Positions 1 to 59,263 of a stretch of DNA of 59,263 nucleotides are shown here, one piece after another; the stretch's first letter is position 1; each line of letters starts with the position of its first letter. This DNA is from Actinomycetes bacterium. Lineage in GTDB: Bacteria; Actinomycetota; Thermoleophilia; Solirubrobacterales; Solirubrobacteraceae. The notes beneath the pieces are model-generated. The model was given only the letters and a program-made list of their open reading frames with translations. It searched no databases and was not told where the DNA came from. Location: NCBI GenBank assembly GCA_021784895.1, contig JAJYHG010000029.1:1-59263 (forward strand). Direction: 5' to 3'. Both the position numbers and the translations under genes were made by a program.

Positions 1-2
1 AC

Positions 3-725
3 AGCGCCCTGCGGGAGCTCGCCGGCGAGGCGCTGGCCGGACTCGTGCGCACCGAGGTGGCCGACGACTGGTCCGTCCGCTGGCGCGACTTCCACCGGCC
101 GCTCGTGCTCGGCGAGCGGCTGTGCGTGCGCCCGCCCTGGGAGCCGCCGCGCGGCACCGCGCTCGAGGTCGTGATCGACCCGGGTCAGGCTTTCGGCACC
201 GGCGCGCACGCGACCACACGCCTGTGCCTCGAGCTGCTGCTCGAGCTCGCAGCGGCTGCGCAGTCACCGCCACAGCCCGGGGCCGCTGGCCCGCTGGCCA
301 GCGGCCCCGCCACAGCCCCGCACACCGTCGATGTCGGCGCTGGCTCGGGCGTGCTCGCGATCACCGCCGCCAAGCTCGGCCTCGGCCCGGTGCTGGCGCT
401 CGACAACGACCAGCTCGCCGTCGAGGCAACGGCCGCAAACGCCGCGGTCAACGGTGTCGCCCAGCTCGTCGGCGCCCGACGCTTTGACCTGCTCGAGCAG
501 ACGGTGCCGCCAGCTGACCTGCTCCTCGCCAACCTGCTCGGCCCGCTGTTGTTCGCTCTCGCCGAGGGGCTCGCGGAGCGGCCGCGTCACGGCGCGATCA
601 TCGCCTCTGGGCTGCTCGACAGCGAGGCAGACGCGGTCAGCCGTCGGCTTGCCCGCTGTGGCTACCGCGAGACTGACCGGCGCTCGCTGGAGGGCTGGAG
701 CGCGCTGCTGCTGCGCGGCGACTGA
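3..725 (+). CDS. prmA: Ribosomal protein L11 methyltransferase PrmA, 5' truncated by window edge
   Basis: SAM-dependent methyltransferase that methylates ribosomal protein L11. The reading frame is open back to the first bases of the window, so only the C-terminal part, about 240 residues, is visible; family members are usually near 300. Seen: the PrmA linker region (DFHRPL, then PPWEPP), the hallmark FGTGAHATTRLCLE segment, and SAM motif I as DVGAGSGVLAI. The NLLGPLL segment near the C terminus corresponds to the family's catalytic NI/NL-x-P region. A proline/alanine-rich stretch before motif I (roughly bases 255-330) looks like a species-specific insertion. The stop touches the ATG of the next gene. 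In many bacteria prmA lies between dnaJ and phoH/ybeY/era; that order survives here except for the inserted ndh. Confidence 0.9.
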   Translation, partial: SALRELAGEALAGLVRTEVADDWSVRWRDFHRPLVLGERLCVRPPWEPPRGTALEVVIDPGQAFGTGAHATTRLCLELLLELAAAAQSPPQPGAAGPLASGPATAPHTVDVGAGSGVLAITAAKLGLGPVLALDNDQLAVEATAANAAVNGVAQLVGARRFDLLEQTVPPADLLLANLLGPLLFALAEGLAERPRHGAIIASGLLDSEADAVSRRLARCGYRETDRRSLEGWSALLLRGD

Positions 726-2144
726 ATGGGCGCTTGCCGGTGGCGCCCGCACGCCTGTAAGGTGCCCGGCATCAGCCAGCACATCGTCATCGCCGGCGGC
801 GGCTTCGGGGGCTACTACACGGCCCGCTCGCTCGAGCGGCTGGCGCCCGCCGGGGCCAGGATCACGCTGATCAATGACGTCAACTTCCTGCTCTACGCGC
901 CGCTGTTGCCGGGCGCGGCGGCGGGCACGCTCGACCCGCGCCACATCGTCGTGCCGCTGCGCGAGCACCTGCGGCGCACGGCGCTGCGGGTCGGCTACGT
1001 GATCGGCGGCGAGCACGAGCGCGGCCTGCTGCGCGTGCAGATGATCTCCGGGCAGCTGAAGGAGTACCGCTACGACCACCTGGTGGTGGCGCTCGGGTCG
1101 GTCTCGCGCGTGCTGCCGGTCCCGGGCCTGGCCGAGCATGCGATCGGCCTGAAGACGATCGCCGACGCCACCGCCCTGCGCAACCGGATCGTGCGCCACC
1201 TCGAGCTCGCCGAGGGCCTCGATGACAAGCGCGCGCGGGCGGAGTACCTGACCTTCGTGTTCATCGGCGGAGGCTACGCTGGGCTCGAGGGGATCGCCGA
1301 GCTGCAGGGCTTCGCGCACGACGCCGTCAAGCGCTACCCGCGCTGCCGTGAGACCGGGACGCGCTTTGTGCTGGTCGACGCCGCGGCGCGGGTGATGGGC
1401 GAGATCCAGCCGCAGCTGGCCGACTGGGCGGTGGAGCTGCTCGCCGGACGCGGCATTGATTTCCGCTTGCAGACCACTGTCAGCGAGGTGCATGGCGATG
1501 CCGTGGTGCTCTCGAGCGGTGAGCTGATCCCCGCGCGGACCGTGGTCTGGACCGCGGGCGTGCGGGCCAGCCCGGTCGCCGAGCAGCTGGGCCTGCCGCT
1601 GACCGACGGCCGCATCACCTGCGATGAGTACCTGCGCGTGGTGGGCCACGACAACGTCTGGGCGCTCGGCGATATCGCCGCGGTTCCCGACCCGGCGCGC
1701 CCCGGCCGGCCGTGCCCGCCGACCGCCCAGCACGCGATCCGCCAGGGCAAGCTGCTGGCCCGCAACCTGGTCCGTGTGATCCGCGGCGAGCAGCCCCATC
1801 CGTTCACCTTCAAGACGCTGGGCGCGTTTGCCGACCTCGGGCGCCACCGGGCCGTCGCCAATGTGACCGGCGTCCGCGTCAAGGGCTTCACCGCCTGGGT
1901 GATTGGCCGCTGCTACCACCTCGCCTGGCTGCCCGGCCTGGACCGCAAGTCGCGGCTGATCGCCGACTGGGCGGTGGAGCTCCTGTTTCCCCGTGACCTG
2001 GCCGAGCTCGGCGTGCTCGCAAGCCCGCCGCGGCTGGCGCCGGGCACCGTACAACCGATGGATAGCGGCAGACCCCAAGATTCTGGCCAAGTGGCCGGTG
2101 CGCCGCCCGTGGCGGACGGTGATCCTTCAGGCCATGGAGGTTGA
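726..2144 (+). CDS. ndh: Type II NADH dehydrogenase (NDH-2), FAD-dependent
   Basis: Single-subunit, non-proton-pumping NADH:quinone oxidoreductase at the inner face of the membrane. Seen: an N-terminal FAD-binding Rossmann motif IVIAGGGFGGYY, the NFLLYAPLLPGAAAG segment typical of NDH-2, a second dinucleotide-binding motif FVFIGGGYAGLEG near residue 180, and the FAD-contacting WALGDIAAVPDP near residue 315, followed by a hydrophobic C-terminal region. The ATG at 726 abuts the prmA stop, but the first 15 residues (Cys/Arg/His-rich) are unlike the family. A TAAGGT hexamer at 758-763 with an in-frame ATC at 771 suggests the real N terminus could begin at ISQHIVIAGGG (see findings). A GTG at 762 is another option. 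Product confidence is high; the start is uncertain. Confidence 0.88.
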   Translation: MGACRWRPHACKVPGISQHIVIAGGGFGGYYTARSLERLAPAGARITLINDVNFLLYAPLLPGAAAGTLDPRHIVVPLREHLRRTALRVGYVIGGEHERGLLRVQMISGQLKEYRYDHLVVALGSVSRVLPVPGLAEHAIGLKTIADATALRNRIVRHLELAEGLDDKRARAEYLTFVFIGGGYAGLEGIAELQGFAHDAVKRYPRCRETGTRFVLVDAAARVMGEIQPQLADWAVELLAGRGIDFRLQTTVSEVHGDAVVLSSGELIPARTVVWTAGVRASPVAEQLGLPLTDGRITCDEYLRVVGHDNVWALGDIAAVPDPARPGRPCPPTAQHAIRQGKLLARNLVRVIRGEQPHPFTFKTLGAFADLGRHRAVANVTGVRVKGFTAWVIGRCYHLAWLPGLDRKSRLIADWAVELLFPRDLAELGVLASPPRLAPGTVQPMDSGRPQDSGQVAGAPPVADGDPSGHGG

Positions 2145-2473
2145 ACCCGCTCGCGACAGGCCTCTTCCCCGGTGGCCAACCTCTGGACCGCGTCGCTCCT
2201 CGGCCAAAGCCTCGCTCCGGCGTCACGCAAGAGCTCTCTCTCCTCTCCCAGCGTGCCGAGGCGAGGATCAGCCCAGCGGTGCACCATCACCAGAGGTTCG
2301 GGGGACCGCCGGCCGCCTGCGATGACTCCTCTCGTGTGGGCTGGGCCCGCCCCGGCGGGCCCAGCCCACACGCGTTTACGCGGCGCCAAGGCGCGCTGAC
2401 GTCGCCCTCACGTCGTATCCTCTGTGGTGTTTGAAGTGTTCTCGAGCAAGCTGCAGGCATAGGTAGACGGCCG
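2145..2473 (+). other. Intergenic stretch between ndh and phoH
   Basis: I see no convincing gene in these 329 bases. They hold one very strong GC hairpin at 2334-2371 and a possible -10 (TATCCT, 2416-2421) upstream of phoH. Short reading frames here lack recognisable motifs or ribosome-binding sites. Confidence 0.6.
2334..2371. terminator. Perfect 18-bp inverted repeat, GC-rich terminator-like hairpin
   Basis: Bases 2334-2351 and 2354-2371 are perfect reverse complements with a 2-base gap; arm 1 begins GTGTGGGCTGGG. No T-tract follows on either strand. It lies about 190 bases after the ndh stop and 100 before phoH, consistent with an insulating intrinsic-type terminator as seen elsewhere in this window. 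Confidence 0.6.
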
Positions 2474-3445
2474 TTGCGCACCCAGATCGAGCTGGAGAAC
2501 GTCGCTGCGGCCGAGCTCGCGGGCACCGGCGACGTCATGCTCAGGGCGCTCGCAGAGCAGGCTGGCTGTGACGTCTTCCTGCGCGGCAACCTGCTGACGC
2601 TGGCGGGCGAGGCCGAAGCCGTGGCCGTCGCGGCCGCCATGGTGAGGGAGCTGAGTGAGCTGGTCGCGCAGGGGCATGAGCTCGCTCCCGGCACGGTTGA
2701 GTCGGTCGCGCGGGCGCTCGATGAGAACGAGCGCCCCGGGGCGATCCTGGAGGACGTCATCTGGCGTCACCGCAACACCAGGGTTGCGCCCAAGACGGTG
2801 CACCAGAAGCGCTACGTCGACTCGATCCGCGACAACACCATCACCTTCGGCATCGGCCCGGCCGGGACCGGCAAGACCTTCCTGGCGGTGGCGCTCGCCG
2901 CCGCGGCGCTGCATCGCCGCGAGGTCAGCCGCATCATCCTGACCCGGCCGGCGGTGGAGGCGGGCGAGCGGCTCGGCTTCCTGCCCGGCGACCTGATGGC
3001 GAAGGTCGATCCGTACCTGCGGCCACTGTTCGACGCGCTGCACGACATGCTCGAGGCCGAGAAGTTCACCCAGCACATGGAGCGGGGCGTGATCGAGGTG
3101 GCGCCGCTGGCCTTCATGCGCGGCCGGACCCTCAACGACAGCTTCATCATCCTCGACGAGGCACAGAACACCACGCCCGAGCAGATGAAGATGTTCCTCA
3201 CCCGTCTGGGCTTCAACTCCAAGGTGGTGGTCACCGGGGACATCACCCAGGTCGACCTCCCGCGTGAGCAGACCTCCGGCCTCACTGCCGTGGTCGAGAT
3301 CCTCGAAGGTGTCGAGGACATAGGCTTCATCCACTTCGGCGAGGAGGACGTGGTGCGACACAAGCTGGTGCGCCGCATCGTCGCCGCCTACAACGAGCAC
3401 GCTCAGCGCATGGCGCCGGAGCTGCGCTCCGCGAAGCGTGCCTGA
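2474..3445 (+). CDS. phoH: PhoH-family ATPase (PhoL/YbeZ-like)
   Basis: Predicted nucleotide-binding protein associated with rRNA/ribosome metabolism; it is found beside ybeY in a great many bacteria. Seen: N-terminal region (1-95) of the PhoL type, Walker A GPAGTGKT at 128-135, [17 protein letters not shown] at about 157-172, and Walker B ILDEAQNT at about 226-233. Length 323 is normal. The start is a TTG: an in-frame TGA at 2432-2434 limits upstream extension and TTG 2474 is the first start codon after it. The stop overlaps the ybeY ATG by one base (TGATG), so the genes are translationally coupled. The biochemical role of PhoH proteins is only partly defined; association with YbeY is the best clue. 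Confidence 0.93.
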
Positions 3446-3852
3446 TGGCCTCGAGCGGCCTTGACATCGAGGTCCTCGGGATCGACCTGCTGGTGCCCGA
3501 CGCCCCGACCGCGCTGGAGGTCCGCGAGCTCTGCGCGCTGGCGCTCGCATCGGCCGGGATCGCAGAGGGTCACATGGCGGTGGAGTTCGTCGACGCGGCG
3601 CGCATCCGGGAGCTCAACCGCGCCCACCGGGCGATCGACGAGCCGACAGACGTGCTGTCCTTCGGCGTCGACGAGGATGGCGACAGCGCCGGGCCGCGTG
3701 AGCTCGGCGACATCATCATCTGCCCGCAGCACACCACTGACCTGCGCGAGGCCGTGGTCCACGGCACCCTGCACCTCACCGGCATGGACCATGAGGCCGA
3801 TGACGGGGAGATGCTTGTGCTGCAGTCCGAGCTGATGCGCTGGGTGCGATGA
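3445..3852 (+). CDS. ybeY: Endoribonuclease YbeY (16S rRNA 3'-end maturation)
   Basis: Metal-dependent single-strand endoribonuclease acting in 16S rRNA 3' maturation and ribosome quality control. Seen: the family signature HGTLHLTGMDH with the three metal ligands H106, H110 and H116, preceded by PTDVLSFG near residue 67 and LGDIIIC near 88. The 135-residue length is typical. It overlaps phoH by one base and era by four (ATGA), giving the conserved phoH-ybeY-era order; all three products act on ribosome assembly. Confidence 0.95.
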   Translation: MASSGLDIEVLGIDLLVPDAPTALEVRELCALALASAGIAEGHMAVEFVDAARIRELNRAHRAIDEPTDVLSFGVDEDGDSAGPRELGDIIICPQHTTDLREAVVHGTLHLTGMDHEADDGEMLVLQSELMRWVR

Positions 3853-4769
3853 GCGGCCTCCGGCAGCGGGCGGCCGCGGGCGCTGGCCTGGCGGGGCGCT
3901 CGGGCTTCATCGCCCTGGCCGGCCGGCCCAACGCCGGCAAGTCCACGCTCACCAACGCACTCGCCGGCAGCAAGGTGGCGATCGTCTCCGACCGGCCGCA
4001 GACGACCCGCCGCGCGATCCGGGCGGTGGTCGGCGGTGAGGGCTGGCAGCTCGTGGTGGTCGACCTGCCCGGGGTGCAGCGCCCGCGTGACGCGCTGACC
4101 GAGCGCATGCAGCAGCGGGTCGAGTCTGAGCTCTCGCAAGCCGACGGCTGCCTGATGGTGGTCAACGGCGAGCAGGGCGTCGGCCCTGGCGACCGCTTCA
4201 TCGCCGGGCTGCTGGCGCGGGCGCGGGCGCCGGTTGTGGTCGCCGTCAACAAGGTCGACCGGATCGACCGGGCGCGGACCGCGGCCGTGCTGAGCGCCGT
4301 GGGCGAGCTCAGCATCGCCGAGGCGGTCTTTCCCGTCTCGGCGCGGCGGGGCACCGGGGTGCAGGCACTGCTCGACCACCTGGTGTCGTTGCTGCCGCCG
4401 GGGGTGTTCTACTTCGACCCCAGTCAGCGCTCGGACCAGCCCGAGTCGGTGCTGATCGGCGAGCTGGTGCGCGAACAGATCCTGATCCGGACGCGCGACG
4501 AGGTCCCGCACGCGGTCGAGGTGGAGGTCGAAGCCGTGCAGGAGCACGATGGCCGCTTCCGCGTCGACGCCGTGATCCTGGTCGAGACCGAGTCGCAGAA
4601 AGGGATCCTGATCGGTTCCGGGGGACGTATGATCAAGGCGATTGGCATGGGCGCGAGGCGGGCGATAGAACGTGAGCTCGAGGGACAGGTGCACCTAGCG
4701 CTCCAGGTTCGGGTACGGCGCCACTGGCGGGCCGACGAGCGGGTGCTGGACCGGCTCGGGATTGAGTAG
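3849..4769 (+). CDS. era: GTPase Era (30S assembly)
   Basis: GTP-binding protein that binds the 3' end of 16S rRNA and checks late 30S maturation. Seen: G1 GRPNAGKS at 25-32, the G2 Thr within RPQTTRRAI, G3 as DLPGV (family DTPG; the Thr is replaced by Leu), G4 NKVD near residue 136, and a C-terminal KH domain with GSGGRMIKAIG near 257. The 306-residue length is normal. The Thr-to-Leu change at G3 is unusual but the rest is canonical. The ATGA overlap with ybeY indicates coupling. Confidence 0.94.
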   Translation: MSGLRQRAAAGAGLAGRSGFIALAGRPNAGKSTLTNALAGSKVAIVSDRPQTTRRAIRAVVGGEGWQLVVVDLPGVQRPRDALTERMQQRVESELSQADGCLMVVNGEQGVGPGDRFIAGLLARARAPVVVAVNKVDRIDRARTAAVLSAVGELSIAEAVFPVSARRGTGVQALLDHLVSLLPPGVFYFDPSQRSDQPESVLIGELVREQILIRTRDEVPHAVEVEVEAVQEHDGRFRVDAVILVETESQKGILIGSGGRMIKAIGMGARRAIERELEGQVHLALQVRVRRHWRADERVLDRLGIE

Positions 4770-4772
4770 GCG

Positions 4773-6347
4773 TTGACGGTCACCGAGGAGCAGGAGCCGG
4801 TGCGCCAGCAGACGGTGCTGGACGCCGAGTTCGGCCGCGCCGAGGTCGGCATCTATCTCAGTACCGCAGGCGTGCTCGATCTGGCCGCAGCGCTCGAGCA
4901 GCGGGCCAGCGCGGCCGACCTCGTCTCGCGCGTGCGGCGCGCGCGCCTGCTGCGCTCCGACGCGCTCAGCCGCCGTGGCGAGCTCGAGCAGGCGTTGCGG
5001 CTGCAGGTCGGCGTTCTGACCGAAGCCGAGCTCGACGGCGACCGCCTGATCGCCGCGCGCGCACACTTCCTGCTGGCGTGGACCTACGACCGCCTGGCCG
5101 AGGCCGGCAAGACGCTGCTGGCCGCCGAGGGCGCGGTCAAGCTGCTCGCGCCCGGAGACCCGCCGCACTGGCCCGCCGAGCACATGCTGGCGCTGGCTGT
5201 GTGCACCTCCAACTGGCGCCACGGGAGCGTCGACTACACGACCTTCGACGAGGCGCTGCGCCTGGCACGCGAGTCCGGTGAGGCGGTGCTGCTGCTGGCG
5301 GCGATGAACAGCTATGCCTTCACCACCATGACCCGCGGCGACCACGGTCGCGGGGGCGTCGAGCTCGTGAAGGAGATGCGCCGCCTGGTCGAACGGGAGC
5401 TCGGCGACCGCTGCCCCTCGGCCTGGCTTGACACGATCGCCGTCGGCCTGCTGCAGGCCGGCGAGTTCAGTGAGGCGGCGGCGGTCAGCGCGGCGGCCGT
5501 TCAGGCCGCCCCCAGGGACATGGTCGAGCCGTCGGCGGTCGCGCTTTGCATGCTCACACAGGCAAAGATCGAGCGCGCGCGGGGCAGGCTCGCGGGCGCC
5601 TACGAGCGCGCCCTGGCCGCGGCCGCGCTGGCGCGCGAGGCGGGCTCGAGCGAGGCGATCGGCCTGACCCTCGAGGAGCTCTCCGAGCTGGCGGCGCTCG
5701 AGGGCAACTACCACCGCGCCTACGAGTACCTGCGCGAGCGCAACCGCCTGCTGGACCGCCACCAGCGCGAGGCCAGCGACCGCCACGCGGCCACCCTGCA
5801 GGCCATCTACGCGGTCGAGGTCGAGCGCCAGCGGCGCCTGGCGCTCGAGGCGCTGGCCGACACCGACCCGCTGACCGGGCTCTACAACCGCCGCTACATG
5901 AACCGTAGGCTGGCCGAGCTTGCGAGTGGGGCGCTGGTCCTGGCGCTCGCCGACCTGGACCACTTCAAGCAGGTCAACGACCGCTTCGGGCACGAGACCG
6001 GCGACCGCGTGCTGACCGAGCTCGCGGCCATCCTCCGTGACCGGGTGCAGGAGGTGGCTGGCGCCGACGCGTTTGTCGCCCGCATCGGCGGCGAGGAGTT
6101 CCTGGCGGTGCTGCCAGACCAGGACCCCGCGCGTGGGGCTGCGTGCTGTGAGGCTCTGCGCCGTGATGTGGAGAGCCGCGACTGGGAGGCGATCGGCCGT
6201 GAGATCGGGCTGACGGTCAGCATCGGCATGGCGGTCCAGCCCGCTGGGCCGGGTGATCCCTCGGCGCTGCTCGGGCGCGCGGATGCGGCCCTGTATGAGG
6301 CCAAGCGGGCGGGCCGCAACCGTGTCGCGATGGAAGATCTCGCCTGA
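4773..6347 (+). CDS. Diguanylate cyclase with N-terminal TPR-like region
   Basis: Predicted synthesis of cyclic di-GMP from two GTP. Residues about 1-350 are alpha-helical and Ala/Glu/Leu-rich with TPR-like periodicity (for example AAAALAREAGSSEAIGLTLE). They show no signal peptide or membrane segment, so the protein should be cytoplasmic. A GGDEF domain occupies about 365-520: DPLTGLYNRRYMN, the metal-binding LADLDHFKQVND and the active-site GGEEF near residue 438. The Arg of the RxxD inhibitory I-site, expected just before the GGEEF, is missing, so product inhibition may be absent. It starts three bases after era with TTG 4773; GTG 4800, preceded by a purine-rich stretch, is an alternative. 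Input signal unknown. Confidence 0.88.
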   Translation: MTVTEEQEPVRQQTVLDAEFGRAEVGIYLSTAGVLDLAAALEQRASAADLVSRVRRARLLRSDALSRRGELEQALRLQVGVLTEAELDGDRLIAARAHFLLAWTYDRLAEAGKTLLAAEGAVKLLAPGDPPHWPAEHMLALAVCTSNWRHGSVDYTTFDEALRLARESGEAVLLLAAMNSYAFTTMTRGDHGRGGVELVKEMRRLVERELGDRCPSAWLDTIAVGLLQAGEFSEAAAVSAAAVQAAPRDMVEPSAVALCMLTQAKIERARGRLAGAYERALAAAALAREAGSSEAIGLTLEELSELAALEGNYHRAYEYLRERNRLLDRHQREASDRHAATLQAIYAVEVERQRRLALEALADTDPLTGLYNRRYMNRRLAELASGALVLALADLDHFKQVNDRFGHETGDRVLTELAAILRDRVQEVAGADAFVARIGGEEFLAVLPDQDPARGAACCEALRRDVESRDWEAIGREIGLTVSIGMAVQPAGPGDPSALLGRADAALYEAKRAGRNRVAMEDLA

Positions 6348-6351
6348 CCCA

Positions 6352-6357
6352 TAGACT
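6352..6357 (+). promoter_or_regulatory. -10 hexamer TAGACT of hisIE-trp operon
   Basis: TAGACT lies 9 bases before the hisIE GTG, predicting a transcription start at or within a few bases of the start codon. It matches the TAnnnT pattern seen before many first genes in this window. Confidence 0.5.
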
Positions 6358-6366
6358 CTTTGAGCG

Positions 6367-7014
6367 GTGCAAGCGCAGGAGGTCAATTTCAGCCCGGACG
6401 GCCTGGTGCCGTGCATAGTCCAGGACTGGTCAAGCGGCGAGGTGCTCACGCTCGCATACATGAACGCGGATGCGCTTGCGCTCACCCAGCAGACCGGCGA
6501 GATGCACTTCTTCAGCCGCTCGCGGCAGGAGCTCTGGCACAAGGGCGCCAGCTCGGGCAACGTGCAGCGGCTGCGGGCATTGCGCTACGACTGCGACGCC
6601 GACGCGCTGCTCGCGCTGGTGACACCTGCGGGCCCGGCCTGCCATACCGGCGAGCACACCTGCTTCTATCGCGGCGAGCCGTGGCCCGCCGCGCCCGCCG
6701 CGCCCGCCGCGCCCGCCCAGGCGCGTTCGCAGGCGCCGTTTGAGGTGCTGCCCGCACTCGAGCGCACGATCGCGGCGCGGCGTGAGGCGGACCCTCAGGT
6801 CTCCTACACGGCGGCGCTCTTGGCCGAGCCTGGGCGGATCGGGGAGAAGGTGCAGGAGGAGGCCGAGGAGGTGGCGCGGGCGGCCCGCGAGGAGAGCGAC
6901 GAGCGCGTCTCAAACGAGGCCGCTGATGTGCTCTACCACCTGTCGGTGCTGCTCGCGAGCCGCTCGCTCAGCCTCGCTGACGCTGCCCGGGTGCTCGATG
7001 AACGCCGCCGCTGA
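6367..7014 (+). CDS. hisIE: Bifunctional phosphoribosyl-AMP cyclohydrolase / phosphoribosyl-ATP pyrophosphohydrolase HisIE
   Basis: Catalyses steps 2 and 3 of histidine biosynthesis. The HisI domain (about 1-105) carries the metal cluster D75-C76-D77-D79 and the zinc cysteines C92 and C99 in ACHTGEHTC. An Ala/Pro linker encoded by three exact 9-base repeats (6691-6717) joins the HisE domain (about 125-215) with EKVQEEAEEVARAA and NEAADVLYHL. The start GTG 6367 sits 9 bases after a -10 hexamer. The 3' end overlaps trpE by 17 bases, so a histidine gene heads the tryptophan operon; both pathways draw on PRPP. Confidence 0.93.
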   Translation: MQAQEVNFSPDGLVPCIVQDWSSGEVLTLAYMNADALALTQQTGEMHFFSRSRQELWHKGASSGNVQRLRALRYDCDADALLALVTPAGPACHTGEHTCFYRGEPWPAAPAAPAAPAQARSQAPFEVLPALERTIAARREADPQVSYTAALLAEPGRIGEKVQEEAEEVARAAREESDERVSNEAADVLYHLSVLLASRSLSLADAARVLDERRR

Positions 7015-8428
7015 GCCGGCCAGCCCAGCAGCTCACGCGCCGGCGACGCCGGTCACCGACAGCTGGGTCGAGGACACCGAGACGCCGGTGTCGGCCTTCC
7101 TGAAGCTGCGCGCCTCGGCGCCCGGCCAGCCGGCCTTCCTGCTCGAGTCCGCAGAGCAGGGCCGTGCCGGGCGCTACAGCTTCATCGGCTACCAGCCCCG
7201 GCAGGTGCTGCGCTGGTCACTCGGTGACCCTGGCGACCCCTACGCGCTCGTCCAGCGCGAGCTCGACCGGGTGGCGACGAGCCAGCCGCCGGGCGTCGAG
7301 CTGCCGTTCGGCGGCGGGGCGGTGGGCATGTTCGCCTACGACCTCGTCCGCACCGTGGAGCCGCTCGGCGAGCCGGGCCCCGACGAGCTGGGCCTGCCGG
7401 ACCTGGCGCTCATGTTCACCGACACGCTGCTGGCCTTCGACCACCTCAAGCACACGGTGACCGTGGTTGCGCACCCGGCCGACGATGCCGGCACCGCGCG
7501 GGCCAAGGTCACGGCGATCCGTGAGATCCTCGGCGGCCCGCTGCCAGCTGTCGCCCGTGGACCGGCGCCCGCGCACCGTTCCGCGCCGCGGTTTCGCGCC
7601 AACATGACGCGCGAGCGCTTCGAGGCGAACGTCGCGCGGATAGTCGACTACATCTACGCCGGCGACGCCTTCCAGGTCGTGCCCTCGCAGCGCTGGTCGG
7701 CGCCCACGCCCGTCAGCGGCTTCTCCATCTACCGTGGCCTGCGGGCGGTAAACCCGTCCCCGTACATGTACTACCTCGACTTTGGCGACTTTGAGCTGGC
7801 GGGCGCGAGCCCCGAGCCGCTGCTCACCGTGAGCGGGCGGCGGGTCAGCACCACCCCGATCGCGGGCACCCGCCCGCGCGGCGCCACCGCCGAGCAGGAC
7901 GCCCAGCACGCCCGTGAGCTGCTGGCCGACCCCAAGGAGCGGGCCGAGCACGTGATGCTCGTCGACCTCGGGCGCAACGACATTGGCCGGGTCTGTGAGT
8001 ACGGCAGCGTCCGCGTCGACGACTTCATGGTGGTCGAGAATTACAGCCACGTGATGCACATCGTCTCCAACGTCAGCGGCACGCTGCGGCCGGATGTGCG
8101 CGCGCTCGACGCGCTGCGGGCGGTGCTGCCGGCGGGAACGCTGTCTGGTGCGCCGAAGGTGCGCGCGATGGAGATCATCGACGAGCTGGAGCCGGTCAAG
8201 CGCTGCGGCTACGGCGGCGCGATCGGCTGGGCCAGCTACGGCGGCGACCTGGACACCTGCATCCACATCCGCACCGCCGTGATCAAGGACGGCAACGTTC
8301 ACATCCAGGCGGGCGGCGGGACGGTCGCGGACGCCCAGCCGGCCAACGAGTACGAGGAGTCCGTCAACAAGTCAAAGGCCGTGCTGCAGGCGATCGAGAC
8401 CGCCGTGTCGCAGCCGGGCTGGGAGTGA
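6998..8428 (+). CDS. trpE: Anthranilate synthase component I TrpE
   Basis: Converts chorismate and ammonia (from TrpG) to anthranilate. ATG 6998 is chosen because it gives a 476-residue protein of normal size; the frame stays open upstream only as a shadow of hisE. Seen: the tryptophan feedback-site motif LLES at 48-51, AGTRPRG and DLGRNDIGRV of the chorismate-binding domain, PAGTLSGAPKVRAMEII and the C-terminal IQAGGGTVADAQP. The first 20 residues are Ala/Pro-rich and probably disordered. It is separated from trpG by four bases. Confidence 0.95.
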   Translation: MNAAAEPASPAAHAPATPVTDSWVEDTETPVSAFLKLRASAPGQPAFLLESAEQGRAGRYSFIGYQPRQVLRWSLGDPGDPYALVQRELDRVATSQPPGVELPFGGGAVGMFAYDLVRTVEPLGEPGPDELGLPDLALMFTDTLLAFDHLKHTVTVVAHPADDAGTARAKVTAIREILGGPLPAVARGPAPAHRSAPRFRANMTRERFEANVARIVDYIYAGDAFQVVPSQRWSAPTPVSGFSIYRGLRAVNPSPYMYYLDFGDFELAGASPEPLLTVSGRRVSTTPIAGTRPRGATAEQDAQHARELLADPKERAEHVMLVDLGRNDIGRVCEYGSVRVDDFMVVENYSHVMHIVSNVSGTLRPDVRALDALRAVLPAGTLSGAPKVRAMEIIDELEPVKRCGYGGAIGWASYGGDLDTCIHIRTAVIKDGNVHIQAGGGTVADAQPANEYEESVNKSKAVLQAIETAVSQPGWE

Positions 8429-8432
8429 CGCG

Positions 8433-9008
8433 ATGCGGATCCTGGTGATCGACAACTACGACAGCTTCACCTACAACCTCGTCCAGTACCTCGGTGAGCT
8501 GGCGACGCCGGCGCACGAGATCGAGGTCGTCCGCAACGACCACGCCACCGTCGAGCAGCTGCTCCTGCGCGGCTATGACCGCGTGGTCGTCTCACCGGGG
8601 CCGTGCACGCCCAGCGAGGCCGGGATCAGCGTCGAGGCGATGCGCCGCTTCCCGCTGGCGCGCATCCCGGCGCTGGGCGTCTGCCTCGGCCACCAGGCGC
8701 TGGTGCAGGCCTGGGGCGGCCGCGTGATCAGGCACGAGCCGGTGCACGGCAAGACCTCGCGCATCGAGCACGACGGCCGCACAATCTTCACTGGCCTGCC
8801 GCAGGAGCTCGAGGTCGGCCGCTACCACTCGCTGATCGCCGACCCGGATCTGCCCGCGGTGCTCGAGGTGAGCGCCACCGGCGGCGGCGTCGTGATGGCG
8901 GTGCGCCACCGCGAGCTGCCAGCCGAGGGTGTGCAGTTCCACCCCGAGTCGGTGCTCACCGAGCACGGCCACGAGCTGCTCGCGAACTTCGTGGGGGCCG
9001 TCAGGTGA
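8433..9008 (+). CDS. trpG: Anthranilate synthase component II TrpG (glutamine amidotransferase)
   Basis: Class I glutamine amidotransferase that supplies ammonia to TrpE. Seen: oxyanion motif SPGPCTPSEAG, nucleophile C84 in GVCLGHQAL, and H170/E172 in VQFHPESVL, which complete the catalytic triad. 191 residues, normal. A purine-rich GGGAGTGA precedes the ATG. It overlaps trpD by four bases (GTGA). In some organisms the same subunit also serves PabB (folate); no separate pab genes are in the window, so a dual role is possible but unproven. Confidence 0.94.
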   Translation: MRILVIDNYDSFTYNLVQYLGELATPAHEIEVVRNDHATVEQLLLRGYDRVVVSPGPCTPSEAGISVEAMRRFPLARIPALGVCLGHQALVQAWGGRVIRHEPVHGKTSRIEHDGRTIFTGLPQELEVGRYHSLIADPDLPAVLEVSATGGGVVMAVRHRELPAEGVQFHPESVLTEHGHELLANFVGAVR

Positions 9009-10045
9009 GCGAGCTGCTGACACGGGCGATCGACCACCTCGCCGACGGCCAGGATCTCAGCGAGACCGACGCCGCCGAGGCGCTCGCCGAGATCATGGCC
9101 GGCGAGGCCACCGACATCGAGATCGCCGGCTTCCTGATCGCGCTGCGCGTGAAGGGGGAGACGGTCGCCGAGCTGGCCGGCCTGGCGCGCACGATGCGGG
9201 CGCTGGCCGCCTTTGTCCGCACCGAGAGCGCCGATCTGCTCGACACCGCCGGCACCGGCGGCGGCCGCACGACCTTCAACGTCTCCACCACCGCGGCGCT
9301 GATCGCCGCCGCTGCGGGCTGCACGGTCGCCAAGCACGGCAGCCGCTCCTCCACCGGCCTCTCGGGCTCGGCGGACCTGCTCGAGGCGCTCGGCGCGCGC
9401 ATCGATCTCGATCCGGCGGCGGTCGGGCGCTGCATCGATGAGGTCGGCTTCGGCTTCATGTTCGCCCCCCACCATCACCCGGCGAGCGCCCGCGTCGTCA
9501 AGGTGCGCAAGGAGCTGAAGGTCCGCACCACCTTCAACTTCCTGGGACCGCTGACCAACCCCGCAGGTGCCCGCCGCCAGCTGCTCGGCGTGGCCGACAT
9601 GGCCAAGCTGCCAAAGCTCGCCGGGGCGCTGGCGCTGCTCGGAACAGACCACGCGATGGTGGTCTCAAGCGACGACTCCCTGGACGAGCTCAGCGTCTCG
9701 GCCGCCACGCGGGTGATTGAGGTCCGCGGCGAGAGCATCGCCCAGTACACGGTGATCCCGGAGGATCTGGGGCTCACCCGCCACCCCGCCGACGCGGTGC
9801 CAGGGGGAGATCCCGCCCATAACGCCGCCATTGCGCGCGCGATCTTCGCCGGCGAGCCCGGGGCCGCGCGTGACCTGGCGGTCCTCAACGCGGGCGCTGC
9901 GATCTACGTCGGTGGACAGGCGGACACGCTCGGTGAGGGTGTGGCGCTCGCCGGGCAGGCGCTCGACTCAGGGGCCGCCGCCGCCAAGCTCGAGGCGTTC
10001 ATAGCCAGGAGCAGCGCGCTCGCGCCGCCGGAGGCGGGGCGGTGA
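9005..10045 (+). CDS. trpD: Anthranilate phosphoribosyltransferase TrpD
   Basis: Transfers phosphoribosyl from PRPP to anthranilate. The GTG at 9005, overlapping the trpG stop, gives 346 residues as expected; the longer open frame upstream is a shadow of trpG. Seen: the PRPP-binding motif DTAGTGGGRTTFNVST, KHGSRSSTGLSGSADLLEALG, the FMFAPHHHPA segment contacting anthranilate, and NFLGPLTNPA. It is coupled to trpC by a GTGA overlap. Confidence 0.95.
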   Translation: MSELLTRAIDHLADGQDLSETDAAEALAEIMAGEATDIEIAGFLIALRVKGETVAELAGLARTMRALAAFVRTESADLLDTAGTGGGRTTFNVSTTAALIAAAAGCTVAKHGSRSSTGLSGSADLLEALGARIDLDPAAVGRCIDEVGFGFMFAPHHHPASARVVKVRKELKVRTTFNFLGPLTNPAGARRQLLGVADMAKLPKLAGALALLGTDHAMVVSSDDSLDELSVSAATRVIEVRGESIAQYTVIPEDLGLTRHPADAVPGGDPAHNAAIARAIFAGEPGAARDLAVLNAGAAIYVGGQADTLGEGVALAGQALDSGAAAAKLEAFIARSSALAPPEAGR

Positions 10046-10836
10046 ACGTGCTCGAGCAGATCGTCGCCGACACGCGCGCCCGGGTCGCCCGCCGGGCGGC
10101 GGCCGTTCCGCTGGAGGCGCTCATGAGGGCCGGCGAGCAGCGGCGAGCCGGCCATAACGCGATCCGCGACTTCCGCGCCGCGCTGGCGGCGCCAGGGCTG
10201 TCGCTGATCGCCGAGCACAAGCGCAGCTCCCCCTCGGCGGGGCCGATCCGCTCAGACCTGGCGCTGGCGGATGTCGTCTGTGCCTACGAGCGCGCCGGCG
10301 CCCGGGTGCTGTCGGTGCTGACCGAGGAGGGCCGCTTTGGCGGCCGGCTGGATGATCTCGGCGCCGCGCGCGCAGCCAGCAGCCTGCCGGTCCTGCGCAA
10401 GGACTTCATCGTCGAGCCCTACCAGGTCCACGAGGCACTCGCGGCCGGCGCCGACGCGATCCTGCTGATCGTCGCGGCGCTCGAGGCGAGCGCACTGAGG
10501 AGCCTGCACGCGCTCGCATCCGAGCTCGGGCTGAGCGTGCTGGTCGAGGTCCACGACAACGCTGAGCTCGAGACGGTGCACGAGCTCAAAGCCGCGATCG
10601 TCGGCATCAACAACCGCGACCTGACGACGCTCACGGTCGACCCGGAGCGCACCTACGAGCTGCTGCCGGCGGTGCCTGCGGGCGCGCTCACGGTCGCCGA
10701 GTCGGGCTTCCGCGAGCGCGCCGAACTCGAGCGGCTCGAGCGGGCCGGCGTCGATGCGGTGCTCGTCGGCGAGGCGCTGATGCGCTCCCCGGATATAGAG
10801 GCGGCCACCCGCACCCTCGTGGGAGCGGGCGCATGA
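10042..10836 (+). CDS. trpC: Indole-3-glycerol phosphate synthase TrpC
   Basis: Ring-closing decarboxylation of CdRP to indole-3-glycerol phosphate. TIM barrel of 264 residues. Seen: IAEHKRSSPSAGPI (catalytic Lys), LTEEGRFGG, LRKDFIVEPYQV, VEVHDNAELE, GINNRDLTTL and AESGF, with VLVGEALMR at the phosphate site. GTG start overlapping trpD, ATGA overlap with trpF. Confidence 0.95.
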   Translation: MNVLEQIVADTRARVARRAAAVPLEALMRAGEQRRAGHNAIRDFRAALAAPGLSLIAEHKRSSPSAGPIRSDLALADVVCAYERAGARVLSVLTEEGRFGGRLDDLGAARAASSLPVLRKDFIVEPYQVHEALAAGADAILLIVAALEASALRSLHALASELGLSVLVEVHDNAELETVHELKAAIVGINNRDLTTLTVDPERTYELLPAVPAGALTVAESGFRERAELERLERAGVDAVLVGEALMRSPDIEAATRTLVGAGA

Positions 10837-11515
10837 GGCCGGTGAAGGTCAAGTTCTGCGGCATCACCCGCGAGCAGGACGCCGAGCTGGCGGTGTCGCT
10901 CGATGCCTGGGCGGTCGGCCTCAACATGTGGCCCGGATCTCCGCGCGCGGTCCCGCTGGACCGCGCTGCGGACCTGGCCGGCGCCCTCAAGCGTCGCACC
11001 GAGGTCGTGGGCGTGTTCGTGAACCCGACCCTGGATGAGCTGACCGAGACCGCCGATGCCGTGGGCTTCACGATCCTCCAGCTCCACGGCCAGGAGGGGC
11101 CGCAGTTCTGCATCGAAGCGGCGCGGCGGACCGGCTGCCGGGTGATCAAGGCGGCGCGCGTGCGCAGCCGTGCCGACATCCAGGCGCTCGCCGCCTACCA
11201 CACCGACTTTCACCTGCTCGACAGCTTCCGGCCCGGGATGCCGGGGGGCACGGGCGAGGTCTTCAACTGGGAGCTCGCGGCCAGCCACCGCCACACGCCG
11301 CTGATCCTGAGCGGCGGGCTCACGCCCGACAACGTCGGCTCAGCGATCGCTGCGGTGAGGCCGTTTGCGGTCGACGTGGCCAGCGGGATCGAGTCCGCGC
11401 CGGGGCGCAAGGACCACGAGCGCATGCGCGCCTTCGCCGCCGCCGTGCTCGCCACTACAGCCGCCACCGTGACCGCCACCGGTGTTCCTGGCGCCAGCCC
11501 CGGATCGGAGGCGGC

Positions 11516-11519
<4 letters not shown>
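10833..11519 (+). CDS. trpF: Phosphoribosylanthranilate isomerase TrpF
   Basis: Amadori rearrangement of PRA to CdRP. Seen: the N-terminal KVKFCGITR with the catalytic Cys at residue 9, NMWPGSPR (variant of the usual F-P-x-SPR), QLHGQE and [14 protein letters not shown] with the phosphate-binding [14 protein letters not shown]. The C-terminal 20 or so residues are an Ala/Thr-rich tail beyond the barrel. It overlaps trpC and trpB by four bases each. Confidence 0.94.
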
Positions 11520-12684
<1,165 letters not shown>

Positions 12685-12688
<4 letters not shown>

Positions 12689-13500
12689 GCGGGCCTGGGG
12701 AGGCGAGCGGCAGCGAGCGGATCGCGGCGGCGTTCACAGCGGCGCGGGCAGACGGAGGCCGCGCGGCGCTGATGCCCTACCTGATGGCCGGCTATCCCGA
12801 CCTGGATACCTCGCGTGAGATCGCCCGCGCCTACGTCGAGGGTGGCGCCGACCTGATCGAGCTCGGGATCCCCTTCTCAGACCCGCTGGCCGACGGTCCC
12901 GTGATCCATGCCGCTGACGTTGCGGCGCTGGCTGCCGGCGCCACCGTGACCGACGCCCTGGGCGTGGTGCGCGCGGTCGATGACGGCGTGCCGGTGGTGA
13001 TCATGTGCTACGCCAACCTGATCCTGGCCCGCGGGCTTGAGCGCTTCGCCGACCTGCTCGCGGACGTGGGCGCTAGCGGCCTGATCGTGCCCGACCTGCC
13101 GCTCGAGGAGGCACCCGCGACGCGGGCGGCGCTCGACGCCCGCGGGCTGGCGCTGGTGCCGCTGGCTGCGCCCACCACGCCCGATCAGCGCCTGGCCCGG
13201 ATCGGCGCGAGCGCACGCGGCTTCGTCTACACGGTGTCGGTCACGGGCACGACCGGCGAGCGCGACGCCAACGACGAGACGCTGCCCGAGATGCTGCGAC
13301 GCGTGCGAGCCCACACGGACCTGCCGGTGGCGGCTGGCTTTGGCATCGGCACACCCGCCCAGGCCGCCGCCGCGGCGCGGGCCGGCGCCGACGGGGTGAT
13401 CATCGGCAGCAGGCTCGTGCGCGCCGCCGGCGAGACGGCCTCCCCGTCCCGGGCGCTGCGCGCGCTGGTTGGCGAGTTTGCGGCGGCGCTGGCGTCGTGA
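12685..13500 (+). CDS. trpA: Tryptophan synthase alpha chain TrpA
   Basis: Cleaves indole-3-glycerol phosphate and passes indole through the tunnel to TrpB. Seen: the catalytic acids E59 and D70 in [31 protein letters not shown], the SVTGTTGER loop and the phosphate-binding GFGIGTPAQ. 271 residues. It ends the trp run; a separate -10 hexamer follows before the next small gene. Confidence 0.95.
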
Positions 13501-13522
13501 CGCCGGCCGCCCGCCACTCGGA

Positions 13523-13528
13523 TAGCAT
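13523..13528 (+). promoter_or_regulatory. -10 hexamer TAGCAT of the small membrane protein
   Basis: TAGCAT sits 10 bases before the ATG at 13539 and 23 bases after the trpA stop, matching the TAnnnT/short-leader pattern of this genome. Confidence 0.45.
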
Positions 13529-13538
13529 TGTCAGCGCG

Positions 13539-13703
13539 ATGGAACTCGTGGTCACTGCAACCTTCGGCTTGGTCGTCTGGATCGTGATCTGGAGCCTGGG
13601 CACCGTCTCCGGCTTCGACGCGGCCATCATCGGGATCGTCCTGGTCCTGGTGGTGACGGCCCTGCGCAACGTAGTGCCGTACCTGAGCCGGAAAGACAAG
13701 TAG
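13539..13703 (+). CDS. Small two-helix membrane protein, unknown function
   Basis: 54 residues starting MELVVTATFG. Two hydrophobic stretches (about 3-20 and 27-44) separated by a Gly/Ser turn, ending in a basic SRKDK tail, predict a helical hairpin in the membrane with a cytoplasmic C terminus. ATG 13539 is chosen because it follows TAGCAT by 10 bases; a GTG at 13497 overlapping the trpA stop would add 14 polar residues. The stop TAG shares its last base with the following GTG. The function is unknown; I do not recognise a family. Confidence 0.6.
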   Translation: MELVVTATFGLVVWIVIWSLGTVSGFDAAIIGIVLVLVVTALRNVVPYLSRKDK

Positions 13704-14875
13704 TGCGAATGCGGTCCCGGGCGCTGGCCGGTGCGGGCGCAGCCTGCCTGGCCGCACTGGCCGTGGCCGGGTGCGGCGCGAGCTCGAGCTCCTCTGCCAG
13801 CACCGCTGTGTCGGTCACGGGCCACACCCTCACGATCTTCATCAGCGAGCCGGCAGACATCGCCCGCGACCCGGCGGCGCTCGACGTCGTCCATGCCGAG
13901 CAGCTCGCCTTTGCGGCTGACCGCCACGAGGTCAAGGACTTCGCGCTCGCGCTCCAGCCGACATTCGGCAAGGCGCTGTCATACAACGCCCGGCTGGCGA
14001 TCACCGACCCGACCACGATCGCCTACCTGGGCGAGATTGCCCCCGGCACCTCCGACCAGACGGTCGGGATCACCAACGCGCTCGACCTGCTGCAGGTCAG
14101 CCCGACCGACAACGCGATCGAGCTCGGCAGCCGCACGCCGGCCGTGGCGGGCGCCCCGCAGAGCCTGTTCGAATCCTTTGGCACCTACGGCCGCACGTTC
14201 GCGCGGGTCGTCCCCAGCGGCGCCGAGGAGGCCCGCGCCGACGTCGCCGAAATGAAGGCGATGGGCGTCTCCCACCTCTATGTCGCGAGCGACTCGAGCG
14301 ACTACGGCCGTGCCATGGCCGACGCCGTCAGCGCCGCCGCGCGCGCCGCGGGGATCACCGTCGGCGGCCCGCTCGCCTCCGCGCAGGCGGTTTTCTACGG
14401 CGTCCAGAGCCCAGCCACCGCCGCTCACTTCTTCAACCGCGCCGCCACCCTGGCGCCGCACGCCAAACTGTTCGGGCCCTCCTCGCTGAACTTCGGCAAC
14501 TTCGTGCCGCTGCTCTCGGCAGCGGCTGCCAGTCGTCTCTACGTCTCGATCCCCGGCTACCTGCCCAAGGATCTGCCGGCTGCTGGCCGGGCCTTCGCCG
14601 CCGCTTTCCGGATCGCCTACGGCCACACCCCCAACACCGAGGCGATCTTCGGCTACGCGGCCATGTCGGCGCTGATTCATGTGATTGCCGCCGAGGGCCG
14701 CAACGCCAACGACCGCACCGCCGTCGTCAAGGAGTTCCTCAGCCTGCACAAGCTGCCCTCGGTGCTCGGCAGCTACTCGCTCAACAGCGCCGGCAACACC
14801 AACCTGGACGCGTTCGTGTTCGCGCACGTCCGCGCGGGCCGGCTCGTGCCCTTCCTGGCGGCGCCAACCGGCTGA
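13703..14875 (+). CDS. Lipoprotein, type 1 periplasmic-binding fold (Leu/Ile/Val-binding-like)
   Basis: 390 residues with a lipoprotein signal: Arg-rich start, an Ala-rich hydrophobic core and lipobox LAVAGC followed by a Ser-rich linker. The mature part resembles branched-chain amino acid or amide substrate-binding proteins: TIAYLGEIAPGTSDQTVGITNALDLLQVSPTD in two halves, then HLYVASDSSDYGRAMADAV, as in the lobe-crossing region. No permease or ATPase genes follow; a paralogue does. It starts with GTG overlapping the previous stop by one base. It may be a sensor or a subunit of a transporter encoded elsewhere. Ligand unknown. Confidence 0.75.
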   Translation: MRMRSRALAGAGAACLAALAVAGCGASSSSSASTAVSVTGHTLTIFISEPADIARDPAALDVVHAEQLAFAADRHEVKDFALALQPTFGKALSYNARLAITDPTTIAYLGEIAPGTSDQTVGITNALDLLQVSPTDNAIELGSRTPAVAGAPQSLFESFGTYGRTFARVVPSGAEEARADVAEMKAMGVSHLYVASDSSDYGRAMADAVSAAARAAGITVGGPLASAQAVFYGVQSPATAAHFFNRAATLAPHAKLFGPSSLNFGNFVPLLSAAAASRLYVSIPGYLPKDLPAAGRAFAAAFRIAYGHTPNTEAIFGYAAMSALIHVIAAEGRNANDRTAVVKEFLSLHKLPSVLGSYSLNSAGNTNLDAFVFAHVRAGRLVPFLAAPTG

Positions 14876-14884
14876 GCGTGTGCC

Positions 14885-16204
14885 GTGGGTTCTGCGGCGA
14901 GACGAGGCGTCGCGCTCGTGGCCCGTGGCGGGCTGGGGCTGCTGTGCACGCTCGCGGTCGCAGCGTGCGCGGCCCAGCATCCGGCCCGGCCGGCAACGCC
15001 GCTTGCAGCTGGGCACGCCAGGCGGCGAGCCAGAAACCCCACGGTTCAGATCTACTCGAGCCTGCCGCTGAGCGGCTCTGAGCGCGGCGCCTCACTCGAG
15101 CTCGAGCAGGGCATCAGGCTCGCGCTCGCCAGGGCCGGGAATCGTGCCGGGCGCTTCCGCGTCCGCTACCGGGCGCTATCGGACGCGAGCGCGCGGACCC
15201 ACGGCTGGAACCCCGCCGCCACCGTGGCCAACGCCGTGGCGGCCGCGCGCAATCCGCAGACGGTCGCCTACATCGGCGAGCTCGACTCCGGCGCCACCGA
15301 GCTCTCGCTGCCGATCCTCAACCAGGCCGGGATCGTGGAGCTGACGCCCGGCAGCGGCTATGCCGGCCTGACCGACAAGGTCGCGGGCGTCACCCCCACG
15401 GGCGAGCCCGGCGTCTACTACCCACACGGCCGCCCAACGCTGCTGCGCCTGATCCCCGACGACATCGTGGAGGCGGCCGCAGCGGTCTACTGGCTCAAGC
15501 ACGACACCGGCTGCAGCCATCTGGCGGCGGCGTCGTTCGGCGGCGTCGGTGCCAGCGCCATGGTCGCGGCGATCGCGCAGACGGCCAAGCTCTACGGCCT
15601 CGCCTTCCAGGCCACCGCACCACCCGGCGTTGACACCAAGACCTACCTCGACTACACGGTGGCGCTGCGCGACCATGGCGTGAACTGCTTCGTGCTCACC
15701 GGCCATGTCACTCGCGCCGCCGTCGCCTTCACCAACATGCTGAACGCGCAGCTGCCGGTCGGCTCCGTGGTCATCGGGACCAGCCGCATGTGCAACCCAG
15801 CGTGGACTGACCAGGCCCGCGGCGGTGTCTCGACCAAGGTCGCGGATGCGCTCTACTGCACCACGCCGCTGCGGCCCGTGAGTGACTACCTGGGCGGCGC
15901 GAGCTTTGCCCGGATCTACCTGGCCGCTCATGGCCGGCAGCCGAGCGCCTATGCCTACTACGGCTACCTGGCGACCAGGCTCGTGCTCGCGGCGGTCGCC
16001 CCCGCCAGCCTCCACGCCGACATCCGCAAGCAGGTGCTCACCAACCTCGTCGACAACTACGCCTCGAACGAGCTCGAGACCTATGGCTTCGACAGCACCG
16101 ACGGGCAGGTTTCCTCGACCGCCTACGGCCTGGACAAGGTCGTGGCCGGGCGACCCACGCCGTACAAGACGATCACGCCCCCGTCGCTCTTGCTCGAGTC
16201 CTAG
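14885..16204 (+). CDS. Lipoprotein, type 1 periplasmic-binding fold, paralogue of the preceding gene
   Basis: 439 residues. Signal peptide with lipobox-like LAVAAC, then an Arg/Pro linker and a two-lobed binding fold: VQIYSSLPLSGSERG at the start of lobe 1 (typical of receptor-type ligand-binding proteins), AYIGELDSGATELSLPILNQAGI (parallel to AYLGEIAPGTSDQTVGI in the neighbour) and LAAASFGGVGASAMVAAIA in lobe 2. The C-terminal part keeps YAYYGYLATRLVL. The shared motif places the two genes as diverged tandem duplicates. GTG start nine bases after the upstream stop. Ligand unknown. Confidence 0.75.
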   Translation: MGSAARRGVALVARGGLGLLCTLAVAACAAQHPARPATPLAAGHARRRARNPTVQIYSSLPLSGSERGASLELEQGIRLALARAGNRAGRFRVRYRALSDASARTHGWNPAATVANAVAAARNPQTVAYIGELDSGATELSLPILNQAGIVELTPGSGYAGLTDKVAGVTPTGEPGVYYPHGRPTLLRLIPDDIVEAAAAVYWLKHDTGCSHLAAASFGGVGASAMVAAIAQTAKLYGLAFQATAPPGVDTKTYLDYTVALRDHGVNCFVLTGHVTRAAVAFTNMLNAQLPVGSVVIGTSRMCNPAWTDQARGGVSTKVADALYCTTPLRPVSDYLGGASFARIYLAAHGRQPSAYAYYGYLATRLVLAAVAPASLHADIRKQVLTNLVDNYASNELETYGFDSTDGQVSSTAYGLDKVVAGRPTPYKTITPPSLLLES

Positions 16205-16210
16205 GGCAGC

Positions 16211-16216
16211 TAGCCT
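16211..16216 (+). promoter_or_regulatory. -10 hexamer TAGCCT of polA
   Basis: TAGCCT ends 9 bases before the polA ATG, the same spacing as hisIE, predicting a leaderless or near-leaderless transcript. Confidence 0.5.
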
Positions 16217-16225
16217 GAGGTCGCG

Positions 16226-18901
16226 ATGGCCACCACCGCCAACCGCACGCCGGCAGCCGGCGAGCTCTTGCTGATCGACGGCAACAGCCTCGCCTACCGG
16301 GCCTTCTTCGCCTTGCCGGAGTCGATCGCCACCTCCACCGGGATGCCGACCAACGCGATCTTCGGCCTGGCGTCGATGCTCGTCAAGGTCCTGACCGAGT
16401 ATGGCCAGCGCCCGACGGTCGTGGTCTGGGACGGCGGCTACACCGGCCGCAAGGAGCTCTACCCCGAGTACAAGGCGCAGCGCTCGAGCCGCCCCGACCT
16501 GCTGCGCGAGCAGTGGCCGCACTTCGAGCCGCTGATCGAGGCCTTTGGCTACCGCAACCTGCGCGTCGAGGGCTTCGAGGCCGACGACGTGATCGCCTCG
16601 CTCGCCGCGCTGGCCAAGCACGCTGGGCCGGACGGCGAGCCGCTTCGGGTGACGATCCTGACCGGTGACCGCGACGCCTTCCAGCTGGTCGATGAGACCA
16701 CGCGGATCATGGCCCCGGGGCGCGGCATCACCGACACCCGGATCTACGACACCCAGGCGGTGATCGAGCGCTACGGCATCGCACCGGCGCTCGTGCCCGA
16801 CTTCATCGGCCTCAAGGGCGACACCTCCGACAACATCCCCGGCGTGCCCGGGATCGGCGACAAGACCGCCGCCGAACTGCTGCAGCGCTTCGGCTCGCTC
16901 GAGCACGTGCTCGCCTCGGTCGGCGAGATCTCGGGCGCCAAGCGCAAGCAGAACCTCACCGCCCACGCACAGGACGCCAGGCTCTCCAAGGCGCTCGCGA
17001 CCGCCAAGCGCGACATCCCGATCGAGCTCGACCTGGGTGCGCTCCTGGCCCAGGAGCCAGACCGCTCGAAGCTGCGCGACACCTTCCGCGAGTTTGAGCT
17101 GCGCGACCCGCTGCGGCGCCTTGAAGAGTTCCTCGGCTCGGCGCAGGCAGCCGCGCCCGCACCGCCCTCCACTGCCGCCGCGGCCGCTGCTGCGGCGGCA
17201 GTGCCACAGCGCACCGTCACCGTCGCCGGACTCGCGCAGCTGCCTGCTGAGGTTGAGCTGGGCCTGGCGCTGCGGCCACCGGCCACGCCTGAGGGGGCGC
17301 TCTTCGGCGAGGAGCGGGAGTGGCACTTCGGTCTGGCCGTCAGCGGGCAAGCGGGCCCGCTGACGGGGGCAAAGGCAGCGGGCTCCGAGCCGGCCGAGGT
17401 ACTGACCGGCGTCTGTGCCGATCCAGCCGAGGTCGTCGCCGCGCTCGGTCAGCGCCCCGTCGTGGTCCACGATGCCAAGGCGCTCGGCAGGGTGCCAGCC
17501 CGCCTGGCGCACGACACGCTGATCGCCGCCTACCTGCTCGAGCCGGCGCGGCGCGCGTACCCATTCCGCGAGCTCACCGATGAGCGCGGCTTCGGCGTGG
17601 CCACCGAGGAGCCCGCGGCGGCCGACGCGATCCTGCTGCTGGCGCTCGCCGGCTGGCAACGGCGCGAGCTCGCCGACCGCGGCCTGACCGCGCTGATGGA
17701 TGAGGTCGAGTTGCCGCTGGTCGGGATCCTGAGGGCGATGGAGCTCGCGGGCCTGCGGCTCGACACCGACCGGCTCGCAGCGATCTCCGCCCGGGTCCGG
17801 GCGCAGGCCGGCGCGATCGAGCAGGAGATCTACGCCCTCGCGGGCGAGGAGTTCATGCTCGGCTCACCACGCCAGCTCGAGGAGATCCTGTTCGTCAAGC
17901 TCGGCCTCTCGCGCAAGCGCCGCGGCAAGACCGGCTACAGCACCGACGCGCGCGTGCTGCAGGCGATCCGCGATGAGCACCCGATCGTGGCCAAGATCGA
18001 GCGCTGGCGCGAGCTGACCAAGCTCGCCCAGACCTACCTCGATGCGCTGCCGCAGCTGACCGACCCCGGCGGTCGCGTGCACACCACCTTCAACCAGACG
18101 GCGGCGGCCACCGGCCGGCTCTCCTCCAACAGCCCCAACCTGCAGAACATCCCGATCCGCACGCCGCTCGGCCGCGAGATCAGGGCCTGTTTCGTCGCGG
18201 AGCCGGGCAACCTGCTGGTGAGCGCCGACTACTCGCAGGTTGAGCTGCGCCTGCTCGCGCAGATCGCGGGCGAGGAGGCGCTCAAGGAGATCTTCCGCCG
18301 CGGCGAGGACGTCCACACCGCCACCGCGATGCGCGTGTTCGGGGTCGGGGCCGAGGAGATCGATCCTGGTATGCGGTCAAAGGCCAAGATGGTCAACTAC
18401 GGGATTGTCTACGGGCTCTCGGCCTACGGCATGGCCGACCGGCTGGACATCCCGCAGGCGGAGGCCGATGAGTTCATCCAGCGCTACCTGGACGGCTTTC
18501 CGGCAGTGAAGAGCTTCATCGAGCAGACGATCGCGCAGGGCACCGAGCAGGGCTACGTCTCGAGCCTCTTCGGCCGCCGCCGGCAGGTCCCGGAGCTGCG
18601 CGCGCGCAACTGGGAGATGCGCAAGCAGGGTGAGCGCTTCGCCGTCAACATGGTCATCCAGGGCACCGCCGCCGACATCATGAAGGTGGCGATGGTTCGC
18701 GCGTATCGGCGGCTCGAGGCTGACGGCCTGCGCACCCGGCTCGTGCTGCAGATCCACGACGAGCTGCTGTTCGAGGGGCCGGCCGATGAGGCCGAGGCGG
18801 TGCGGGCGCTCGCGATCGCCGAGATGGAGGGCGCCTATGAGATGGATCCGCCGCTGGCGGTCGAGGCCGGCGTCGGCCCCGACTGGCTCTCTGCCAAGTA
18901 G
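16226..18901 (+). CDS. polA: DNA polymerase I PolA (5'-3' exonuclease and polymerase)
   Basis: Repair and Okazaki-fragment processing polymerase, 891 residues. The 5'-3' exonuclease domain spans about 1-295 (LLIDGNSLAYRAFFALP, FEADDVIASLA, GDRDAFQLV, GLKGDTSDNIPGVPGIGDKTA). After an Ala/Pro linker comes a middle domain (about 325-480) in the place of the 3'-5' exonuclease. The first DxE metal motif is not recognisable there, so proofreading is probably lost, as in Taq and mycobacterial PolA. Polymerase motifs are intact: TGRLSSNSPNLQNIP, motif A DYSQVELRLLAQ, O-helix RSKAKMVNYGIVYG, and motif C QIHDELLFE. ATG 16226 follows a -10 hexamer. Confidence 0.95.
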   Translation: MATTANRTPAAGELLLIDGNSLAYRAFFALPESIATSTGMPTNAIFGLASMLVKVLTEYGQRPTVVVWDGGYTGRKELYPEYKAQRSSRPDLLREQWPHFEPLIEAFGYRNLRVEGFEADDVIASLAALAKHAGPDGEPLRVTILTGDRDAFQLVDETTRIMAPGRGITDTRIYDTQAVIERYGIAPALVPDFIGLKGDTSDNIPGVPGIGDKTAAELLQRFGSLEHVLASVGEISGAKRKQNLTAHAQDARLSKALATAKRDIPIELDLGALLAQEPDRSKLRDTFREFELRDPLRRLEEFLGSAQAAAPAPPSTAAAAAAAAAVPQRTVTVAGLAQLPAEVELGLALRPPATPEGALFGEEREWHFGLAVSGQAGPLTGAKAAGSEPAEVLTGVCADPAEVVAALGQRPVVVHDAKALGRVPARLAHDTLIAAYLLEPARRAYPFRELTDERGFGVATEEPAAADAILLLALAGWQRRELADRGLTALMDEVELPLVGILRAMELAGLRLDTDRLAAISARVRAQAGAIEQEIYALAGEEFMLGSPRQLEEILFVKLGLSRKRRGKTGYSTDARVLQAIRDEHPIVAKIERWRELTKLAQTYLDALPQLTDPGGRVHTTFNQTAAATGRLSSNSPNLQNIPIRTPLGREIRACFVAEPGNLLVSADYSQVELRLLAQIAGEEALKEIFRRGEDVHTATAMRVFGVGAEEIDPGMRSKAKMVNYGIVYGLSAYGMADRLDIPQAEADEFIQRYLDGFPAVKSFIEQTIAQGTEQGYVSSLFGRRRQVPELRARNWEMRKQGERFAVNMVIQGTAADIMKVAMVRAYRRLEADGLRTRLVLQIHDELLFEGPADEAEAVRALAIAEMEGAYEMDPPLAVEAGVGPDWLSAK

Positions 18902-18919
18902 CCTCGCTGCGCCTGGGGC

Positions 18920-20044
18920 TCAGGGCGCCACGAACGACGGGTGGGCGATCGCCAGGTAGTGGTCAAACGACCAGCGCACGAAGCGCCGGTTGCTCAGCGC
19001 GATCACCGCCGGCCCGAGCACTCGCGGCGGCACCCGGGGGATCAGGCGCTGCACGCGCAGCATCCACTCGAACTGCCAGCGGTGGGCGGCGCTGAAGGCG
19101 CCGTAGCGGGCCAGCGCCGCGGCCCTGGTCTGGCGGCCGGTGATCACGTCGGCCAGCTCGCGGCCGCAGGCGACGCCGAAGTAGAGCGCGGTGCGAATCC
19201 CCTCGGCAGTGAGCGGCAGGCAGTGCCCGGCTGAGTCGCCGGCGAAGAAGATCCCGCGCTCGGTCGCCTCCTGGATCCGGTGCGGGATCCAGTTGCCCTG
19301 GTAGCCAGCCGCTTCCCGGTCCAGGTCGCGTGCGAGCCGGACCGTCGGCTCCTTCACGTGGAAGCGGGGGTCAAACGACCCCACTCCCACCCGCACCTCG
19401 CCGGCGGCCGGAAAGCTCCAGCCGTAGCCGGCCGGCACGTAGTCGCGGTCGATCCAGACCTCGAGATCATCGCCGCTGCCATGGGGGTGGACCTCCAGGC
19501 CGCGGGACAGGTAGGCGTCGGGCGGCTGGATCGGTGCGCCCGACCCGAGCACCCGGCGCCAGCCGAGCGCGTCCACCACCAGGGCGGCGCGAATGTCGCC
19601 GCGATCGGTGTGGACGGTGCTGGCCGGCCTCGTGCCTCCTGCAGCTGGCCCGGCCGTAGCGGCGCCGTCAACCTTCGCGGTCTCGAACCGGAATCTGCCC
19701 TGCGCAGCCAGCAGGGCACAGAGCTCGCGGTAGTCGAACGTGGAGAAGCTCCACGGCAGGCGGTAGCGGCCCGTGCCCCGGGGCGAGTGGATCACGAGCT
19801 CGTCGAAGCTCTGCCGCTGGGATCCCATCAGCTGCATGGCCTCGAGCCACGGCGTCGGGATCGCACAGGCCGAGGTCTGGCGCTCGCCGATCTCATAGCG
19901 GTCGACCACCAACACGCTCGCGCCCGTGCCCGCAAGCTCCCGGGCAACTGCCAGGCCGGCGAAGCTGGCTCCGCAGATCAGCACGTCACAATCGGCCTGA
20001 AACGGCTGGCGTTCGCTGCCACGCCTGGTCGCGCGGGTGGGCAT
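18920..20044 (-). CDS. FAD-dependent oxidoreductase, geranylgeranyl reductase-like
   Basis: 374 residues. Seen: FAD motif CDVLICGASFAGLAVARELAGTG near residue 18, the GGR-type segment ERQTSACAIPTPW, the GYGWSFPAAGEVRVGVGS strand pair and FAGDSAGHCLPLTAEGIRTALYFG at the second FAD contact. This is the family that includes geranylgeranyl and menaquinone-tail reductases (MenJ-like), so saturation of a prenyl chain is the best guess, though halogenase- or monooxygenase-like relatives cannot be excluded. ATG 20044 is chosen over an upstream start at 20140 because TATCAT lies 8 bases before it on the minus strand and the longer form would run through the rpsA promoter. Convergent with polA, divergent from rpsA. 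Confidence 0.75.
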   Translation of the reverse strand: MPTRATRRGSERQPFQADCDVLICGASFAGLAVARELAGTGASVLVVDRYEIGERQTSACAIPTPWLEAMQLMGSQRQSFDELVIHSPRGTGRYRLPWSFSTFDYRELCALLAAQGRFRFETAKVDGAATAGPAAGGTRPASTVHTDRGDIRAALVVDALGWRRVLGSGAPIQPPDAYLSRGLEVHPHGSGDDLEVWIDRDYVPAGYGWSFPAAGEVRVGVGSFDPRFHVKEPTVRLARDLDREAAGYQGNWIPHRIQEATERGIFFAGDSAGHCLPLTAEGIRTALYFGVACGRELADVITGRQTRAAALARYGAFSAAHRWQFEWMLRVQRLIPRVPPRVLGPAVIALSNRRFVRWSFDHYLAIAHPSFVAP

Positions 20045-20052
20045 GGTGGCCG

Positions 20053-20058
20053 ATGATA
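20053..20058 (-). promoter_or_regulatory. -10 hexamer TATCAT of the reductase gene
   Basis: On the minus strand TATCAT is 8 bases upstream of the ATG at 20044, fitting the short-leader promoter pattern. The divergent rpsA -10 begins about 40 bases away. Confidence 0.5.
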
Positions 20059-20095
20059 GGGGCCAGGTGAGCTGCCGGGCTCCGGCGCCTACGGC

Positions 20096-20101
20096 TACAC
20101 T
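20096..20101 (+). promoter_or_regulatory. -10 hexamer TACACT of rpsA
   Basis: TACACT sits 11 bases before the rpsA ATG; the intervening CAGGGG is purine-rich but the predicted leader is only a few bases. Confidence 0.5.
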
Positions 20102-20112
20102 CAGGGGTCCAC

Positions 20113-21453
20113 ATGTCAACGCTAACCGCTCCCAACCCACCCGAACATTCGGATGTCAAGGTCGTCGAAGGCTCTGACGGCCTGCTGCTCGAGATCGACG
20201 GCAAGATCGTCCCCAACTACGACGCCACGATCCACCCCTTCACCGAGGGCGATGTCGTCACCGGCCACGTCGTGCGGATCGACAACGACGAGGTACTGGT
20301 CGACATCGGCTACAAGTCCGAGGGCGTGATTCCTGCGGGCGAGCTGTCGATCCGCAAGTCAGTCGACCCGAGCACCGAGGTCTCGCTCGGAGAGGAGGTC
20401 GACGCGCTGGTCCTCACCAAGGAGGACCAGGACGGCCGTCTGATTCTCTCCAAGAAGCGGGCCCGCTTCGAAAAGGCCTGGCGGCGGATCGAGGCCGCCG
20501 CCCAGTCGGGAGAGCCGGTCCAGGGAACTGTGATCGAGGTCGTCAAGGGCGGTCTGATCATCGACCTCGGCGTGCGCGGCTTTCTGCCCGCATCGCTGGT
20601 GGACATCAGGCGGGTTGCCAACCTCGACGAGTACATGAGCACAGCGATCGAGTGCAAGGTGATCGAGCTCAACCGCTCCCGCAACAACGTGGTTTTGTCT
20701 CGCCGCGCGGTGCTCGAGGAGCAGCGCAAGGAGGATCGCGAGCGGATCCTCGACCGCCTGCAGCCGGGCCAGGTCGTCGAGGGCATGATCTCCAACATCG
20801 TCGACTTCGGCGCCTTCGTCGACCTCGACGGGATCGACGGCCTGATCCACATCTCAGAGCTCTCCTGGTCGCACGTCAACCACCCGTCCGAGATCCTCAA
20901 GATCGGCGACACGGTGTCGGTCAAGGTGCTCGACATCGACCGTCAGCGCCAGCGCATCTCACTGGGCCTCAAGCAGACCCAGGAGGATCCCTGGCAGCGC
21001 GTGGTCGACACCTACAACATCGGCGACGAGCTCGAGGGCACCGTCACCAAGGTCGTCACCTTCGGCGCGTTTGTCGAAATCCTCGACGGTGTCGAGGGGC
21101 TCGTGCACATCTCCGAGCTGGCCGCGCACCACGTCGAGAACCCGCGCGAGATCATCCAGCCCGGCGACCCCGTGCGCGTCAAGATCCTCGAGATCGACTC
21201 CGAGCGCAGGCGCCTCTCGCTCTCGATCAAACGGGTCGAGGGCCAGGTGCTGCCGGTGCGGCCGATCGTCGCTCCCGCTGCCGACGAGGTCCAGGAGGAT
21301 GACGTGGCGGGCGAGTTCCAAGACCTGCCCGAGCTGGGCCTTTCAGAGGAGGTCTTTGCTGAGCAGCCTGCTCCCAGTGATCCGACTGGCGAGGGCCAGG
21401 AGCCGGTCGAGGAGCTGGCCGAGAAGCCGCTCGCCAGCGAGGTCGAGGCGTAG
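20113..21453 (+). CDS. rpsA: 30S ribosomal protein S1
   Basis: mRNA-binding ribosomal protein with four S1 (OB-fold) repeats: about 37-108 (GDVVTGHVVRIDNDEVLVDIG), 125-190 (VQGTVIEVVKGGLIIDLG), 212-280 (VEGMISNIVDFGAFVDLDGIDG) and 297-367 (LEGTVTKVVTFGAFVEILDGVEG). An acidic Glu/Pro-rich tail follows. 446 residues with four repeats is the usual actinobacterial form, shorter than the six-repeat E. coli protein. The gene has its own promoter and is followed by coaE, a common neighbour in actinobacteria. Confidence 0.95.
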   Translation: MSTLTAPNPPEHSDVKVVEGSDGLLLEIDGKIVPNYDATIHPFTEGDVVTGHVVRIDNDEVLVDIGYKSEGVIPAGELSIRKSVDPSTEVSLGEEVDALVLTKEDQDGRLILSKKRARFEKAWRRIEAAAQSGEPVQGTVIEVVKGGLIIDLGVRGFLPASLVDIRRVANLDEYMSTAIECKVIELNRSRNNVVLSRRAVLEEQRKEDRERILDRLQPGQVVEGMISNIVDFGAFVDLDGIDGLIHISELSWSHVNHPSEILKIGDTVSVKVLDIDRQRQRISLGLKQTQEDPWQRVVDTYNIGDELEGTVTKVVTFGAFVEILDGVEGLVHISELAAHHVENPREIIQPGDPVRVKILEIDSERRRLSLSIKRVEGQVLPVRPIVAPAADEVQEDDVAGEFQDLPELGLSEEVFAEQPAPSDPTGEGQEPVEELAEKPLASEVEA

Positions 21454-21476
21454 CGGACCACCGCCGCCACTGGCGG

Positions 21477-21482
21477 TACGGT
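21477..21482 (+). promoter_or_regulatory. -10 hexamer TACGGT of coaE
   Basis: TACGGT is 7 bases before GTG 21490, which is why that start is preferred over GTG 21481, which overlaps the hexamer. Confidence 0.4.
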
Positions 21483-21489
21483 GAGTGCC

Positions 21490-22098
21490 GTGCCGCCATT
21501 GGTTGCACTGACAGGGGGTCTCGGGGCCGGTAAGTCAACGGCACTCGCGGCGCTTGAACGGCTCGGTGCGGCCGTGATCTCGACCGACGATGTCGTCCAC
21601 GACCTCTACCGGTCAGAGCCCGTAGTCAAGGCGGTGAGCGCGCGCTCGTGCCGGGCTGTGGCGCCCAGTGGCGTCATCTCTCGCGAGGCGGTGGCCGCGC
21701 GTGTATTCGCCGACCCGCGCGAGCGCGAGTGGCTCGAGCAGCTGCTCTGGCCACTCGTGCGCGAGCGGATCTCCGCCTGGCGTGAGGCCACGATCGCGGC
21801 GTCGCTCGAGTCACCGCTGGTGTCGCCCCCCAGCGCGCTGGTGGTGGAGGTGCCGCTGCTGTTTGAGTCGGGCGGAGAGGGGCTATACGACGCGAGCATC
21901 ACAATCCTTGCCGACGACGCGCTGCGCCGCGCCCGCGCCCGCGCCCGCGGTCACCAGGACGTGTCGGCGCGCGAGCGCCGGCAGCTCACCCAGGAGCAGA
22001 AGGCCGCACGTTCGACCTTTGTGGTGGTCAACGACGGCACGATCGAAGAACTGGAGTCGAAATTGTCGGAGCTTCTTGTCATGCTCGCACGAGGATGA
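21490..22098 (+). CDS. coaE: Dephospho-CoA kinase CoaE
   Basis: Last step of CoA synthesis: phosphorylation of the ribose 3' hydroxyl of dephospho-CoA. Seen: P-loop LTGGLGAGKSTAL near the N terminus, ISTDDVVHDLY (the substrate-binding D-x-D/H region), and VVEVPLLFESG near 120, then RARARARGHQDVSARERRQ at the lid. An extra Ser/Pro stretch (AASLESPLVSPPSA) precedes the VPLLFE motif. 202 residues from GTG 21490; GTG 21481 would add three. The ATGA overlap with the next gene implies cotranscription. panB and panC of the same pathway lie 12 kb away. Confidence 0.92.
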   Translation: MPPLVALTGGLGAGKSTALAALERLGAAVISTDDVVHDLYRSEPVVKAVSARSCRAVAPSGVISREAVAARVFADPREREWLEQLLWPLVRERISAWREATIAASLESPLVSPPSALVVEVPLLFESGGEGLYDASITILADDALRRARARARGHQDVSARERRQLTQEQKAARSTFVVVNDGTIEELESKLSELLVMLARG

Positions 22099-22706
22099 GC
22101 GGGGGACGGGCAAGGGCTAAGTTCTGGCGTCGGCGACTGGTGGCGCTGATCACTCTGCTGACGCTCGCTGTGGTGGGGGTGGTCCTCGTCGCGCCACTCG
22201 CTCAGCGCGTGATCGATCACTTCGGCTTACCGCTCCGGTATGCCGGGATCATCCGCCAGCAGGCCGCCCGCCAGCACCTCGATCCGGCGCTGGTCGCGGC
22301 TGTGATCTATGCCGAGACCCGCTTTCGCCCCCGTACCTCGTCCACCGGTGCCGAGGGCCTGATGCAGATCGAGCCGGCCACGGCACGGTTCCTCGCGCAC
22401 CGCACCGGCGGTTACGCCTTCCGTATCTCCGAGCTCGGCGCAGCGCAGGTGAACATCGCCTATGGCAGCTACTACCTCCGCTACCTCCTGAACGCCTACG
22501 ACGGCAGCACGGTGCTGGCCCTTGCTGCCTACAACGGCGGCGAGACCAACGTCGATCACTGGCTGTTTGCTGCCCGCGCCACGCACCGCCGCTTCCTCGC
22601 CCGCGACATCCCGATCTCAGAGACCCGCGCCTACGTCAGCGAGGTGCTCGCCAAGCAGCGCGCCTACCGCCGCCGCTACGCGCGTCAGCTGGGCTACGGC
22701 AGCTGA
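22095..22706 (+). CDS. Membrane-anchored lytic transglycosylase (SLT domain)
   Basis: Predicted peptidoglycan-cleaving enzyme anchored outside the membrane. A basic start (RARAKFWRRR) and a hydrophobic segment at about 15-35 form an uncleaved signal anchor. The SLT/goose-lysozyme-like domain (about 50-190) has the catalytic Glu in VIYAETRFRPRTSSTGAEGLMQIEPAT, then NIAYGSYYLRYLL and ALAAYNGGETNVDHW. The order E...GLMQ...AYNGG is diagnostic of family 1 transglycosylases. Overlaps coaE by four bases. Confidence 0.9.
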   Translation: MSGGRARAKFWRRRLVALITLLTLAVVGVVLVAPLAQRVIDHFGLPLRYAGIIRQQAARQHLDPALVAAVIYAETRFRPRTSSTGAEGLMQIEPATARFLAHRTGGYAFRISELGAAQVNIAYGSYYLRYLLNAYDGSTVLALAAYNGGETNVDHWLFAARATHRRFLARDIPISETRAYVSEVLAKQRAYRRRYARQLGYGS

Positions 22707-22868
22707 GGGCTCACGAAAAACTACTGCGCGCTTTGCCGGCTCGCTCCCGAGCAAAGTTGATAGCTCAAATACTCCTCCGCGGAGGTGTTACGGCCAGCGG
22801 CGGCGCCGGTATCAGCGGCTCTTGGAACGCCTGCCGCGTGACGGACGCGAGGCGGTCACGGCACGGAT

Positions 22869-24037
22869 TCAGTCGTGGACCTGGCGTGCGATGAACGCGG
22901 ACATCCCCGGGACCGTGAACGCGACTCTTCCATGTTCCGGGGCGTAGATCAGGCCTTTCGCGATCAATGATGCACGTGTCGGTCCCAGGCTGGCCGGCTT
23001 CCGGGAGAGTCGTGCCGCGATCTCGCTGGAGGGACTGCCAGCGTCTTGGTCGTCGGCCATCGCCCGCAGGTACGACTGCTCGGCGCGGGTCGCGCGATCC
23101 CACCGGACACGGAAGAAACCGTTGTCCAGATCGTTGGTGCCGCGCGCGACACCGAGTTCAGCATCTCGTAGCTCGATGGCAGGTCCGTGCGCAACGTTCC
23201 ACGCTTCCTGCCCGAACTGCTGAAGGAAATACGGGTACCGCCCGGCGGCGTCAACAACAACCGAGATCGCGTCGCTGTCCCAGCGAGCGTGCTCGAGCGC
23301 CGCGGGGATCATTAACGCTTCGCCTGCCGCCGCGGCATCGAGCTGCTGTACTTGCATGTAGCGGAACCGCTCGGCATACAACTTCGCCTCCGCGAGAATC
23401 CGTGGCACGCTCGGCAGGCCAGCGAACGCGAGCAGCACACGCCAGTCGTCCTGGGCGGCGGCGTGAGCGATCGAGCAGAGCGTGCCCAATTCGCCGGAAC
23501 CAAGATCCTGTGCTTCATCGACAAGCACGGCAAGACCGACACCCTCTTCCGCGCTTGCATCAGCCAGATCGTGGATCAGCTTCTTCAGGTCAGGGTCCAG
23601 AATGCCGGCGTCCGCCCCACCACCAGCGGCATCGGCGAGATCCACACTGAACGTCCACGTGCCGTGAGGTCATATGAAGCCTTGAAACTCAGGGCCGTAT
23701 TGAGCGCCTTGAGCAGCCGTCGCCCCGCCCCTGGGCGGGCAAGATCTGACAACGGCTCATACAACGCCTCGCCGAGCAACTCCCGCAGAGCCTTGCCGGT
23801 ACCGGCCTCGATCTGCGCAACAACCCACCTGCGGCTGCTCGCCATACGCCGAAACTCGGACAACAACACGGTCTTACCGACCCCGCGCAGGCCGTACGGG
23901 ACGACAGGCTGGTCGGTCCGCCCGATCTGCGCGCGCCTCAACGACGTTTCCCACACGGCGAGTGCGGCATCACGACCGACCAAAGCGGCAGGCTTCCGCC
24001 CAGCACCAGGCGAATACGGGTTGTGGACAGGGTCCAC
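22869..24037 (-). pseudogene. AAA-family ATPase broken by a single frameshift
   Basis: Two minus-strand frames together make one ATP-binding protein. Part 1 (24037 to about 23665) has ALVGRDAAL, Walker A GLRGVGKTVLLSEF and ends in KASYDLT. Part 2, one frame over (about 23665 to 22869), continues GTWTFSVDLADAAGGG, Walker B LAVLVDEAQDL, then a lid and a winged-helix-like C terminus ending in FIARQVHD. Removing one missing base near 23661-23668 restores a continuous ~390-residue protein of the orc1/cdc6-like 'ATP-binding protein' group common in actinobacteria. No slippery sequence is visible, so decay is more likely than programmed frameshifting; a sequencing error remains possible. The start GTG 24037 is provisional. 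Confidence 0.75.
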
Positions 24038-24129
24038 TGCACATGACTATGGCAATGTCTAGGTGCGAGTATCGTTTTCATATCTCTACTTAGCTTTTCC
24101 TGGGTCTTGCTGCCCCGCCATGTTGCGCT

Positions 24130-24587
24130 CACGGCCCGCTCCGCGTAGAAACCCTCGCAGTCGGCTGCTGCGCGAACCGCGAGCTCCTCGACCTGCCGCG
24201 TGCCGAGCCCCAGCCCGGTCCGGTCGTGGACCTGGCGGGTGCCGTGCTCAGAGGATCCTGCCGCCGAGTAGATCGCCGCCAGACGCCTGACCCCGTGTGA
24301 AGCCTGCTCCTCGGGTAGGTTGAGCACCCCGTCAGCGACATACCGGTTCTGCTCGCCGCGCTGCTGCCGATACGCGAGCCGGGTGACCGACACCTCCCCG
24401 AACACCGACTGAAGCGGACGGCGATGCTCACGTTCAAGCGCCCGGCGCTCGGTCCCGTGCTCGTCACAGACCTGCTCCGTAGGCGCTGCTCGCGGTGCGA
24501 GCGGAGATCGAGGTGAGCCTGCAACAAGAGCCGCAACAGCTCCCGCCCGTCAGTTTCCAACCGGCACTCAAACTGGGAGTGCTCCAT
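24130..24587 (-). mobile_element. ISKra4-family transposase fragment (N-terminal part, frameshifted)
   Basis: Minus-strand remnants in two frames. The first (from 24587) reads QFECRLETDGRELLRLLLQ then AHLDLRSHREQRLRS. After a shift near 24470-24480 the other frame continues VCDEHGTERRALERE, VFGEVSVTRLAYRQQ, LNLPEEQASHGVRRLAA and TGLGLGTRQVEELAVRAA. These are characteristic of the N-terminal third of ISKra4-type transposases. The match stops near FYAERA at about 24133; the catalytic C-terminal half is absent, so the element is dead and truncated. No clear terminal inverted repeats were found. Confidence 0.7.
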
Positions 24588-24756
24588 CCCGCCCGCGGCC
24601 GTCGCGGCGAGTCAGTGAACGATCCGCTCAAACCGCTACCGCGCACGCGAGCGCGAGAACGCGCCGCTCGGCTCCGAGACCGGCCGATCTGCTACCGCAC
24701 GCTGCGCATGCAGGGAATCGTCAGTCGCCGCCAGGCCTGCCGCGGCTCCCGCCACA

Positions 24757-24796
24757 CCCCGCGCCCGCGACGCCCCGCGCCCGCGATGCCCCGCGC
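24757..24796. repeat. 16-bp tandem repeat, 2.5 copies
   Basis: Units at 24757-24772 and 24773-24788 (CCCCGCGCCCGCGAYG, one difference), with a partial third copy to 24796. Low-complexity GC repeat in the decayed island. Confidence 0.7.
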
Positions 24797-24810
24797 AGGC
24801 GGCCCAAACC

Positions 24811-24841
24811 GACAAACTGCTCGCGCTCGGTGCAGTTTGTC
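24811..24841. repeat. Perfect 10-bp inverted repeat with 11-base loop
   Basis: GACAAACTGC (24811-24820) and GCAGTTTGTC (24832-24841). Could be a relic terminator or an element end; the arms are much less GC-rich than the surroundings. Confidence 0.5.
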
Positions 24842-25072
24842 AGGTTGAGCCGGTTGGCCCACGCTCGCCGGGGCCGGCCCAGCGCCCGTGTGCGCCTCCA
24901 CGAACTGCACCTCAAGACAGTTTTGCCTTCAAGGTCGCCGTGTACCCAGGACGGGCGCCGCTGTACGGCTCGACCGCGACTGCCTCATCCCACACGGCGG
25001 CAGCTGCCGAAGCATCGGTGCCAGCCATCACGTCGGGAGGCCCGCGGACCTCCTACAGCGAACGGAAGATCG

Positions 25073-25866
25073 TCATGCGTTGAGACGCGCAAAGACCTCG
25101 TCAAGCCGGGACGGGTGGATCGCCAACAGGTTTCCAGCTTGTTGCGCAGATTCGGTCTCGAGCCGGCGAGTGCGCCAGTCGTAGGAGAAGGTTGTATAGC
25201 CCATGCCAGCCAGCAGATCACGTATTTCACGGCCCCCGTCCCAGATCTCCGCGAGCACCACCGGCCGGTGCTCACCCAGAAACCTTGCGGCTCCCCTGAG
25301 GACGTTCAGGTCCTGCCCCTCCGCGTCTATCTTCATGATCGGCAAACCGGTGGGCACAAGCATGAGACTGTCCAAGCGTGCCACCTCGACTGTGAGCTGC
25401 CCAGCAGGCCCAATGTGCGCCGTCACGTCCTCGTCTGTGAGCTGGGTGGTCCCGTCCCAGTCGGCGAGGGCCAGCCGGTGGACTTCCCCGGTGATCCCGT
25501 TCCGGGCCAGATTCAGCTCCGCAATCGAGGCAGCACGTGGGTTGGGCTCGAAGGCGACAACACGTGCGCCGTGCTAGCCCGCGGTGACAGCGTAGAGCCC
25601 GAGGTTGGCGCCGACGTCTATCAGAGTGTCACCAGCGGCAGCGACGGCTGCGACAAACTGCTGGTCGCGGACCTCTGTGTACCCCGTCGCGAGCAGGCAG
25701 CCAGCGTGATTGCTCCACGGGGAAGGAGCATCGATCCGCCTGTGGGAAGATCGACTACGCCCTCTCGCCTCGCGAAGTGCTTGGCTACGGTCCATCGCCA
25801 GTATCGCAGCACCGCGAGCGCCATCGACGTGTCCGACACATTGAGCCGGACGACGGTCAGCGTCAT
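25073..25866 (-). pseudogene. FkbM-family methyltransferase, inactivated by a frameshift and an in-frame stop
   Basis: SAM-dependent O-methyltransferase family of polysaccharide and secondary-metabolite clusters. The minus-strand frame from 25866 (MTLTVVRLNVSDTS, LPTGGSMLLPRGAITLAA) loses one base near 25695. The next frame gives LATGYTEVRDQQFV and SAM motif I TLIDVGANLGLYAVTAG, which then meets TAG at 25574-25576. The same frame continues without interruption as HGARVVAFEPNPRAASIAEL, the family Lys-Asp motif PIMKIDAEGQDLNVLRGA and VVLAEIWDG, to the stop at 25073. Two independent lesions argue for genuine decay rather than sequencing error. The stop may derive from CAG (Gln). Confidence 0.8.
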
Positions 25867-26001
25867 CGCCCGAACACGTGCGAGGGGCTTCAGGGGTGCG
25901 GGCAGGGCGGCCGCGGACTGGTTCAGCCACGCGAGCGTGCGCTCAAATCTCTATTCGTCACGCCTCACAAAGCGAGTCTAACCGGGCTCGTGCACTGCTG
26001 G

Positions 26002-26017
26002 GTGTAGACGTCTACAC
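26002..26017. repeat. Perfect 16-bp palindrome, operator-like
   Basis: GTGTAGACGTCTACAC is self-complementary over all 16 bases. It lies at the start end of the FkbM pseudogene and about 340 bases before the next plus-strand gene. A regulator-binding site is plausible; no cognate regulator is adjacent. Confidence 0.5.
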
Positions 26018-26053
26018 GCAGCGATCTGAGCCGTTCCCCCGCCGCCAACCTTT

Positions 26054-26082
26054 TCGTCTATGCCGGCCCCTCGTCTATGCCG
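26054..26082. repeat. 12-bp direct repeat, 17-bp period
   Basis: TCGTCTATGCCG occurs at 26054-26065 and 26071-26082, separated by GCCCC. Possibly paired binding sites or a small duplication. Confidence 0.5.
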
Positions 26083-26354
26083 TGTTGGGCTCGACACCGC
26101 CGGAGATCCGCGTCACGCGGGAGCTGCGCGTCCTGGCAGGCATGAGCCGCCTCTTGGCTCTGTGTGACGACCGGGATCGGGGACGGTGATGTGAGGCTGT
26201 GTGATGTGTTCAAACCGCGGATGGCGGCCGACGGGGTCGGTTCTGCTGGGCTCGATGACACCTAATCTGCTAGCTGAGATAAAGTATTACGATAGCTATT
26301 CAGCTGCCGCAGAAACCGTCGACACGGCGGCGTGAGCAGGAAGTTGACGACGGC

Positions 26355-27503
26355 GTGATCCACGACGCCAGGGCCCGCCAGCGCAGGCACCGCGCGGGCG
26401 CGGCGATCGTGCTGGCCGCAGCTGCTGCCGGGGCTCTGCTGCTCGCCTCCGGCGGGAGCGGTGCCGGGCGCGGGATCTCGCACCGGCCCGCCCACCGCCG
26501 CCCGCCTGGACGCCAGGCCGCGGGCGGCGCCCAGCTGCGACCGGTGGTGGTGATGCGCGGCTTGCGCCGGTCCGCCGCGTACGCGGCGGACGGAAGCCTC
26601 TATGTCACCCAGCAGCTGAACGCATACGGGCTGGCACCCGTCGATGCGCTGTGGCGGGTGAGCCCGGCCTCCGGGCGGATCCGCGCGAGCAGGCCGCTTG
26701 ACGGCACGTTCAGCCAGGCGCTCATGGCCAGCGGCTCGCTGTGGGTCACCAGCACCTCAGGGGCCCGGTCTTGGCTTTGGCGTTTGGACCCGGCGTCGCT
26801 GGCCGTCGACGAGAGGCTGCTGCTGGGCTCAAACGGCGACGGCAGCGGGGAGGCGGCCCCGACGCTCACAGCCGCGGGTGGATGGCTCTGGATCGGCGAC
26901 CTGGACCGGCTGATAAGAGTCTCCAGCGCGACCGGGGCGGTCACCGAGACGATCCACGTCCCAGGCGCCGGAGGGATTGGTGTCGCATCCAACCCGAGCG
27001 GGGGCGTGCTGCTTGACAGTGAAGGACGCCAGATCGCCCACATCCAGCGGCGTGACCCGCGCACCGGCAGGCTGCTGCGGCAGTCCGCGCCGATCGGGAG
27101 CGTCTCATTTCCCTATGTCGGTGGTGTCTACGGCGACAGTGTCTGGGTCAGCAACGCCACGGGCATGGCCGGCTACGTCCAGCGCTTCTCGCTCGCGACG
27201 CTGAAGCCCACCCGCTTTGCCGGTGCCAAACCGCACCCGGGTGTGACGATGCCGCCGGCGATCCTCGGGGCCAACGGCATCAGGGCGCAGATGCTCGACG
27301 GGATCCTATGGGTCACCCAGCCGGCCGGCGGGCGCCAGCTCAACTACTGCGCCAACCCGCTCAACGGGGCGACCCGTGCATCGCTTCAGTTCGGACCAGA
27401 GGCGCAGCTGCTCACCGCCGGGGCCGGTCACGTCTACTACGTCCAGAACGCGCAAGCTCGCTACGAGACGCTCGACTCCGTGAGGATCAGCCCGCGCTGC
27501 TGA
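26355..27503 (+). CDS. Secreted or membrane-anchored beta-propeller-like protein
   Basis: 382 residues. Arg-rich start and an Ala-rich hydrophobic segment (about 14-32) act as a signal peptide or anchor; no lipobox Cys is visible. The rest resembles a YVTN/SMP-30-type propeller, with repeating blades such as GSLYVTQQL, GSLWVTSTSG, GGWLWIGDLDRLIRV, DSVWVSNATG and GILWVTQPAGG spaced roughly 45-55 residues. Two Cys near the C terminus (NYCANP and the terminal RC) could form a disulfide. GTG start preceded by CAGGAAG. No enzymatic motif; a binding or structural role outside the cell is inferred. Confidence 0.7.
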   Translation: MIHDARARQRRHRAGAAIVLAAAAAGALLLASGGSGAGRGISHRPAHRRPPGRQAAGGAQLRPVVVMRGLRRSAAYAADGSLYVTQQLNAYGLAPVDALWRVSPASGRIRASRPLDGTFSQALMASGSLWVTSTSGARSWLWRLDPASLAVDERLLLGSNGDGSGEAAPTLTAAGGWLWIGDLDRLIRVSSATGAVTETIHVPGAGGIGVASNPSGGVLLDSEGRQIAHIQRRDPRTGRLLRQSAPIGSVSFPYVGGVYGDSVWVSNATGMAGYVQRFSLATLKPTRFAGAKPHPGVTMPPAILGANGIRAQMLDGILWVTQPAGGRQLNYCANPLNGATRASLQFGPEAQLLTAGAGHVYYVQNAQARYETLDSVRISPRC

Positions 27504-27550
27504 GGCAGGGGCGGCACCTGGCCGCGCCCGTCGCAGCGCGGGCAGCGCGC

Positions 27551-27595
27551 ACTTTGTGCGTGTGGTACGCAGGATGAACACCGTACGCACAAAGT
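27551..27595. repeat. 11-bp perfect inverted repeat with 23-base spacer, upstream of uvrB
   Basis: ACTTTGTGCGT (27551-27561) and ACGCACAAAGT (27585-27595) match perfectly; inner bases GTGT/ACAC add partial pairing. It lies 47 bases after the preceding stop and 130 before uvrB. Candidate two-site operator or structured element. Confidence 0.5.
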
Positions 27596-27658
27596 CCGTC
27601 CGGCCGAGCGGGATGAGCCCGGCCGGCCGGGACGCGCCACCGGGGGAGCGTCCATGTC

Positions 27659-27684
27659 GGGGGTGGCCAAGCGGGGCCACCCCC
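27659..27684. terminator. GC-rich hairpin between the propeller gene and uvrB
   Basis: GGGGGTGGCC (27659-27668) and GGCCACCCCC (27675-27684) form a perfect 10-bp stem with a 6-base loop, 25 bases before the uvrB -10. No T-tract. It probably separates the two transcription units. Confidence 0.5.
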
Positions 27685-27709
27685 CGAAACGCAGGCGCCC
27701 CGCACGGGC

Positions 27710-27715
27710 TAGGAT
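27710..27715 (+). promoter_or_regulatory. -10 hexamer TAGGAT of uvrB
   Basis: TAGGAT lies 12 bases before the uvrB ATG. No LexA box of the GAAC-N4-GTTC type is visible here, unlike uvrA. Confidence 0.5.
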
Positions 27716-27727
27716 CAGGCCCAAGAG

Positions 27728-29722
27728 ATGCCCGGGTTCGAGCTCGACGCCACCTTCAGCCCCACGGCCGACCAGCCCGCGGCGATCGCCGCCCTGGCCG
27801 AAGGTATCGAGCAGGGCGAGCGGATGATGACCCTGCTCGGCGCGACCGGCACCGGCAAGACGATGACGATGGCCGCCACGATCGCCGCCGTCAACCGCCC
27901 GGCGCTCGTGATCGCCCACAACAAGACGCTCGCCGCGCAGCTGTGCAATGAGTTCCGCACCTTCTTCCCGCGCAACGCCGTCGAGTACTTCGTCTCCTAC
28001 TACGACTACTACCAGCCTGAAGCCTACGTCCCGTCCAAGGACCTCTACATCGAGAAGGACTCGGCGATCAACCAGGAGATCGACCGCCTCAGGCACGCCG
28101 CCACCGCCGCGCTGTTCGCCAGACGCGATGTGCTGATCGTCGCCTCGGTCTCGAGCATCTACGGCCTCGGCTCACCAGAGGTCTATGACGAGAACCTCCA
28201 GACCCTGGTCAAGGGCTCGCTGATCGACCGTGACGGCCTGCTGCGCAAGCTCGTCTCGATCCAGTACACCCGCAATGACACGGCGCTTGCCCGCGGCACC
28301 TTCCGCGTGAGGGGCGAGACGCTCGAGATCTGGCCGGCCTACGCCGAGACCGCCTACCGGATCAGCATGTTCGGCGACGAGGTCGAGCACCTGCAGCACT
28401 TCGACCCGGTGACCGGCGAGCTGATCGAGGACGACATCGAGCACGTCGCGATCTGGCCGGCCTCTCATTACAACGTCAGGGAGGGCCAGATCGAGGACGC
28501 GGTCGCGCAGATCGGCGCCGAGCTCAACGCGCGCTGCGCCGAGCTCGAGGCAAGCGGCAAGCTGCTCGAATCCCACCGCCTCCGCCAAAGAACCCAGTAC
28601 GACATGGAGATGCTGCGCGAGATGGGCTTCTGCAGCGGCATCGAGAATTACAGCCGCATCCTCGACGGGCGCAAGCCCGGCGAGCGCCCATACTGCCTGC
28701 TGGACTATTTCCCCGATGACTTCGTCTGCTTCATCGACGAGTCCCACCAGACCGTGCCGCAGATCGGCGGCATGTTCGAGGGTGACCGCAGCCGCAAGCA
28801 GACGCTGGTGGACTACGGCTTCAGGCTCCCGAGCGCTCTCGACAACCGGCCCCAGACCTTCCAGGAGTTCCTCGGCATCACCCCCCAGATCGTCTTCGTC
28901 TCCGCCACGCCGGGTGAGTACGAGCGCACCCACGCGACGCGCGTCGTGGAGCAGATCGTGCGCCCCACCGGGATCGTCGACCCCGAGGTCGAGGTGCGCG
29001 AGACCACCAACCAGATCGACGACCTGATGAACGAGATCCGCGAGCGGGTGGGGCGTGACGAGCGCACGCTCGTCACCACCCTGACCAAGAAGATGTCGGA
29101 GGACCTCACCGGCTACCTGCTCGAGATGGGCTTCAAGGTGCGCTACCTGCACTCCGAGATCGACACGCTCGAGCGCATTCAGATCATCCGCGAGCTGCGG
29201 CTCGGCGAGTTCGACGTGCTGGTCGGCGTGAACCTGCTGCGCGAGGGGCTCGACCTGCCGGAGGTCAGCCTGGTGGCGATCCTCGACGCCGACAAGGAGG
29301 GGTTTTTGCGCGGCGCCACGAGCCTGATCCAGACGATCGGCCGCGCCGCCCGCAACGTCGACGGCAAGGTGCTCATGTACGCCGACAAGCAGTCGGCGGC
29401 GATGACCACTGCGATCGAGGAGACCGACCGCCGCCGCGCCATCCAGATCGCCTACAACGAGCGCCACGGCATCACCCCGGAGACGATCACCAAGGGTATC
29501 TCCGACATCGCCGAGTTCCTGCAGGCTGAGGGCAAAGTGCCGAAGTCCCGTCGCCGCCGCCAGCGCGAGGATTACGCGAAGCTCGATCCGGCCGAGATCG
29601 AGCGCAAGCTCGTCGAGCTGGAGGAGGAGATGCTCGCCGCCGCCGAGGACCTGCGCTTCGAGTACGCGGCCAGGCTGCGCGACGAGATCCGCGACCTCAA
29701 GCGCGAGCTGCAACGGGCCTAG
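27728..29722 (+). CDS. uvrB: Excinuclease ABC subunit UvrB
   Basis: Damage-verification helicase of nucleotide excision repair. 664 residues, full length. Seen: Walker A GATGTGKT at 38-45, the damage-probing beta-hairpin [12 protein letters not shown] near residue 94, SIYGLGSPE, the DEXH-box-type FIDESHQT near 338, helicase motifs [18 protein letters not shown] and [10 protein letters not shown], and a C-terminal UVR domain (about 625-660) that contacts UvrC. The product acts with the UvrA encoded next door; a hairpin and a separate promoter lie between the two genes. Confidence 0.97.
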
Positions 29723-29731
29723 GGTCCTGCC

Positions 29732-29756
29732 GCCGCCGGCCCGCTTGGCCGGCGGC
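29732..29756. terminator. GC hairpin after uvrB
   Basis: GCCGCCGGCC (29732-29741) pairs perfectly with GGCCGGCGGC (29747-29756) across a 5-base loop, ten bases after the uvrB stop. Likely terminator without U-tract. Confidence 0.6.
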
Positions 29757-29784
29757 GTCGCTGTGGCGAACGCCACCGCGAGGG

Positions 29785-29796
29785 GAACGTCTGTTC
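29785..29796 (+). promoter_or_regulatory. LexA-type SOS box upstream of uvrA
   Basis: GAACGTCTGTTC fits the Gram-positive/actinobacterial LexA consensus GAAC-N4-GTTC with both half-sites intact. It lies 7 bases upstream of the TATGAT -10, where a bound repressor would block RNA polymerase. uvrA is a classical SOS gene, which supports the call. No lexA gene is in the window. Confidence 0.75.
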
Positions 29797-29803
29797 GCTC
29801 ACA

Positions 29804-29809
29804 TATGAT
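29804..29809 (+). promoter_or_regulatory. -10 hexamer TATGAT of uvrA
   Basis: TATGAT is followed after 7 bases by GTG 29817. The ATG inside the hexamer (29805) would be upstream of the predicted transcription start, so GTG is preferred. Confidence 0.6.
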
Positions 29810-29816
29810 CCAGGAC

Positions 29817-32651
29817 GTGGATCAGCTGATCGTCACCGGCGCGCGCGAGCACAACCTCAAGGACATCACCGTCGCCATCCCGCGGGACTCGCTGACCGTG
29901 ATCACCGGCCTTTCGGGGTCGGGTAAGTCGTCGCTCGCGTTCGACACGATCTACGCCGAGGGCCAGCGCCGCTACGTGGAGTCGCTGTCGGCCTACGCAC
30001 GCCAGTTTCTGGGGCAGATGGACAAGCCGGACGTGGATTCGATCGAGGGCCTTTCGCCGGCGATCTCGATCGACCAGAAGACGACCTCGCGCAACCCCCG
30101 CTCGACGGTCGGCACGGTGACCGAGATCTACGACTACCTGCGCCTGCTGTGGGCGCGGATCGGCAAGCCCCACTGTCACGTCTGCGGCCGGCCGATCGCC
30201 GGCCAGTCAGCCGAGCAGATCATCGACCAGGTGATGGAGCTACCGGCCGGCGCGCGCTTCATGGTGATGGCTCCGATCGTCCGCGGCCGCAAGGGCGAGT
30301 ACGGCCGCCAGCTCGAGGAGCTGCGGGGTGAGGGTTTCGCGCGCGCCAAGATCGACGGCGAGCTGTGCCGGCTCGACGAGGAGATCACGCTCGACAAGAA
30401 GTTCAAGCACGACATCTCGATCGTCGTCGACCGGCTGGTGATGAAGGAGGATCTGCGCAAGCGCCTGGCCGACTCGATCGAGACGGCGGTCGCGCTGGCG
30501 GGCGGGCTGGTCGAGGTCGAGCTCATCGACAGTGGCGAGGTGACGCTCTACAGCGAGAAGTTCGCCTGCCCGGTGCACGGTCCCAGCCTGGTCGAGCTCG
30601 AGCCGCGGATCTTCAGCTTCAACTCCCCGCACGGCGCCTGCCAGCGCTGCACCGGGCTGGGTTCGCAGCCGGAGATCGACCCCGACTTGATCGTTCCGGA
30701 CCCGTCCTTGACGATCGCCCAGGGCGCGATCGCGCCCTGGGTGGGCAGCGCGTCCGAGTACTACGCGCAGCTCACGCAGGCGATCGTCGAGCGCTACGGC
30801 GTGGACACCGATGTGCCCTGGGCGCAGCTGCCACAGGAGCAGCGCGACTTCTTCCTCTACGGCACCCACGGCGAGCGCTTCCACGTCGCCTACCGCAACC
30901 GCTTCGGCCGCCGGCGCAACTACAGTACGGCGTTTGAAGGGATCGTGCACGCGCTCGAGCGCCGCTACCGCGAGAGTGAGTCCGATGCCGTCAAGGAGAA
31001 GATCGAGGAGTACATGACGCTGCGGCCCTGTCCGGAGTGCGGCGGTGCGCGCCTGCGACCGGAGTCGCGCTCGGTCCTGGTCGGCGGACTGTCGATCGAT
31101 CGGTTCACGGCCTTCTCCGCGCGGCGGGCGCTCGCATGGGTGCGGGAGCTCGAGCTCTCAGACCACGACCGGCGGATCGCGCACCTGGTGCTGCGCGAGA
31201 TCGACGAGCGCCTGAGCTTCCTCGAGAACGTCGGTGTGGGCTACCTGAGCATGGAACGCGCCGCCGCCACGCTCTCGGGCGGCGAGGCGCAGCGCATCCG
31301 CCTGGCCACACAGATCGGCTCCTCGCTGGTGGGCGTGCTCTACATCCTGGATGAGCCGTCGATCGGCCTGCACCAGCGCGACAACCACAAGCTGATCACG
31401 ACGCTCGAGCGTCTGCGCGACCTCGGCAACACGGTGCTGGTGGTGGAGCACGACGAGGACACGATGCGCTCGGCGGACCACCTGCTCGACATCGGCCCAG
31501 GCGCCGGCGAGCACGGCGGCCACGTGGTCGCGCAGGGGACCGCTGCCGAGGTGGCGCAGGTCCCGGACTCGCTCACCGGCCAGTTCCTGGCGGGCACGCG
31601 CCGGATCACGGTGCCCGCGAAACGGCGGCGGCCCAGTGGCCACATCGAGATCACCGGCGCGTGCGAGCACAACCTCAAGGACATCGACGTGAAGCTGCCT
31701 CTGGGGGTGCTGTGCAGCGTGACCGGGGTCTCGGGGTCGGGCAAGTCGACGCTCGTCAACGAGGTGCTCTACAAGGCAGTCGCGAGCCGTCTGGGTGCGG
31801 CGCGGGTGCGCGCCGGCGCCCACCGGTCAATCAGCGGCCTCGAGCAGCTCGACAAGATCATCTCCGTCGACCAGTCGCCGATCGGGCGCACGCCGCGATC
31901 CAACCCGGCCACCTACATCGGGCTCTTTGACCAGATCCGTGACCTCTTCGCGCGTACCCCGGAGGCGCGCGCCCGCGGTTACAAGCCCGGACGCTTCTCC
32001 TTCAACGTCAAGGGCGGGCGCTGCGAGGTCTGTAAGGGCGACGGCCAGATCAAGATCGAGATGCACTTCCTGCCGGATGTCTACGTGCCCTGCGAGCAGT
32101 GCCACGGCAAGCGCTACAACCGCGAGACGCTGGAGGTCCGCTTCAAGGGCAGGACGATCGCCGACGTACTGGAGATGCCGATCGCCGAGGCCGTCGAGTT
32201 CTTCGCCCACATCCCGAAGATCCGCCGGCGCGTGCAGACGCTCGATGACGTTGGGCTCGGCTACATGCGGCTCGGTCAGCCCGCCACGACTCTGTCCGGC
32301 GGCGAGGCTCAGCGTGTGAAGCTCGCGGCCGAGCTCTGCAAAGTTGCGACCGGCCGCACGCTCTACGTGCTGGACGAGCCGACTACGGGCCTGCACTTTG
32401 CCGACATCCAGCGCCTGCTCGAGGTGCTCCAGCGGCTGGTGGACGCCGGCAACTCGATCGTGGTGATCGAGCACAACCTGGAGGTGATCAAGGTCTCTGA
32501 CCATCTGATCGATCTCGGGCCGGAGGGCGGGGATGAGGGTGGCCAGCTGATCGCGGCAGGGACGCCGGAACGCGTCGCCCAGGTCCCGCAGTCATACACG
32601 GGGCGCTTCCTGGCCCCACTGCTCGCGGTGCCGGCGGGGCTGGCCGTGTGA
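29817..32651 (+). CDS. uvrA: Excinuclease ABC subunit UvrA
   Basis: DNA-damage recognition ATPase, 944 residues from GTG 29817. Two ABC modules: Walker A GLSGSGKS at 31-38 and GVSGSGKS near 640; signature [17 protein letters not shown] with [11 protein letters not shown], and [15 protein letters not shown] with [11 protein letters not shown]. Zinc sites: CHVCGRP near residue 120; ACPVH...CQRC, in which the second Cys of the first pair is His, as in other actinobacteria; and CEVCKGDG...CEQCHG in the second half. A LexA box precedes the promoter, so SOS induction is expected. It overlaps the next gene by four bases (GTGA). Confidence 0.97.
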
Positions 32652-33235
32652 CCGAGCTGCGCTCTGCAGCCAGGCTGTGGTTCGCCAGATGGCGCTGGTA
32701 TGAACGCAACTCGCTGCCCTGGAACAGGGTGCGGATCAACTACGAGCTGGCGCGCCGGCAGGCGTTCGCGCGCGCGCCGCTTCATGGCGAGGTGCTCGAG
32801 GGGTTGCGAGATGGGCGCCTGGAAGTCGGCGCGCACGTGGTCTTCGAGCCCCACGTATGGATCACGATGCCAGCCCCCGCGCGGGTGCGGATTGGCGCGG
32901 GCAGCCTCTTTAACATCGGCGTCATGGTGGCCGCGCTCGATCTGGTCGAGATCGGCGAGCACTGCATGTTCGCCAACGGCTGCGTGATCACCGATGCCAA
33001 CCACCGCTACGACGATCCTGGGCGCCCGGTCCCATGGCAGGGCTTCACGAGCCGCGGCCCGACTCGCATCGGGGACAACGTCTGGTGCGGGGCGCACGTC
33101 GTGGTGACCAGCGGCGTGACGATCGGCGAGCGCTGCGTGATCGGCGCCAACTCCGTGGTGACCTCTGACCTGCCTCCGTTTTCGGTGGCGGCAGGCGCAC
33201 CGGCGCGGGTCGTCAGGACGATCAGCTACGGCTGA
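32648..33235 (+). CDS. Acyltransferase with left-handed beta-helix (hexapeptide repeat)
   Basis: 195 residues. N-terminal 60 are helical and basic. From about residue 60 hexapeptide repeats run as [97 protein letters not shown]. The DANHRYDD and AGAPARVV motifs are those of the CysE/maltose-O-acetyltransferase/WbbJ group, with His as the likely catalytic base. Acceptor unknown; a sugar or surface polysaccharide is typical. Coupled to uvrA by overlap, an unusual partner. Confidence 0.85.
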
Positions 33236-33237
33236 TG

Positions 33238-33885
33238 TCAGTCGCCGACCGCCAGTCGTGTCCGGTTCTTGATCACGATCCCCTCGAGGATGTTCGCCAC
33301 GCGCTCGGTGGCGTCGATCGCGTTTTCGAGCCGCTCGAAGAGGTCTTTCCAGCGGATCACCACCATCGGGTCGATGCCGCCATGAAATAGCGAGGCGATC
33401 GCCTCCCGGGTGATCCGGTCCCCCTCGTTCTCGAGGCGGTTGATCTCGACCGTGTGGGAAGAGATGTCCTTGAAGTCGGGCAGGAGTGCTGTCGCCTCTG
33501 CAATCTGGCAGGTCGCCTGGTGCAGCACCTGGGCGAGCCTGATCGCCTGGTCCATGGGCGCCTCGATCCGGTAGAGGCCCAGGTAGTCGGCGACCTCCTC
33601 GACGTAGTCGGCTATGTCGTCGAGCGCGGATGCGAGCGCGAGGATGTCCTGGCGGTCGATCGGCGTCGTCAGCGTATGGTTCATGCGGTCGAGGATGTCG
33701 TGCGTGATGCGGTCACCCTCGTGCTCGCAGTCGGTGATGTTCTCGGCGAGCTTCCGGTTGTCCGGGTAGCCGGACAGGAGTTGATCCAGCAGCTGCGTGC
33801 ACCGCGTGAGGTTGTGAGCCGCCTCTTCAAACAGCTCAAAGTACGCGCGATCTCGCGGTGTGTGGACCCTGGTTACACGCGGCAC
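33238..33885 (-). CDS. DUF47 family protein (PhoU-like, phosphate-transport associated)
   Basis: 215 residues, all-helical PhoU-like fold. Seen: FELFEEAAHNLTRCTQLL, CEHEGDRITHDIL and, in the second half, RLENEGDRITREAI; the repeated E-x-EGD-x-I is the metal-binding signature of the family. The family usually sits beside a Pit phosphate permease and modulates uptake, but no permease is adjacent here. GTG 33885 is chosen because TAAACT lies 7 bases upstream on the minus strand and homology starts there; the open frame extends further only through panB. The -10 overlaps the panB stop codon. Confidence 0.85.
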   Translation of the reverse strand: MPRVTRVHTPRDRAYFELFEEAAHNLTRCTQLLDQLLSGYPDNRKLAENITDCEHEGDRITHDILDRMNHTLTTPIDRQDILALASALDDIADYVEEVADYLGLYRIEAPMDQAIRLAQVLHQATCQIAEATALLPDFKDISSHTVEINRLENEGDRITREAIASLFHGGIDPMVVIRWKDLFERLENAIDATERVANILEGIVIKNRTRLAVGD

Positions 33886-33892
33886 CGCGCGA

Positions 33893-33898
33893 AGTTTA
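33893..33898 (-). promoter_or_regulatory. -10 hexamer TAAACT of the DUF47 gene, overlapping the panB stop
   Basis: On the minus strand TAAACT begins with the TAA stop of panB and lies 7 bases before GTG 33885. It gives the DUF47 gene independent expression inside a pan run. Confidence 0.45.
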
Positions 33899-34831
33899 TG
33901 GCTTGCTCGGCTGCCGGGCGCTCGCCCTGAGGTTCGCGAGTGAGCGTCGGAACTCGGCCAGCTCGTCGGGATCGATCGTGTAACAGTGTTCAGGCGCCGG
34001 GTAGCGGCGCTCGCGCACATCTCTGGCGTAGGCGGCAACGCCAGTGACCATCTCCTGCTGCAGGCTCGCATAGCGCTGCACGAAACGCGCGCCGCCACCG
34101 TCACGGATGCCGAGCAGGTCATGGAACACGAGCACCTGGCCGTCGGTCGCCGGCCCGGCGCCGATCCCGATGACCGGAACGGAGATCAATCCCATGAGCT
34201 CCTCTGTGACCGCGGCCGGGACCGCCTCGAGCACGATGGCGAAGCAGCCGGCACGCTCGAGCGCCACCATCTCGCCGGCGATGCGGGCCGCGCTGGCTGC
34301 CGTGCGCCCCTGTGCGCGGTTCCCGCCCAGCGCGGTCGAGGTCTGTGGCGTCAGCCCGACGTGCCCCATGACCGGTATGCCGGCCGCGACGATCGCGCCG
34401 GCGCGCTCGACGGAAGCCTGGTGGCCACGCTCGAGCTTCACGGCGTCCGCGCCGCCCTCCCTGACGAAGCGCACGGCGGTCCGGACCGCCTGCTCGGACG
34501 ACTCCTCGTAGGAGCCGAACGGCAGGTCGGAGATCAGGAAGGGAGTTTTCAGGCCCCGCCTGACGGCGCGTGTGAGCATGAGCATCTCATCTGTGCTGAC
34601 GCCGACCGTCGACGGGTATCCGAGCACCATCTCGGCGCCTGAGTCCCCGACCAGAACCAGGTCGACGCCGGCTGCGTCAACTGCGCGCGCGCTGGAGTAA
34701 TCGTAGGCCGTCACCATCACTATCGGCTCGCCTGCCCGGTGGCGCTCGTCGATCGTCGCCAGCGTGACCGGCATGCTGCCGGGCCCGAGAACCGCGACTT
34801 CCGGAGCTTGGTGTGCAGGGTTGGGTGGCAC
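33896..34831 (-). CDS. panB: 3-methyl-2-oxobutanoate hydroxymethyltransferase PanB
   Basis: First committed step of pantothenate synthesis: ketoisovalerate plus methylene-tetrahydrofolate gives ketopantoate. 311 residues. Seen: VMVTAYDYSSARAVDAAGVDLVLVGDSG, with the Mg-binding Asp; LPFGSYEES; AVKLERG; IPVMGHVGLTPQ; and GIGAGPATDGQVLVFHDLLG. Residues 1-20 and the last 15 are variable tails. It lies directly downstream of panC on the same strand. Confidence 0.95.
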   Translation of the reverse strand: MPPNPAHQAPEVAVLGPGSMPVTLATIDERHRAGEPIVMVTAYDYSSARAVDAAGVDLVLVGDSGAEMVLGYPSTVGVSTDEMLMLTRAVRRGLKTPFLISDLPFGSYEESSEQAVRTAVRFVREGGADAVKLERGHQASVERAGAIVAAGIPVMGHVGLTPQTSTALGGNRAQGRTAASAARIAGEMVALERAGCFAIVLEAVPAAVTEELMGLISVPVIGIGAGPATDGQVLVFHDLLGIRDGGGARFVQRYASLQQEMVTGVAAYARDVRERRYPAPEHCYTIDPDELAEFRRSLANLRASARQPSKP

Positions 34832-34841
34832 GTCCGTCTCC

Positions 34842-35684
34842 TTACGTTATGGGCTGGTTGTCGATCAGGCGTACTCCGCCCACCGAGGCTGCGACCACCG
34901 CCAGAGCGGGGCCAGCGACGGTGGTGAGCGGCGCCAGGGTCGCCGGATCCACGATCTGGAAGTAGTCGACCTGGGCGCCGCTGCCGGTCAGCTCTGCTAC
35001 CGCCTCTGACTGCAGCCGGGCCACGTCGTCTTCGCCGCCGCTCACCAGATCCCGGGTGGCGTCCAGCGCGCGCTTCAAGGCGCGTGCCTGCTCGCGATCG
35101 GCCGGCGTGAGCCGGAGGTTGCGGCTGGACAGAGCGACGCCGTCGAGGTCGCGCACAGTCGGGCATACGACCAGCTCCACTGGCAGATTGAGGTCGCGGA
35201 TCAGCTGTTTGACTACCAGCACCTGCTGGGCGTCCTTCTGCCCGAAGTAGGCGGCGTCCGGACTGGTGATCACAAGCAGCTTGGTGACGACCGTCGCCAC
35301 CGCGTCAAAGTGGGCGCGGCCGCGGTGGGCGCCCTCGAGGATCTGGCCGATGCGTCCGACGCTGACGGTGGTGTCGAAGCCATTGGGGTAGAGCTCTGAT
35401 GCGTCCGGCGCGAACAGGTAGTCGACGCCCAGTTCGGCCGCGCTCGCAGCGTCTGCCCGCTCGTCGCGCGGGTATGCGCGCAGGTCGGCGCCCTCATTGA
35501 ACTGGCTGGGGTTTACGAACAGCGAGACAACGACCACGTCGCACTCCTCGCGCGCGCGGCGCATCAGCGACCGGTGGCCGTCGTGGAACGCTCCCATGGT
35601 CGGGACCAGCCCGACCCGTGTGTGCTCGCGCCGGGCAACGGCGAGTGCGGCCCGAAGCTCAGTGACGGTACGGATGGTTCTCAT
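34842..35684 (-). CDS. panC: Pantothenate synthetase PanC
   Basis: ATP-dependent condensation of pantoate and beta-alanine. 280 residues. Seen: LVPTMGAFHDGHRSLMRRAR (HIGH-like HxGH motif), LFVNPSQFNEGADL, YPNGFDTTVSV, FGQKDAQQ and ALSSRNLRLTP (KMSKS-like). It starts 26 bases inside the 3' end of the DUF2520 gene, so it is cotranscribed with it. Confidence 0.95.
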   Translation of the reverse strand: MRTIRTVTELRAALAVARREHTRVGLVPTMGAFHDGHRSLMRRAREECDVVVVSLFVNPSQFNEGADLRAYPRDERADAASAAELGVDYLFAPDASELYPNGFDTTVSVGRIGQILEGAHRGRAHFDAVATVVTKLLVITSPDAAYFGQKDAQQVLVVKQLIRDLNLPVELVVCPTVRDLDGVALSSRNLRLTPADREQARALKRALDATRDLVSGGEDDVARLQSEAVAELTGSGAQVDYFQIVDPATLAPLTTVAGPALAVVAASVGGVRLIDNQPIT

Positions 35685-36483
35685 CGGTTGCCTTCAGCGT
35701 GGAGCTGGCGGCGTGGGCAGCCAGGCTTCTGGTGGCATCGGCGAGCGTGTCGAACAGCGTCAGCAGCTCTGGTGTGCGCTCGGCGATGGCAGCACGCTGG
35801 CGTGCGACGGTGCGCTCGTCCCCACGTGCCAGTGGCCCTGTGAGCGCGCGCTCAGGGCCGAGCTGGGCCCAGTTGTCGACCGTCGCCTTTACCAGTGGTG
35901 CCAGCAGCTCGCGGCTGATGCCGGCGGTGGCCGCGATCCGCTCGGCGGCGGCCTCCACGGTGAGCAGGAAATTCGACGCCACCGAGGCGGCGGCATGGTA
36001 TGCGACGCGATCCTCCCGGGCCACATGTACCACGCGCATCTGCAGCGCGACCGCGATCGTGTGTGCGCAGGCCATGGCTCGCTCTGTGCTTGCATCGATC
36101 ACCGCGGCCGTGCCGGCGAAGCCTGAGCCGCCGGAGGGCGACTCGGCCCCCGTAACGGTCATGAGCGGATGCAGGGAGAACGCCTCGTGGGGTGCAAGCG
36201 GCTCGAGGCCGGTGGCGCCCGAGCAGTGGCCAACGACCAGCCCGGGTTTGATTGCAGCGGCAGCCGCGCCAATCTCCCGGTCGGGCACGCAGAGCAGCGC
36301 TGCATCGCACCCGTCGGCGTCAGCGCCGCGGCCGAGCGGCCCGACGACGTTCAGGTTTCCGCGTGCCTTGAGCTTGCCGGGAGGCAGTGACGCGCACAGC
36401 GCGGCGGTGAGCGCTGTCCCCAGCCGTCCCCGGCCGACGATCGCAAGTCGCATCCCACCGCGGGTGAGGTAAGTGGCTGGCAT
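35659..36483 (-). CDS. Rossmann-like and DUF2520 domain oxidoreductase
   Basis: 274 residues from ATG 36483. N-terminal NAD(P)-binding motif MRLAIVGRGRLGTALTAAL, a CVPDREI strand and GHCSGATGLEPL. The C-terminal all-helical DUF2520 domain includes RVAYHAAASVASNFLLTVEAAA, the family signature. Distant ProC/ketopantoate-reductase-like fold. In many bacteria this gene precedes panC; since no panE is in the window, a ketopantoate-reductase role is an attractive inference but not established. ATG 36453 (MRLAIVG) is an alternative start. Confidence 0.85.
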   Translation of the reverse strand: MPATYLTRGGMRLAIVGRGRLGTALTAALCASLPPGKLKARGNLNVVGPLGRGADADGCDAALLCVPDREIGAAAAAIKPGLVVGHCSGATGLEPLAPHEAFSLHPLMTVTGAESPSGGSGFAGTAAVIDASTERAMACAHTIAVALQMRVVHVAREDRVAYHAAASVASNFLLTVEAAAERIAATAGISRELLAPLVKATVDNWAQLGPERALTGPLARGDERTVARQRAAIAERTPELLTLFDTLADATRSLAAHAASSTLKATDENHPYRH

Positions 36484-36526
36484 CTGTGCTGGTCCATCCC
36501 TTGCTGCAAGGTGACGGCCTGCGGTA

Positions 36527-36532
36527 ATGCTA
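36527..36532 (-). promoter_or_regulatory. -10 hexamer TAGCAT of the DUF2520-panC-panB operon
   Basis: TAGCAT on the minus strand; the ATG at 36483 is about 43 bases downstream, so this unit has a real leader, unlike its divergent partner. Together with 36557-36564 it forms an 8-base inverted repeat. Confidence 0.4.
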
Positions 36533-36558
36533 ACAAGCTTGAGTGTGTGGTCAGCGGT

Positions 36559-36564
36559 TAGCAT
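36559..36564 (+). promoter_or_regulatory. -10 hexamer TAGCAT of the uracil-DNA glycosylase gene
   Basis: TAGCAT lies 8 bases before ATG 36573. GTTAGCAT here is the exact reverse complement of ATGCTAAC at 36527-36534. Confidence 0.5.
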
Positions 36565-36572
36565 CGCCGCGG

Positions 36573-37265
36573 ATGAGTGCTGCCGCTGATCGCCGTGAGT
36601 CGCTGAAGGACGTGTACCGCCAGGCGCGCGCGTGTGTCGCCTGCCCGCTGCACGAGACGCGCAACACCGTTGTGTTCGGCTCCGGCAACGCAGACGCAGA
36701 CCTGATGTTCGTCGGCGAGGCGCCGGGGGCCAACGAGGATCTGCAGGGAATGCCCTTCGTCGGGCAGGCTGGCAAGCTGCTCGAGCGCCTGCTGGGTGAG
36801 GTCGGTATCGCTCGCGACGAGGTGTTCATCGCCAACACCGTTAAGTGCCGGCCCCCCGGTAACCGCGATCCGTACCCGCATGAGATCGATGCCTGCCGGC
36901 ACTTCCTCTACAGCCAGATCGAGCTGATCGAGCCCGTCGTGATCTGCACGCTTGGCAACTTTGCTACCAAGCTCTTGCGGGGTGAGCCTGACGGGATCTC
37001 GCGAGTCCATGGCCAGGCCGAGGTGCGAGCTATCGGTCCACGGACCGTCAGGCTCTATCCGCTTTACCACCCGGCTGCTGCGCTCTACACCCCGTCGACA
37101 CTCGAGATGCTGCGGGCCGACTTCCTGAGGATCCCGGAGCTGCTCAGGCTGGGGCCGCCGGCCGGGGAGGAGCCGGCCGGGGAGGGGCCGGCCGGGGTAG
37201 AGCCGGCCGGAGAGGAGCCGGACGGCCCGCCCCAGCCTGAGGGTGGCCAGCTGGGGCTGTTCTGA
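36573..37265 (+). CDS. Family 4 uracil-DNA glycosylase (4Fe-4S)
   Basis: Removes uracil from DNA, including deaminated cytosine, important in GC-rich genomes. 230 residues. Seen: CVACPLHETR with two cluster cysteines, VGEAPGANEDLQGMPFVGQAGKLL (catalytic water-activating motif of family 4), NTVKCRPPGNRDPYPHEIDAC providing the other two cluster cysteines, and the LYPLYHPAAAL motif near 160. The C-terminal 40 residues are Pro/Gly/Glu repeats outside the fold, ending in QLGLF, a plausible beta-clamp-binding peptide. ATG 36573 follows a -10 hexamer; an upstream GTG at 36543 would precede that promoter. Confidence 0.92.
   Translation: MSAAADRRESLKDVYRQARACVACPLHETRNTVVFGSGNADADLMFVGEAPGANEDLQGMPFVGQAGKLLERLLGEVGIARDEVFIANTVKCRPPGNRDPYPHEIDACRHFLYSQIELIEPVVICTLGNFATKLLRGEPDGISRVHGQAEVRAIGPRTVRLYPLYHPAAALYTPSTLEMLRADFLRIPELLRLGPPAGEEPAGEGPAGVEPAGEEPDGPPQPEGGQLGLF
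37157..37216 (+). repeat. 15-bp tandem repeat (4 copies) in the UDG C-terminal tail
   Basis: Four units of GCCGGCCGGGGAGGA type, in frame, encode repeated AGEEP/AGEGP/AGVEP pentapeptides. A fifth degenerate unit follows. Likely slippage-prone and variable in length. Confidence 0.85.
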
Positions 37266-37301
37266 CTCCCGCGCCATCGCGCCGGTCTGGGGGCTTGGCC
37301 A

Positions 37302-37307
37302 TAGACT
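37302..37307 (+). promoter_or_regulatory. -10 hexamer TAGACT of the tsaE operon
   Basis: TAGACT precedes ATG 37315 by 7 bases, identical in sequence to the hisIE hexamer. Confidence 0.5.
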
Positions 37308-37314
37308 CAACCTG

Positions 37315-37758
37315 ATGCTGCCAGCACCCGTGAACCGCCAGACCGCGTCGGCTGGGGAGACCGAGCGTCTCGCAGCCGACCTGGCGCGCGCGCTCGCACC
37401 GGGAGATGTCGTGACGCTCAGCGGAGAGCTCGGCGCCGGCAAGACCACCTTCGTGCGCGGGGCGGCCAGAGCGCTTGGTGTGGTTGAGCCGGTTACCAGC
37501 CCCAGCTTCACCATCGCCCAGCGCTACTGCGCGGCGGGGCCGGTCAGCTACGTGGCACATGTCGATCTCTACCGCATCTCTTCGCTTGACCACGAGGATC
37601 CGGATCTGCTGGGTGACTACATCGGTGCGGACACGATCACGTTTGTCGAATGGCCCGAGGCGGGTCTCGACGAGCTCGCGGCCCGGGGCCGGATCGCGAT
37701 GCGCGTGCGGCTCGCACACGGACCGGGCGTCCACACCCGCACAGTTGTTGTGGAATGA
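37315..37758 (+). CDS. tsaE: tRNA t6A modification ATPase TsaE
   Basis: ATPase of the TsaB-TsaD-TsaE complex that makes threonylcarbamoyl-A37 on ANN-decoding tRNAs. 147 residues. Seen: Walker A SGELGAGKTTFVRG at 36-49, VTSPSFTIAQRY and VAHVDLYRISS, and EWPEAG near 120. ATG 37315 is chosen by the upstream hexamer and typical length. ATGA overlap with tsaB. Confidence 0.94.
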   Translation: MLPAPVNRQTASAGETERLAADLARALAPGDVVTLSGELGAGKTTFVRGAARALGVVEPVTSPSFTIAQRYCAAGPVSYVAHVDLYRISSLDHEDPDLLGDYIGADTITFVEWPEAGLDELAARGRIAMRVRLAHGPGVHTRTVVVE

Positions 37759-38474
37759 GGGTGCTCGCGTTCGATACGGCCACCGCCCGTACGGCGGTGG
37801 CGCTCATGGATCTGGAAGCTGGGGACAACGCCCGCCCGCGCGCCGTCTTGGACCTTGCATTGGTCGACGATCCAGCCCCAGGCACGCGGCCCGGTCACGC
37901 GCGGCTGCTGCTCGAGCTGGTCCACCGGCTGCTCGAGCGTTCGGGCGGTGGCTGGGATGCGGTTGACCGCATCGCGGCTGGGATCGGGCCCGGGAGCTTC
38001 ACGGGCCTGCGGATCGGGCTGGCGACCGCCAAGGCGCTATCGGCGAGCTCTGGTGTACCGCTTGTGGGCGTCTCAACCCTGCAAGCGCTCGCGGTGCCTG
38101 CGCACGGCCGCGGCAAGGCCACGCTCGCTGTGATCGATGCGCGCCGCGGCGAGGCTTTTGTGGCCGGCTGGACGGCTGTCCAGGATCCGCTCACTGACGT
38201 CCCGGCGCTGGCGCCACAGGTGCTCGCGCCCGAGCAGCTGGCCGCCGCGGCGGCAGCTCTCGGCGCCGCCTGCAGCGTCATCGGTGACGGTGCGGTGAGA
38301 TTCCGCGATGTGTTTGTGCGTGGCGGCGCCCAGATTCCTGCTGACGAATCACCTCTGCACAGGGTCAGTGCTCGTGAGCACTGCCGGATCGCGGGGCTTC
38401 AGCCCGCGGCGCCCAGCACTTCGATAGAGCCCGCGTACCTGCGCGCCGCTGACGCGGAGGCGACCCGAGCGTGA
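37755..38474 (+). CDS. tsaB: t6A complex subunit TsaB
   Basis: Inactive ASKHA-fold paralogue of TsaD that scaffolds the t6A complex. 239 residues from ATG 37755, which overlaps the tsaE stop. Seen: MRVLAFDTATARTAVAL, GIGPGSFTGLRIGLATAKAL, GVSTLQALA and IDARRGEAFVA. The open frame further upstream is a shadow of tsaE. GTGA overlap with rimI. Confidence 0.93.
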   Translation: MRVLAFDTATARTAVALMDLEAGDNARPRAVLDLALVDDPAPGTRPGHARLLLELVHRLLERSGGGWDAVDRIAAGIGPGSFTGLRIGLATAKALSASSGVPLVGVSTLQALAVPAHGRGKATLAVIDARRGEAFVAGWTAVQDPLTDVPALAPQVLAPEQLAAAAAALGAACSVIGDGAVRFRDVFVRGGAQIPADESPLHRVSAREHCRIAGLQPAAPSTSIEPAYLRAADAEATRA

Positions 38475-38953
38475 CTGAGCTACAGCAGTCGCGGCCCGAG
38501 AGCGTGACGGTCAGGGCGCTGAACCTCAGCGATCTGCCGCAGGTGCTTGCAATCGAGCGACGCTCGTTTGCGACCCCGTGGTCGGTAGCCATGTTCGTGC
38601 TTGAAATGTCCAAGCCGTCCGGGATCTCGCTGGCGGCGATCAGGCACGGGCGGCTGGCGGGATACGTGATCTGCTCGCGCTATGACAATGCGTTCCACAT
38701 CATGGATATAGCGGTGGACCCGGGTGACCGGCGATCTGGAGTCGCAAGCGCCCTGCTAGCGGCGATCATCGCCCGGGCCGGTGACGACGCCAGCTACACA
38801 CTGGAGGTGCGCCTTTCCAACTCAGGCGCGATTGCGCTTTACGAGCGTTACGGCTTCCGCGGCGTCGGCAGGCGCCCTCGCTACTACGCCGATAATGGCG
38901 AGGATGCGATGATCATGTGGCGCACGACCGGACGACCGTGGGAGGGCGCGTGA
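38471..38953 (+). CDS. rimI: Ribosomal protein S18 alanine N-acetyltransferase RimI-like (GNAT)
   Basis: GNAT N-acetyltransferase. 160 residues. Seen: IERRSFATPWS (typical RimI), IMDIAVDPGDRRSGVASALLAAII, in which RRSGVA is the acetyl-CoA pyrophosphate loop, and LEVRLSNSGAIALYERYGFRGVGRRPRYY. In actinobacteria rimI lies between tsaB and tsaD as here; the actual substrate could be S18 or other N termini. Confidence 0.92.
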   Translation: MTELQQSRPESVTVRALNLSDLPQVLAIERRSFATPWSVAMFVLEMSKPSGISLAAIRHGRLAGYVICSRYDNAFHIMDIAVDPGDRRSGVASALLAAIIARAGDDASYTLEVRLSNSGAIALYERYGFRGVGRRPRYYADNGEDAMIMWRTTGRPWEGA

Positions 38954-39948
38954 CCGGCCTGATCCTCGCGATCGAGACCAGCTGCGACGACACCTGCGCC
39001 GCCGTGATCACCGGCGCTGGCGAGATCCGCTCGAACGTGATCTCCTCCCAGCAGGTGCACGACCGCTTCGGCGGCGTCGTACCGGAGATCGCCTCCCGCC
39101 ACCACTTGGCGCTGCTCTCGCCGGTGCTCGACGAAGCGTTGCGGGCCGCTGGTGCGACACTCGATCAGGTGGAACTGGTTGCGGCCACGCGCGGTCCTGG
39201 ACTGGTGACGGCACTGGTGGTCGGCTTCAGCGCTGGCAAGGGGCTGGCTGCCGCTCGCGAGCTGCCGTTCGCTGCAGTTGATCATCTCCACGGACACCTC
39301 GCCGCGAGCTTTCTCAGGCCAGCCGAGTTTGAGCCGCCCTTTCTGGCATTGATCGCAAGCGGCGGCCACACGCTCTTGGCTGATGTGCGCGACCACGGCC
39401 CGCAACTGCGCCTGCTCGGCCAGACGCTCGACGACGCCGCTGGTGAGGCATTCGACAAGGGTGCGCGCTTGCTCGGCCTCGGCTACCCGGGAGGTGCTGC
39501 GCTCGAGCGTCTCGCCGCCGGCGGCGACCCGCGGGCGTTCGCCTTTCCGGCGGCCGAGCGGATGCCGGGCCTTGACTTCTCCTTTGCGGGCCTCAAGACC
39601 GCGCTGCTCTACAAGGTTCGCGAGCTCGGCGAACCGGAGGCTGAGCGCCGGCGTGCGGACCTCGCCGCCTCCTACCAGCGCGCGATCGTCGCGGCACTCC
39701 TGATCCGTGTGCGGCGAGCGCTGAAGCAGACAGGCGCCCGAAGGCTGGCGGTCGGTGGCGGGGTGGCTGCCAACGGCCCGCTTCGCGCAGCCCTGGCCGA
39801 ACTGGGGGTTGAGCTGGAGGTGCCGCCGCCCGCGCTGTGCACCGACAACGCGGCGATGATCGCCAGCGCGGCTCGCTACAGCAAAGCGCTGAGGTTTCCC
39901 GCCTACCTCGGACTCGACGTCTACGCAACCGGCGCGCAGCGGCTGTGA
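38950..39948 (+). CDS. tsaD: tRNA N6-adenosine threonylcarbamoyltransferase TsaD
   Basis: Catalytic subunit of t6A synthesis. 332 residues from GTG 38950, which overlaps the rimI stop. Seen: LILAIETSCDDTCAAVI, GGVVPEIASRHH, metal-binding His pair in DHLHGHLAA, LIASGGHTLL, GEAFDKGARLLGLGYPGG, and GGGVAANGPLR with TDNAAMIA near the C terminus. The chain continues by a GTGA overlap into a glutaredoxin-like gene. Confidence 0.95.
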   Translation: MTGLILAIETSCDDTCAAVITGAGEIRSNVISSQQVHDRFGGVVPEIASRHHLALLSPVLDEALRAAGATLDQVELVAATRGPGLVTALVVGFSAGKGLAAARELPFAAVDHLHGHLAASFLRPAEFEPPFLALIASGGHTLLADVRDHGPQLRLLGQTLDDAAGEAFDKGARLLGLGYPGGAALERLAAGGDPRAFAFPAAERMPGLDFSFAGLKTALLYKVRELGEPEAERRRADLAASYQRAIVAALLIRVRRALKQTGARRLAVGGGVAANGPLRAALAELGVELEVPPPALCTDNAAMIASAARYSKALRFPAYLGLDVYATGAQRL

Positions 39949-40205
39949 GCACGGTCACTTTGTACGGCCGTGCTGGCTGCCACCTCTGTGACGATGCGCT
40001 GGCGGTGATTGAGCGCCTCCGGGCACGGATCGCCTTCGACTTCGAGCCCTGCGATATTGAGACGGATGCGGCTCTGTTCAGCCGCTACCTGGAGCGGATT
40101 CCGGTTGTGACCGTCGATGGCGTGGAGGTCTGTGAGCTGTTTGTGGACGAGCGCCAGCTTGAGGGGGCGCTGACGAATTGCAGGGATCACCCCCGCCCTC
40201 AGTAG
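39945..40205 (+). CDS. Glutaredoxin-like protein (DUF836 type)
   Basis: 86 residues, thioredoxin fold. Seen: VTLYGRAGCHLCDDAL with redox cysteines C12 and C15, and the cis-Pro segment ERIPVVTVDG. GTG 39945 overlaps the tsaD stop. A dithiol-disulfide role is inferred. Its position immediately before rex and a GCS2-type ligase suggests a redox theme for this stretch. The TAG stop overlaps the rex -10. Confidence 0.85.
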   Translation: MSTVTLYGRAGCHLCDDALAVIERLRARIAFDFEPCDIETDAALFSRYLERIPVVTVDGVEVCELFVDERQLEGALTNCRDHPRPQ

Positions 40206-40208
40206 AGT
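40203..40208 (+). promoter_or_regulatory. -10 hexamer TAGAGT of rex
   Basis: TAGAGT begins with the stop codon of the glutaredoxin gene and ends 10 bases before ATG 40219. Confidence 0.45.
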
Positions 40209-40218
40209 GAGCGCCAGG

Positions 40219-40869
40219 ATGGCGGATCAGGTTAGTCAGAGTCAGCTGGCTGCAGATAGGCTCGGTTTTGGCGTTGCCGCGCGGTTGTCGCGCTACCTGA
40301 TGGTGCTGACGCAGGCGCGCAAGCGGGGCGACGCGACGATCAGCTCTCAGGCGCTGGCCGATTACACGCATGTGAACTCGACCCAGATCCGCCGTGACCT
40401 GTCTGGGTTTGGCAAGTTCGGCAAGCGCGGAGTCGGCTACAACGTCGAGTCGCTGATCACCGAGATCCGCCAGATTCTGCGCACGTCCGAACAGCACAAC
40501 ATCGCGCTCTTCGGCGCCGGCAACCTCGGTACCGCCATCGCCGGCTCGGATATCTTCGCTGATCACGGCTTCAACGTTGTCGCTCTGTTCGACACTGATC
40601 CGTCGAAGGTGGGCTCGAGGGTCGGCAACCTCGTGGTCCTTCACTACGACGCGATGCGTGCCCTGGTGGCGGAGCAGGACGTGGTGGTCGCTGTGCTCGC
40701 AGTTCCGCCAGCCGTGGCGCAGGCGGTGGCCGACGATCTCATCGGCGCTGGTGTCAGGGTTATCTTCAACTACTCGGACGCTCTGCTGCAGGCTCCACCC
40801 GAGGTGACCGTGCACAGCTCGAGCCCAGCCGTCGATCTGCTCTACGCGCTCTACTTCTACCTGTCTTGA
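40219..40869 (+). CDS. rex: Redox-sensing transcriptional repressor Rex
   Basis: Senses the NADH/NAD+ ratio and represses respiratory and fermentative genes when NADH is low. 216 residues. N-terminal winged helix (about 12-75: ARLSRYLMVLTQ, STQIRRDLSGFGKFGKRGVGYNV) and a C-terminal Rossmann domain (FGAGNLGTAIAG near 96, FDTDPSKVG), with the domain-swapped C-terminal helix. ATG 40219 is preferred to 40207 because of the hexamer. ndh, a common Rex target in actinobacteria, lies at the other end of the window; no consensus Rex operator (TTGTGAA-N4-TTCACAA) was found there. Confidence 0.94.
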   Translation: MADQVSQSQLAADRLGFGVAARLSRYLMVLTQARKRGDATISSQALADYTHVNSTQIRRDLSGFGKFGKRGVGYNVESLITEIRQILRTSEQHNIALFGAGNLGTAIAGSDIFADHGFNVVALFDTDPSKVGSRVGNLVVLHYDAMRALVAEQDVVVAVLAVPPAVAQAVADDLIGAGVRVIFNYSDALLQAPPEVTVHSSSPAVDLLYALYFYLS

Positions 40870-42029
40870 GCAATATCGATCTTGACAGTGGCCGCGCTCG
40901 TTTCGAGCAGGCAACCGACTTCAGCGTGGGGCTCGAAGAGGAGTTCGCGATCCTGGAGCCGCGGCGCCTGGATCTGATCCAGGGGTTTGAGCGGCTGCGC
41001 GATGGTGCATCCGAGGACCCGCAGCTGATGGAGTCGATCGCGGGCGAATTGATCTCGTCGGAGATCGAGATCCGCTCGGGACGCGGCGACGGCCACGGCG
41101 CCGCAATCGCGCTGCAGCAGGGTGTGCGCGAGCGGCTGTTCGCGCTCGCCGCGGAACACGACTTGAAGCTCGGCGCGACCGGTACCCACCCGTGGGCCGA
41201 TTACCGCGTGCAGCACATCATCGACACCGAGCACTATCACCGGGTCGAAGACGGGCTCAAGTACGTCGCCTGGCGCAACAACACCTTCTCGATGCACGTG
41301 CACGTGGGCGTCCGTGGCGCTGACCGGGCGGTTCAGGTGTGCGATGCGCTGCGGCCTGTGCTACCGCTGCTGCTCGCGATCTCCGCCAACTCGCCCTTCT
41401 TGGAAGGGCGGGATACGGGACTGCACAGCGTCCGGTCGCAGATCTTCACCAAGAGCTTTCCGCGCTGCGGCGTGCCGGACGCGTTTGGTGACTGGGCGAG
41501 CTTCGCCAACTACATCAGCTTTTTGGTGGACACCCGCTCGATCGTCGAGTACACACAGGTCTGGTGGTCGGTTCGTCCACATCTCGCCTTCGGCACGGTT
41601 GAGGTGCGCGTCTGCGACATGCAGACGACCGCGGCTGAGTCGGCGGCATTGTCAGCGCTGGTGGTAGCGTGTGTGGCGCAGGCGGCGCGTGATCTCGACG
41701 ACGGCAGGCCGCGGCACGACCTCGCGCCCAGACTGATCGAGGAGAACATGTGGCGCGCGATCCGCTATGGCCTTGACGGAGAACTGCTCGACTTGGAGCG
41801 CGCTGAGGGGTACCCTGCGCGCGCCGCGATCGATCGGCTGCTCGCGTGGACCGAGCCGATGCAGGCGGAGCTCGGCCTCCGGATCGAGTTTCCCGAGGCC
41901 AACGGTGCCCAGCGCCAGCGAGCCCTGTTGGCTCAAGGCATGACCCTGGCTGAGGCCTATGCAGCGACCGTGAACGAGACCGAGGCGGCACATGCAGGAA
42001 GCGCTCAAAGCACTGCGGAGGTGAACTGA
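40866..42029 (+). CDS. Carboxylate-amine ligase, YbdK/GCS2 family
   Basis: ATP-dependent ligase resembling glutamate-cysteine ligase type 2. 387 residues. Seen: FSVGLEEEFAIL near residue 19 and the catalytic SSEIEIRSG near 60, ATGTHPWADYR, NNTFSMHVHVGV, and VWWSVRPHLAFGTVEVRVCDMQTT. YbdK relatives show weak gamma-glutamylcysteine ligase activity; the physiological product is uncertain. TTG start overlapping the rex stop (TTGA). One-base overlap with the next gene. Confidence 0.88.
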   Translation: MSNIDLDSGRARFEQATDFSVGLEEEFAILEPRRLDLIQGFERLRDGASEDPQLMESIAGELISSEIEIRSGRGDGHGAAIALQQGVRERLFALAAEHDLKLGATGTHPWADYRVQHIIDTEHYHRVEDGLKYVAWRNNTFSMHVHVGVRGADRAVQVCDALRPVLPLLLAISANSPFLEGRDTGLHSVRSQIFTKSFPRCGVPDAFGDWASFANYISFLVDTRSIVEYTQVWWSVRPHLAFGTVEVRVCDMQTTAAESAALSALVVACVAQAARDLDDGRPRHDLAPRLIEENMWRAIRYGLDGELLDLERAEGYPARAAIDRLLAWTEPMQAELGLRIEFPEANGAQRQRALLAQGMTLAEAYAATVNETEAAHAGSAQSTAEVN

Positions 42030-42502
42030 TGGCGGCCGAGATGCCAGGTCCGGACCAGGAGCGGCTCTCCGAGGAGCAGCTGCGAGCGGCTTATGAGCAG
42101 GAGATGAAGCGGGTCAGGGTCGAGCATGTACTGCTCGACAACGTCGTGACGATCATCAACCTTGGAATGCGCAGGACGGGACTCATGCCGGGAACCGAGG
42201 ATGAGCGCGACCTGGCACAGGTGCAGTTGGCGATCGAGTCTGTGCGTGCGCTGTTGCCACAGCTCGAGCAGGTCACGCCCCGGGAGGTAGTGTCGATTCG
42301 CGAAGCGATCTCCCAGTTGCAGCTGGCTTTCGTCCAGGCCCGGGGTGGTATCGCGGCGCCAGGTGGTGCGCAGACGCCTGCGCCCGGCCCCGCTGGGCCG
42401 GGCGAACCTGGCCCGGGTGATCCCGGCTCGCCCGGCCCAGGCGGGCCCGGTACGCCAGGACCCGCCCAGCGTAGTGGTCGTCTCTGGGTGCCCGGTCAGT
42501 GA
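42029..42502 (+). CDS. DUF1844-like protein with collagen-like Pro/Gly tail
   Basis: 157 residues. The helical N-terminal part (about 10-110) resembles small actinobacterial DUF1844 proteins: VEHVLLDNVVTIINLGMRRTGL, DLAQVQLAIESVRALLPQL and IREAISQLQLAFVQARG. The last 45 residues are almost only Pro/Gly/Ala in PGP/PGEPGP steps, collagen-like and without a signal peptide. Function unknown; cytoplasmic. Coupled to the ligase by a TGATG overlap. Confidence 0.7.
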   Translation: MAAEMPGPDQERLSEEQLRAAYEQEMKRVRVEHVLLDNVVTIINLGMRRTGLMPGTEDERDLAQVQLAIESVRALLPQLEQVTPREVVSIREAISQLQLAFVQARGGIAAPGGAQTPAPGPAGPGEPGPGDPGSPGPGGPGTPGPAQRSGRLWVPGQ

Positions 42503-42509
42503 TCCTCGC

Positions 42510-42515
42510 TACATT
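42510..42515 (+). promoter_or_regulatory. -10 hexamer TACATT of the trkA pair
   Basis: TACATT is 6 bases before ATG 42522, fixing the start of the first TrkA protein. Confidence 0.5.
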
Positions 42516-42521
42516 GCGGCC

Positions 42522-42944
42522 ATGTTCATCCTGATCGTCGGCTGCGGCCGTGTGGGGTCCGCTGTGGCAAAGCGCTCGCTCGATGCGGGCCACGAAGTTT
42601 CGGTCATGGACGTCGACCCGCGCTCGCATGAGCGGCTGGACCGCGATCAGACCACGAACTGGGAGGATGCGGGCGGCCAGTTCACCGTTGGCACGGCGCT
42701 CGAGGTTGACGGCCTGATCGCAGCCGGGATCGACCGGGCTGATGTGTTCATCGCCGCCACCAGCGGCGATAACACGAACCTGGTGATCTCGCAGATCGCC
42801 CAGCGCCGGTTCAAGGTGCCTCGCGTGGTGGTACGCGTGGCAGATCCAGCCCGTGCCGCCTGGTATGCCGAACAGGGTCTGCGCACCATCTGCCCAACGC
42901 AGATAGCGATCGACCAGGTCGAGCAGGTACTTCTGGCTGGTTAG
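42522..42944 (+). CDS. TrkA-like RCK_N protein (CeoB-like)
   Basis: Regulatory subunit of a K+ uptake system, NAD(H)-binding. 140 residues, a single RCK_N domain: MFILIVGCGRVGSAVAKRSLDAGHEV, acidic MDVDP at the end of beta-2, then GDNTNLVISQIAQRRF and VVRVADPARAAWY. No RCK_C domain, so it probably works with the two-domain partner just downstream. ATG 42522 is set by the promoter hexamer; the longer frame upstream belongs to the previous gene's region. Confidence 0.9.
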   Translation: MFILIVGCGRVGSAVAKRSLDAGHEVSVMDVDPRSHERLDRDQTTNWEDAGGQFTVGTALEVDGLIAAGIDRADVFIAATSGDNTNLVISQIAQRRFKVPRVVVRVADPARAAWYAEQGLRTICPTQIAIDQVEQVLLAG

Positions 42945-42965
42945 AACCGTGGGGAGTCTGGTGAC

Positions 42966-43643
42966 ATGTACGTGATCATCGCTGGTGCCGGCAAGGTGGG
43001 CTGGAACCTCGCCCGCGAGCTGATCGCCAAGGACCGCGAGGTGACGTTGATCGAGTCCAACCACGACCGCTTCCGCGTGGTCGAGCAGGAACTCGAATAC
43101 GCGGTTCAGTATGGCGATGCGAGCGAGCTCTGGGTCCTTGAGCGGGCCGGAATTCAACGCGCCGACTTGGTCATCGCGGTCACCGGCGACGACGAGGACA
43201 ACATCCTCATCTGCCAGGTCGCGAGGGAGAAGTACGGCGTCAAGCGGATCGTCGCACGGGTCAACAATCCGCGTAACCTGGCGCACTTCAAGATGCTCGG
43301 CATTCAGCCGGCCGTCTCAGCGACCGATCTGATCCTGCGCCTGATTGAGCACGAGGTTCCGGAGTACGGGCTCGTACAGCTGCTCGCACTGGAGGAGGAG
43401 CACCTCGAGATCATCGAGCTGGAGGTGCTGGATGGCTCTCCCGCGGTGGGCAGGCAGATCCAGCAGATCCCGCTGCCAAAGGGCTCGCTGGTGATCTCCG
43501 TGCTGCGCTCGGGTAGCGGCTTCGTGCCCAACGCCCAGGAGGTGATCGAAGCAGGCGATCAGGTCCTGCTGATTCTCGACCCGGGCCTTGAGGGTCAGAT
43601 TACGCCGCTGTTCGCGCCCCTGGGCGCCGGCGCGTCGGCCTGA
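42966..43643 (+). CDS. trkA: TrkA protein with RCK_N and RCK_C domains (CeoC-like)
   Basis: 225 residues. RCK_N (about 1-125): MYVIIAGAGKVGWNLARELI, IESNHDRFRV, GDDEDNILICQVAREKY and RVNNPRNLAHF. RCK_C (about 138-220): EIIELEVLDGSPAVGRQIQQIPLPKGSLVISVLRSG and EVIEAGDQVLLIL. The arrangement of a short and a long TrkA protein matches ceoB-ceoC of mycobacteria. No TrkH/TrkG channel gene is visible, so the membrane subunit must be elsewhere. GGGGAG precedes the ATG. Confidence 0.92.
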   Translation: MYVIIAGAGKVGWNLARELIAKDREVTLIESNHDRFRVVEQELEYAVQYGDASELWVLERAGIQRADLVIAVTGDDEDNILICQVAREKYGVKRIVARVNNPRNLAHFKMLGIQPAVSATDLILRLIEHEVPEYGLVQLLALEEEHLEIIELEVLDGSPAVGRQIQQIPLPKGSLVISVLRSGSGFVPNAQEVIEAGDQVLLILDPGLEGQITPLFAPLGAGASA

Positions 43644-43699
43644 TGGCCGATGGCTCCCGGGCGCAGTCTCAGGGCTGATCCGCTGCGGCTGCGGGTGCG

Positions 43700-43705
43700 T
43701 ATAGC
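43700..43705 (+). promoter_or_regulatory. Possible -10 (TATAGC) of the sigma factor gene
   Basis: TATAGC precedes ATG 43711 by 5 bases. It departs from TAnnnT at the last base, so this promoter could be read by the ECF factor itself or by another holoenzyme. Confidence 0.3.
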
Positions 43706-43710
43706 CAGTG

Positions 43711-44295
43711 ATGTTCAACCAGCGCCGGAACCTCAGGGAGTCAGCCGATGAGGATCTGATGGTGCTTGTGCGCGATGGCGACGCACGGGCTTTCGAGGTG
43801 CTGTTCGACCGACACGCCGGCCCGGCTTTTTCGCTTGCCTATCGCATGTGCGGATCTCGGTCGCGTGCCGAGGATGTAATCCAGGAGGCGTTCCTCTCCC
43901 TGTGGCGGGCGGGGGCGAGGTATGACCCGTCTCGTGGCAGCGTGCGGGGGTGGATCCTGAGCGCAGTTCACAACCGCGCGGTCGATTCGTTCAGGCGCCA
44001 GGCCGCCCGTCCGGCTGGCTCGCTGGAGGAGGCGGGCGTGATCGACCGCCTGGCGTCAGCGGAGCTGACGGAGGTCGAGGTCGAGCGGCGGGCAGATGCG
44101 GAACGCCTCCGCCAAGCACTGTCAGAACTCCCCGACGAGCAGCGCAAGGTGGTCGAGCTGTCGTACTTCGGAGGCTTCACGCATCAGCAGATCTCCGACA
44201 TGCTCTCGCTCCCGGCCGGTACGGTGAAGGGCCGCATGAGGCTGGCGCTCACCAAGCTGCGTCTCTCACTCGATGAGGCTGGAGTCATACCATGA
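43711..44295 (+). CDS. ECF-type RNA polymerase sigma factor
   Basis: 194 residues. Region 2 (about 28-95): FEVLFDRHAGPAFSLAYRMCG, AEDVIQEAFLSLW, and WILSAVHNRAVDSFRRQ. Region 4 (about 130-185): ALSELPDEQRKVVELSYFGGFTHQQISDMLSLPAGTVKGRMRLALTKLR. This is the SigK/RpoE-like group that pairs with RskA-type anti-sigma factors; the next gene, overlapping by ATGA, is exactly that. Inducing signal unknown. The nearby lipid/photolyase cluster is a candidate target by position only. Confidence 0.92.
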   Translation: MFNQRRNLRESADEDLMVLVRDGDARAFEVLFDRHAGPAFSLAYRMCGSRSRAEDVIQEAFLSLWRAGARYDPSRGSVRGWILSAVHNRAVDSFRRQAARPAGSLEEAGVIDRLASAELTEVEVERRADAERLRQALSELPDEQRKVVELSYFGGFTHQQISDMLSLPAGTVKGRMRLALTKLRLSLDEAGVIP

Positions 44296-44981
44296 GCCCA
44301 GGAGAGCACATGTCCGGTATGCACGACTGCGGCGGTGATGCGGCGGCTTACGCGCTCGGTGCGCTCGAGCCCCGCGAGGCGGACGCCTTTCGTGAGCACC
44401 TGCGCGAATGCGCCGTCTGCCGTGACGAGGTGCAGGCTCTCGGCGCGGTCGTGCACGCGTTGCCCATGACCCCGCGTCAGTATGAGGTCCCGCGTGGGCT
44501 GCGTAGGAAGGTGCTGTCTCAGGTCCGGGAAGAGCGGCGCGCGCCGAGGCGGAGGTCGAGACTTGGCCTGGCTTCACCGCTTCGAGGCGTGCTGGCGGCC
44601 TCCGTGGCGGCTGCAGCTGCTGTCGCCGTGGTGCTCGCAGGCGTCGGCCTGTCGGCTGGCGCTCCGGCCACGGTGGTCCGCGCTCGGACGGCCGGAATCA
44701 CTGGCAGTGCGCAGCTGCGCGTGGTACGCGGCCATGCCGAGCTCGTCGTCCGCCACCTGACACCGCCCGGCCGTGGCCGCGTCTACGAAGTGTGGCTGCA
44801 GTCGGGCACAGCGGCTCCGGTCTCAGCCAGCGTGCTGTTCACCGTTGACGCCTCCGGCAACGCCGACGTGGGCATACCAGGCGGCATCCGCCATGTCAGC
44901 GCCGTCCTGGTCACGCCAGAGCCGCTTGGCGGCACCGCTAAGCCGACGCATGCGCCGGTGATTATCGCCCATCTGGCCTGA
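44292..44981 (+). CDS. Membrane anti-sigma factor, RskA-like with zinc-binding N terminus
   Basis: 229 residues. N-terminal anti-sigma domain with an H-x3-C-x2-C zinc motif in AFREHLRECAVCRDEV. One membrane segment at about 97-120 (GVLAASVAAAAAVAVVLAG). The extracellular RskA C-terminal domain includes VRHLTPPGRGRVYEVWLQSG and PAPVSAS-like strands ending in VIIAHLA. It holds the ECF factor until regulated proteolysis or reduction releases it. Coupled to the sigma gene by a 4-base overlap. Confidence 0.9.
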   Translation: MSPGEHMSGMHDCGGDAAAYALGALEPREADAFREHLRECAVCRDEVQALGAVVHALPMTPRQYEVPRGLRRKVLSQVREERRAPRRRSRLGLASPLRGVLAASVAAAAAVAVVLAGVGLSAGAPATVVRARTAGITGSAQLRVVRGHAELVVRHLTPPGRGRVYEVWLQSGTAAPVSASVLFTVDASGNADVGIPGGIRHVSAVLVTPEPLGGTAKPTHAPVIIAHLA

Positions 44982-44997
44982 CCGGACGCCGGCGTGG

Positions 44998-45465
44998 CTA
45001 CAGCAGCCTTGCGACCGCCTCCCGGCGGTAGGCGAAGATCCGCTGCACATCCCGCCGGACGAACAGCAGGTTCGCGAGGTCACCGAGGGGGCCGAACGGC
45101 AGCCGGTAGCGCACCTCGTCGCGGATGATTGTCCGCTCGCCGTCGGCCTCGAACTCGTGGCGGTGGACCCATAGCTTGTACGGGCCGATCAGCTGCCGGT
45201 CCACGAACATGCGGTCCTGCTCGAATGCGTCTATCTGAGAGACCCAGATCAGCGGCACTCCGTGCAGCCTCAGCCGGTACGGGATCACCGTGCCGGTGCT
45301 GACCTGTCCGGGTTCAGAGCCCAGGATTGAAAACGCCAGCCACGGCGGTGTGATCAGTCCGAGGTTCGATGCCTGGGAGAAGAACTCGAACACATCTGCG
45401 AGCGGGCGAGCGATCAGCTGCTGCGCCTGGAAGGTCTGCTCTGCTTGGGCGCTAGACCGCTTCAC
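44998..45465 (-). CDS. SRPBCC-fold protein (START/cyclase-like)
   Basis: 155 residues. Seen: an N-terminal strand FQAQQLIARPLADVFEFFSQASNLGLITPPWLAF, typical of polyketide-cyclase/SRPBCC proteins, then WVSQIDAFEQDRMFVDRQLIGPYKLWVHRHEF and the long C-terminal helix FVRRDVQRIFAYRREAVARLL. Hydrophobic-ligand binding is inferred; no catalytic residues can be assigned. It follows the TIGR01777 gene with a GTGA overlap; the two domains are fused in some bacteria, supporting a joint function. Confidence 0.85.
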   Translation of the reverse strand: MKRSSAQAEQTFQAQQLIARPLADVFEFFSQASNLGLITPPWLAFSILGSEPGQVSTGTVIPYRLRLHGVPLIWVSQIDAFEQDRMFVDRQLIGPYKLWVHRHEFEADGERTIIRDEVRYRLPFGPLGDLANLLFVRRDVQRIFAYRREAVARLL

Positions 45466-46388
45466 GTGCCGCTGCCGAGCACGTCACGCAGGGCGGGCTC
45501 GATCTCATCGTGGTGGAAGCTGAAGCCAAGCTGCTCGAGCCGCTTGGGCACGGCGCGCTGCCCGGTCGTGACGATCGCCGCCATCTCACCGTAGAGCAGC
45601 CTGAGGGCCGCGCTTGGCACTGGCAGGACGGCCGGGCGGTGCAGTGCTCTCCCCAGGGCGCGGGCGAGTTCCGCATTGGTCACCGGACTGGGTGCAGTGA
45701 GGTTGAGCGGTCCGTGAGCGTCGCCGTCCTCCAGGCAGTGGAGCATGGCGGCGGCTACGTCGTCGATGTGAACCCACGGCACATACTGGCGTCCGCCTGC
45801 GACTGGCCCGCCGATGCCGGCCCGGAAGAACGGCAGCATCTTCGCCAGTGCGCCTGCCCCGGGTGACAACACCACTCCGGTGCGGGGCACCGCCACTCGG
45901 CAGAGCGACGCGGCAGCCATGGCTGCCTGTTCCCAAGCGCTGACGACGTTGGCGAGGAAGTCGCTGCCCGGCCCAGCCGACTCGTCGAGCTCCTCGCTGC
46001 CACGGGGCCCGTAGTAGCCGGTAGCCGACTGCGAGATGAGCACCGCCGGCCGCTGGCGTTCTGGAACCTGCTCGAGCGCCGCGACGAGCATCTGGGTGGA
46101 GCGCACGCGCGAGGCGCGGATCCGCTGCTTGGCCGCCGCTGTCCAGCGCTGTGCGACCGGCTCACCCATCAGGTGGATGACAGCGTCGCAGCCTGCCAGT
46201 GCCTCAACCGGGGCGGGCTCGAGCGTCGGCCGCGGCCAGGCGTGGCAGGCCACTCCCGCGGGCAGGCGCTGGGTCGCAGCGGACGTGCCGCGAGACAGCG
46301 CCACTGGCTCATCGCCGCGAGCTTGAAGGAGCTGGCATACGGCAGTTCCGATGGTGCCCGTTGCTCCTGTGACGACGACTCTTGCCAT
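45462..46388 (-). CDS. TIGR01777 family NAD(P)-dependent epimerase-like protein (YfcH type)
   Basis: 308 residues from ATG 46388 (ATG 46394 is an alternative). Extended SDR fold: VVVTGATGTIGTAVCQLL, then DAVIHLMGEPVAQRWTAAAKQRI, SATGYYGPRG (active-site Tyr region) and VPRTGVVLSPGAGALAKMLPFFRAGIGGPVAGGRQYVPWVHIDD, a family hallmark. The C-terminal DUF1731 region has PSAALRLLYGEMA and FSFHHDEIEPALRDVL. Substrate unknown. Divergent from the MerR-DICT gene across a short shared operator region. Confidence 0.88.
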   Translation of the reverse strand: MARVVVTGATGTIGTAVCQLLQARGDEPVALSRGTSAATQRLPAGVACHAWPRPTLEPAPVEALAGCDAVIHLMGEPVAQRWTAAAKQRIRASRVRSTQMLVAALEQVPERQRPAVLISQSATGYYGPRGSEELDESAGPGSDFLANVVSAWEQAAMAAASLCRVAVPRTGVVLSPGAGALAKMLPFFRAGIGGPVAGGRQYVPWVHIDDVAAAMLHCLEDGDAHGPLNLTAPSPVTNAELARALGRALHRPAVLPVPSAALRLLYGEMAAIVTTGQRAVPKRLEQLGFSFHHDEIEPALRDVLGSGT

Positions 46389-46398
46389 GACCATGTAA

Positions 46399-46419
46399 AA
46401 CTATACAGGTTGTCTAGGT
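46399..46419. promoter_or_regulatory. Imperfect palindrome between divergent genes, candidate MerR operator
   Basis: AACTATACA (46399-46407) and TGTCTAGGT (46411-46419) match as inverted repeats at 7 of 9 positions around GGT. The site overlaps the minus-strand -10 (TATAGT) and precedes the MerR gene, as expected for an autoregulating MerR-family operator. Confidence 0.45.
46400..46405 (-). promoter_or_regulatory. -10 hexamer TATAGT of the TIGR01777-SRPBCC operon
   Basis: Minus-strand TATAGT is 11 bases from ATG 46388 and 5 from ATG 46394; by the spacing seen elsewhere the inner ATG is preferred. Confidence 0.45.
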
Positions 46420-46424
46420 TCGAT

Positions 46425-47246
46425 TTGACAATTGGTGAGTTCGCATCGCGGACCGGGGTTTCTGACGCGACCCTCCGTATCTGGGAGCGGCGCTACGGGT
46501 TCCCCGAGCCCCTGCGCACCGCGAGGGGTCACCGGCGTTATGCCGTCGAGCAGGCTCAGGCCGTGGCGCGGGTTTTGGCGATGCGCGAGTCGGGCCTCTC
46601 GATCCGCGCCGCGATTGCGCGGGCGCAGGCGCCCGTTGATCCAGACACGTTCTCACTGTTCTGCACGCTGAGAGATCTTCGTGCCGATCTGCAGCCACGG
46701 GCGGTGCGCAAGCCGGTGCTAGTTGCCCTCAGCCATGCGATCGAGGACGAGGCGCTCGCCCGCGCCCAGGCTCTGGTCGCTTTTGGTTGTTTCCAGCGCG
46801 AGCGGTTCTACCGCAGCTCCCAGGCACGCTGGCGTGAGCTCGCCTCGGCTGCCCATGCAGCGGCCGTGTTCGCGGACTTCCACAGCCTTGGCGCACCGGC
46901 GTCCGGTCCTCTGGAGGTGCCGATAGCCCGGCACCAGCAGATCTGGCGCGAGTGGGCGATCATCCTCCATGGCGGCAGTGCATCGATCTGCATGGTCGCC
47001 CGCGAGCTGGCTTCCTCGAACGTTGAGGTCGCGAGCCGTGACCGTACCTTCGAGTTACTCTGGAGCGTCGATCCAGGGGCAGTGAGTGCGCTCGCTCGTG
47101 TATGCGTGGAGGTACTGCGCACACGTCTACCAGAGGCTGCGGCCAGAGCGGAGCATGAGCTCATGCAGGGCTCCAGCGCGACGCCCGCAGAGCTGCTCAG
47201 GCTCACCACGGCGGTCGTGGATCGAATGCTGCCGGAGCTTGCGTGA
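46425..47246 (+). CDS. MerR-family regulator with DICT sensory domain
   Basis: 273 residues from TTG 46425, which gives the standard MerR opening TIGEFASRTGVSDATLRIWERRYGFPEPLRTARGHRRY (helix-turn-helix and wing, residues 2-40). Residues about 85-235 resemble the DICT domain, with ALARAQALVAFGCFQRERFY, FADFHSLGAPASGP, EWAIILHGGSASICMVARE and TFELLWSVDPGAVSALARVC. DICT domains are associated with light-responsive systems. No B12-binding motif is present, unlike LitR/CarH. It heads the COG2907-DUF1365-cfa genes on the same strand. Confidence 0.8.
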   Translation: MTIGEFASRTGVSDATLRIWERRYGFPEPLRTARGHRRYAVEQAQAVARVLAMRESGLSIRAAIARAQAPVDPDTFSLFCTLRDLRADLQPRAVRKPVLVALSHAIEDEALARAQALVAFGCFQRERFYRSSQARWRELASAAHAAAVFADFHSLGAPASGPLEVPIARHQQIWREWAIILHGGSASICMVARELASSNVEVASRDRTFELLWSVDPGAVSALARVCVEVLRTRLPEAAARAEHELMQGSSATPAELLRLTTAVVDRMLPELA

Positions 47247-47280
47247 TCTGGACCGCCTCGAGTTGCGTAGGAGTGGGCAG

Positions 47281-48525
47281 ATGAGGATCGCGATCGTGGG
47301 ATCGGGGATTGCAGGACTCACGGCGGCGTACATGCTGCACCGCTGTCATGAGGTGACCGTCTTTGAGGCCGACGACCGCGTCGGCGGCCACGCGCACACG
47401 GTGGAGCTTGAGCACGGCGGCAAGCGCTTGCAGCTCGACACCGGTTTCATCGTCTTCAACGATCGCAACTATCCAAGCTTCGAGCGACTGATGCGTAGCC
47501 TTGGCGTCGCCTGGAAGCCGTCGGACATGAGCTTCAGCGTCAGTGACGGTCGGGGGTTTGAGTACTCGAGTCGCTCCCTGGACGGGGTGTTCGCCAGGCG
47601 CAGCCACCTGCTGAGCCCATCGTTCGTGCGGATGCTGGCCGAGATCCCGCGCTTTCAGCGTGCTGCCAGACGCCTGGTGAAGTCCGGCGATGACACCACA
47701 TCGCTGCGCCTGTGGCTGCGGTCGCAGGGGCTTTCGGACGGCTTCACCGAGCGGTTGCTCGTGCCTCAGGTATCCGCGGTCTGGTCGGCTGATCCCGGTC
47801 AGCTGTGGAGTCTGCCGGCTCTCTTCGTCGCGCAGTTCTTCGATAACCACGGCATGCTCAGTCTCCGTGGACGGCCGCGCTGGCGGACCATAGAGGGTGG
47901 CTCGGCCAGCTACGTGCGGGCACTCACGAAACCCTTCGGGCACCGGATCCACACAGGGACCCCTGTGCACTCGGTCAGCCGCGGTCCCGACGGCGTGGTG
48001 CTACACGTGCAGGGAGCAGAGCCGCTGTGCTTCGACCAAGTCGTGCTCGCGACTCACTCAGACGAGGCACTGGCGATACTCGCCGACCCGTCCGAGCGCG
48101 AACGCGAGATCCTCTCGCTGATTCCGTACCAGAAGAATGAAGCGATTCTCCATACCGATCGCGCGCTGCTGCCAAGACGTCGCCGCGCCTGGGCAAGCTG
48201 GAACTACCACCTGCTCGACCAACCCCCCGGCCGGACGACGGTCACCTACCACCTCAACCGGCTGCAGCAGTTCAAGAGCGAGCGAGAGTTCTGCGTGACC
48301 CTCAACATGAGCGACCGCATCGACCCTGCGCAGATCATCAAGCGCATCGCCTACGCGCACCCCGTCTACACGCCCGCGGGCGTGGCTGCCCAGGAGCGCG
48401 TGCGAGAGATCTCGTCCGCAGGGCGACGGACGCACTTCTGCGGCGCCTACTGGGGGTGGGGCTTCCATGAAGATGGCGTGCGCAGCGGGTTGCGCGTGGC
48501 GGAGAGCTTGGGAGCGCGGTCATGA
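47281..48525 (+). CDS. FAD/NAD(P)-binding amine-oxidase-like flavoprotein (COG2907)
   Basis: 414 residues. Seen: FAD motif MRIAIVGSGIAGLTAAYMLHRCHEVTVFEADDRVGGHAHT, then LDTGFIVFNDRNYPSFERLM (COG2907 signature), LLVPQVSAVWSADP, the GGSASYVRAL segment and the C-terminal CGAYWGWGFHEDGVRSGL at the flavin. A homologous protein acts in modification of methylated fatty acids (furan fatty acid formation) in Rhodobacter, so a fatty-acyl desaturase-like role is inferred; assignment of individual steps here is not possible. ATG 47281 has GTAGGAG upstream; the longer frame is a shadow of the MerR gene. ATGA overlap with DUF1365. Confidence 0.85.
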   Translation: MRIAIVGSGIAGLTAAYMLHRCHEVTVFEADDRVGGHAHTVELEHGGKRLQLDTGFIVFNDRNYPSFERLMRSLGVAWKPSDMSFSVSDGRGFEYSSRSLDGVFARRSHLLSPSFVRMLAEIPRFQRAARRLVKSGDDTTSLRLWLRSQGLSDGFTERLLVPQVSAVWSADPGQLWSLPALFVAQFFDNHGMLSLRGRPRWRTIEGGSASYVRALTKPFGHRIHTGTPVHSVSRGPDGVVLHVQGAEPLCFDQVVLATHSDEALAILADPSEREREILSLIPYQKNEAILHTDRALLPRRRRAWASWNYHLLDQPPGRTTVTYHLNRLQQFKSEREFCVTLNMSDRIDPAQIIKRIAYAHPVYTPAGVAAQERVREISSAGRRTHFCGAYWGWGFHEDGVRSGLRVAESLGARS

Positions 48526-49250
48526 CGGTCGCAAGCTGCCTATACGAGGGCGTCGTGGCTCACCGCCGAACGCAGCCTGCCCGTGACTTCCGTCACCCGC
48601 TGACAATGGCCTACATCGACCTGGATGAGCTTCCGGAGCTGCTCGGCGGCCGCCTGCTGCGCTCCTCTCCCGGGCTTATGCGTTTTCGTCGCGCCGACTA
48701 CCACGGCGACGCTGGCGTGGCGCTGGCTGATGCGGTCAGAGATACGGTTGCCGATCTGGGCGGGGGCCGTCCGGCTGGCCCGATCCGTCTGCTGACGCAC
48801 CTGCGCTCGCTCGGCCACTGCTTCAACCCGGTCAGCTTCTACTACTGCTTCGATCAGGCTGGGCGCGAACTTGACGCGGTCTTGTTGGAGGTGACCAACA
48901 CTCCCTGGGGCGAGCGGCAGGCCTATGTCGCGTCTGCATCGCAAGCAGAGTTTGAGAAGCTCATGCACGTTTCACCGTTCATGCCGATGCACCAGGTCTA
49001 CAGCTGCCGGCTGCAGGTACCGGGCAATGAGCTCTCGGTCGTCATCGAGAGCGGCAGCGCCGGGCAGCGCGAGTTCGTGGCGTCGCTACATATGCGGCGT
49101 GCCGAGCTCACCGACCGCGCCGTCCGTCACACGGTGGCGCGCTACCCCTTTGCCACGATCAGAGTCCTGGCGCTCATTTATGGCCACGCGCTCGGCCTCA
49201 AGCTCGCCGGCGTGCGTTCGTACCCACATCCACCGAGGCCGGCACCGTGA
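48522..49250 (+). CDS. DUF1365 family protein
   Basis: 242 residues. Family features: CLYEGVVAHRRTQPARDFRHPLTMAYIDLDELP at the N terminus, the conserved LRSLGHCFNPVSFYYCFD near residue 95, EVTNTPWGERQAYV, and FHVSPFMPM-like KLMHVSPFMPMHQVY. No known catalytic motif, but strongly conserved His, Cys and Asn. In proteobacteria DUF1365 (COG3496) sits between COG2907 and cfa genes and is implicated in the same fatty-acid modification. Overlaps both neighbours by four bases. Confidence 0.88.
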   Translation: MTVASCLYEGVVAHRRTQPARDFRHPLTMAYIDLDELPELLGGRLLRSSPGLMRFRRADYHGDAGVALADAVRDTVADLGGGRPAGPIRLLTHLRSLGHCFNPVSFYYCFDQAGRELDAVLLEVTNTPWGERQAYVASASQAEFEKLMHVSPFMPMHQVYSCRLQVPGNELSVVIESGSAGQREFVASLHMRRAELTDRAVRHTVARYPFATIRVLALIYGHALGLKLAGVRSYPHPPRPAP

Positions 49251-50488
49251 GCCACCGACTGCTGCGCCAGCTGCTCAAGCAGGCTCTGTCGATGAGTCAG
49301 ACAGGGACGCTCACGATCGTCGAGCCCGATGGGACCAGGGTGCGCTGCGGCACGGGCGAGCCAGAGGCCGAGCTCCACATGCGCTCGGAGGCCGTCTGGC
49401 CCGCCTTGCTGCATGGAAGCCTGGGGCTCGCCGACGCTTACGCAAGCGGGCTGTGGGAGTCGCCGGATCTGGTCGCGCTCGTGCGTCTGGCGGCGCGGGC
49501 AATGCCAGCTCTCGACCGGGCTCGCGAGCTGAGCATTCCTGTCATCCGTCCGTTCCAGCTCCTGCGCTCTGTCGCTCGGCCGAGTGGTCCGCTCCAGCGG
49601 CGCCGCGACATAGCGGCTCACTACGACCTTGGGAACGAGCTCTTCTCGCAGCTGTTGGATCCGACGCTGACCTACTCCTGTGCGCTCTTCCGCGAACCGG
49701 GGATGTCGCTCGAAGAGGCGCAGCTCGCCAAGCTCGAGCGCGTCTGCGACGTGCTCGGACTGGGGCGCGGCGACCGGGTGCTCGAGATCGGCAGCGGTTG
49801 GGGATCGTTCGCACTGCACGCGGCCACCACACGTGGTTGCCACGTGACCACCACGACCATCTCCCGTGAGCAGCATCGTCACGTACGCGAACGGGTGCAG
49901 CGCGAGGGCCTAGGGGAGTTGGTCACCGTGCTCGATCAGGACTATCGCGAGCTCGGTGGCCGTTATGACCGTCTCGTTTCGATCGAGATGATTGAGGCCG
50001 TCGGTTGGCGCGGCTTCGGGCCGTTCCTGCATCACTGCTCGGGCCTTCTTGAGCCCGACGGCGCAATGCTGCTGCAGGCGATCACCATCGACGACCGCGC
50101 CTACACCGTCGAGAAGGCAAGCCGGTCGTTCATCAAGGAGTACATCTTTCCCGGTGGAGCACTGCCGTCGGTATCCGTGCTCGCACGCGCCCTAGCGCGG
50201 CACACTGATCTGCGCTTTCTGGATCTCGAGGACCTGAGCGATCACTACCCCGAAACGCTTAGGCGCTGGCGCACGAACCTCGCCGAGAATGCGCCCCGGC
50301 TTCACGAGCTCGGTTACGACGAGCGCTTTCACAGGATCTGGACCCTGTATCTCGCCTACTGCGAGGCTGGGTTCATCGAGGGCCGAATCGGCGACGTCCA
50401 GATCCTGCTTGGCAAGCCGCAGTTCAGGCTCGGGAACGGTCGGCGGGACGATCTACAGCGCTTGGTGGATGTCGAGCGGGCAGCATGA
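49247..50488 (+). CDS. Cyclopropane-fatty-acyl-phospholipid synthase-type methyltransferase
   Basis: 413 residues. SAM-dependent methylation of unsaturated acyl chains in membrane lipids. Seen: HYDLGNELFSQLLDPTLTYSCALF, SAM motif VLEIGSGWGSFAL at 178-190, SIEMIEAVG, and FIKEYIFPGGALPS, with the bicarbonate-site residues expected in this family. Cfa proteins make cyclopropane or methyl-branched chains; in the COG2907-DUF1365 context a mid-chain methylation is as likely as cyclopropanation. Its 3' end overlaps the convergent photolyase gene by 65 bases. Confidence 0.88.
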   Translation: MSHRLLRQLLKQALSMSQTGTLTIVEPDGTRVRCGTGEPEAELHMRSEAVWPALLHGSLGLADAYASGLWESPDLVALVRLAARAMPALDRARELSIPVIRPFQLLRSVARPSGPLQRRRDIAAHYDLGNELFSQLLDPTLTYSCALFREPGMSLEEAQLAKLERVCDVLGLGRGDRVLEIGSGWGSFALHAATTRGCHVTTTTISREQHRHVRERVQREGLGELVTVLDQDYRELGGRYDRLVSIEMIEAVGWRGFGPFLHHCSGLLEPDGAMLLQAITIDDRAYTVEKASRSFIKEYIFPGGALPSVSVLARALARHTDLRFLDLEDLSDHYPETLRRWRTNLAENAPRLHELGYDERFHRIWTLYLAYCEAGFIEGRIGDVQILLGKPQFRLGNGRRDDLQRLVDVERAA

Positions 50489-51887
50489 CTTGCCGGGCTT
50501 CGCGTGCTCGCGCGTAGCGAGCAATCGCCTCGCGGCGCGCCTGCGCGTGGTCGACGATGGGAGCAGGGTAGTCGACGCCGATGCGGCAGCGGGCGGCGCG
50601 CTGAATCCCGTCGGGCATCATCCACGGCTCAGCCAGGTATTCATTTGGCACCTCGCGCAGCTCGGGTACGTTCAGGCGAACGTAGGTGCCGTCAGGGTCG
50701 AACCGCCGCTGCTGTAGCACGGGGTTGAACATGCGTCGGGACGGCGGCTGTGGATCGACGCCCACTGACGCGATCCACTGCCAGTTGCCGTTGTTGTTGG
50801 CTTCGTCGCCGTCCAGCAGCGTGCGCATGAACCATCGCTCGCCCCAGCGCCAGTCGATTCCCAGGTCCTTGACCAAAAACGATCCCACCACCAGACGGGC
50901 CCGGTTGTGCATGTAGCCGGTGCGCGCGAGCTCACGCATGCCGGCATCGACCAGGGGATAGCCGGTCTGGCCGGTACGCCACGCGTCAAACAGCTGCACC
51001 GACCCGACCCAGGCTACCCGGCCCCGCAGGTGCTCCTGTTGTTCGGCCCGAGCATTACCGGGGTTGTGCAGCAGGACGTGCGCGTAGAAGTCACGCCAGC
51101 AGAGCTGTCTTCTCGCCGCCGTGCCGCCGGTGCCGTCAGGCAGCAGGCTCTCGAGCTCTCGGGGTGAGATACACCCGAGGTGGAGATAAGGCGACAGCCG
51201 GGATGTCCCGGGCCGCCCAACCGCGTCGTGCAGCTCGGCATAGTTGCCGACTCCGCTCTTGGTGAACTCGAACATGCTGGCGCGGCCAGCCGCCTCACCG
51301 GCCTGAAACCGCGCGTGAGCCAGTGCTTCGCCGAAGCCGGGTACTCCGCTTGCCTGCACGCTGCTGGGGAGCGCTGGCAACGCATCTGGAGCGGGCAGGA
51401 CGGTTCGGCGTGGCTCCCTGAGCCAGCGGCGGTGAAAATGGGTGAACACGCTGTAGGGGCCCCCAGCGCCGGTTCGCAGGGCGCTCAAATCGTCTACCGC
51501 AAAGACGCCGGGCTGCAAGCGAAGGGCGCTGCCCGCAGATCTGAGCGCAAGTGCGGTGGCGTTGTCGCGCCGGCGTGAGAATGGGCTCACGTCGGCGGCG
51601 GCGAACGTCTCTTCGGCGTTCAGTCGCGCCGCGAGCCGCGGCAGAGCGGCCTCCGGCCGGCCGCTCAGCACAACCAGGCCGGAGCCCAGTGTGGCCAGCC
51701 TCCGGTCGAGTTCCAGCAGGCATCCACGCAGGAATGCCGCCCGAGGAGCGCAGCGGTGGCGGCCCGACAGGAGGCGGTCGTCCAGGCAGAAAACGGGCAC
51801 GACCGACGTGTGGCCGGCGAGCGCCCGCACCAACGCCGGGTTGTCGTTCAGGCGCAGGTCTCGCCTGAACCAGACGATTGCAGTCAC
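50424..51887 (-). CDS. phr: Deoxyribodipyrimidine photolyase, class I
   Basis: Light-driven repair of UV cyclobutane pyrimidine dimers. 487 residues. N-terminal antenna domain (IVWFRRDLRLNDNPAL, VPVFCLDDRLL, GLVVLSGRPEAALPRLA) and C-terminal FAD domain: TSRLSPYLHLGCISPRE, CWRDFYAHVL, and the FAD/DNA-contacting WRTGQTGYPLVDAGMRELARTGYMHNRARLVVGSFLVKDLGIDWRWGERWF, then DGDEANNNGNWQWIASVGVDPQP. The Trp triad region is preserved. GTG start 8 bases after TACGGT. The C-terminal 15 residues extend antisense into cfa. Confidence 0.95.
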   Translation of the reverse strand: MTAIVWFRRDLRLNDNPALVRALAGHTSVVPVFCLDDRLLSGRHRCAPRAAFLRGCLLELDRRLATLGSGLVVLSGRPEAALPRLAARLNAEETFAAADVSPFSRRRDNATALALRSAGSALRLQPGVFAVDDLSALRTGAGGPYSVFTHFHRRWLREPRRTVLPAPDALPALPSSVQASGVPGFGEALAHARFQAGEAAGRASMFEFTKSGVGNYAELHDAVGRPGTSRLSPYLHLGCISPRELESLLPDGTGGTAARRQLCWRDFYAHVLLHNPGNARAEQQEHLRGRVAWVGSVQLFDAWRTGQTGYPLVDAGMRELARTGYMHNRARLVVGSFLVKDLGIDWRWGERWFMRTLLDGDEANNNGNWQWIASVGVDPQPPSRRMFNPVLQQRRFDPDGTYVRLNVPELREVPNEYLAEPWMMPDGIQRAARCRIGVDYPAPIVDHAQARREAIARYARAREARQVMLPARHPPSAVDRPADRSRA

Positions 51888-51895
51888 TGGACAGG

Positions 51896-51901
51896 ACCGT
51901 A
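51896..51901 (-). promoter_or_regulatory. -10 hexamer TACGGT of the photolyase gene
   Basis: Minus-strand TACGGT lies 8 bases before GTG 51887; same hexamer as at coaE. Confidence 0.5.
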
Positions 51902-51934
51902 TCGCAGGCCCCGGGCGAGAGGCCGCACCCCGGC

Positions 51935-51940
51935 TATACT
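51935..51940 (+). promoter_or_regulatory. -10 hexamer TATACT of tRNA-Gln
   Basis: TATACT is 10 bases upstream of the tRNA 5' end, the spacing expected for a transcript starting just before the acceptor stem. Confidence 0.6.
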
Positions 51941-51950
51941 CGCCGGGCTG

Positions 51951-52022
51951 TGCGGGATGGTGTAATTGGCAACACGCCAGGTTCTGGCCCTGGTATTCAA
52001 GGTTCGAGTCCTTGTCCCGCAG
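51951..52022 (+). tRNA. tRNA-Gln, anticodon CTG
   Basis: 72-base cloverleaf: acceptor TGCGGGA (51951-51957) pairs with TCCCGCA (52015-52021), D-loop with AATTGG, anticodon stem CCAGG/CCTGG with loop TTCTGGC (anticodon CTG), and T arm AAGGTTCGAGTCCTT. Discriminator G at 52022. CCA is not encoded. CTG reads CAG, the dominant Gln codon in GC-rich genomes. Confidence 0.95.
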
Positions 52023-52071
52023 CTTTGCAGCCGTAGCTCAAGGCCCGGACTAAGGCGTCGATAGTGGCGCT

Positions 52072-52296
52072 ATGTCTAATGAGCTGACGCCGGTGGTGAG
52101 TCCGTCGATGCCCTCGCGCCTGAAACGCGTCGGGCGACGGCTGGAGGAGTTCGCCTCGCAGGAGCGTGGCCAGGGGCTCGTGGAGTACGCCCTGGTGCTG
52201 GTGCTGGTTTCGATCGTCGCCATAGTGGCGCTGGATGTGATCGGTGGCAACGTGACCGACATCGTCAGCACCACTGCGCGGGCGGTGCATCCCTAG
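52072..52296 (+). CDS. Flp/Fap-type pilin
   Basis: 74 residues. A 33-residue leader precedes the prepilin peptidase site in ERG|QGLVEYA; E38 and Y39 are at positions +5/+6 of the mature pilin as required for Flp pilins. The mature hydrophobic helix is LVLVLVSIVAIVAL. No TadV/CpaA peptidase, ATPase or other tad genes are in the window. The leader is longer than in most Flp prepilins. It starts 50 bases after tRNA-Gln and could be cotranscribed. Confidence 0.85.
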   Translation: MSNELTPVVSPSMPSRLKRVGRRLEEFASQERGQGLVEYALVLVLVSIVAIVALDVIGGNVTDIVSTTARAVHP

Positions 52297-52309
52297 GCCG
52301 GGGCCCGGG

Positions 52310-53098
52310 TCAGTCGTCGGCGAAGCGGGGCTGCTGCCCGGCAAGTGCAGCTGCCATGGCGGCGAGCTGATTGCCGGTCCCGATCAGCTCTCGCTGGAGC
52401 CGCGCCTCCAGTGCCAGTGTCTCAGGCGCCGAGCCGGACCAGCCGCTGTTGAGCAGCCGTTTTGCCTGGCGCACCGCATCTGGTGACCGCGAGCAGATCT
52501 CCTGCGAGAGCGCGGTTGCGGCCCCGAGCGGATCCTCGGCGAGCTGCGTGACGAGTCCCAGCGCCGCCGCTTCTGTACCACTGAGGCGGCGGCCGGTGAA
52601 GGTCAACAACTTGGCCACGTCGCCGCTCACTACCCGCGGCAGTGTGCGCGTGATCCCCATGTCGGGGATGAGGCCCCAGTGCGTCTCCATGATCGCCAGG
52701 CGTGAGTCGGGCGTTGCGATCCGGATGTCAGCCGCCAGTGCGATCTGCAGGCCGCCTCCAAGACAGTGCCCGTGGATCGCTGCGATGACTGGGAGCGGCA
52801 GCTCGACCCAAGCGTGGGCCGCACGCTGGAAGCGGTTCGGCGGCTGCTCGTCGAGAATCTCAGCGAGTCCCTGCAGATCAAGCGCCTCGGTGACAGCCTG
52901 GAAGTCCAGTCCCGAACAGAAGCTTGGACCGGCGCCGCAGAGGATGACCGCGCGCAGTCCACGCTTACCGCGCAGCTGCTCGGCTGTCGCGGCGAGCGCA
53001 TCGAGCATCTGTAGGTCGATCGCGTTGTGCTTCTCGGGACGGCTCAGCGTAACCGTCGCCACGTGACCGGCGATGCTGAGCGTGACGCGCTCGCTCAC
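52310..53098 (-). CDS. Enoyl-CoA hydratase/isomerase (crotonase) family protein
   Basis: 262 residues. Seen: VATVTLSRPEKHNAIDLQML, oxyanion-hole segments AGPSFCSGLDF (first) and AAIHGHCLGGGLQIALAADIRIA (second), and ETHWGLIPDMGITRTLPRVV, in which the catalytic Glu of hydratases (normally in the E-x2-x-G-x2-P-G/D block) is represented by the Pro-Asp variant. A hydratase, isomerase or thioesterase-like activity cannot be distinguished. GTG 53098 is preceded by GGGAAG; the longer frame upstream is a Pro/Arg-rich shadow running through a hairpin. Confidence 0.85.
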   Translation of the reverse strand: MSERVTLSIAGHVATVTLSRPEKHNAIDLQMLDALAATAEQLRGKRGLRAVILCGAGPSFCSGLDFQAVTEALDLQGLAEILDEQPPNRFQRAAHAWVELPLPVIAAIHGHCLGGGLQIALAADIRIATPDSRLAIMETHWGLIPDMGITRTLPRVVSGDVAKLLTFTGRRLSGTEAAALGLVTQLAEDPLGAATALSQEICSRSPDAVRQAKRLLNSGWSGSAPETLALEARLQRELIGTGNQLAAMAAALAGQQPRFADD

Positions 53099-53125
53099 GC
53101 GGCTTCCCGGTGCGGTGCCGCAGCA

Positions 53126-53163
53126 GGCGAGCCGGCCCGGACCGGCATCCGGGCCGGCTCGCC
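53126..53163. terminator. Perfect 16-bp GC hairpin between secreted protein and crotonase genes
   Basis: Arms 53126-53141 (GGCGAGCCGGCCCGGA) and 53148-53163 are perfect complements with a 6-base loop, just after the stop of the minus-strand small gene. No T-tract. Probable terminator. Confidence 0.6.
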
Positions 53164-53174
53164 CTTGCCACGGC

Positions 53175-53432
53175 CTATGCGGTTGCCGTAGTGGCGCCGG
53201 CGCTGGTGTCGGTTGCGCTGGATGCCGACCATGAGCCCGTGCCGTGACATGGCCGGTGGGTGGCGCCGGTACTGGGGTTGGTTGTCGTGGTGCTCGTGCT
53301 CGTCGTAGATTGAGCTGCGGTGCTGGTCGCTGGGGTGGTGCTGGCACCGGTGGCCGCACTGGCGATGGTCGCGCCACCGGCGGCTGCCGCGCCAACGGCA
53401 GCCGCCGTCACGAGCAGGGATCGTATGCGCAT
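53175..53432 (-). CDS. Small secreted Ser/Thr-rich protein, unknown function
   Basis: 85 residues. Signal peptide MRIRSLLVTAAAVGAAAAGG with a likely AxA cleavage in IASAATGA. The mature 55 residues are almost entirely Thr/Ser/Ala with one Cys and a short HRPCHGTGSW segment. A strong Shine-Dalgarno AAGGAGA 6 bases before the ATG, unlike the leaderless genes around, and a hairpin after the stop indicate a real monocistronic gene. No recognised family; a cell-wall-associated or glycosylated peptide is possible. Confidence 0.65.
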   Translation of the reverse strand: MRIRSLLVTAAAVGAAAAGGATIASAATGASTTPATSTAAQSTTSTSTTTTNPSTGATHRPCHGTGSWSASSATDTSAGATTATA

Positions 53433-53544
53433 CGGGGCTTCTCCTTGGGGTGTGGTTGAGAGAACCCGACAAGCGTGCGCCCCGTTGCGAAGAGCTCTCG
53501 CTGAGTTGCGTATGAAAAGTCTGGCTCGTCCGCTGGGTTGAGAC

Positions 53545-54132
53545 TCAGATGAACAGGCTGATGGCGGAGCGTTGCATCCGCTCTAGGGCGGTTGCCGCGC
53601 CGGCTGGCTTATCCAGGCCGTCGATCAGGTCGGTGTCCTTGAGACCCATCATGTCCATCGTCATCCGGCATGGCCAGAGCTTGACGTCCAGGTCCTTTGC
53701 CATCTCGATCAGATCCTCGGGCGCGGCCACGCCGTTCTTGTCGGCGAGCTTGCGCATCATCATCGGTCCCATGCCGCCCATGTTCAGCTTTGACATGCCG
53801 GCGTGTTCGGCGCTGCCGCGGTTCATGAGCGAAAGGGCACGCGTCATCCAGTTGGTTCCGGTCAGGCGCCGCTCCTCGCGGACCAGCGGGAAGAGCCCCC
53901 AGAAGGTGAAGAACACCGCGACGTCCATGCCGCTCGCGGCGGCGGTGGTCGCGAGTATCGTCGTCGGCCAGATTCGGTCGAGGTCACCGCCCCAGGCGAT
54001 GAAGGTTGCCATGTTCGGGTCGCGCGTCTCGCTCTCGCGCGCCAGGATCAGTTCCTTTACGAAGGCGCTCAGATCGTCGGGAGTCATCTCCCCGATCGTC
54101 GCGGCCGGGCTGTTGATGGTTGCTGCCTCCAT
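53545..54132 (-). CDS. DsrE2-like DsrE/DsrF/DrsH family sulfur-trafficking protein
   Basis: 195 residues. Seen: MATFIAWGGDLDRIWPTTILATTAAASGMDVAVFFTFWGLFPLV (the DsrE2-type strand-helix unit with FFTFWGL), a Met/Gly-rich loop (NMGGMGPMMMRKL), and the probable active-site Cys in VKLWPCRMTMDMMGL. Cytoplasmic persulfide carrier of the DsrE superfamily, often found beside tusA in sulfur-oxidising bacteria. A strong AGAGGAGGGG precedes the ATG. It lies 33 bases downstream of arsR on the same strand, divergent from the tusA-hdr operon. Confidence 0.85.
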   Translation of the reverse strand: MEAATINSPAATIGEMTPDDLSAFVKELILARESETRDPNMATFIAWGGDLDRIWPTTILATTAAASGMDVAVFFTFWGLFPLVREERRLTGTNWMTRALSLMNRGSAEHAGMSKLNMGGMGPMMMRKLADKNGVAAPEDLIEMAKDLDVKLWPCRMTMDMMGLKDTDLIDGLDKPAGAATALERMQRSAISLFI

Positions 54133-54165
54133 GAAAACCCCTCCTCTGGGTCTGTGTGTGGGCCC

Positions 54166-54525
54166 CTATCGGTCCGGAAGTGAGGCCTCGAGCTCGGCTC
54201 CCCAATTGAGCCAATGGTCGTTCAGTGACTTGCAGACGACTCTGCACACCTCGTCCAGCGACGGATCGACGATCCGGTAGTAAGCGGTGGTTCCCTCGCG
54301 ACGGCGGGCGACCGTTTGATGCGCCCGTAACAGCGCCAACTGCTTGGAGACGGTCGCATAGGAGCTCTCGATCCGGGCAACGATCTCCCCGACGCTGAGC
54401 TCTCCGCTAGCGTGCAGTTCGCTGATGATGCGCAGCCTGGTCGGGTCACTTAGCAGCCGGAAGCGGTCGGCTACGCGCTCGACCAGCGCTGGCTGCAGGG
54501 CAGGAAGCAATTCGTCGTCGTGCAT
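54166..54525 (-). CDS. ArsR-family transcriptional repressor, candidate sHdr-locus regulator
   Basis: 119 residues, winged helix: ALVERVADRFRLLSDPTRLRIISELHASGELSVGEIVARIESSYATVSKQLALLRAHQTVARRREGTTAYYRIVDPSL. Two Cys, C94 and C98, lie in the C-terminal helix (DEVCRVVCKS); the Cys pair of SqrR/BigR-type sulfide sensors lies elsewhere, so the sensing mode may differ. ArsR proteins (sHdrR) repress sHdr operons in Hyphomicrobium. Position between dsrE2 and the tusA-hdr promoter, with a palindrome there, supports a similar role. Confidence 0.88.
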   Translation of the reverse strand: MHDDELLPALQPALVERVADRFRLLSDPTRLRIISELHASGELSVGEIVARIESSYATVSKQLALLRAHQTVARRREGTTAYYRIVDPSLDEVCRVVCKSLNDHWLNWGAELEASLPDR

Positions 54526-54534
54526 GGAGATAGG

Positions 54535-54540
54535 AGGTTA
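54535..54540 (-). promoter_or_regulatory. -10 hexamer TAACCT of arsR-dsrE2
   Basis: Minus-strand TAACCT lies 9 bases before the arsR ATG, with CTTGCG 17 bases further upstream as a weak -35. Confidence 0.45.
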
Positions 54541-54597
54541 GGGCATTTTCCAAGCTACGCAAGTAGTCGATCACTTCCGAGGGGCAGGCCTGGCCCC

Positions 54598-54621
54598 AAG
54601 TTTTCTTATTCAAGAAAACTT
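54598..54621. promoter_or_regulatory. Perfect 10-4-10 palindrome, candidate ArsR operator
   Basis: AAGTTTTCTT (54598-54607) and AAGAAAACTT (54612-54621) are exact reverse complements around ATTC. The right arm ends inside the TTGACA -35 of the tusA operon, so a bound repressor would exclude RNA polymerase. It is strikingly AT-rich in a GC-rich genome and about 75 bases from the arsR start. Confidence 0.75.
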
Positions 54622-54649
54622 GACAGGAACGGCAGCGCCGCTATATGCT
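54620..54649 (+). promoter_or_regulatory. Promoter of the tusA-dsrE-hdr operon (TTGACA / TATATG or TATGCT)
   Basis: A consensus -35 TTGACA (54620-54625) is followed after 16 bases by TATATG (54642-54647) or after 18 by TATGCT (54644-54649). It is the only consensus -35 I noticed in the window, suggesting a strong, repressed promoter with a normal leader and a Shine-Dalgarno. Confidence 0.7.
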
Positions 54650-54681
54650 CCGAGCACCAACCAATGAGGGAGGTTGTGAAC

Positions 54682-54924
54682 GTGTGCGCAGATTCTGCGA
54701 CGCCCACGCAGACGCTTGACGTCAAGGGTAAGGCGTGTCCAATTCCGGTCGTCAAGACCGCGAAACTGATGAAGGAGATGGGCTCCGGTGAGGTACTGGA
54801 GGTCTTGGCCACCGATCCCGGGGTCGAGCCCGACATGCACGCTTGGGCGCGGCAGACGGGTAACGAGCTGATCTCCATAGACAAGGACGGCGGTGCGTTC
54901 CGCGTCCTGCTTCGTAAGAGCTGA
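54682..54924 (+). CDS. tusA: Sulfur carrier protein TusA
   Basis: 80 residues. Small persulfide carrier: TLDVKGKACPIPVVKTAKLMKEMGSGEVLEVLATDPG, with the active Cys at residue 19 in the CPxP motif. GTG 54682 is chosen because GGGAGG lies 8 bases upstream; ATG 54664 and GTG 54676 are alternatives adding a few residues. In sHdr organisms TusA delivers sulfane sulfur in the cytoplasm; it is the first gene of the operon here. Confidence 0.93.
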   Translation: MCADSATPTQTLDVKGKACPIPVVKTAKLMKEMGSGEVLEVLATDPGVEPDMHAWARQTGNELISIDKDGGAFRVLLRKS

Positions 54925-54933
54925 GCTGGCGCG

Positions 54934-55308
54934 ATGAGTGACGAAACCTCCGTTATCTATGTGGTTACCCATGGAGTCGATTACCCCGAGCGCTGCGCGA
55001 CGCCCTTCTTCCTCGCCGCGGCTGCGGCCGCGATGGACGCGGAAGTCTCGATCTACTTCACGATGCGCGGGCCGGAACTGCTCAAGAAGGAGGTCGGCGA
55101 CCAGATCGGTCCCAAGGGCGAGCAGGGCGAGCGCCTCAGCTACTTCATCGAACAGGCGCTTGATTGCGGCGTGGAACTGCTCATCTGCCAGCCATCGCTG
55201 GATCTCAACGATCTCACGCTCGACGATCTGATCGAACCGGTGCGGATGATCGGCGGCGCAGCCTTCAACGACATGGCCATGCGGGCCGACGCGGTGATCA
55301 CCTTCTGA
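54934..55308 (+). CDS. dsrE: DsrE-family sulfur transferase
   Basis: 124 residues. Seen: VIYVVTHGVDYPERCATPFFLAAAAAAMDAEVSIYFTMRGPELL and the distal LDCGVELLICQPSLDL with C78 and C85, one of which should carry persulfide; a third Cys is C21. The single-subunit DsrE type associated with tusA and shdr genes. Its TGA overlaps the hdrC1 ATG (TGATG). Confidence 0.9.
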   Translation: MSDETSVIYVVTHGVDYPERCATPFFLAAAAAAMDAEVSIYFTMRGPELLKKEVGDQIGPKGEQGERLSYFIEQALDCGVELLICQPSLDLNDLTLDDLIEPVRMIGGAAFNDMAMRADAVITF

Positions 55309-56045
55309 TGCAGGCTTCAGCCCAGCTCACCCCGACGCATGCCGACTCAGCCGCCTACAAGCTCGGCATCACCTATCCCGACGTGCCTCTGGCGGAGAAG
55401 CAGCGCCTGTTCGACGAAGTCAAGGCGGATGAGCGCTTTCACGACTACCTCTACGGGTGCTACGAGTGTGGAATCTGCGTTGCCGCCTGTCCGTCGGCGC
55501 GCTACTACGACTTCTCTCCCCGCCGGATCGCGCAAGCCGCCGCCCGCGAGGACATCGAGCTCATCTACCAGCAGATGCAGGAAGACATCTGGGACTGCTC
55601 GCAGTGCTTTTCCTGTCTGCGCTGCCCGCGGGGTAACAACCCTGGAGGGATCATCACTGTTATGCGCGAGGTCGCGGTCAACAACGGTCTCGAGTCCGCC
55701 AAGCAGGCACTTCGTGGGTATACGCGCATCATCTACAAGATCATGTCCACCGGTACTCAGGTATCGCCGGACATGCTTCAGGCCGACGCGTTCCCGGACT
55801 GGGGGCCGAGCGTAGCTCGTGTCTCCGAAAAGCTTGATCTGTGGCGGCGCGCGCTGCCCCCGGAGACTCACCACACCACCACCACTGGGTGGCAGATTTC
55901 CACCAAGACGCTGGTCGAGCTGTACCTCATATGGCACAAGACCGGAGCACTGAACATGATCTCCGAGCTCGACGCGAGCCTGCACAGCCTGCTGGAGGAG
56001 GTCATGGAAGACCTGCTGGACGAACAGGGTTACGAGCTGGATTAG
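55308..56045 (+). CDS. hdrC1: sHdr subunit HdrC1-like, two 4Fe-4S clusters
   Basis: 245 residues. Ferredoxin-type cysteines C51/C54/C57/C61 (CYECGICVAACP) and C97/C100/C103/C106 (CSQCFSCLRCP) bind two cubanes. The C-terminal 130 residues are helical (GYTRIIYKIMSTGT, STKTLVELYLIWHKTGA). Resembles HdrC of methanogen heterodisulfide reductase and the C1 subunit of sHdr complexes. ATG 55308 is coupled to dsrE; the longer frame upstream is a shadow of it. Electron transfer within a cytoplasmic complex oxidising bound sulfane sulfur is inferred from the operon. Confidence 0.9.
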   Translation: MQASAQLTPTHADSAAYKLGITYPDVPLAEKQRLFDEVKADERFHDYLYGCYECGICVAACPSARYYDFSPRRIAQAAAREDIELIYQQMQEDIWDCSQCFSCLRCPRGNNPGGIITVMREVAVNNGLESAKQALRGYTRIIYKIMSTGTQVSPDMLQADAFPDWGPSVARVSEKLDLWRRALPPETHHTTTTGWQISTKTLVELYLIWHKTGALNMISELDASLHSLLEEVMEDLLDEQGYELD

Positions 56046-56062
56046 CCAGAGGAGCGCGTCAG

Positions 56063-57265
56063 ATGACGATTCCCGTAGAGAAGGTTGCCGGGCCACGCCG
56101 GAAGAACAAAGCTGATTTCCAATGGAGTGAGGAGCACGCGCCGGAGGACTTCCACGAGCGACTGTTCGAGCTCGAGGAGAAGGGCGAGCTGGTGGTCCAG
56201 CGCGTCGACACCGAGCACATCGAGGTACCGGTCAAGTATGGACGCACCAAGAAGGTGCCGATCGGCCACACCTGGCACCACAAGAGCTGCGGGCAGTGCG
56301 GCCATATACCTGGCTACTCGACGTCGATCTTCTGGGTCAACCGCAAGCTCGGCATAGAGTATGAGGATCCGAGTGACCAGACCTCGTGTACGGCATGGAA
56401 CTACTATGCGTCAGCAACGTCGAACGCTGCTGCCCAGGCTGCCGTGGCGGTCCGTAACTTCGCCACCGCCTACGAGACCGGCCGCTTCCCGATCATCCAC
56501 TGCGGGACCTCTTTCGGGCACTACAAGGAGGTACGCCACGAGCTGCTCGCGCACGACCACCTGAGGGAGGAGGTCCGTCGTGTCATGGACGCCCTGGGTA
56601 AGCCGCTGGTGCTCCCTGAGGAGATGGTCCACTACTCCGAGTGGTTCTACGCCATGCGGCACGAGATCGCCAAGCACCAGGTGCGCGACTTCTCGAACAT
56701 CGCTGTCACCGTCCACCCGGCTTGTCACTACTACAAGCTCGTGGAGGGTGACGCGATTTATGATCCTGAGGTCTACGGCGGCCAGCGGACTGCGATCGTG
56801 TCAGAGGTCGCCCAGGCACTCGGTGCCGAGGTACGTGACTATTCGACCTGGTTTGACTGCTGCGGGTTTGGCTTCCGCCACATCCTGGTGAGCCGTGATT
56901 TCACCAGATCTTTCGTAACCCAGCGCAAGATCAAGCGCATGAAGGAGGAGGCCGACCCCGACGTCACGCTCACGCACGACACGGGCTGCGTGACGGCGCT
57001 CGATAAGAGCCAGTTCGCCGCCAAGGCGCAGGATCCGGACTTCGCGACCATTCCGGTGATGTCGGAGGCGCAGTTCGCGGCGCTCGCGATGGGCGCGCAC
57101 CCATATCTCGTCTGTCAGCTGCACTGGCACGCCGCCGACTACAAGCCGCTGCTGGAAAAGATGGGCATCGACCACGAAAAGGCGTGGGCCGAGTTTGAGG
57201 AGGCGACCGCGCGCCTGGAGCGCGGCGAGCAAAAGTACTTGACGTGGGAGGACGCGGATGTCTGA
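56063..57265 (+). CDS. hdrB1: sHdr subunit HdrB1-like (CCG-domain protein)
   Basis: 400 residues from ATG 56063, which has AGAGGAG upstream. The C-terminal CCG domain is intact: C221 (HPACHYYK), C266-C267 (FDCCGFGF), C309 (DTGCVTALD) and C351 (YLVCQLHW). The N-terminal half has C76/C79 (SCGQCG), C109 and C147, a degenerate CCG arrangement lacking the Cys-Cys pair. So at least one non-cubane-type cluster, where substrate disulfide/persulfide chemistry occurs in HdrB, is likely. An N-terminal extension of about 70 residues is charged. It overlaps hdrA by 8 bases. Confidence 0.9.
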   Translation: MTIPVEKVAGPRRKNKADFQWSEEHAPEDFHERLFELEEKGELVVQRVDTEHIEVPVKYGRTKKVPIGHTWHHKSCGQCGHIPGYSTSIFWVNRKLGIEYEDPSDQTSCTAWNYYASATSNAAAQAAVAVRNFATAYETGRFPIIHCGTSFGHYKEVRHELLAHDHLREEVRRVMDALGKPLVLPEEMVHYSEWFYAMRHEIAKHQVRDFSNIAVTVHPACHYYKLVEGDAIYDPEVYGGQRTAIVSEVAQALGAEVRDYSTWFDCCGFGFRHILVSRDFTRSFVTQRKIKRMKEEADPDVTLTHDTGCVTALDKSQFAAKAQDPDFATIPVMSEAQFAALAMGAHPYLVCQLHWHAADYKPLLEKMGIDHEKAWAEFEEATARLERGEQKYLTWEDADV

Positions 57266-58307
57266 CAGGGTCGTGGTGATCGGCGGCGGGCCAGGCGGCA
57301 TCGAGGCAGCCCGGCAGGTCGCCGACCTCGGATATCCGGCGCTGCTGGTCGAGCAGCGGGAGCGGCTTGGCGGAACCCCGATCTTCGCCAACTACGCCGC
57401 GCTGACGCCGTACTTCGCCAACGCCGAGGAGGCGATGGACGGGATGATCGCCGAGCTCGCGCAGCGCCAGCGTGCGGAGGTCCGCACCTCCGCGACGGTC
57501 ACGGGGCTGAGCGGGGAAGCCGGGGCGTTCACGGTGGAGCTCTCAACTGGTGAGAAGCTCGACGCTGGAGCGGTGATCGTCGCCACCGGCTTTGACCACT
57601 TCGACCCGGGCCGCGAGCGCCAGATCTACAACTACTACCAGTACCCGGACGTGCTCGCGCTCCAGGACCTGGAGGCGCAGCTCAAGGAGCACAAGGTCAC
57701 AGTGCCCTCCACGGGCAGGGCACCCGAGAGCATCTGCTGGGTGCAGTGCGTCGGGTCTCGTGACCGCAACATCGGTAATGAGTGGTGCTCCAAGGTCTGT
57801 TGCGGAATCGCGTCCAAGCAGGCGATCGAAGTGCGCAAGCTCTCACCCCAGACACGGGCCTACATCTTCTACATCGACATGCGGATGTACGGCTACTGGG
57901 AGACACAGCTCTACTGGCCCGCCCAGGAGCAGCATCACGTCCAGTACATCAAGGGCATCATCACCGAGGTGCTCGAGCGCGGCGACCGTCTGGTCGTACG
58001 CGGCGAGGACACGACCATGGGCCGCCCGCTCGAGGTGCCGATGGACATGGTCGTCCTCTCGGTGGGGATGGAGCCGTCCGCTGGCACCAAGGCCATGAGT
58101 GACGTCCTCGGCATCGAGCGCAACCGCCATGGCTTCATCGAAGTCATGAACCCACCGCTCGATACGGTGACCACCAGCCGCGCCGGCGTGTTTGCCTGTG
58201 GCGCGGCGCTGGGCCCGGCCGATCTGGAGGACACGATCTCCTCGGCCGGCGCCGCCGCCGGCAAGGCGGTCGCACTGGTGCGGCGAGACAGCCTCGCGGT
58301 CGCCTGA
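57258..58307 (+). CDS. hdrA: sHdr subunit HdrA-like, FAD and 4Fe-4S
   Basis: 349 residues. FAD/NAD Rossmann motif VVVIGGGPGGIEAARQVADLG at the N terminus and AVIVATGFDHFDP. The HdrA cluster region has C160, C164, C177, C181 and C182 (WVQCVGSRD...WCSKVCC). TRAYIFYIDMRMYGYWE follows, then a final GVFACGAALGPADLEDTISSAGAAAGKAV at the flavin. The short form without the ferredoxin and thioredoxin-reductase additions of methanogen HdrA is typical of sHdrA. The bifurcating function is therefore unlikely; electrons probably go to NAD+ or quinone via partners. Confidence 0.92.
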   Translation: MSDRVVVIGGGPGGIEAARQVADLGYPALLVEQRERLGGTPIFANYAALTPYFANAEEAMDGMIAELAQRQRAEVRTSATVTGLSGEAGAFTVELSTGEKLDAGAVIVATGFDHFDPGRERQIYNYYQYPDVLALQDLEAQLKEHKVTVPSTGRAPESICWVQCVGSRDRNIGNEWCSKVCCGIASKQAIEVRKLSPQTRAYIFYIDMRMYGYWETQLYWPAQEQHHVQYIKGIITEVLERGDRLVVRGEDTTMGRPLEVPMDMVVLSVGMEPSAGTKAMSDVLGIERNRHGFIEVMNPPLDTVTTSRAGVFACGAALGPADLEDTISSAGAAAGKAVALVRRDSLAVA

Positions 58308-58308
58308 C

Positions 58309-59076
58309 ATGGTCGGCGGCGCGGGCCCGGCCGCGGTGGGGGATGTCCCCGAGGTTGACATCCCAACGGCCAAGGAGCTGATCGAGCAGATCCATGAGCA
58401 CATAAGCGTTACCGAGCTTGGCGAGCTTGTCGCCGAGCTCGAGACCAAGGCCGGCGTGATGCAGACACTCATCGCTCGCGGAGAGCTTGACGCGGCGGGG
58501 CTCCGACGCGCGCTCGAGCTGACATTCGTGGGGCGCCGCCGGGCAAGCGCTGTGCTCGGGATCCGCTCCGACACGGAGCTTGCCAGCTGGGCCGGGGGTC
58601 TGTTTGACCCCGGCGTGCCGCTGGCAACCCGCTTCGATCGCTTCTGCGCGGCCGCCGGCCCGCTGGCCGGCGGCCAGGCGGCGGAGCTGGCGTCCGAGCT
58701 GCTCCACTTCACCGTGCCCGAGCGCTACTGGCTCTGGTCGCGCTGGATGTGGAGCAACGAGAGTCGCACGGGTGCTCTGCCGCTGCTGATCGGCGAGGAG
58801 TTCGAGCTCGAAGGTGACTCACTCGGCACGACCTACGAACGCGTCGGCCGCGCGTTTGCGGCGCTCGACGCCTCGCCGGAGGCATCGGCCTTCCGTCTCG
58901 GTGGTGGCGGCCGGCTCGCCACCGATGTGCTGCTCGCTTGCACCTACGCCGTGTACATGCGCACGGTGCTAGGCCTGAAGATGACCCAGGAGTTCAACGC
59001 GCTCGTGCCGGCTATGCCCCAGCTTGTGCGCCGGCTGCTTGGGATCCACGTTAAACCGCTCCAGGAGGTGTCTTAG
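58309..59076 (+). CDS. Conserved hypothetical protein of sHdr operons (Hyp)
   Basis: 255 residues, one base after hdrA. Largely helical; no cysteine cluster, one Cys near FDRFCAAAGPLAGG and one near LLACTYAVYM. The sequences PTAKELIEQIHEHISVTELGELVAEL and ERYWLWSRWMWSNES are distinctive, but I know no biochemical function. In sHdr loci of sulfur oxidisers a hypothetical gene occupies exactly this place between hdrA and hdrC2. Trp/Tyr-rich central part suggests a protein-protein surface. Probably a structural or assembly component of the complex. Confidence 0.8.
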   Translation: MVGGAGPAAVGDVPEVDIPTAKELIEQIHEHISVTELGELVAELETKAGVMQTLIARGELDAAGLRRALELTFVGRRRASAVLGIRSDTELASWAGGLFDPGVPLATRFDRFCAAAGPLAGGQAAELASELLHFTVPERYWLWSRWMWSNESRTGALPLLIGEEFELEGDSLGTTYERVGRAFAALDASPEASAFRLGGGGRLATDVLLACTYAVYMRTVLGLKMTQEFNALVPAMPQLVRRLLGIHVKPLQEVS

Positions 59077-59079
59077 CCC

Positions 59080-59263
59080 ATGCCCGTCGGAGGTCAAAAG
59101 CAGCTGCCGATCGTCAAGGAACTCGCTTCGGCGGTAGTGGACGGGGTGGAGCTCACCGCCGACTGGAACCGTCAGTTCGAGATGCGGGTGATCGAGGAGT
59201 ATGAGTCCTCGCCGCTGTTCGAGCTCGCCGCGCTCAGCGAGGCTGAGTCGATTGAGTGGTGTT
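59080..59263 (+). CDS. Start of hdrC2-like gene, 3' truncated by window edge
   Basis: 61 codons from ATG 59080, preceded by CAGGAGG at good spacing. It reads MPVGGQKQLPIVKELAS and ends EAESIEWC at the window boundary; this Cys could begin a ferredoxin-type cluster. From the conserved order hdrC1-B1-A-hyp-C2-B2 it should be hdrC2, but the visible part carries no diagnostic motif, so this is positional inference. Confidence 0.6.
   Translation, partial: MPVGGQKQLPIVKELASAVVDGVELTADWNRQFEMRVIEEYESSPLFELAALSEAESIEWC

What the first reader, a model, noticed from the sequence alone, without database searches (positions are those of the whole stretch)
54598..54649. Perfect 10-4-10 palindrome on the -35 of the tusA-hdr promoter
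An exact AT-rich 24-bp palindrome shares its last two bases with the TTGACA -35 box, between divergent arsR and tusA. This is how ArsR repressors of sulfur operons (sHdrR, SqrR, BigR) are expected to act. The promoter is the only consensus sigma-70-like -35 I noticed in the window, so the operon looks strongly expressed once derepressed.
Basis: partly seen in the sequence, partly recalled or inferred. Interest (0 to 1): 0.7.

Follow-up and report, generated by a model that had tools for sequence, protein, structure and literature searches.

The report
Likely repressor site before sulfur-oxidation operon
A short symmetrical DNA sequence overlaps the promoter of a sulfur-oxidation operon and is probably where the neighbouring ArsR-type repressor sits to keep the genes off; such switches are known, but this repressor lacks the usual sulfur-sensing cysteines and carries a different conserved pair.

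Summary
The palindrome is real and slightly longer than reported: CAAGTTTTCTT-ATTC-AAGAAAACTTG (11-4-11), 54597-54622. It overlaps TTGACA (54620-54625), which has a plausible -10 (TATGCT, 54644-54649). No AT-rich perfect dyad of this size arose in 100 dinucleotide shuffles, and it is unique in the 2.8-Mb genome. All six Solirubrobacterales genomes with this tusA-dsrE-shdr cluster (of 232 searched) also carry the divergent ArsR. Five of the six keep a recognisable site at near-fixed spacing: AGTTTTCnTATT-n5-AAnnTTGACA in four, AATTTTC-N8-GAAAATT in a fifth. Three more distant actinobacterial shdr clusters lack both ArsR and site. The perfect symmetry is specific to this genome; relatives match at only 5-7 of 11 positions. 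Best explanation: an operator through which the ArsR blocks the tusA-shdr promoter. The spacing TTTC-N8-GAAA resembles the SqrR/YgaV site ATTC-N8-GAAT. However, this ArsR is not a BigR/SqrR/sHdrR-type sensor by cysteines: both are replaced. Its only cysteines, C94 and C98 (CX3C, alpha-5), are invariant in all 15 family loci of the order, some beside metallo-beta-lactamase/rhodanese genes. Binding, repression and ligand are untested. An UP element is the main rival.

The parts
54597..54622 (.). 11-4-11 perfect palindrome CAAGTTTTCTT-ATTC-AAGAAAACTTG, predicted ArsR operator (about -59 to -34 from the predicted start)
   Evidence: 0 of 100 shuffles; single copy in genome
54599..54610 (+). AGTTTTCnTATT: the part of the site, outside the -35, that is invariant (11 of 12) in the four closest genomes
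54602..54617 (.). TTTC-N8-GAAA core, same geometry as the SqrR/YgaV motif ATTC-N8-GAAT
   Evidence: motif from PMC9774250
54620..54625 (+). -35 box TTGACA of the tusA-shdr promoter
   Evidence: conserved in 5 of 6 genomes
54644..54649 (+). -10 box TATGCT (alternative TATATG 54642-54647); predicted start about 54656
   Evidence: TATGCT conserved in the 4 closest genomes
54682..54924 (+). tusA (GTG start, aligned with ATG in relatives; GAGGGAGG ribosome site just upstream)
   Evidence: Pfam TusA 2.9e-23; single copy in genome; start inferred from the alignment
54934..55308 (+). dsrE of the shdr cluster
   Evidence: Pfam DsrE 6.7e-15
55308..56045 (+). shdrC1
   Evidence: HdrC 7.9e-23
56069..57265 (+). 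shdrB1
   Evidence: HdrB 3.3e-38
57258..58307 (+). shdrA
   Evidence: HdrA2 9.7e-68
58309..59076 (+). hypothetical subunit (shdrH position)
   Evidence: no family match; same position in relatives
59080..59263 (+). start of shdrB3 (type II), cut by the end of the contig
   Evidence: sequence; full gene in L055 6236-7531
54166..54525 (-). arsR, predicted repressor; only cysteines C94 and C98
   Evidence: NF033788 80.7 bits, cut-off 55
54535..54562 (-). predicted arsR promoter TTGCGT-N16-TAACCT, 9 nt from the ATG (near-leaderless), with conserved flanks
   Evidence: sequence and alignment of 4 genomes
53545..54132 (-). dsrE2 downstream of arsR, probably co-transcribed with it
   Evidence: Pfam DrsE_2 1.7e-41

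Best explanation
The palindrome is the operator of the divergently encoded ArsR-family dimer. Bound there, the ArsR covers the region from about -59 to -34 of the tusA promoter and keeps sigma region 4 and RNA polymerase off the consensus -35, so the tusA-dsrE-shdr (type II sHdr-LbpA) operon stays off. A sulfur signal, most likely sulfane sulfur carried on thiols, acts on the alpha-5 pair C94/C98 and releases the repressor. The arsR-dsrE2 promoter lies about 35-70 bp away and should be less affected, so ArsR would be made continuously. Shown here: the DNA dyad, its position, its conservation with the ArsR gene, and the cysteines. Inferred: binding, repression, and the ligand.
For: Dyad beyond chance. 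Lies on the only TTGACA in the window that has a good -10. Conserved block AGTTTTCnTATT-n5-AAnnTTGACA stands out in an intergenic region that is otherwise largely unalignable between the arsR and tusA promoters. In 232 genomes of the order the site pattern (up to 1 mismatch) occurs 4 times, each time at this promoter, with 0 in the reversed control. In the five sister shdr genomes searched with up to 2 mismatches it occurs only there, including the symmetric variant AATTTTC-N8-GAAAATT in G134. Symmetric changes in both half-sites across six genomes: covariation score reached in 5 of 500 shuffles and higher than all slid controls. All 6 genomes of the order with this DsrE carry the divergent ArsR. 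Three actinobacterial shdr clusters without the ArsR lack the site. Geometry TTTC-N8-GAAA compared with ATTC-N8-GAAT of SqrR, found under the YgaV footprint on its own promoter (PMC9774250). ArsR repressors of sox/shdr genes are established in Hyphomicrobium (PMC12423496, PMC10451225).
Against: Only the window has a perfect dyad; relatives have 5-7 of 11 strict pairs, and on a per-genome basis most are not exceptional. The right half overlaps the -35, so its conservation is confounded with promoter function. Six genomes, two of them close, is a small sample. G169 keeps the ArsR but its site is poorly recognisable. No binding or transcript data.
Confidence: 0.68

Rival explanations
1. The AT-rich element is an UP element that raises promoter strength by binding the C-terminal domains of the RNA polymerase alpha subunit; the dyad is incidental.
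For: It sits at -59 to -38, and in the whole + strand of the window the best match to the UP consensus (consensus recalled, not looked up) is here, 10 of 15. The conserved AGTTTTCnTATT falls on the distal subsite. In G134, where the -35 is weak, the AT element is also present.
Against: Relatives score only 6 of 15 (9 in G134) and are just 59-68% AT, yet keep specific G and C positions (AGTTTTC). The matched half-site changes in G134 are not expected of an UP element.
Confidence: 0.15
2. The ArsR-family protein binds the site but activates tusA-shdr transcription, from a class II-like position beside sigma.
For: The centre near -46 is close to activator positions, and some ArsR-family proteins are described as activators (PDB entries for HlyU are named so).
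Against: The -35 is full consensus in 5 of 6 genomes, which does not call for an activator. Characterised sulfur-responsive relatives SoxR and sHdrR repress (PMC12423496, PMC10451225).
Confidence: 0.07
3. Another transcription factor, not the neighbouring ArsR, uses the site.
For: No binding data; shdr genes in Hyphomicrobium are controlled by two regulators (PMC12423496).
Against: Site and ArsR are present together in 5 of 6 shdr genomes of the order and absent together in three other actinobacterial clusters.
Confidence: 0.08
4. The inverted repeat acts as an RNA hairpin or terminator in a transcript.
For: Folds at -10.1 kcal/mol as RNA, z -6.1. A terminator-like stem lies next to it at 54581-54597.
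Against: It lies upstream of both predicted start sites, so neither transcript would contain it. The stem is A-U rich, and relatives lose the pairing while keeping the sequence. The adjacent G+C stem is not conserved.
Confidence: 0.02

Closest known systems
SqrR (Rhodobacter capsulatus) / YgaV (E. coli) operators
   Same: Inverted repeat with C-N8-G spacing (ATTC-N8-GAAT against TTTC-N8-GAAA), over promoter elements, bound by an ArsR-family repressor of sulfur-responsive genes
   Different: Outer base of each half-site differs; the repressor here lacks both SqrR sensor cysteines (Cys41 to Ser35, Cys107 to about Asn102)
sHdrR and SoxR of Hyphomicrobium denitrificans
   Same: ArsR-type regulator encoded beside an shdr cluster; predicted to repress it
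   Different: Lacks the Cys50/Cys116 pair; type II cluster in an actinobacterium; a single local site rather than several shared ones
SmtB / CzrA metalloregulators
   Same: Best sequence match among solved structures (SmtB, 1.3e-16 with a profile)
   Different: Gene context is sulfur oxidation, not metal efflux; carries an alpha-5 CX3C pair. The SmtB metal ligands were not examined position by position.

Membership tests
BigR/SqrR/sHdrR persulfide-sensing ArsR repressors | ArsR-type winged-helix domain | tested here: met
   PF01022 30 bits (cut-off 22), NF033788 80.7 bits (cut-off 55)
BigR/SqrR/sHdrR persulfide-sensing ArsR repressors | Two conserved cysteines (Cys50 and Cys116 of sHdrR; Cys41 and Cys107 of SqrR) | tested here: not met
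   Alignment with SqrR structure sequences puts Ser35 at the first; the second is about Asn102 by four-residue ungapped extension. Only C94 and C98 are present
BigR/SqrR/sHdrR persulfide-sensing ArsR repressors | Passes the BigR equivalog model NF040642 | tested here: not met
   42.7 bits against a cut-off of 155
BigR/SqrR/sHdrR persulfide-sensing ArsR repressors | Operator ATTC-N8-GAAT over the promoter | tested here: inconclusive
   TTTC-N8-GAAA: same spacing, 3 of 4 bases per half-site; right half degenerate in three close relatives
BigR/SqrR/sHdrR persulfide-sensing ArsR repressors | Loss of DNA binding with sulfane sulfur | not testable with these tools
   needs purified protein
Type II sHdr-LbpA gene cluster | shdrC1B1AHB3 and etfAB in one cluster (definition in PMC11582611) | tested here: met
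   Met in the sister genomes G133, G134, G169; in the window the contig ends inside shdrB3
UP element | AT-rich match to the alpha-CTD consensus at -59 to -38 | tested here: inconclusive
   10 of 15 in the window, 6-9 of 15 in relatives

The most novel reading that the evidence does not exclude
An ArsR subfamily of Solirubrobacterales senses sulfane sulfur through an intra-helical alpha-5 CX3C pair instead of the BigR/SqrR cysteine pair, and through this operator controls a type II sHdr operon. It would be one of the 'different modes of action' that PMC12423496 says may exist for shdr-linked ArsRs lacking the two cysteines.
Probability: 0.4. Interest if true: 0.55.

Novelty: new variant of a known kind. 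Interest (0 to 1): 0.4.

Why it matters
Regulation of type II sHdr sulfur oxidation is hardly known, and published work notes that many shdr-linked ArsR proteins lack the known sensor cysteines. Here a defined operator, a defined regulator and a conserved alternative cysteine pair make the question directly testable with one gel shift and two point changes.

Tried and rejected
Genome-wide regulon: no second site. With 3 mismatches the counts are no higher than the reversed control (7 and 9 against 9 and 13), and one-mismatch TTTTC-N8-GAAAA sites are near control. Structure prediction of ArsR from three sequences gave low confidence (mean pLDDT 57); only the helix 90-115 holding C94/C98 was used, and no fold search was made. 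DsrE hits in another family of the class are distant and carry no matching TusA or Hdr genes in the flanks searched. RNA hairpin and terminator readings rejected. No paper was found that describes an alpha-5 CX3C persulfide-linked ArsR, but the library is partial. A possible second operator at the arsR -35 (conserved AAACTGTGCAAGTAG) could not be separated from conservation of the -35 itself. Laying the whole genome in the Python box was not available, so genome scans used the pattern tool.

Full report
Observation. The reported 10-4-10 palindrome at 54598-54621 exists and extends by one pair to 11-4-11, CAAGTTTTCTT-ATTC-AAGAAAACTTG, 54597-54622. It runs three bases into TTGACA (54620-54625). 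That hexamer is followed by TATGCT at 54644-54649 (spacer 18) or TATATG at 54642-54647 (spacer 16), each 10/12. TTGACA occurs 12 times in the window, but only this copy has a -10 of that quality. Among 100 dinucleotide shuffles none gave an AT-rich perfect palindrome with arms of 11 or more; the window's longer palindromes are G+C-rich. The AT-richest 26-mer of the window starts at 54598. The whole 2.81-Mb genome has one copy, and looser searches give counts equal to or near the controls.

Setting. ArsR (54166-54525, minus) is followed by dsrE2 (53545-54132, minus). On the other side run tusA (54682-54924), dsrE, shdrC1, shdrB1, shdrA, a hypothetical subunit and the start of shdrB3, where the contig ends. 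The complete cluster in the nearest named genome, Conexibacter sp. S30A1 (G133), continues with shdrB3 (fused C2-B2), lipoate ligase, LbpA, two radical SAM proteins, a second ligase and etfBA. By the definition in PMC11582611 this is a type II sHdr-LbpA cluster. The arsR promoter is probably TTGCGT-N16-TAACCT, 54562-54535 on the minus strand, leaving at most a few untranslated bases.

Phylogenetic footprint. Only 6 of 232 genomes of the order carry this DsrE, and all six have the same ArsR divergent to tusA. In the four closest, the stretch between the two promoters cannot be aligned except for AGTTTTCnTATT-n5-AAnnTTGACA. The pattern TTTTCNTATTNNNNNAANNTTGACA, allowing one mismatch, occurs four times in the 232 genomes, each time at this promoter, with none in the reversed control. 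A search of five sister genomes with two mismatches adds AATTTTCCTCTTTGAGAAAATTT at the same place in G134, where G:C has become A:T in both half-sites and the -35 is not TTGACA. G169 keeps TTGACA but only a weak form of the site. Three actinobacterial type II clusters outside the order (G455, G478, G529; G478 is seen only in part) lack both the ArsR and the site.

Symmetry. The perfect dyad belongs to this genome alone. Counting strict pairs, relatives have 5-7 of 11, mostly not individually remarkable. Taken together, the six sites show more matched changes than shuffled or slid versions: covariation score 0.261 against a mean of 0.178, 5 of 500 shuffles, all slides lower. That count treats G-T as a pair, which is generous for a DNA site. 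I read the symmetry as real but asymmetrically constrained, because the right half must also serve as promoter.

The regulator. The protein is an ArsR/SmtB-type winged helix, closest among solved structures to SmtB and then SqrR. The residues aligned with the SqrR/sHdrR sensor cysteines are Ser35 and, by a short ungapped extension, Asn102. The BigR equivalog score is 42.7 against a cut-off of 155. Its only cysteines, C94 and C98, are invariant in all 15 family loci of the order. Four of those loci (L012, L013, L015, L016) lie next to a rhodanese gene, fused to a metallo-beta-lactamase domain in the two fully covered cases and beginning with a similar sequence in the others. This is the persulfide dioxygenase plus rhodanese type of arrangement, which suggests but does not show a sulfane-sulfur signal. 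PMC12423496 states that many shdr-linked ArsR proteins lack the two cysteines and may work differently.

Mechanism. The predicted start near 54656 puts the dyad at about -59 to -34. An ArsR dimer there would block sigma region 4 and the alpha subunits. The geometry TTTC-N8-GAAA parallels ATTC-N8-GAAT, reported for SqrR and seen under the YgaV footprint on its own promoter (PMC9774250). The main rival is an UP element: the best UP match in the window's + strand is here (10 of 15), but relatives fall to 6-9 of 15 while keeping specific G and C positions. Activation, another regulator, or an RNA hairpin are less likely.

Verdict. The operator reading is well supported by comparison but untested. 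Filing the regulator under sHdrR/SqrR/BigR is not supported for the sensing cysteines. The finding is a new variant of a known arrangement; its real interest is the alternative cysteine pair.

Noticed in passing
54540-54570: Conserved block around the arsR -35 (AAACTGTGCAAGTAGTCGA in relatives), which might hold a second operator half-site or simply be the arsR promoter.
   Followed up: partly
54581-54597: Near-palindrome GGGGCAGGCCTGGCCCC abutting the AT-rich dyad; terminator-like, not conserved in relatives.
   Followed up: partly
L012, L013, L015, L016: ArsR relatives with the same CX3C pair sit beside rhodanese genes (metallo-beta-lactamase plus rhodanese where complete).
   Followed up: partly
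L060 about 3470-3500: An shdr cluster without this ArsR has a different palindrome, CATATGCGCAGGTGCGCATATG, upstream of tusA, hinting at another regulator.
   Followed up: no
L014, L018, L019 just upstream of arsR: Related ArsR genes are preceded by GTTAA-N4-TTAAC type repeats within ACTTGTTAAGTTGT(T/G)AACTTGT.
   Followed up: no
2333-2372 and 53126-53163: Very long perfect G+C-rich inverted repeats (19-bp and 16-bp stems), far above shuffled expectation.
   Followed up: no
51951-52296: tRNA-Gln(CTG) at 51951-52023, followed by a small ORF (52072-52296) that looks like a Flp-type pilin.
   Followed up: no
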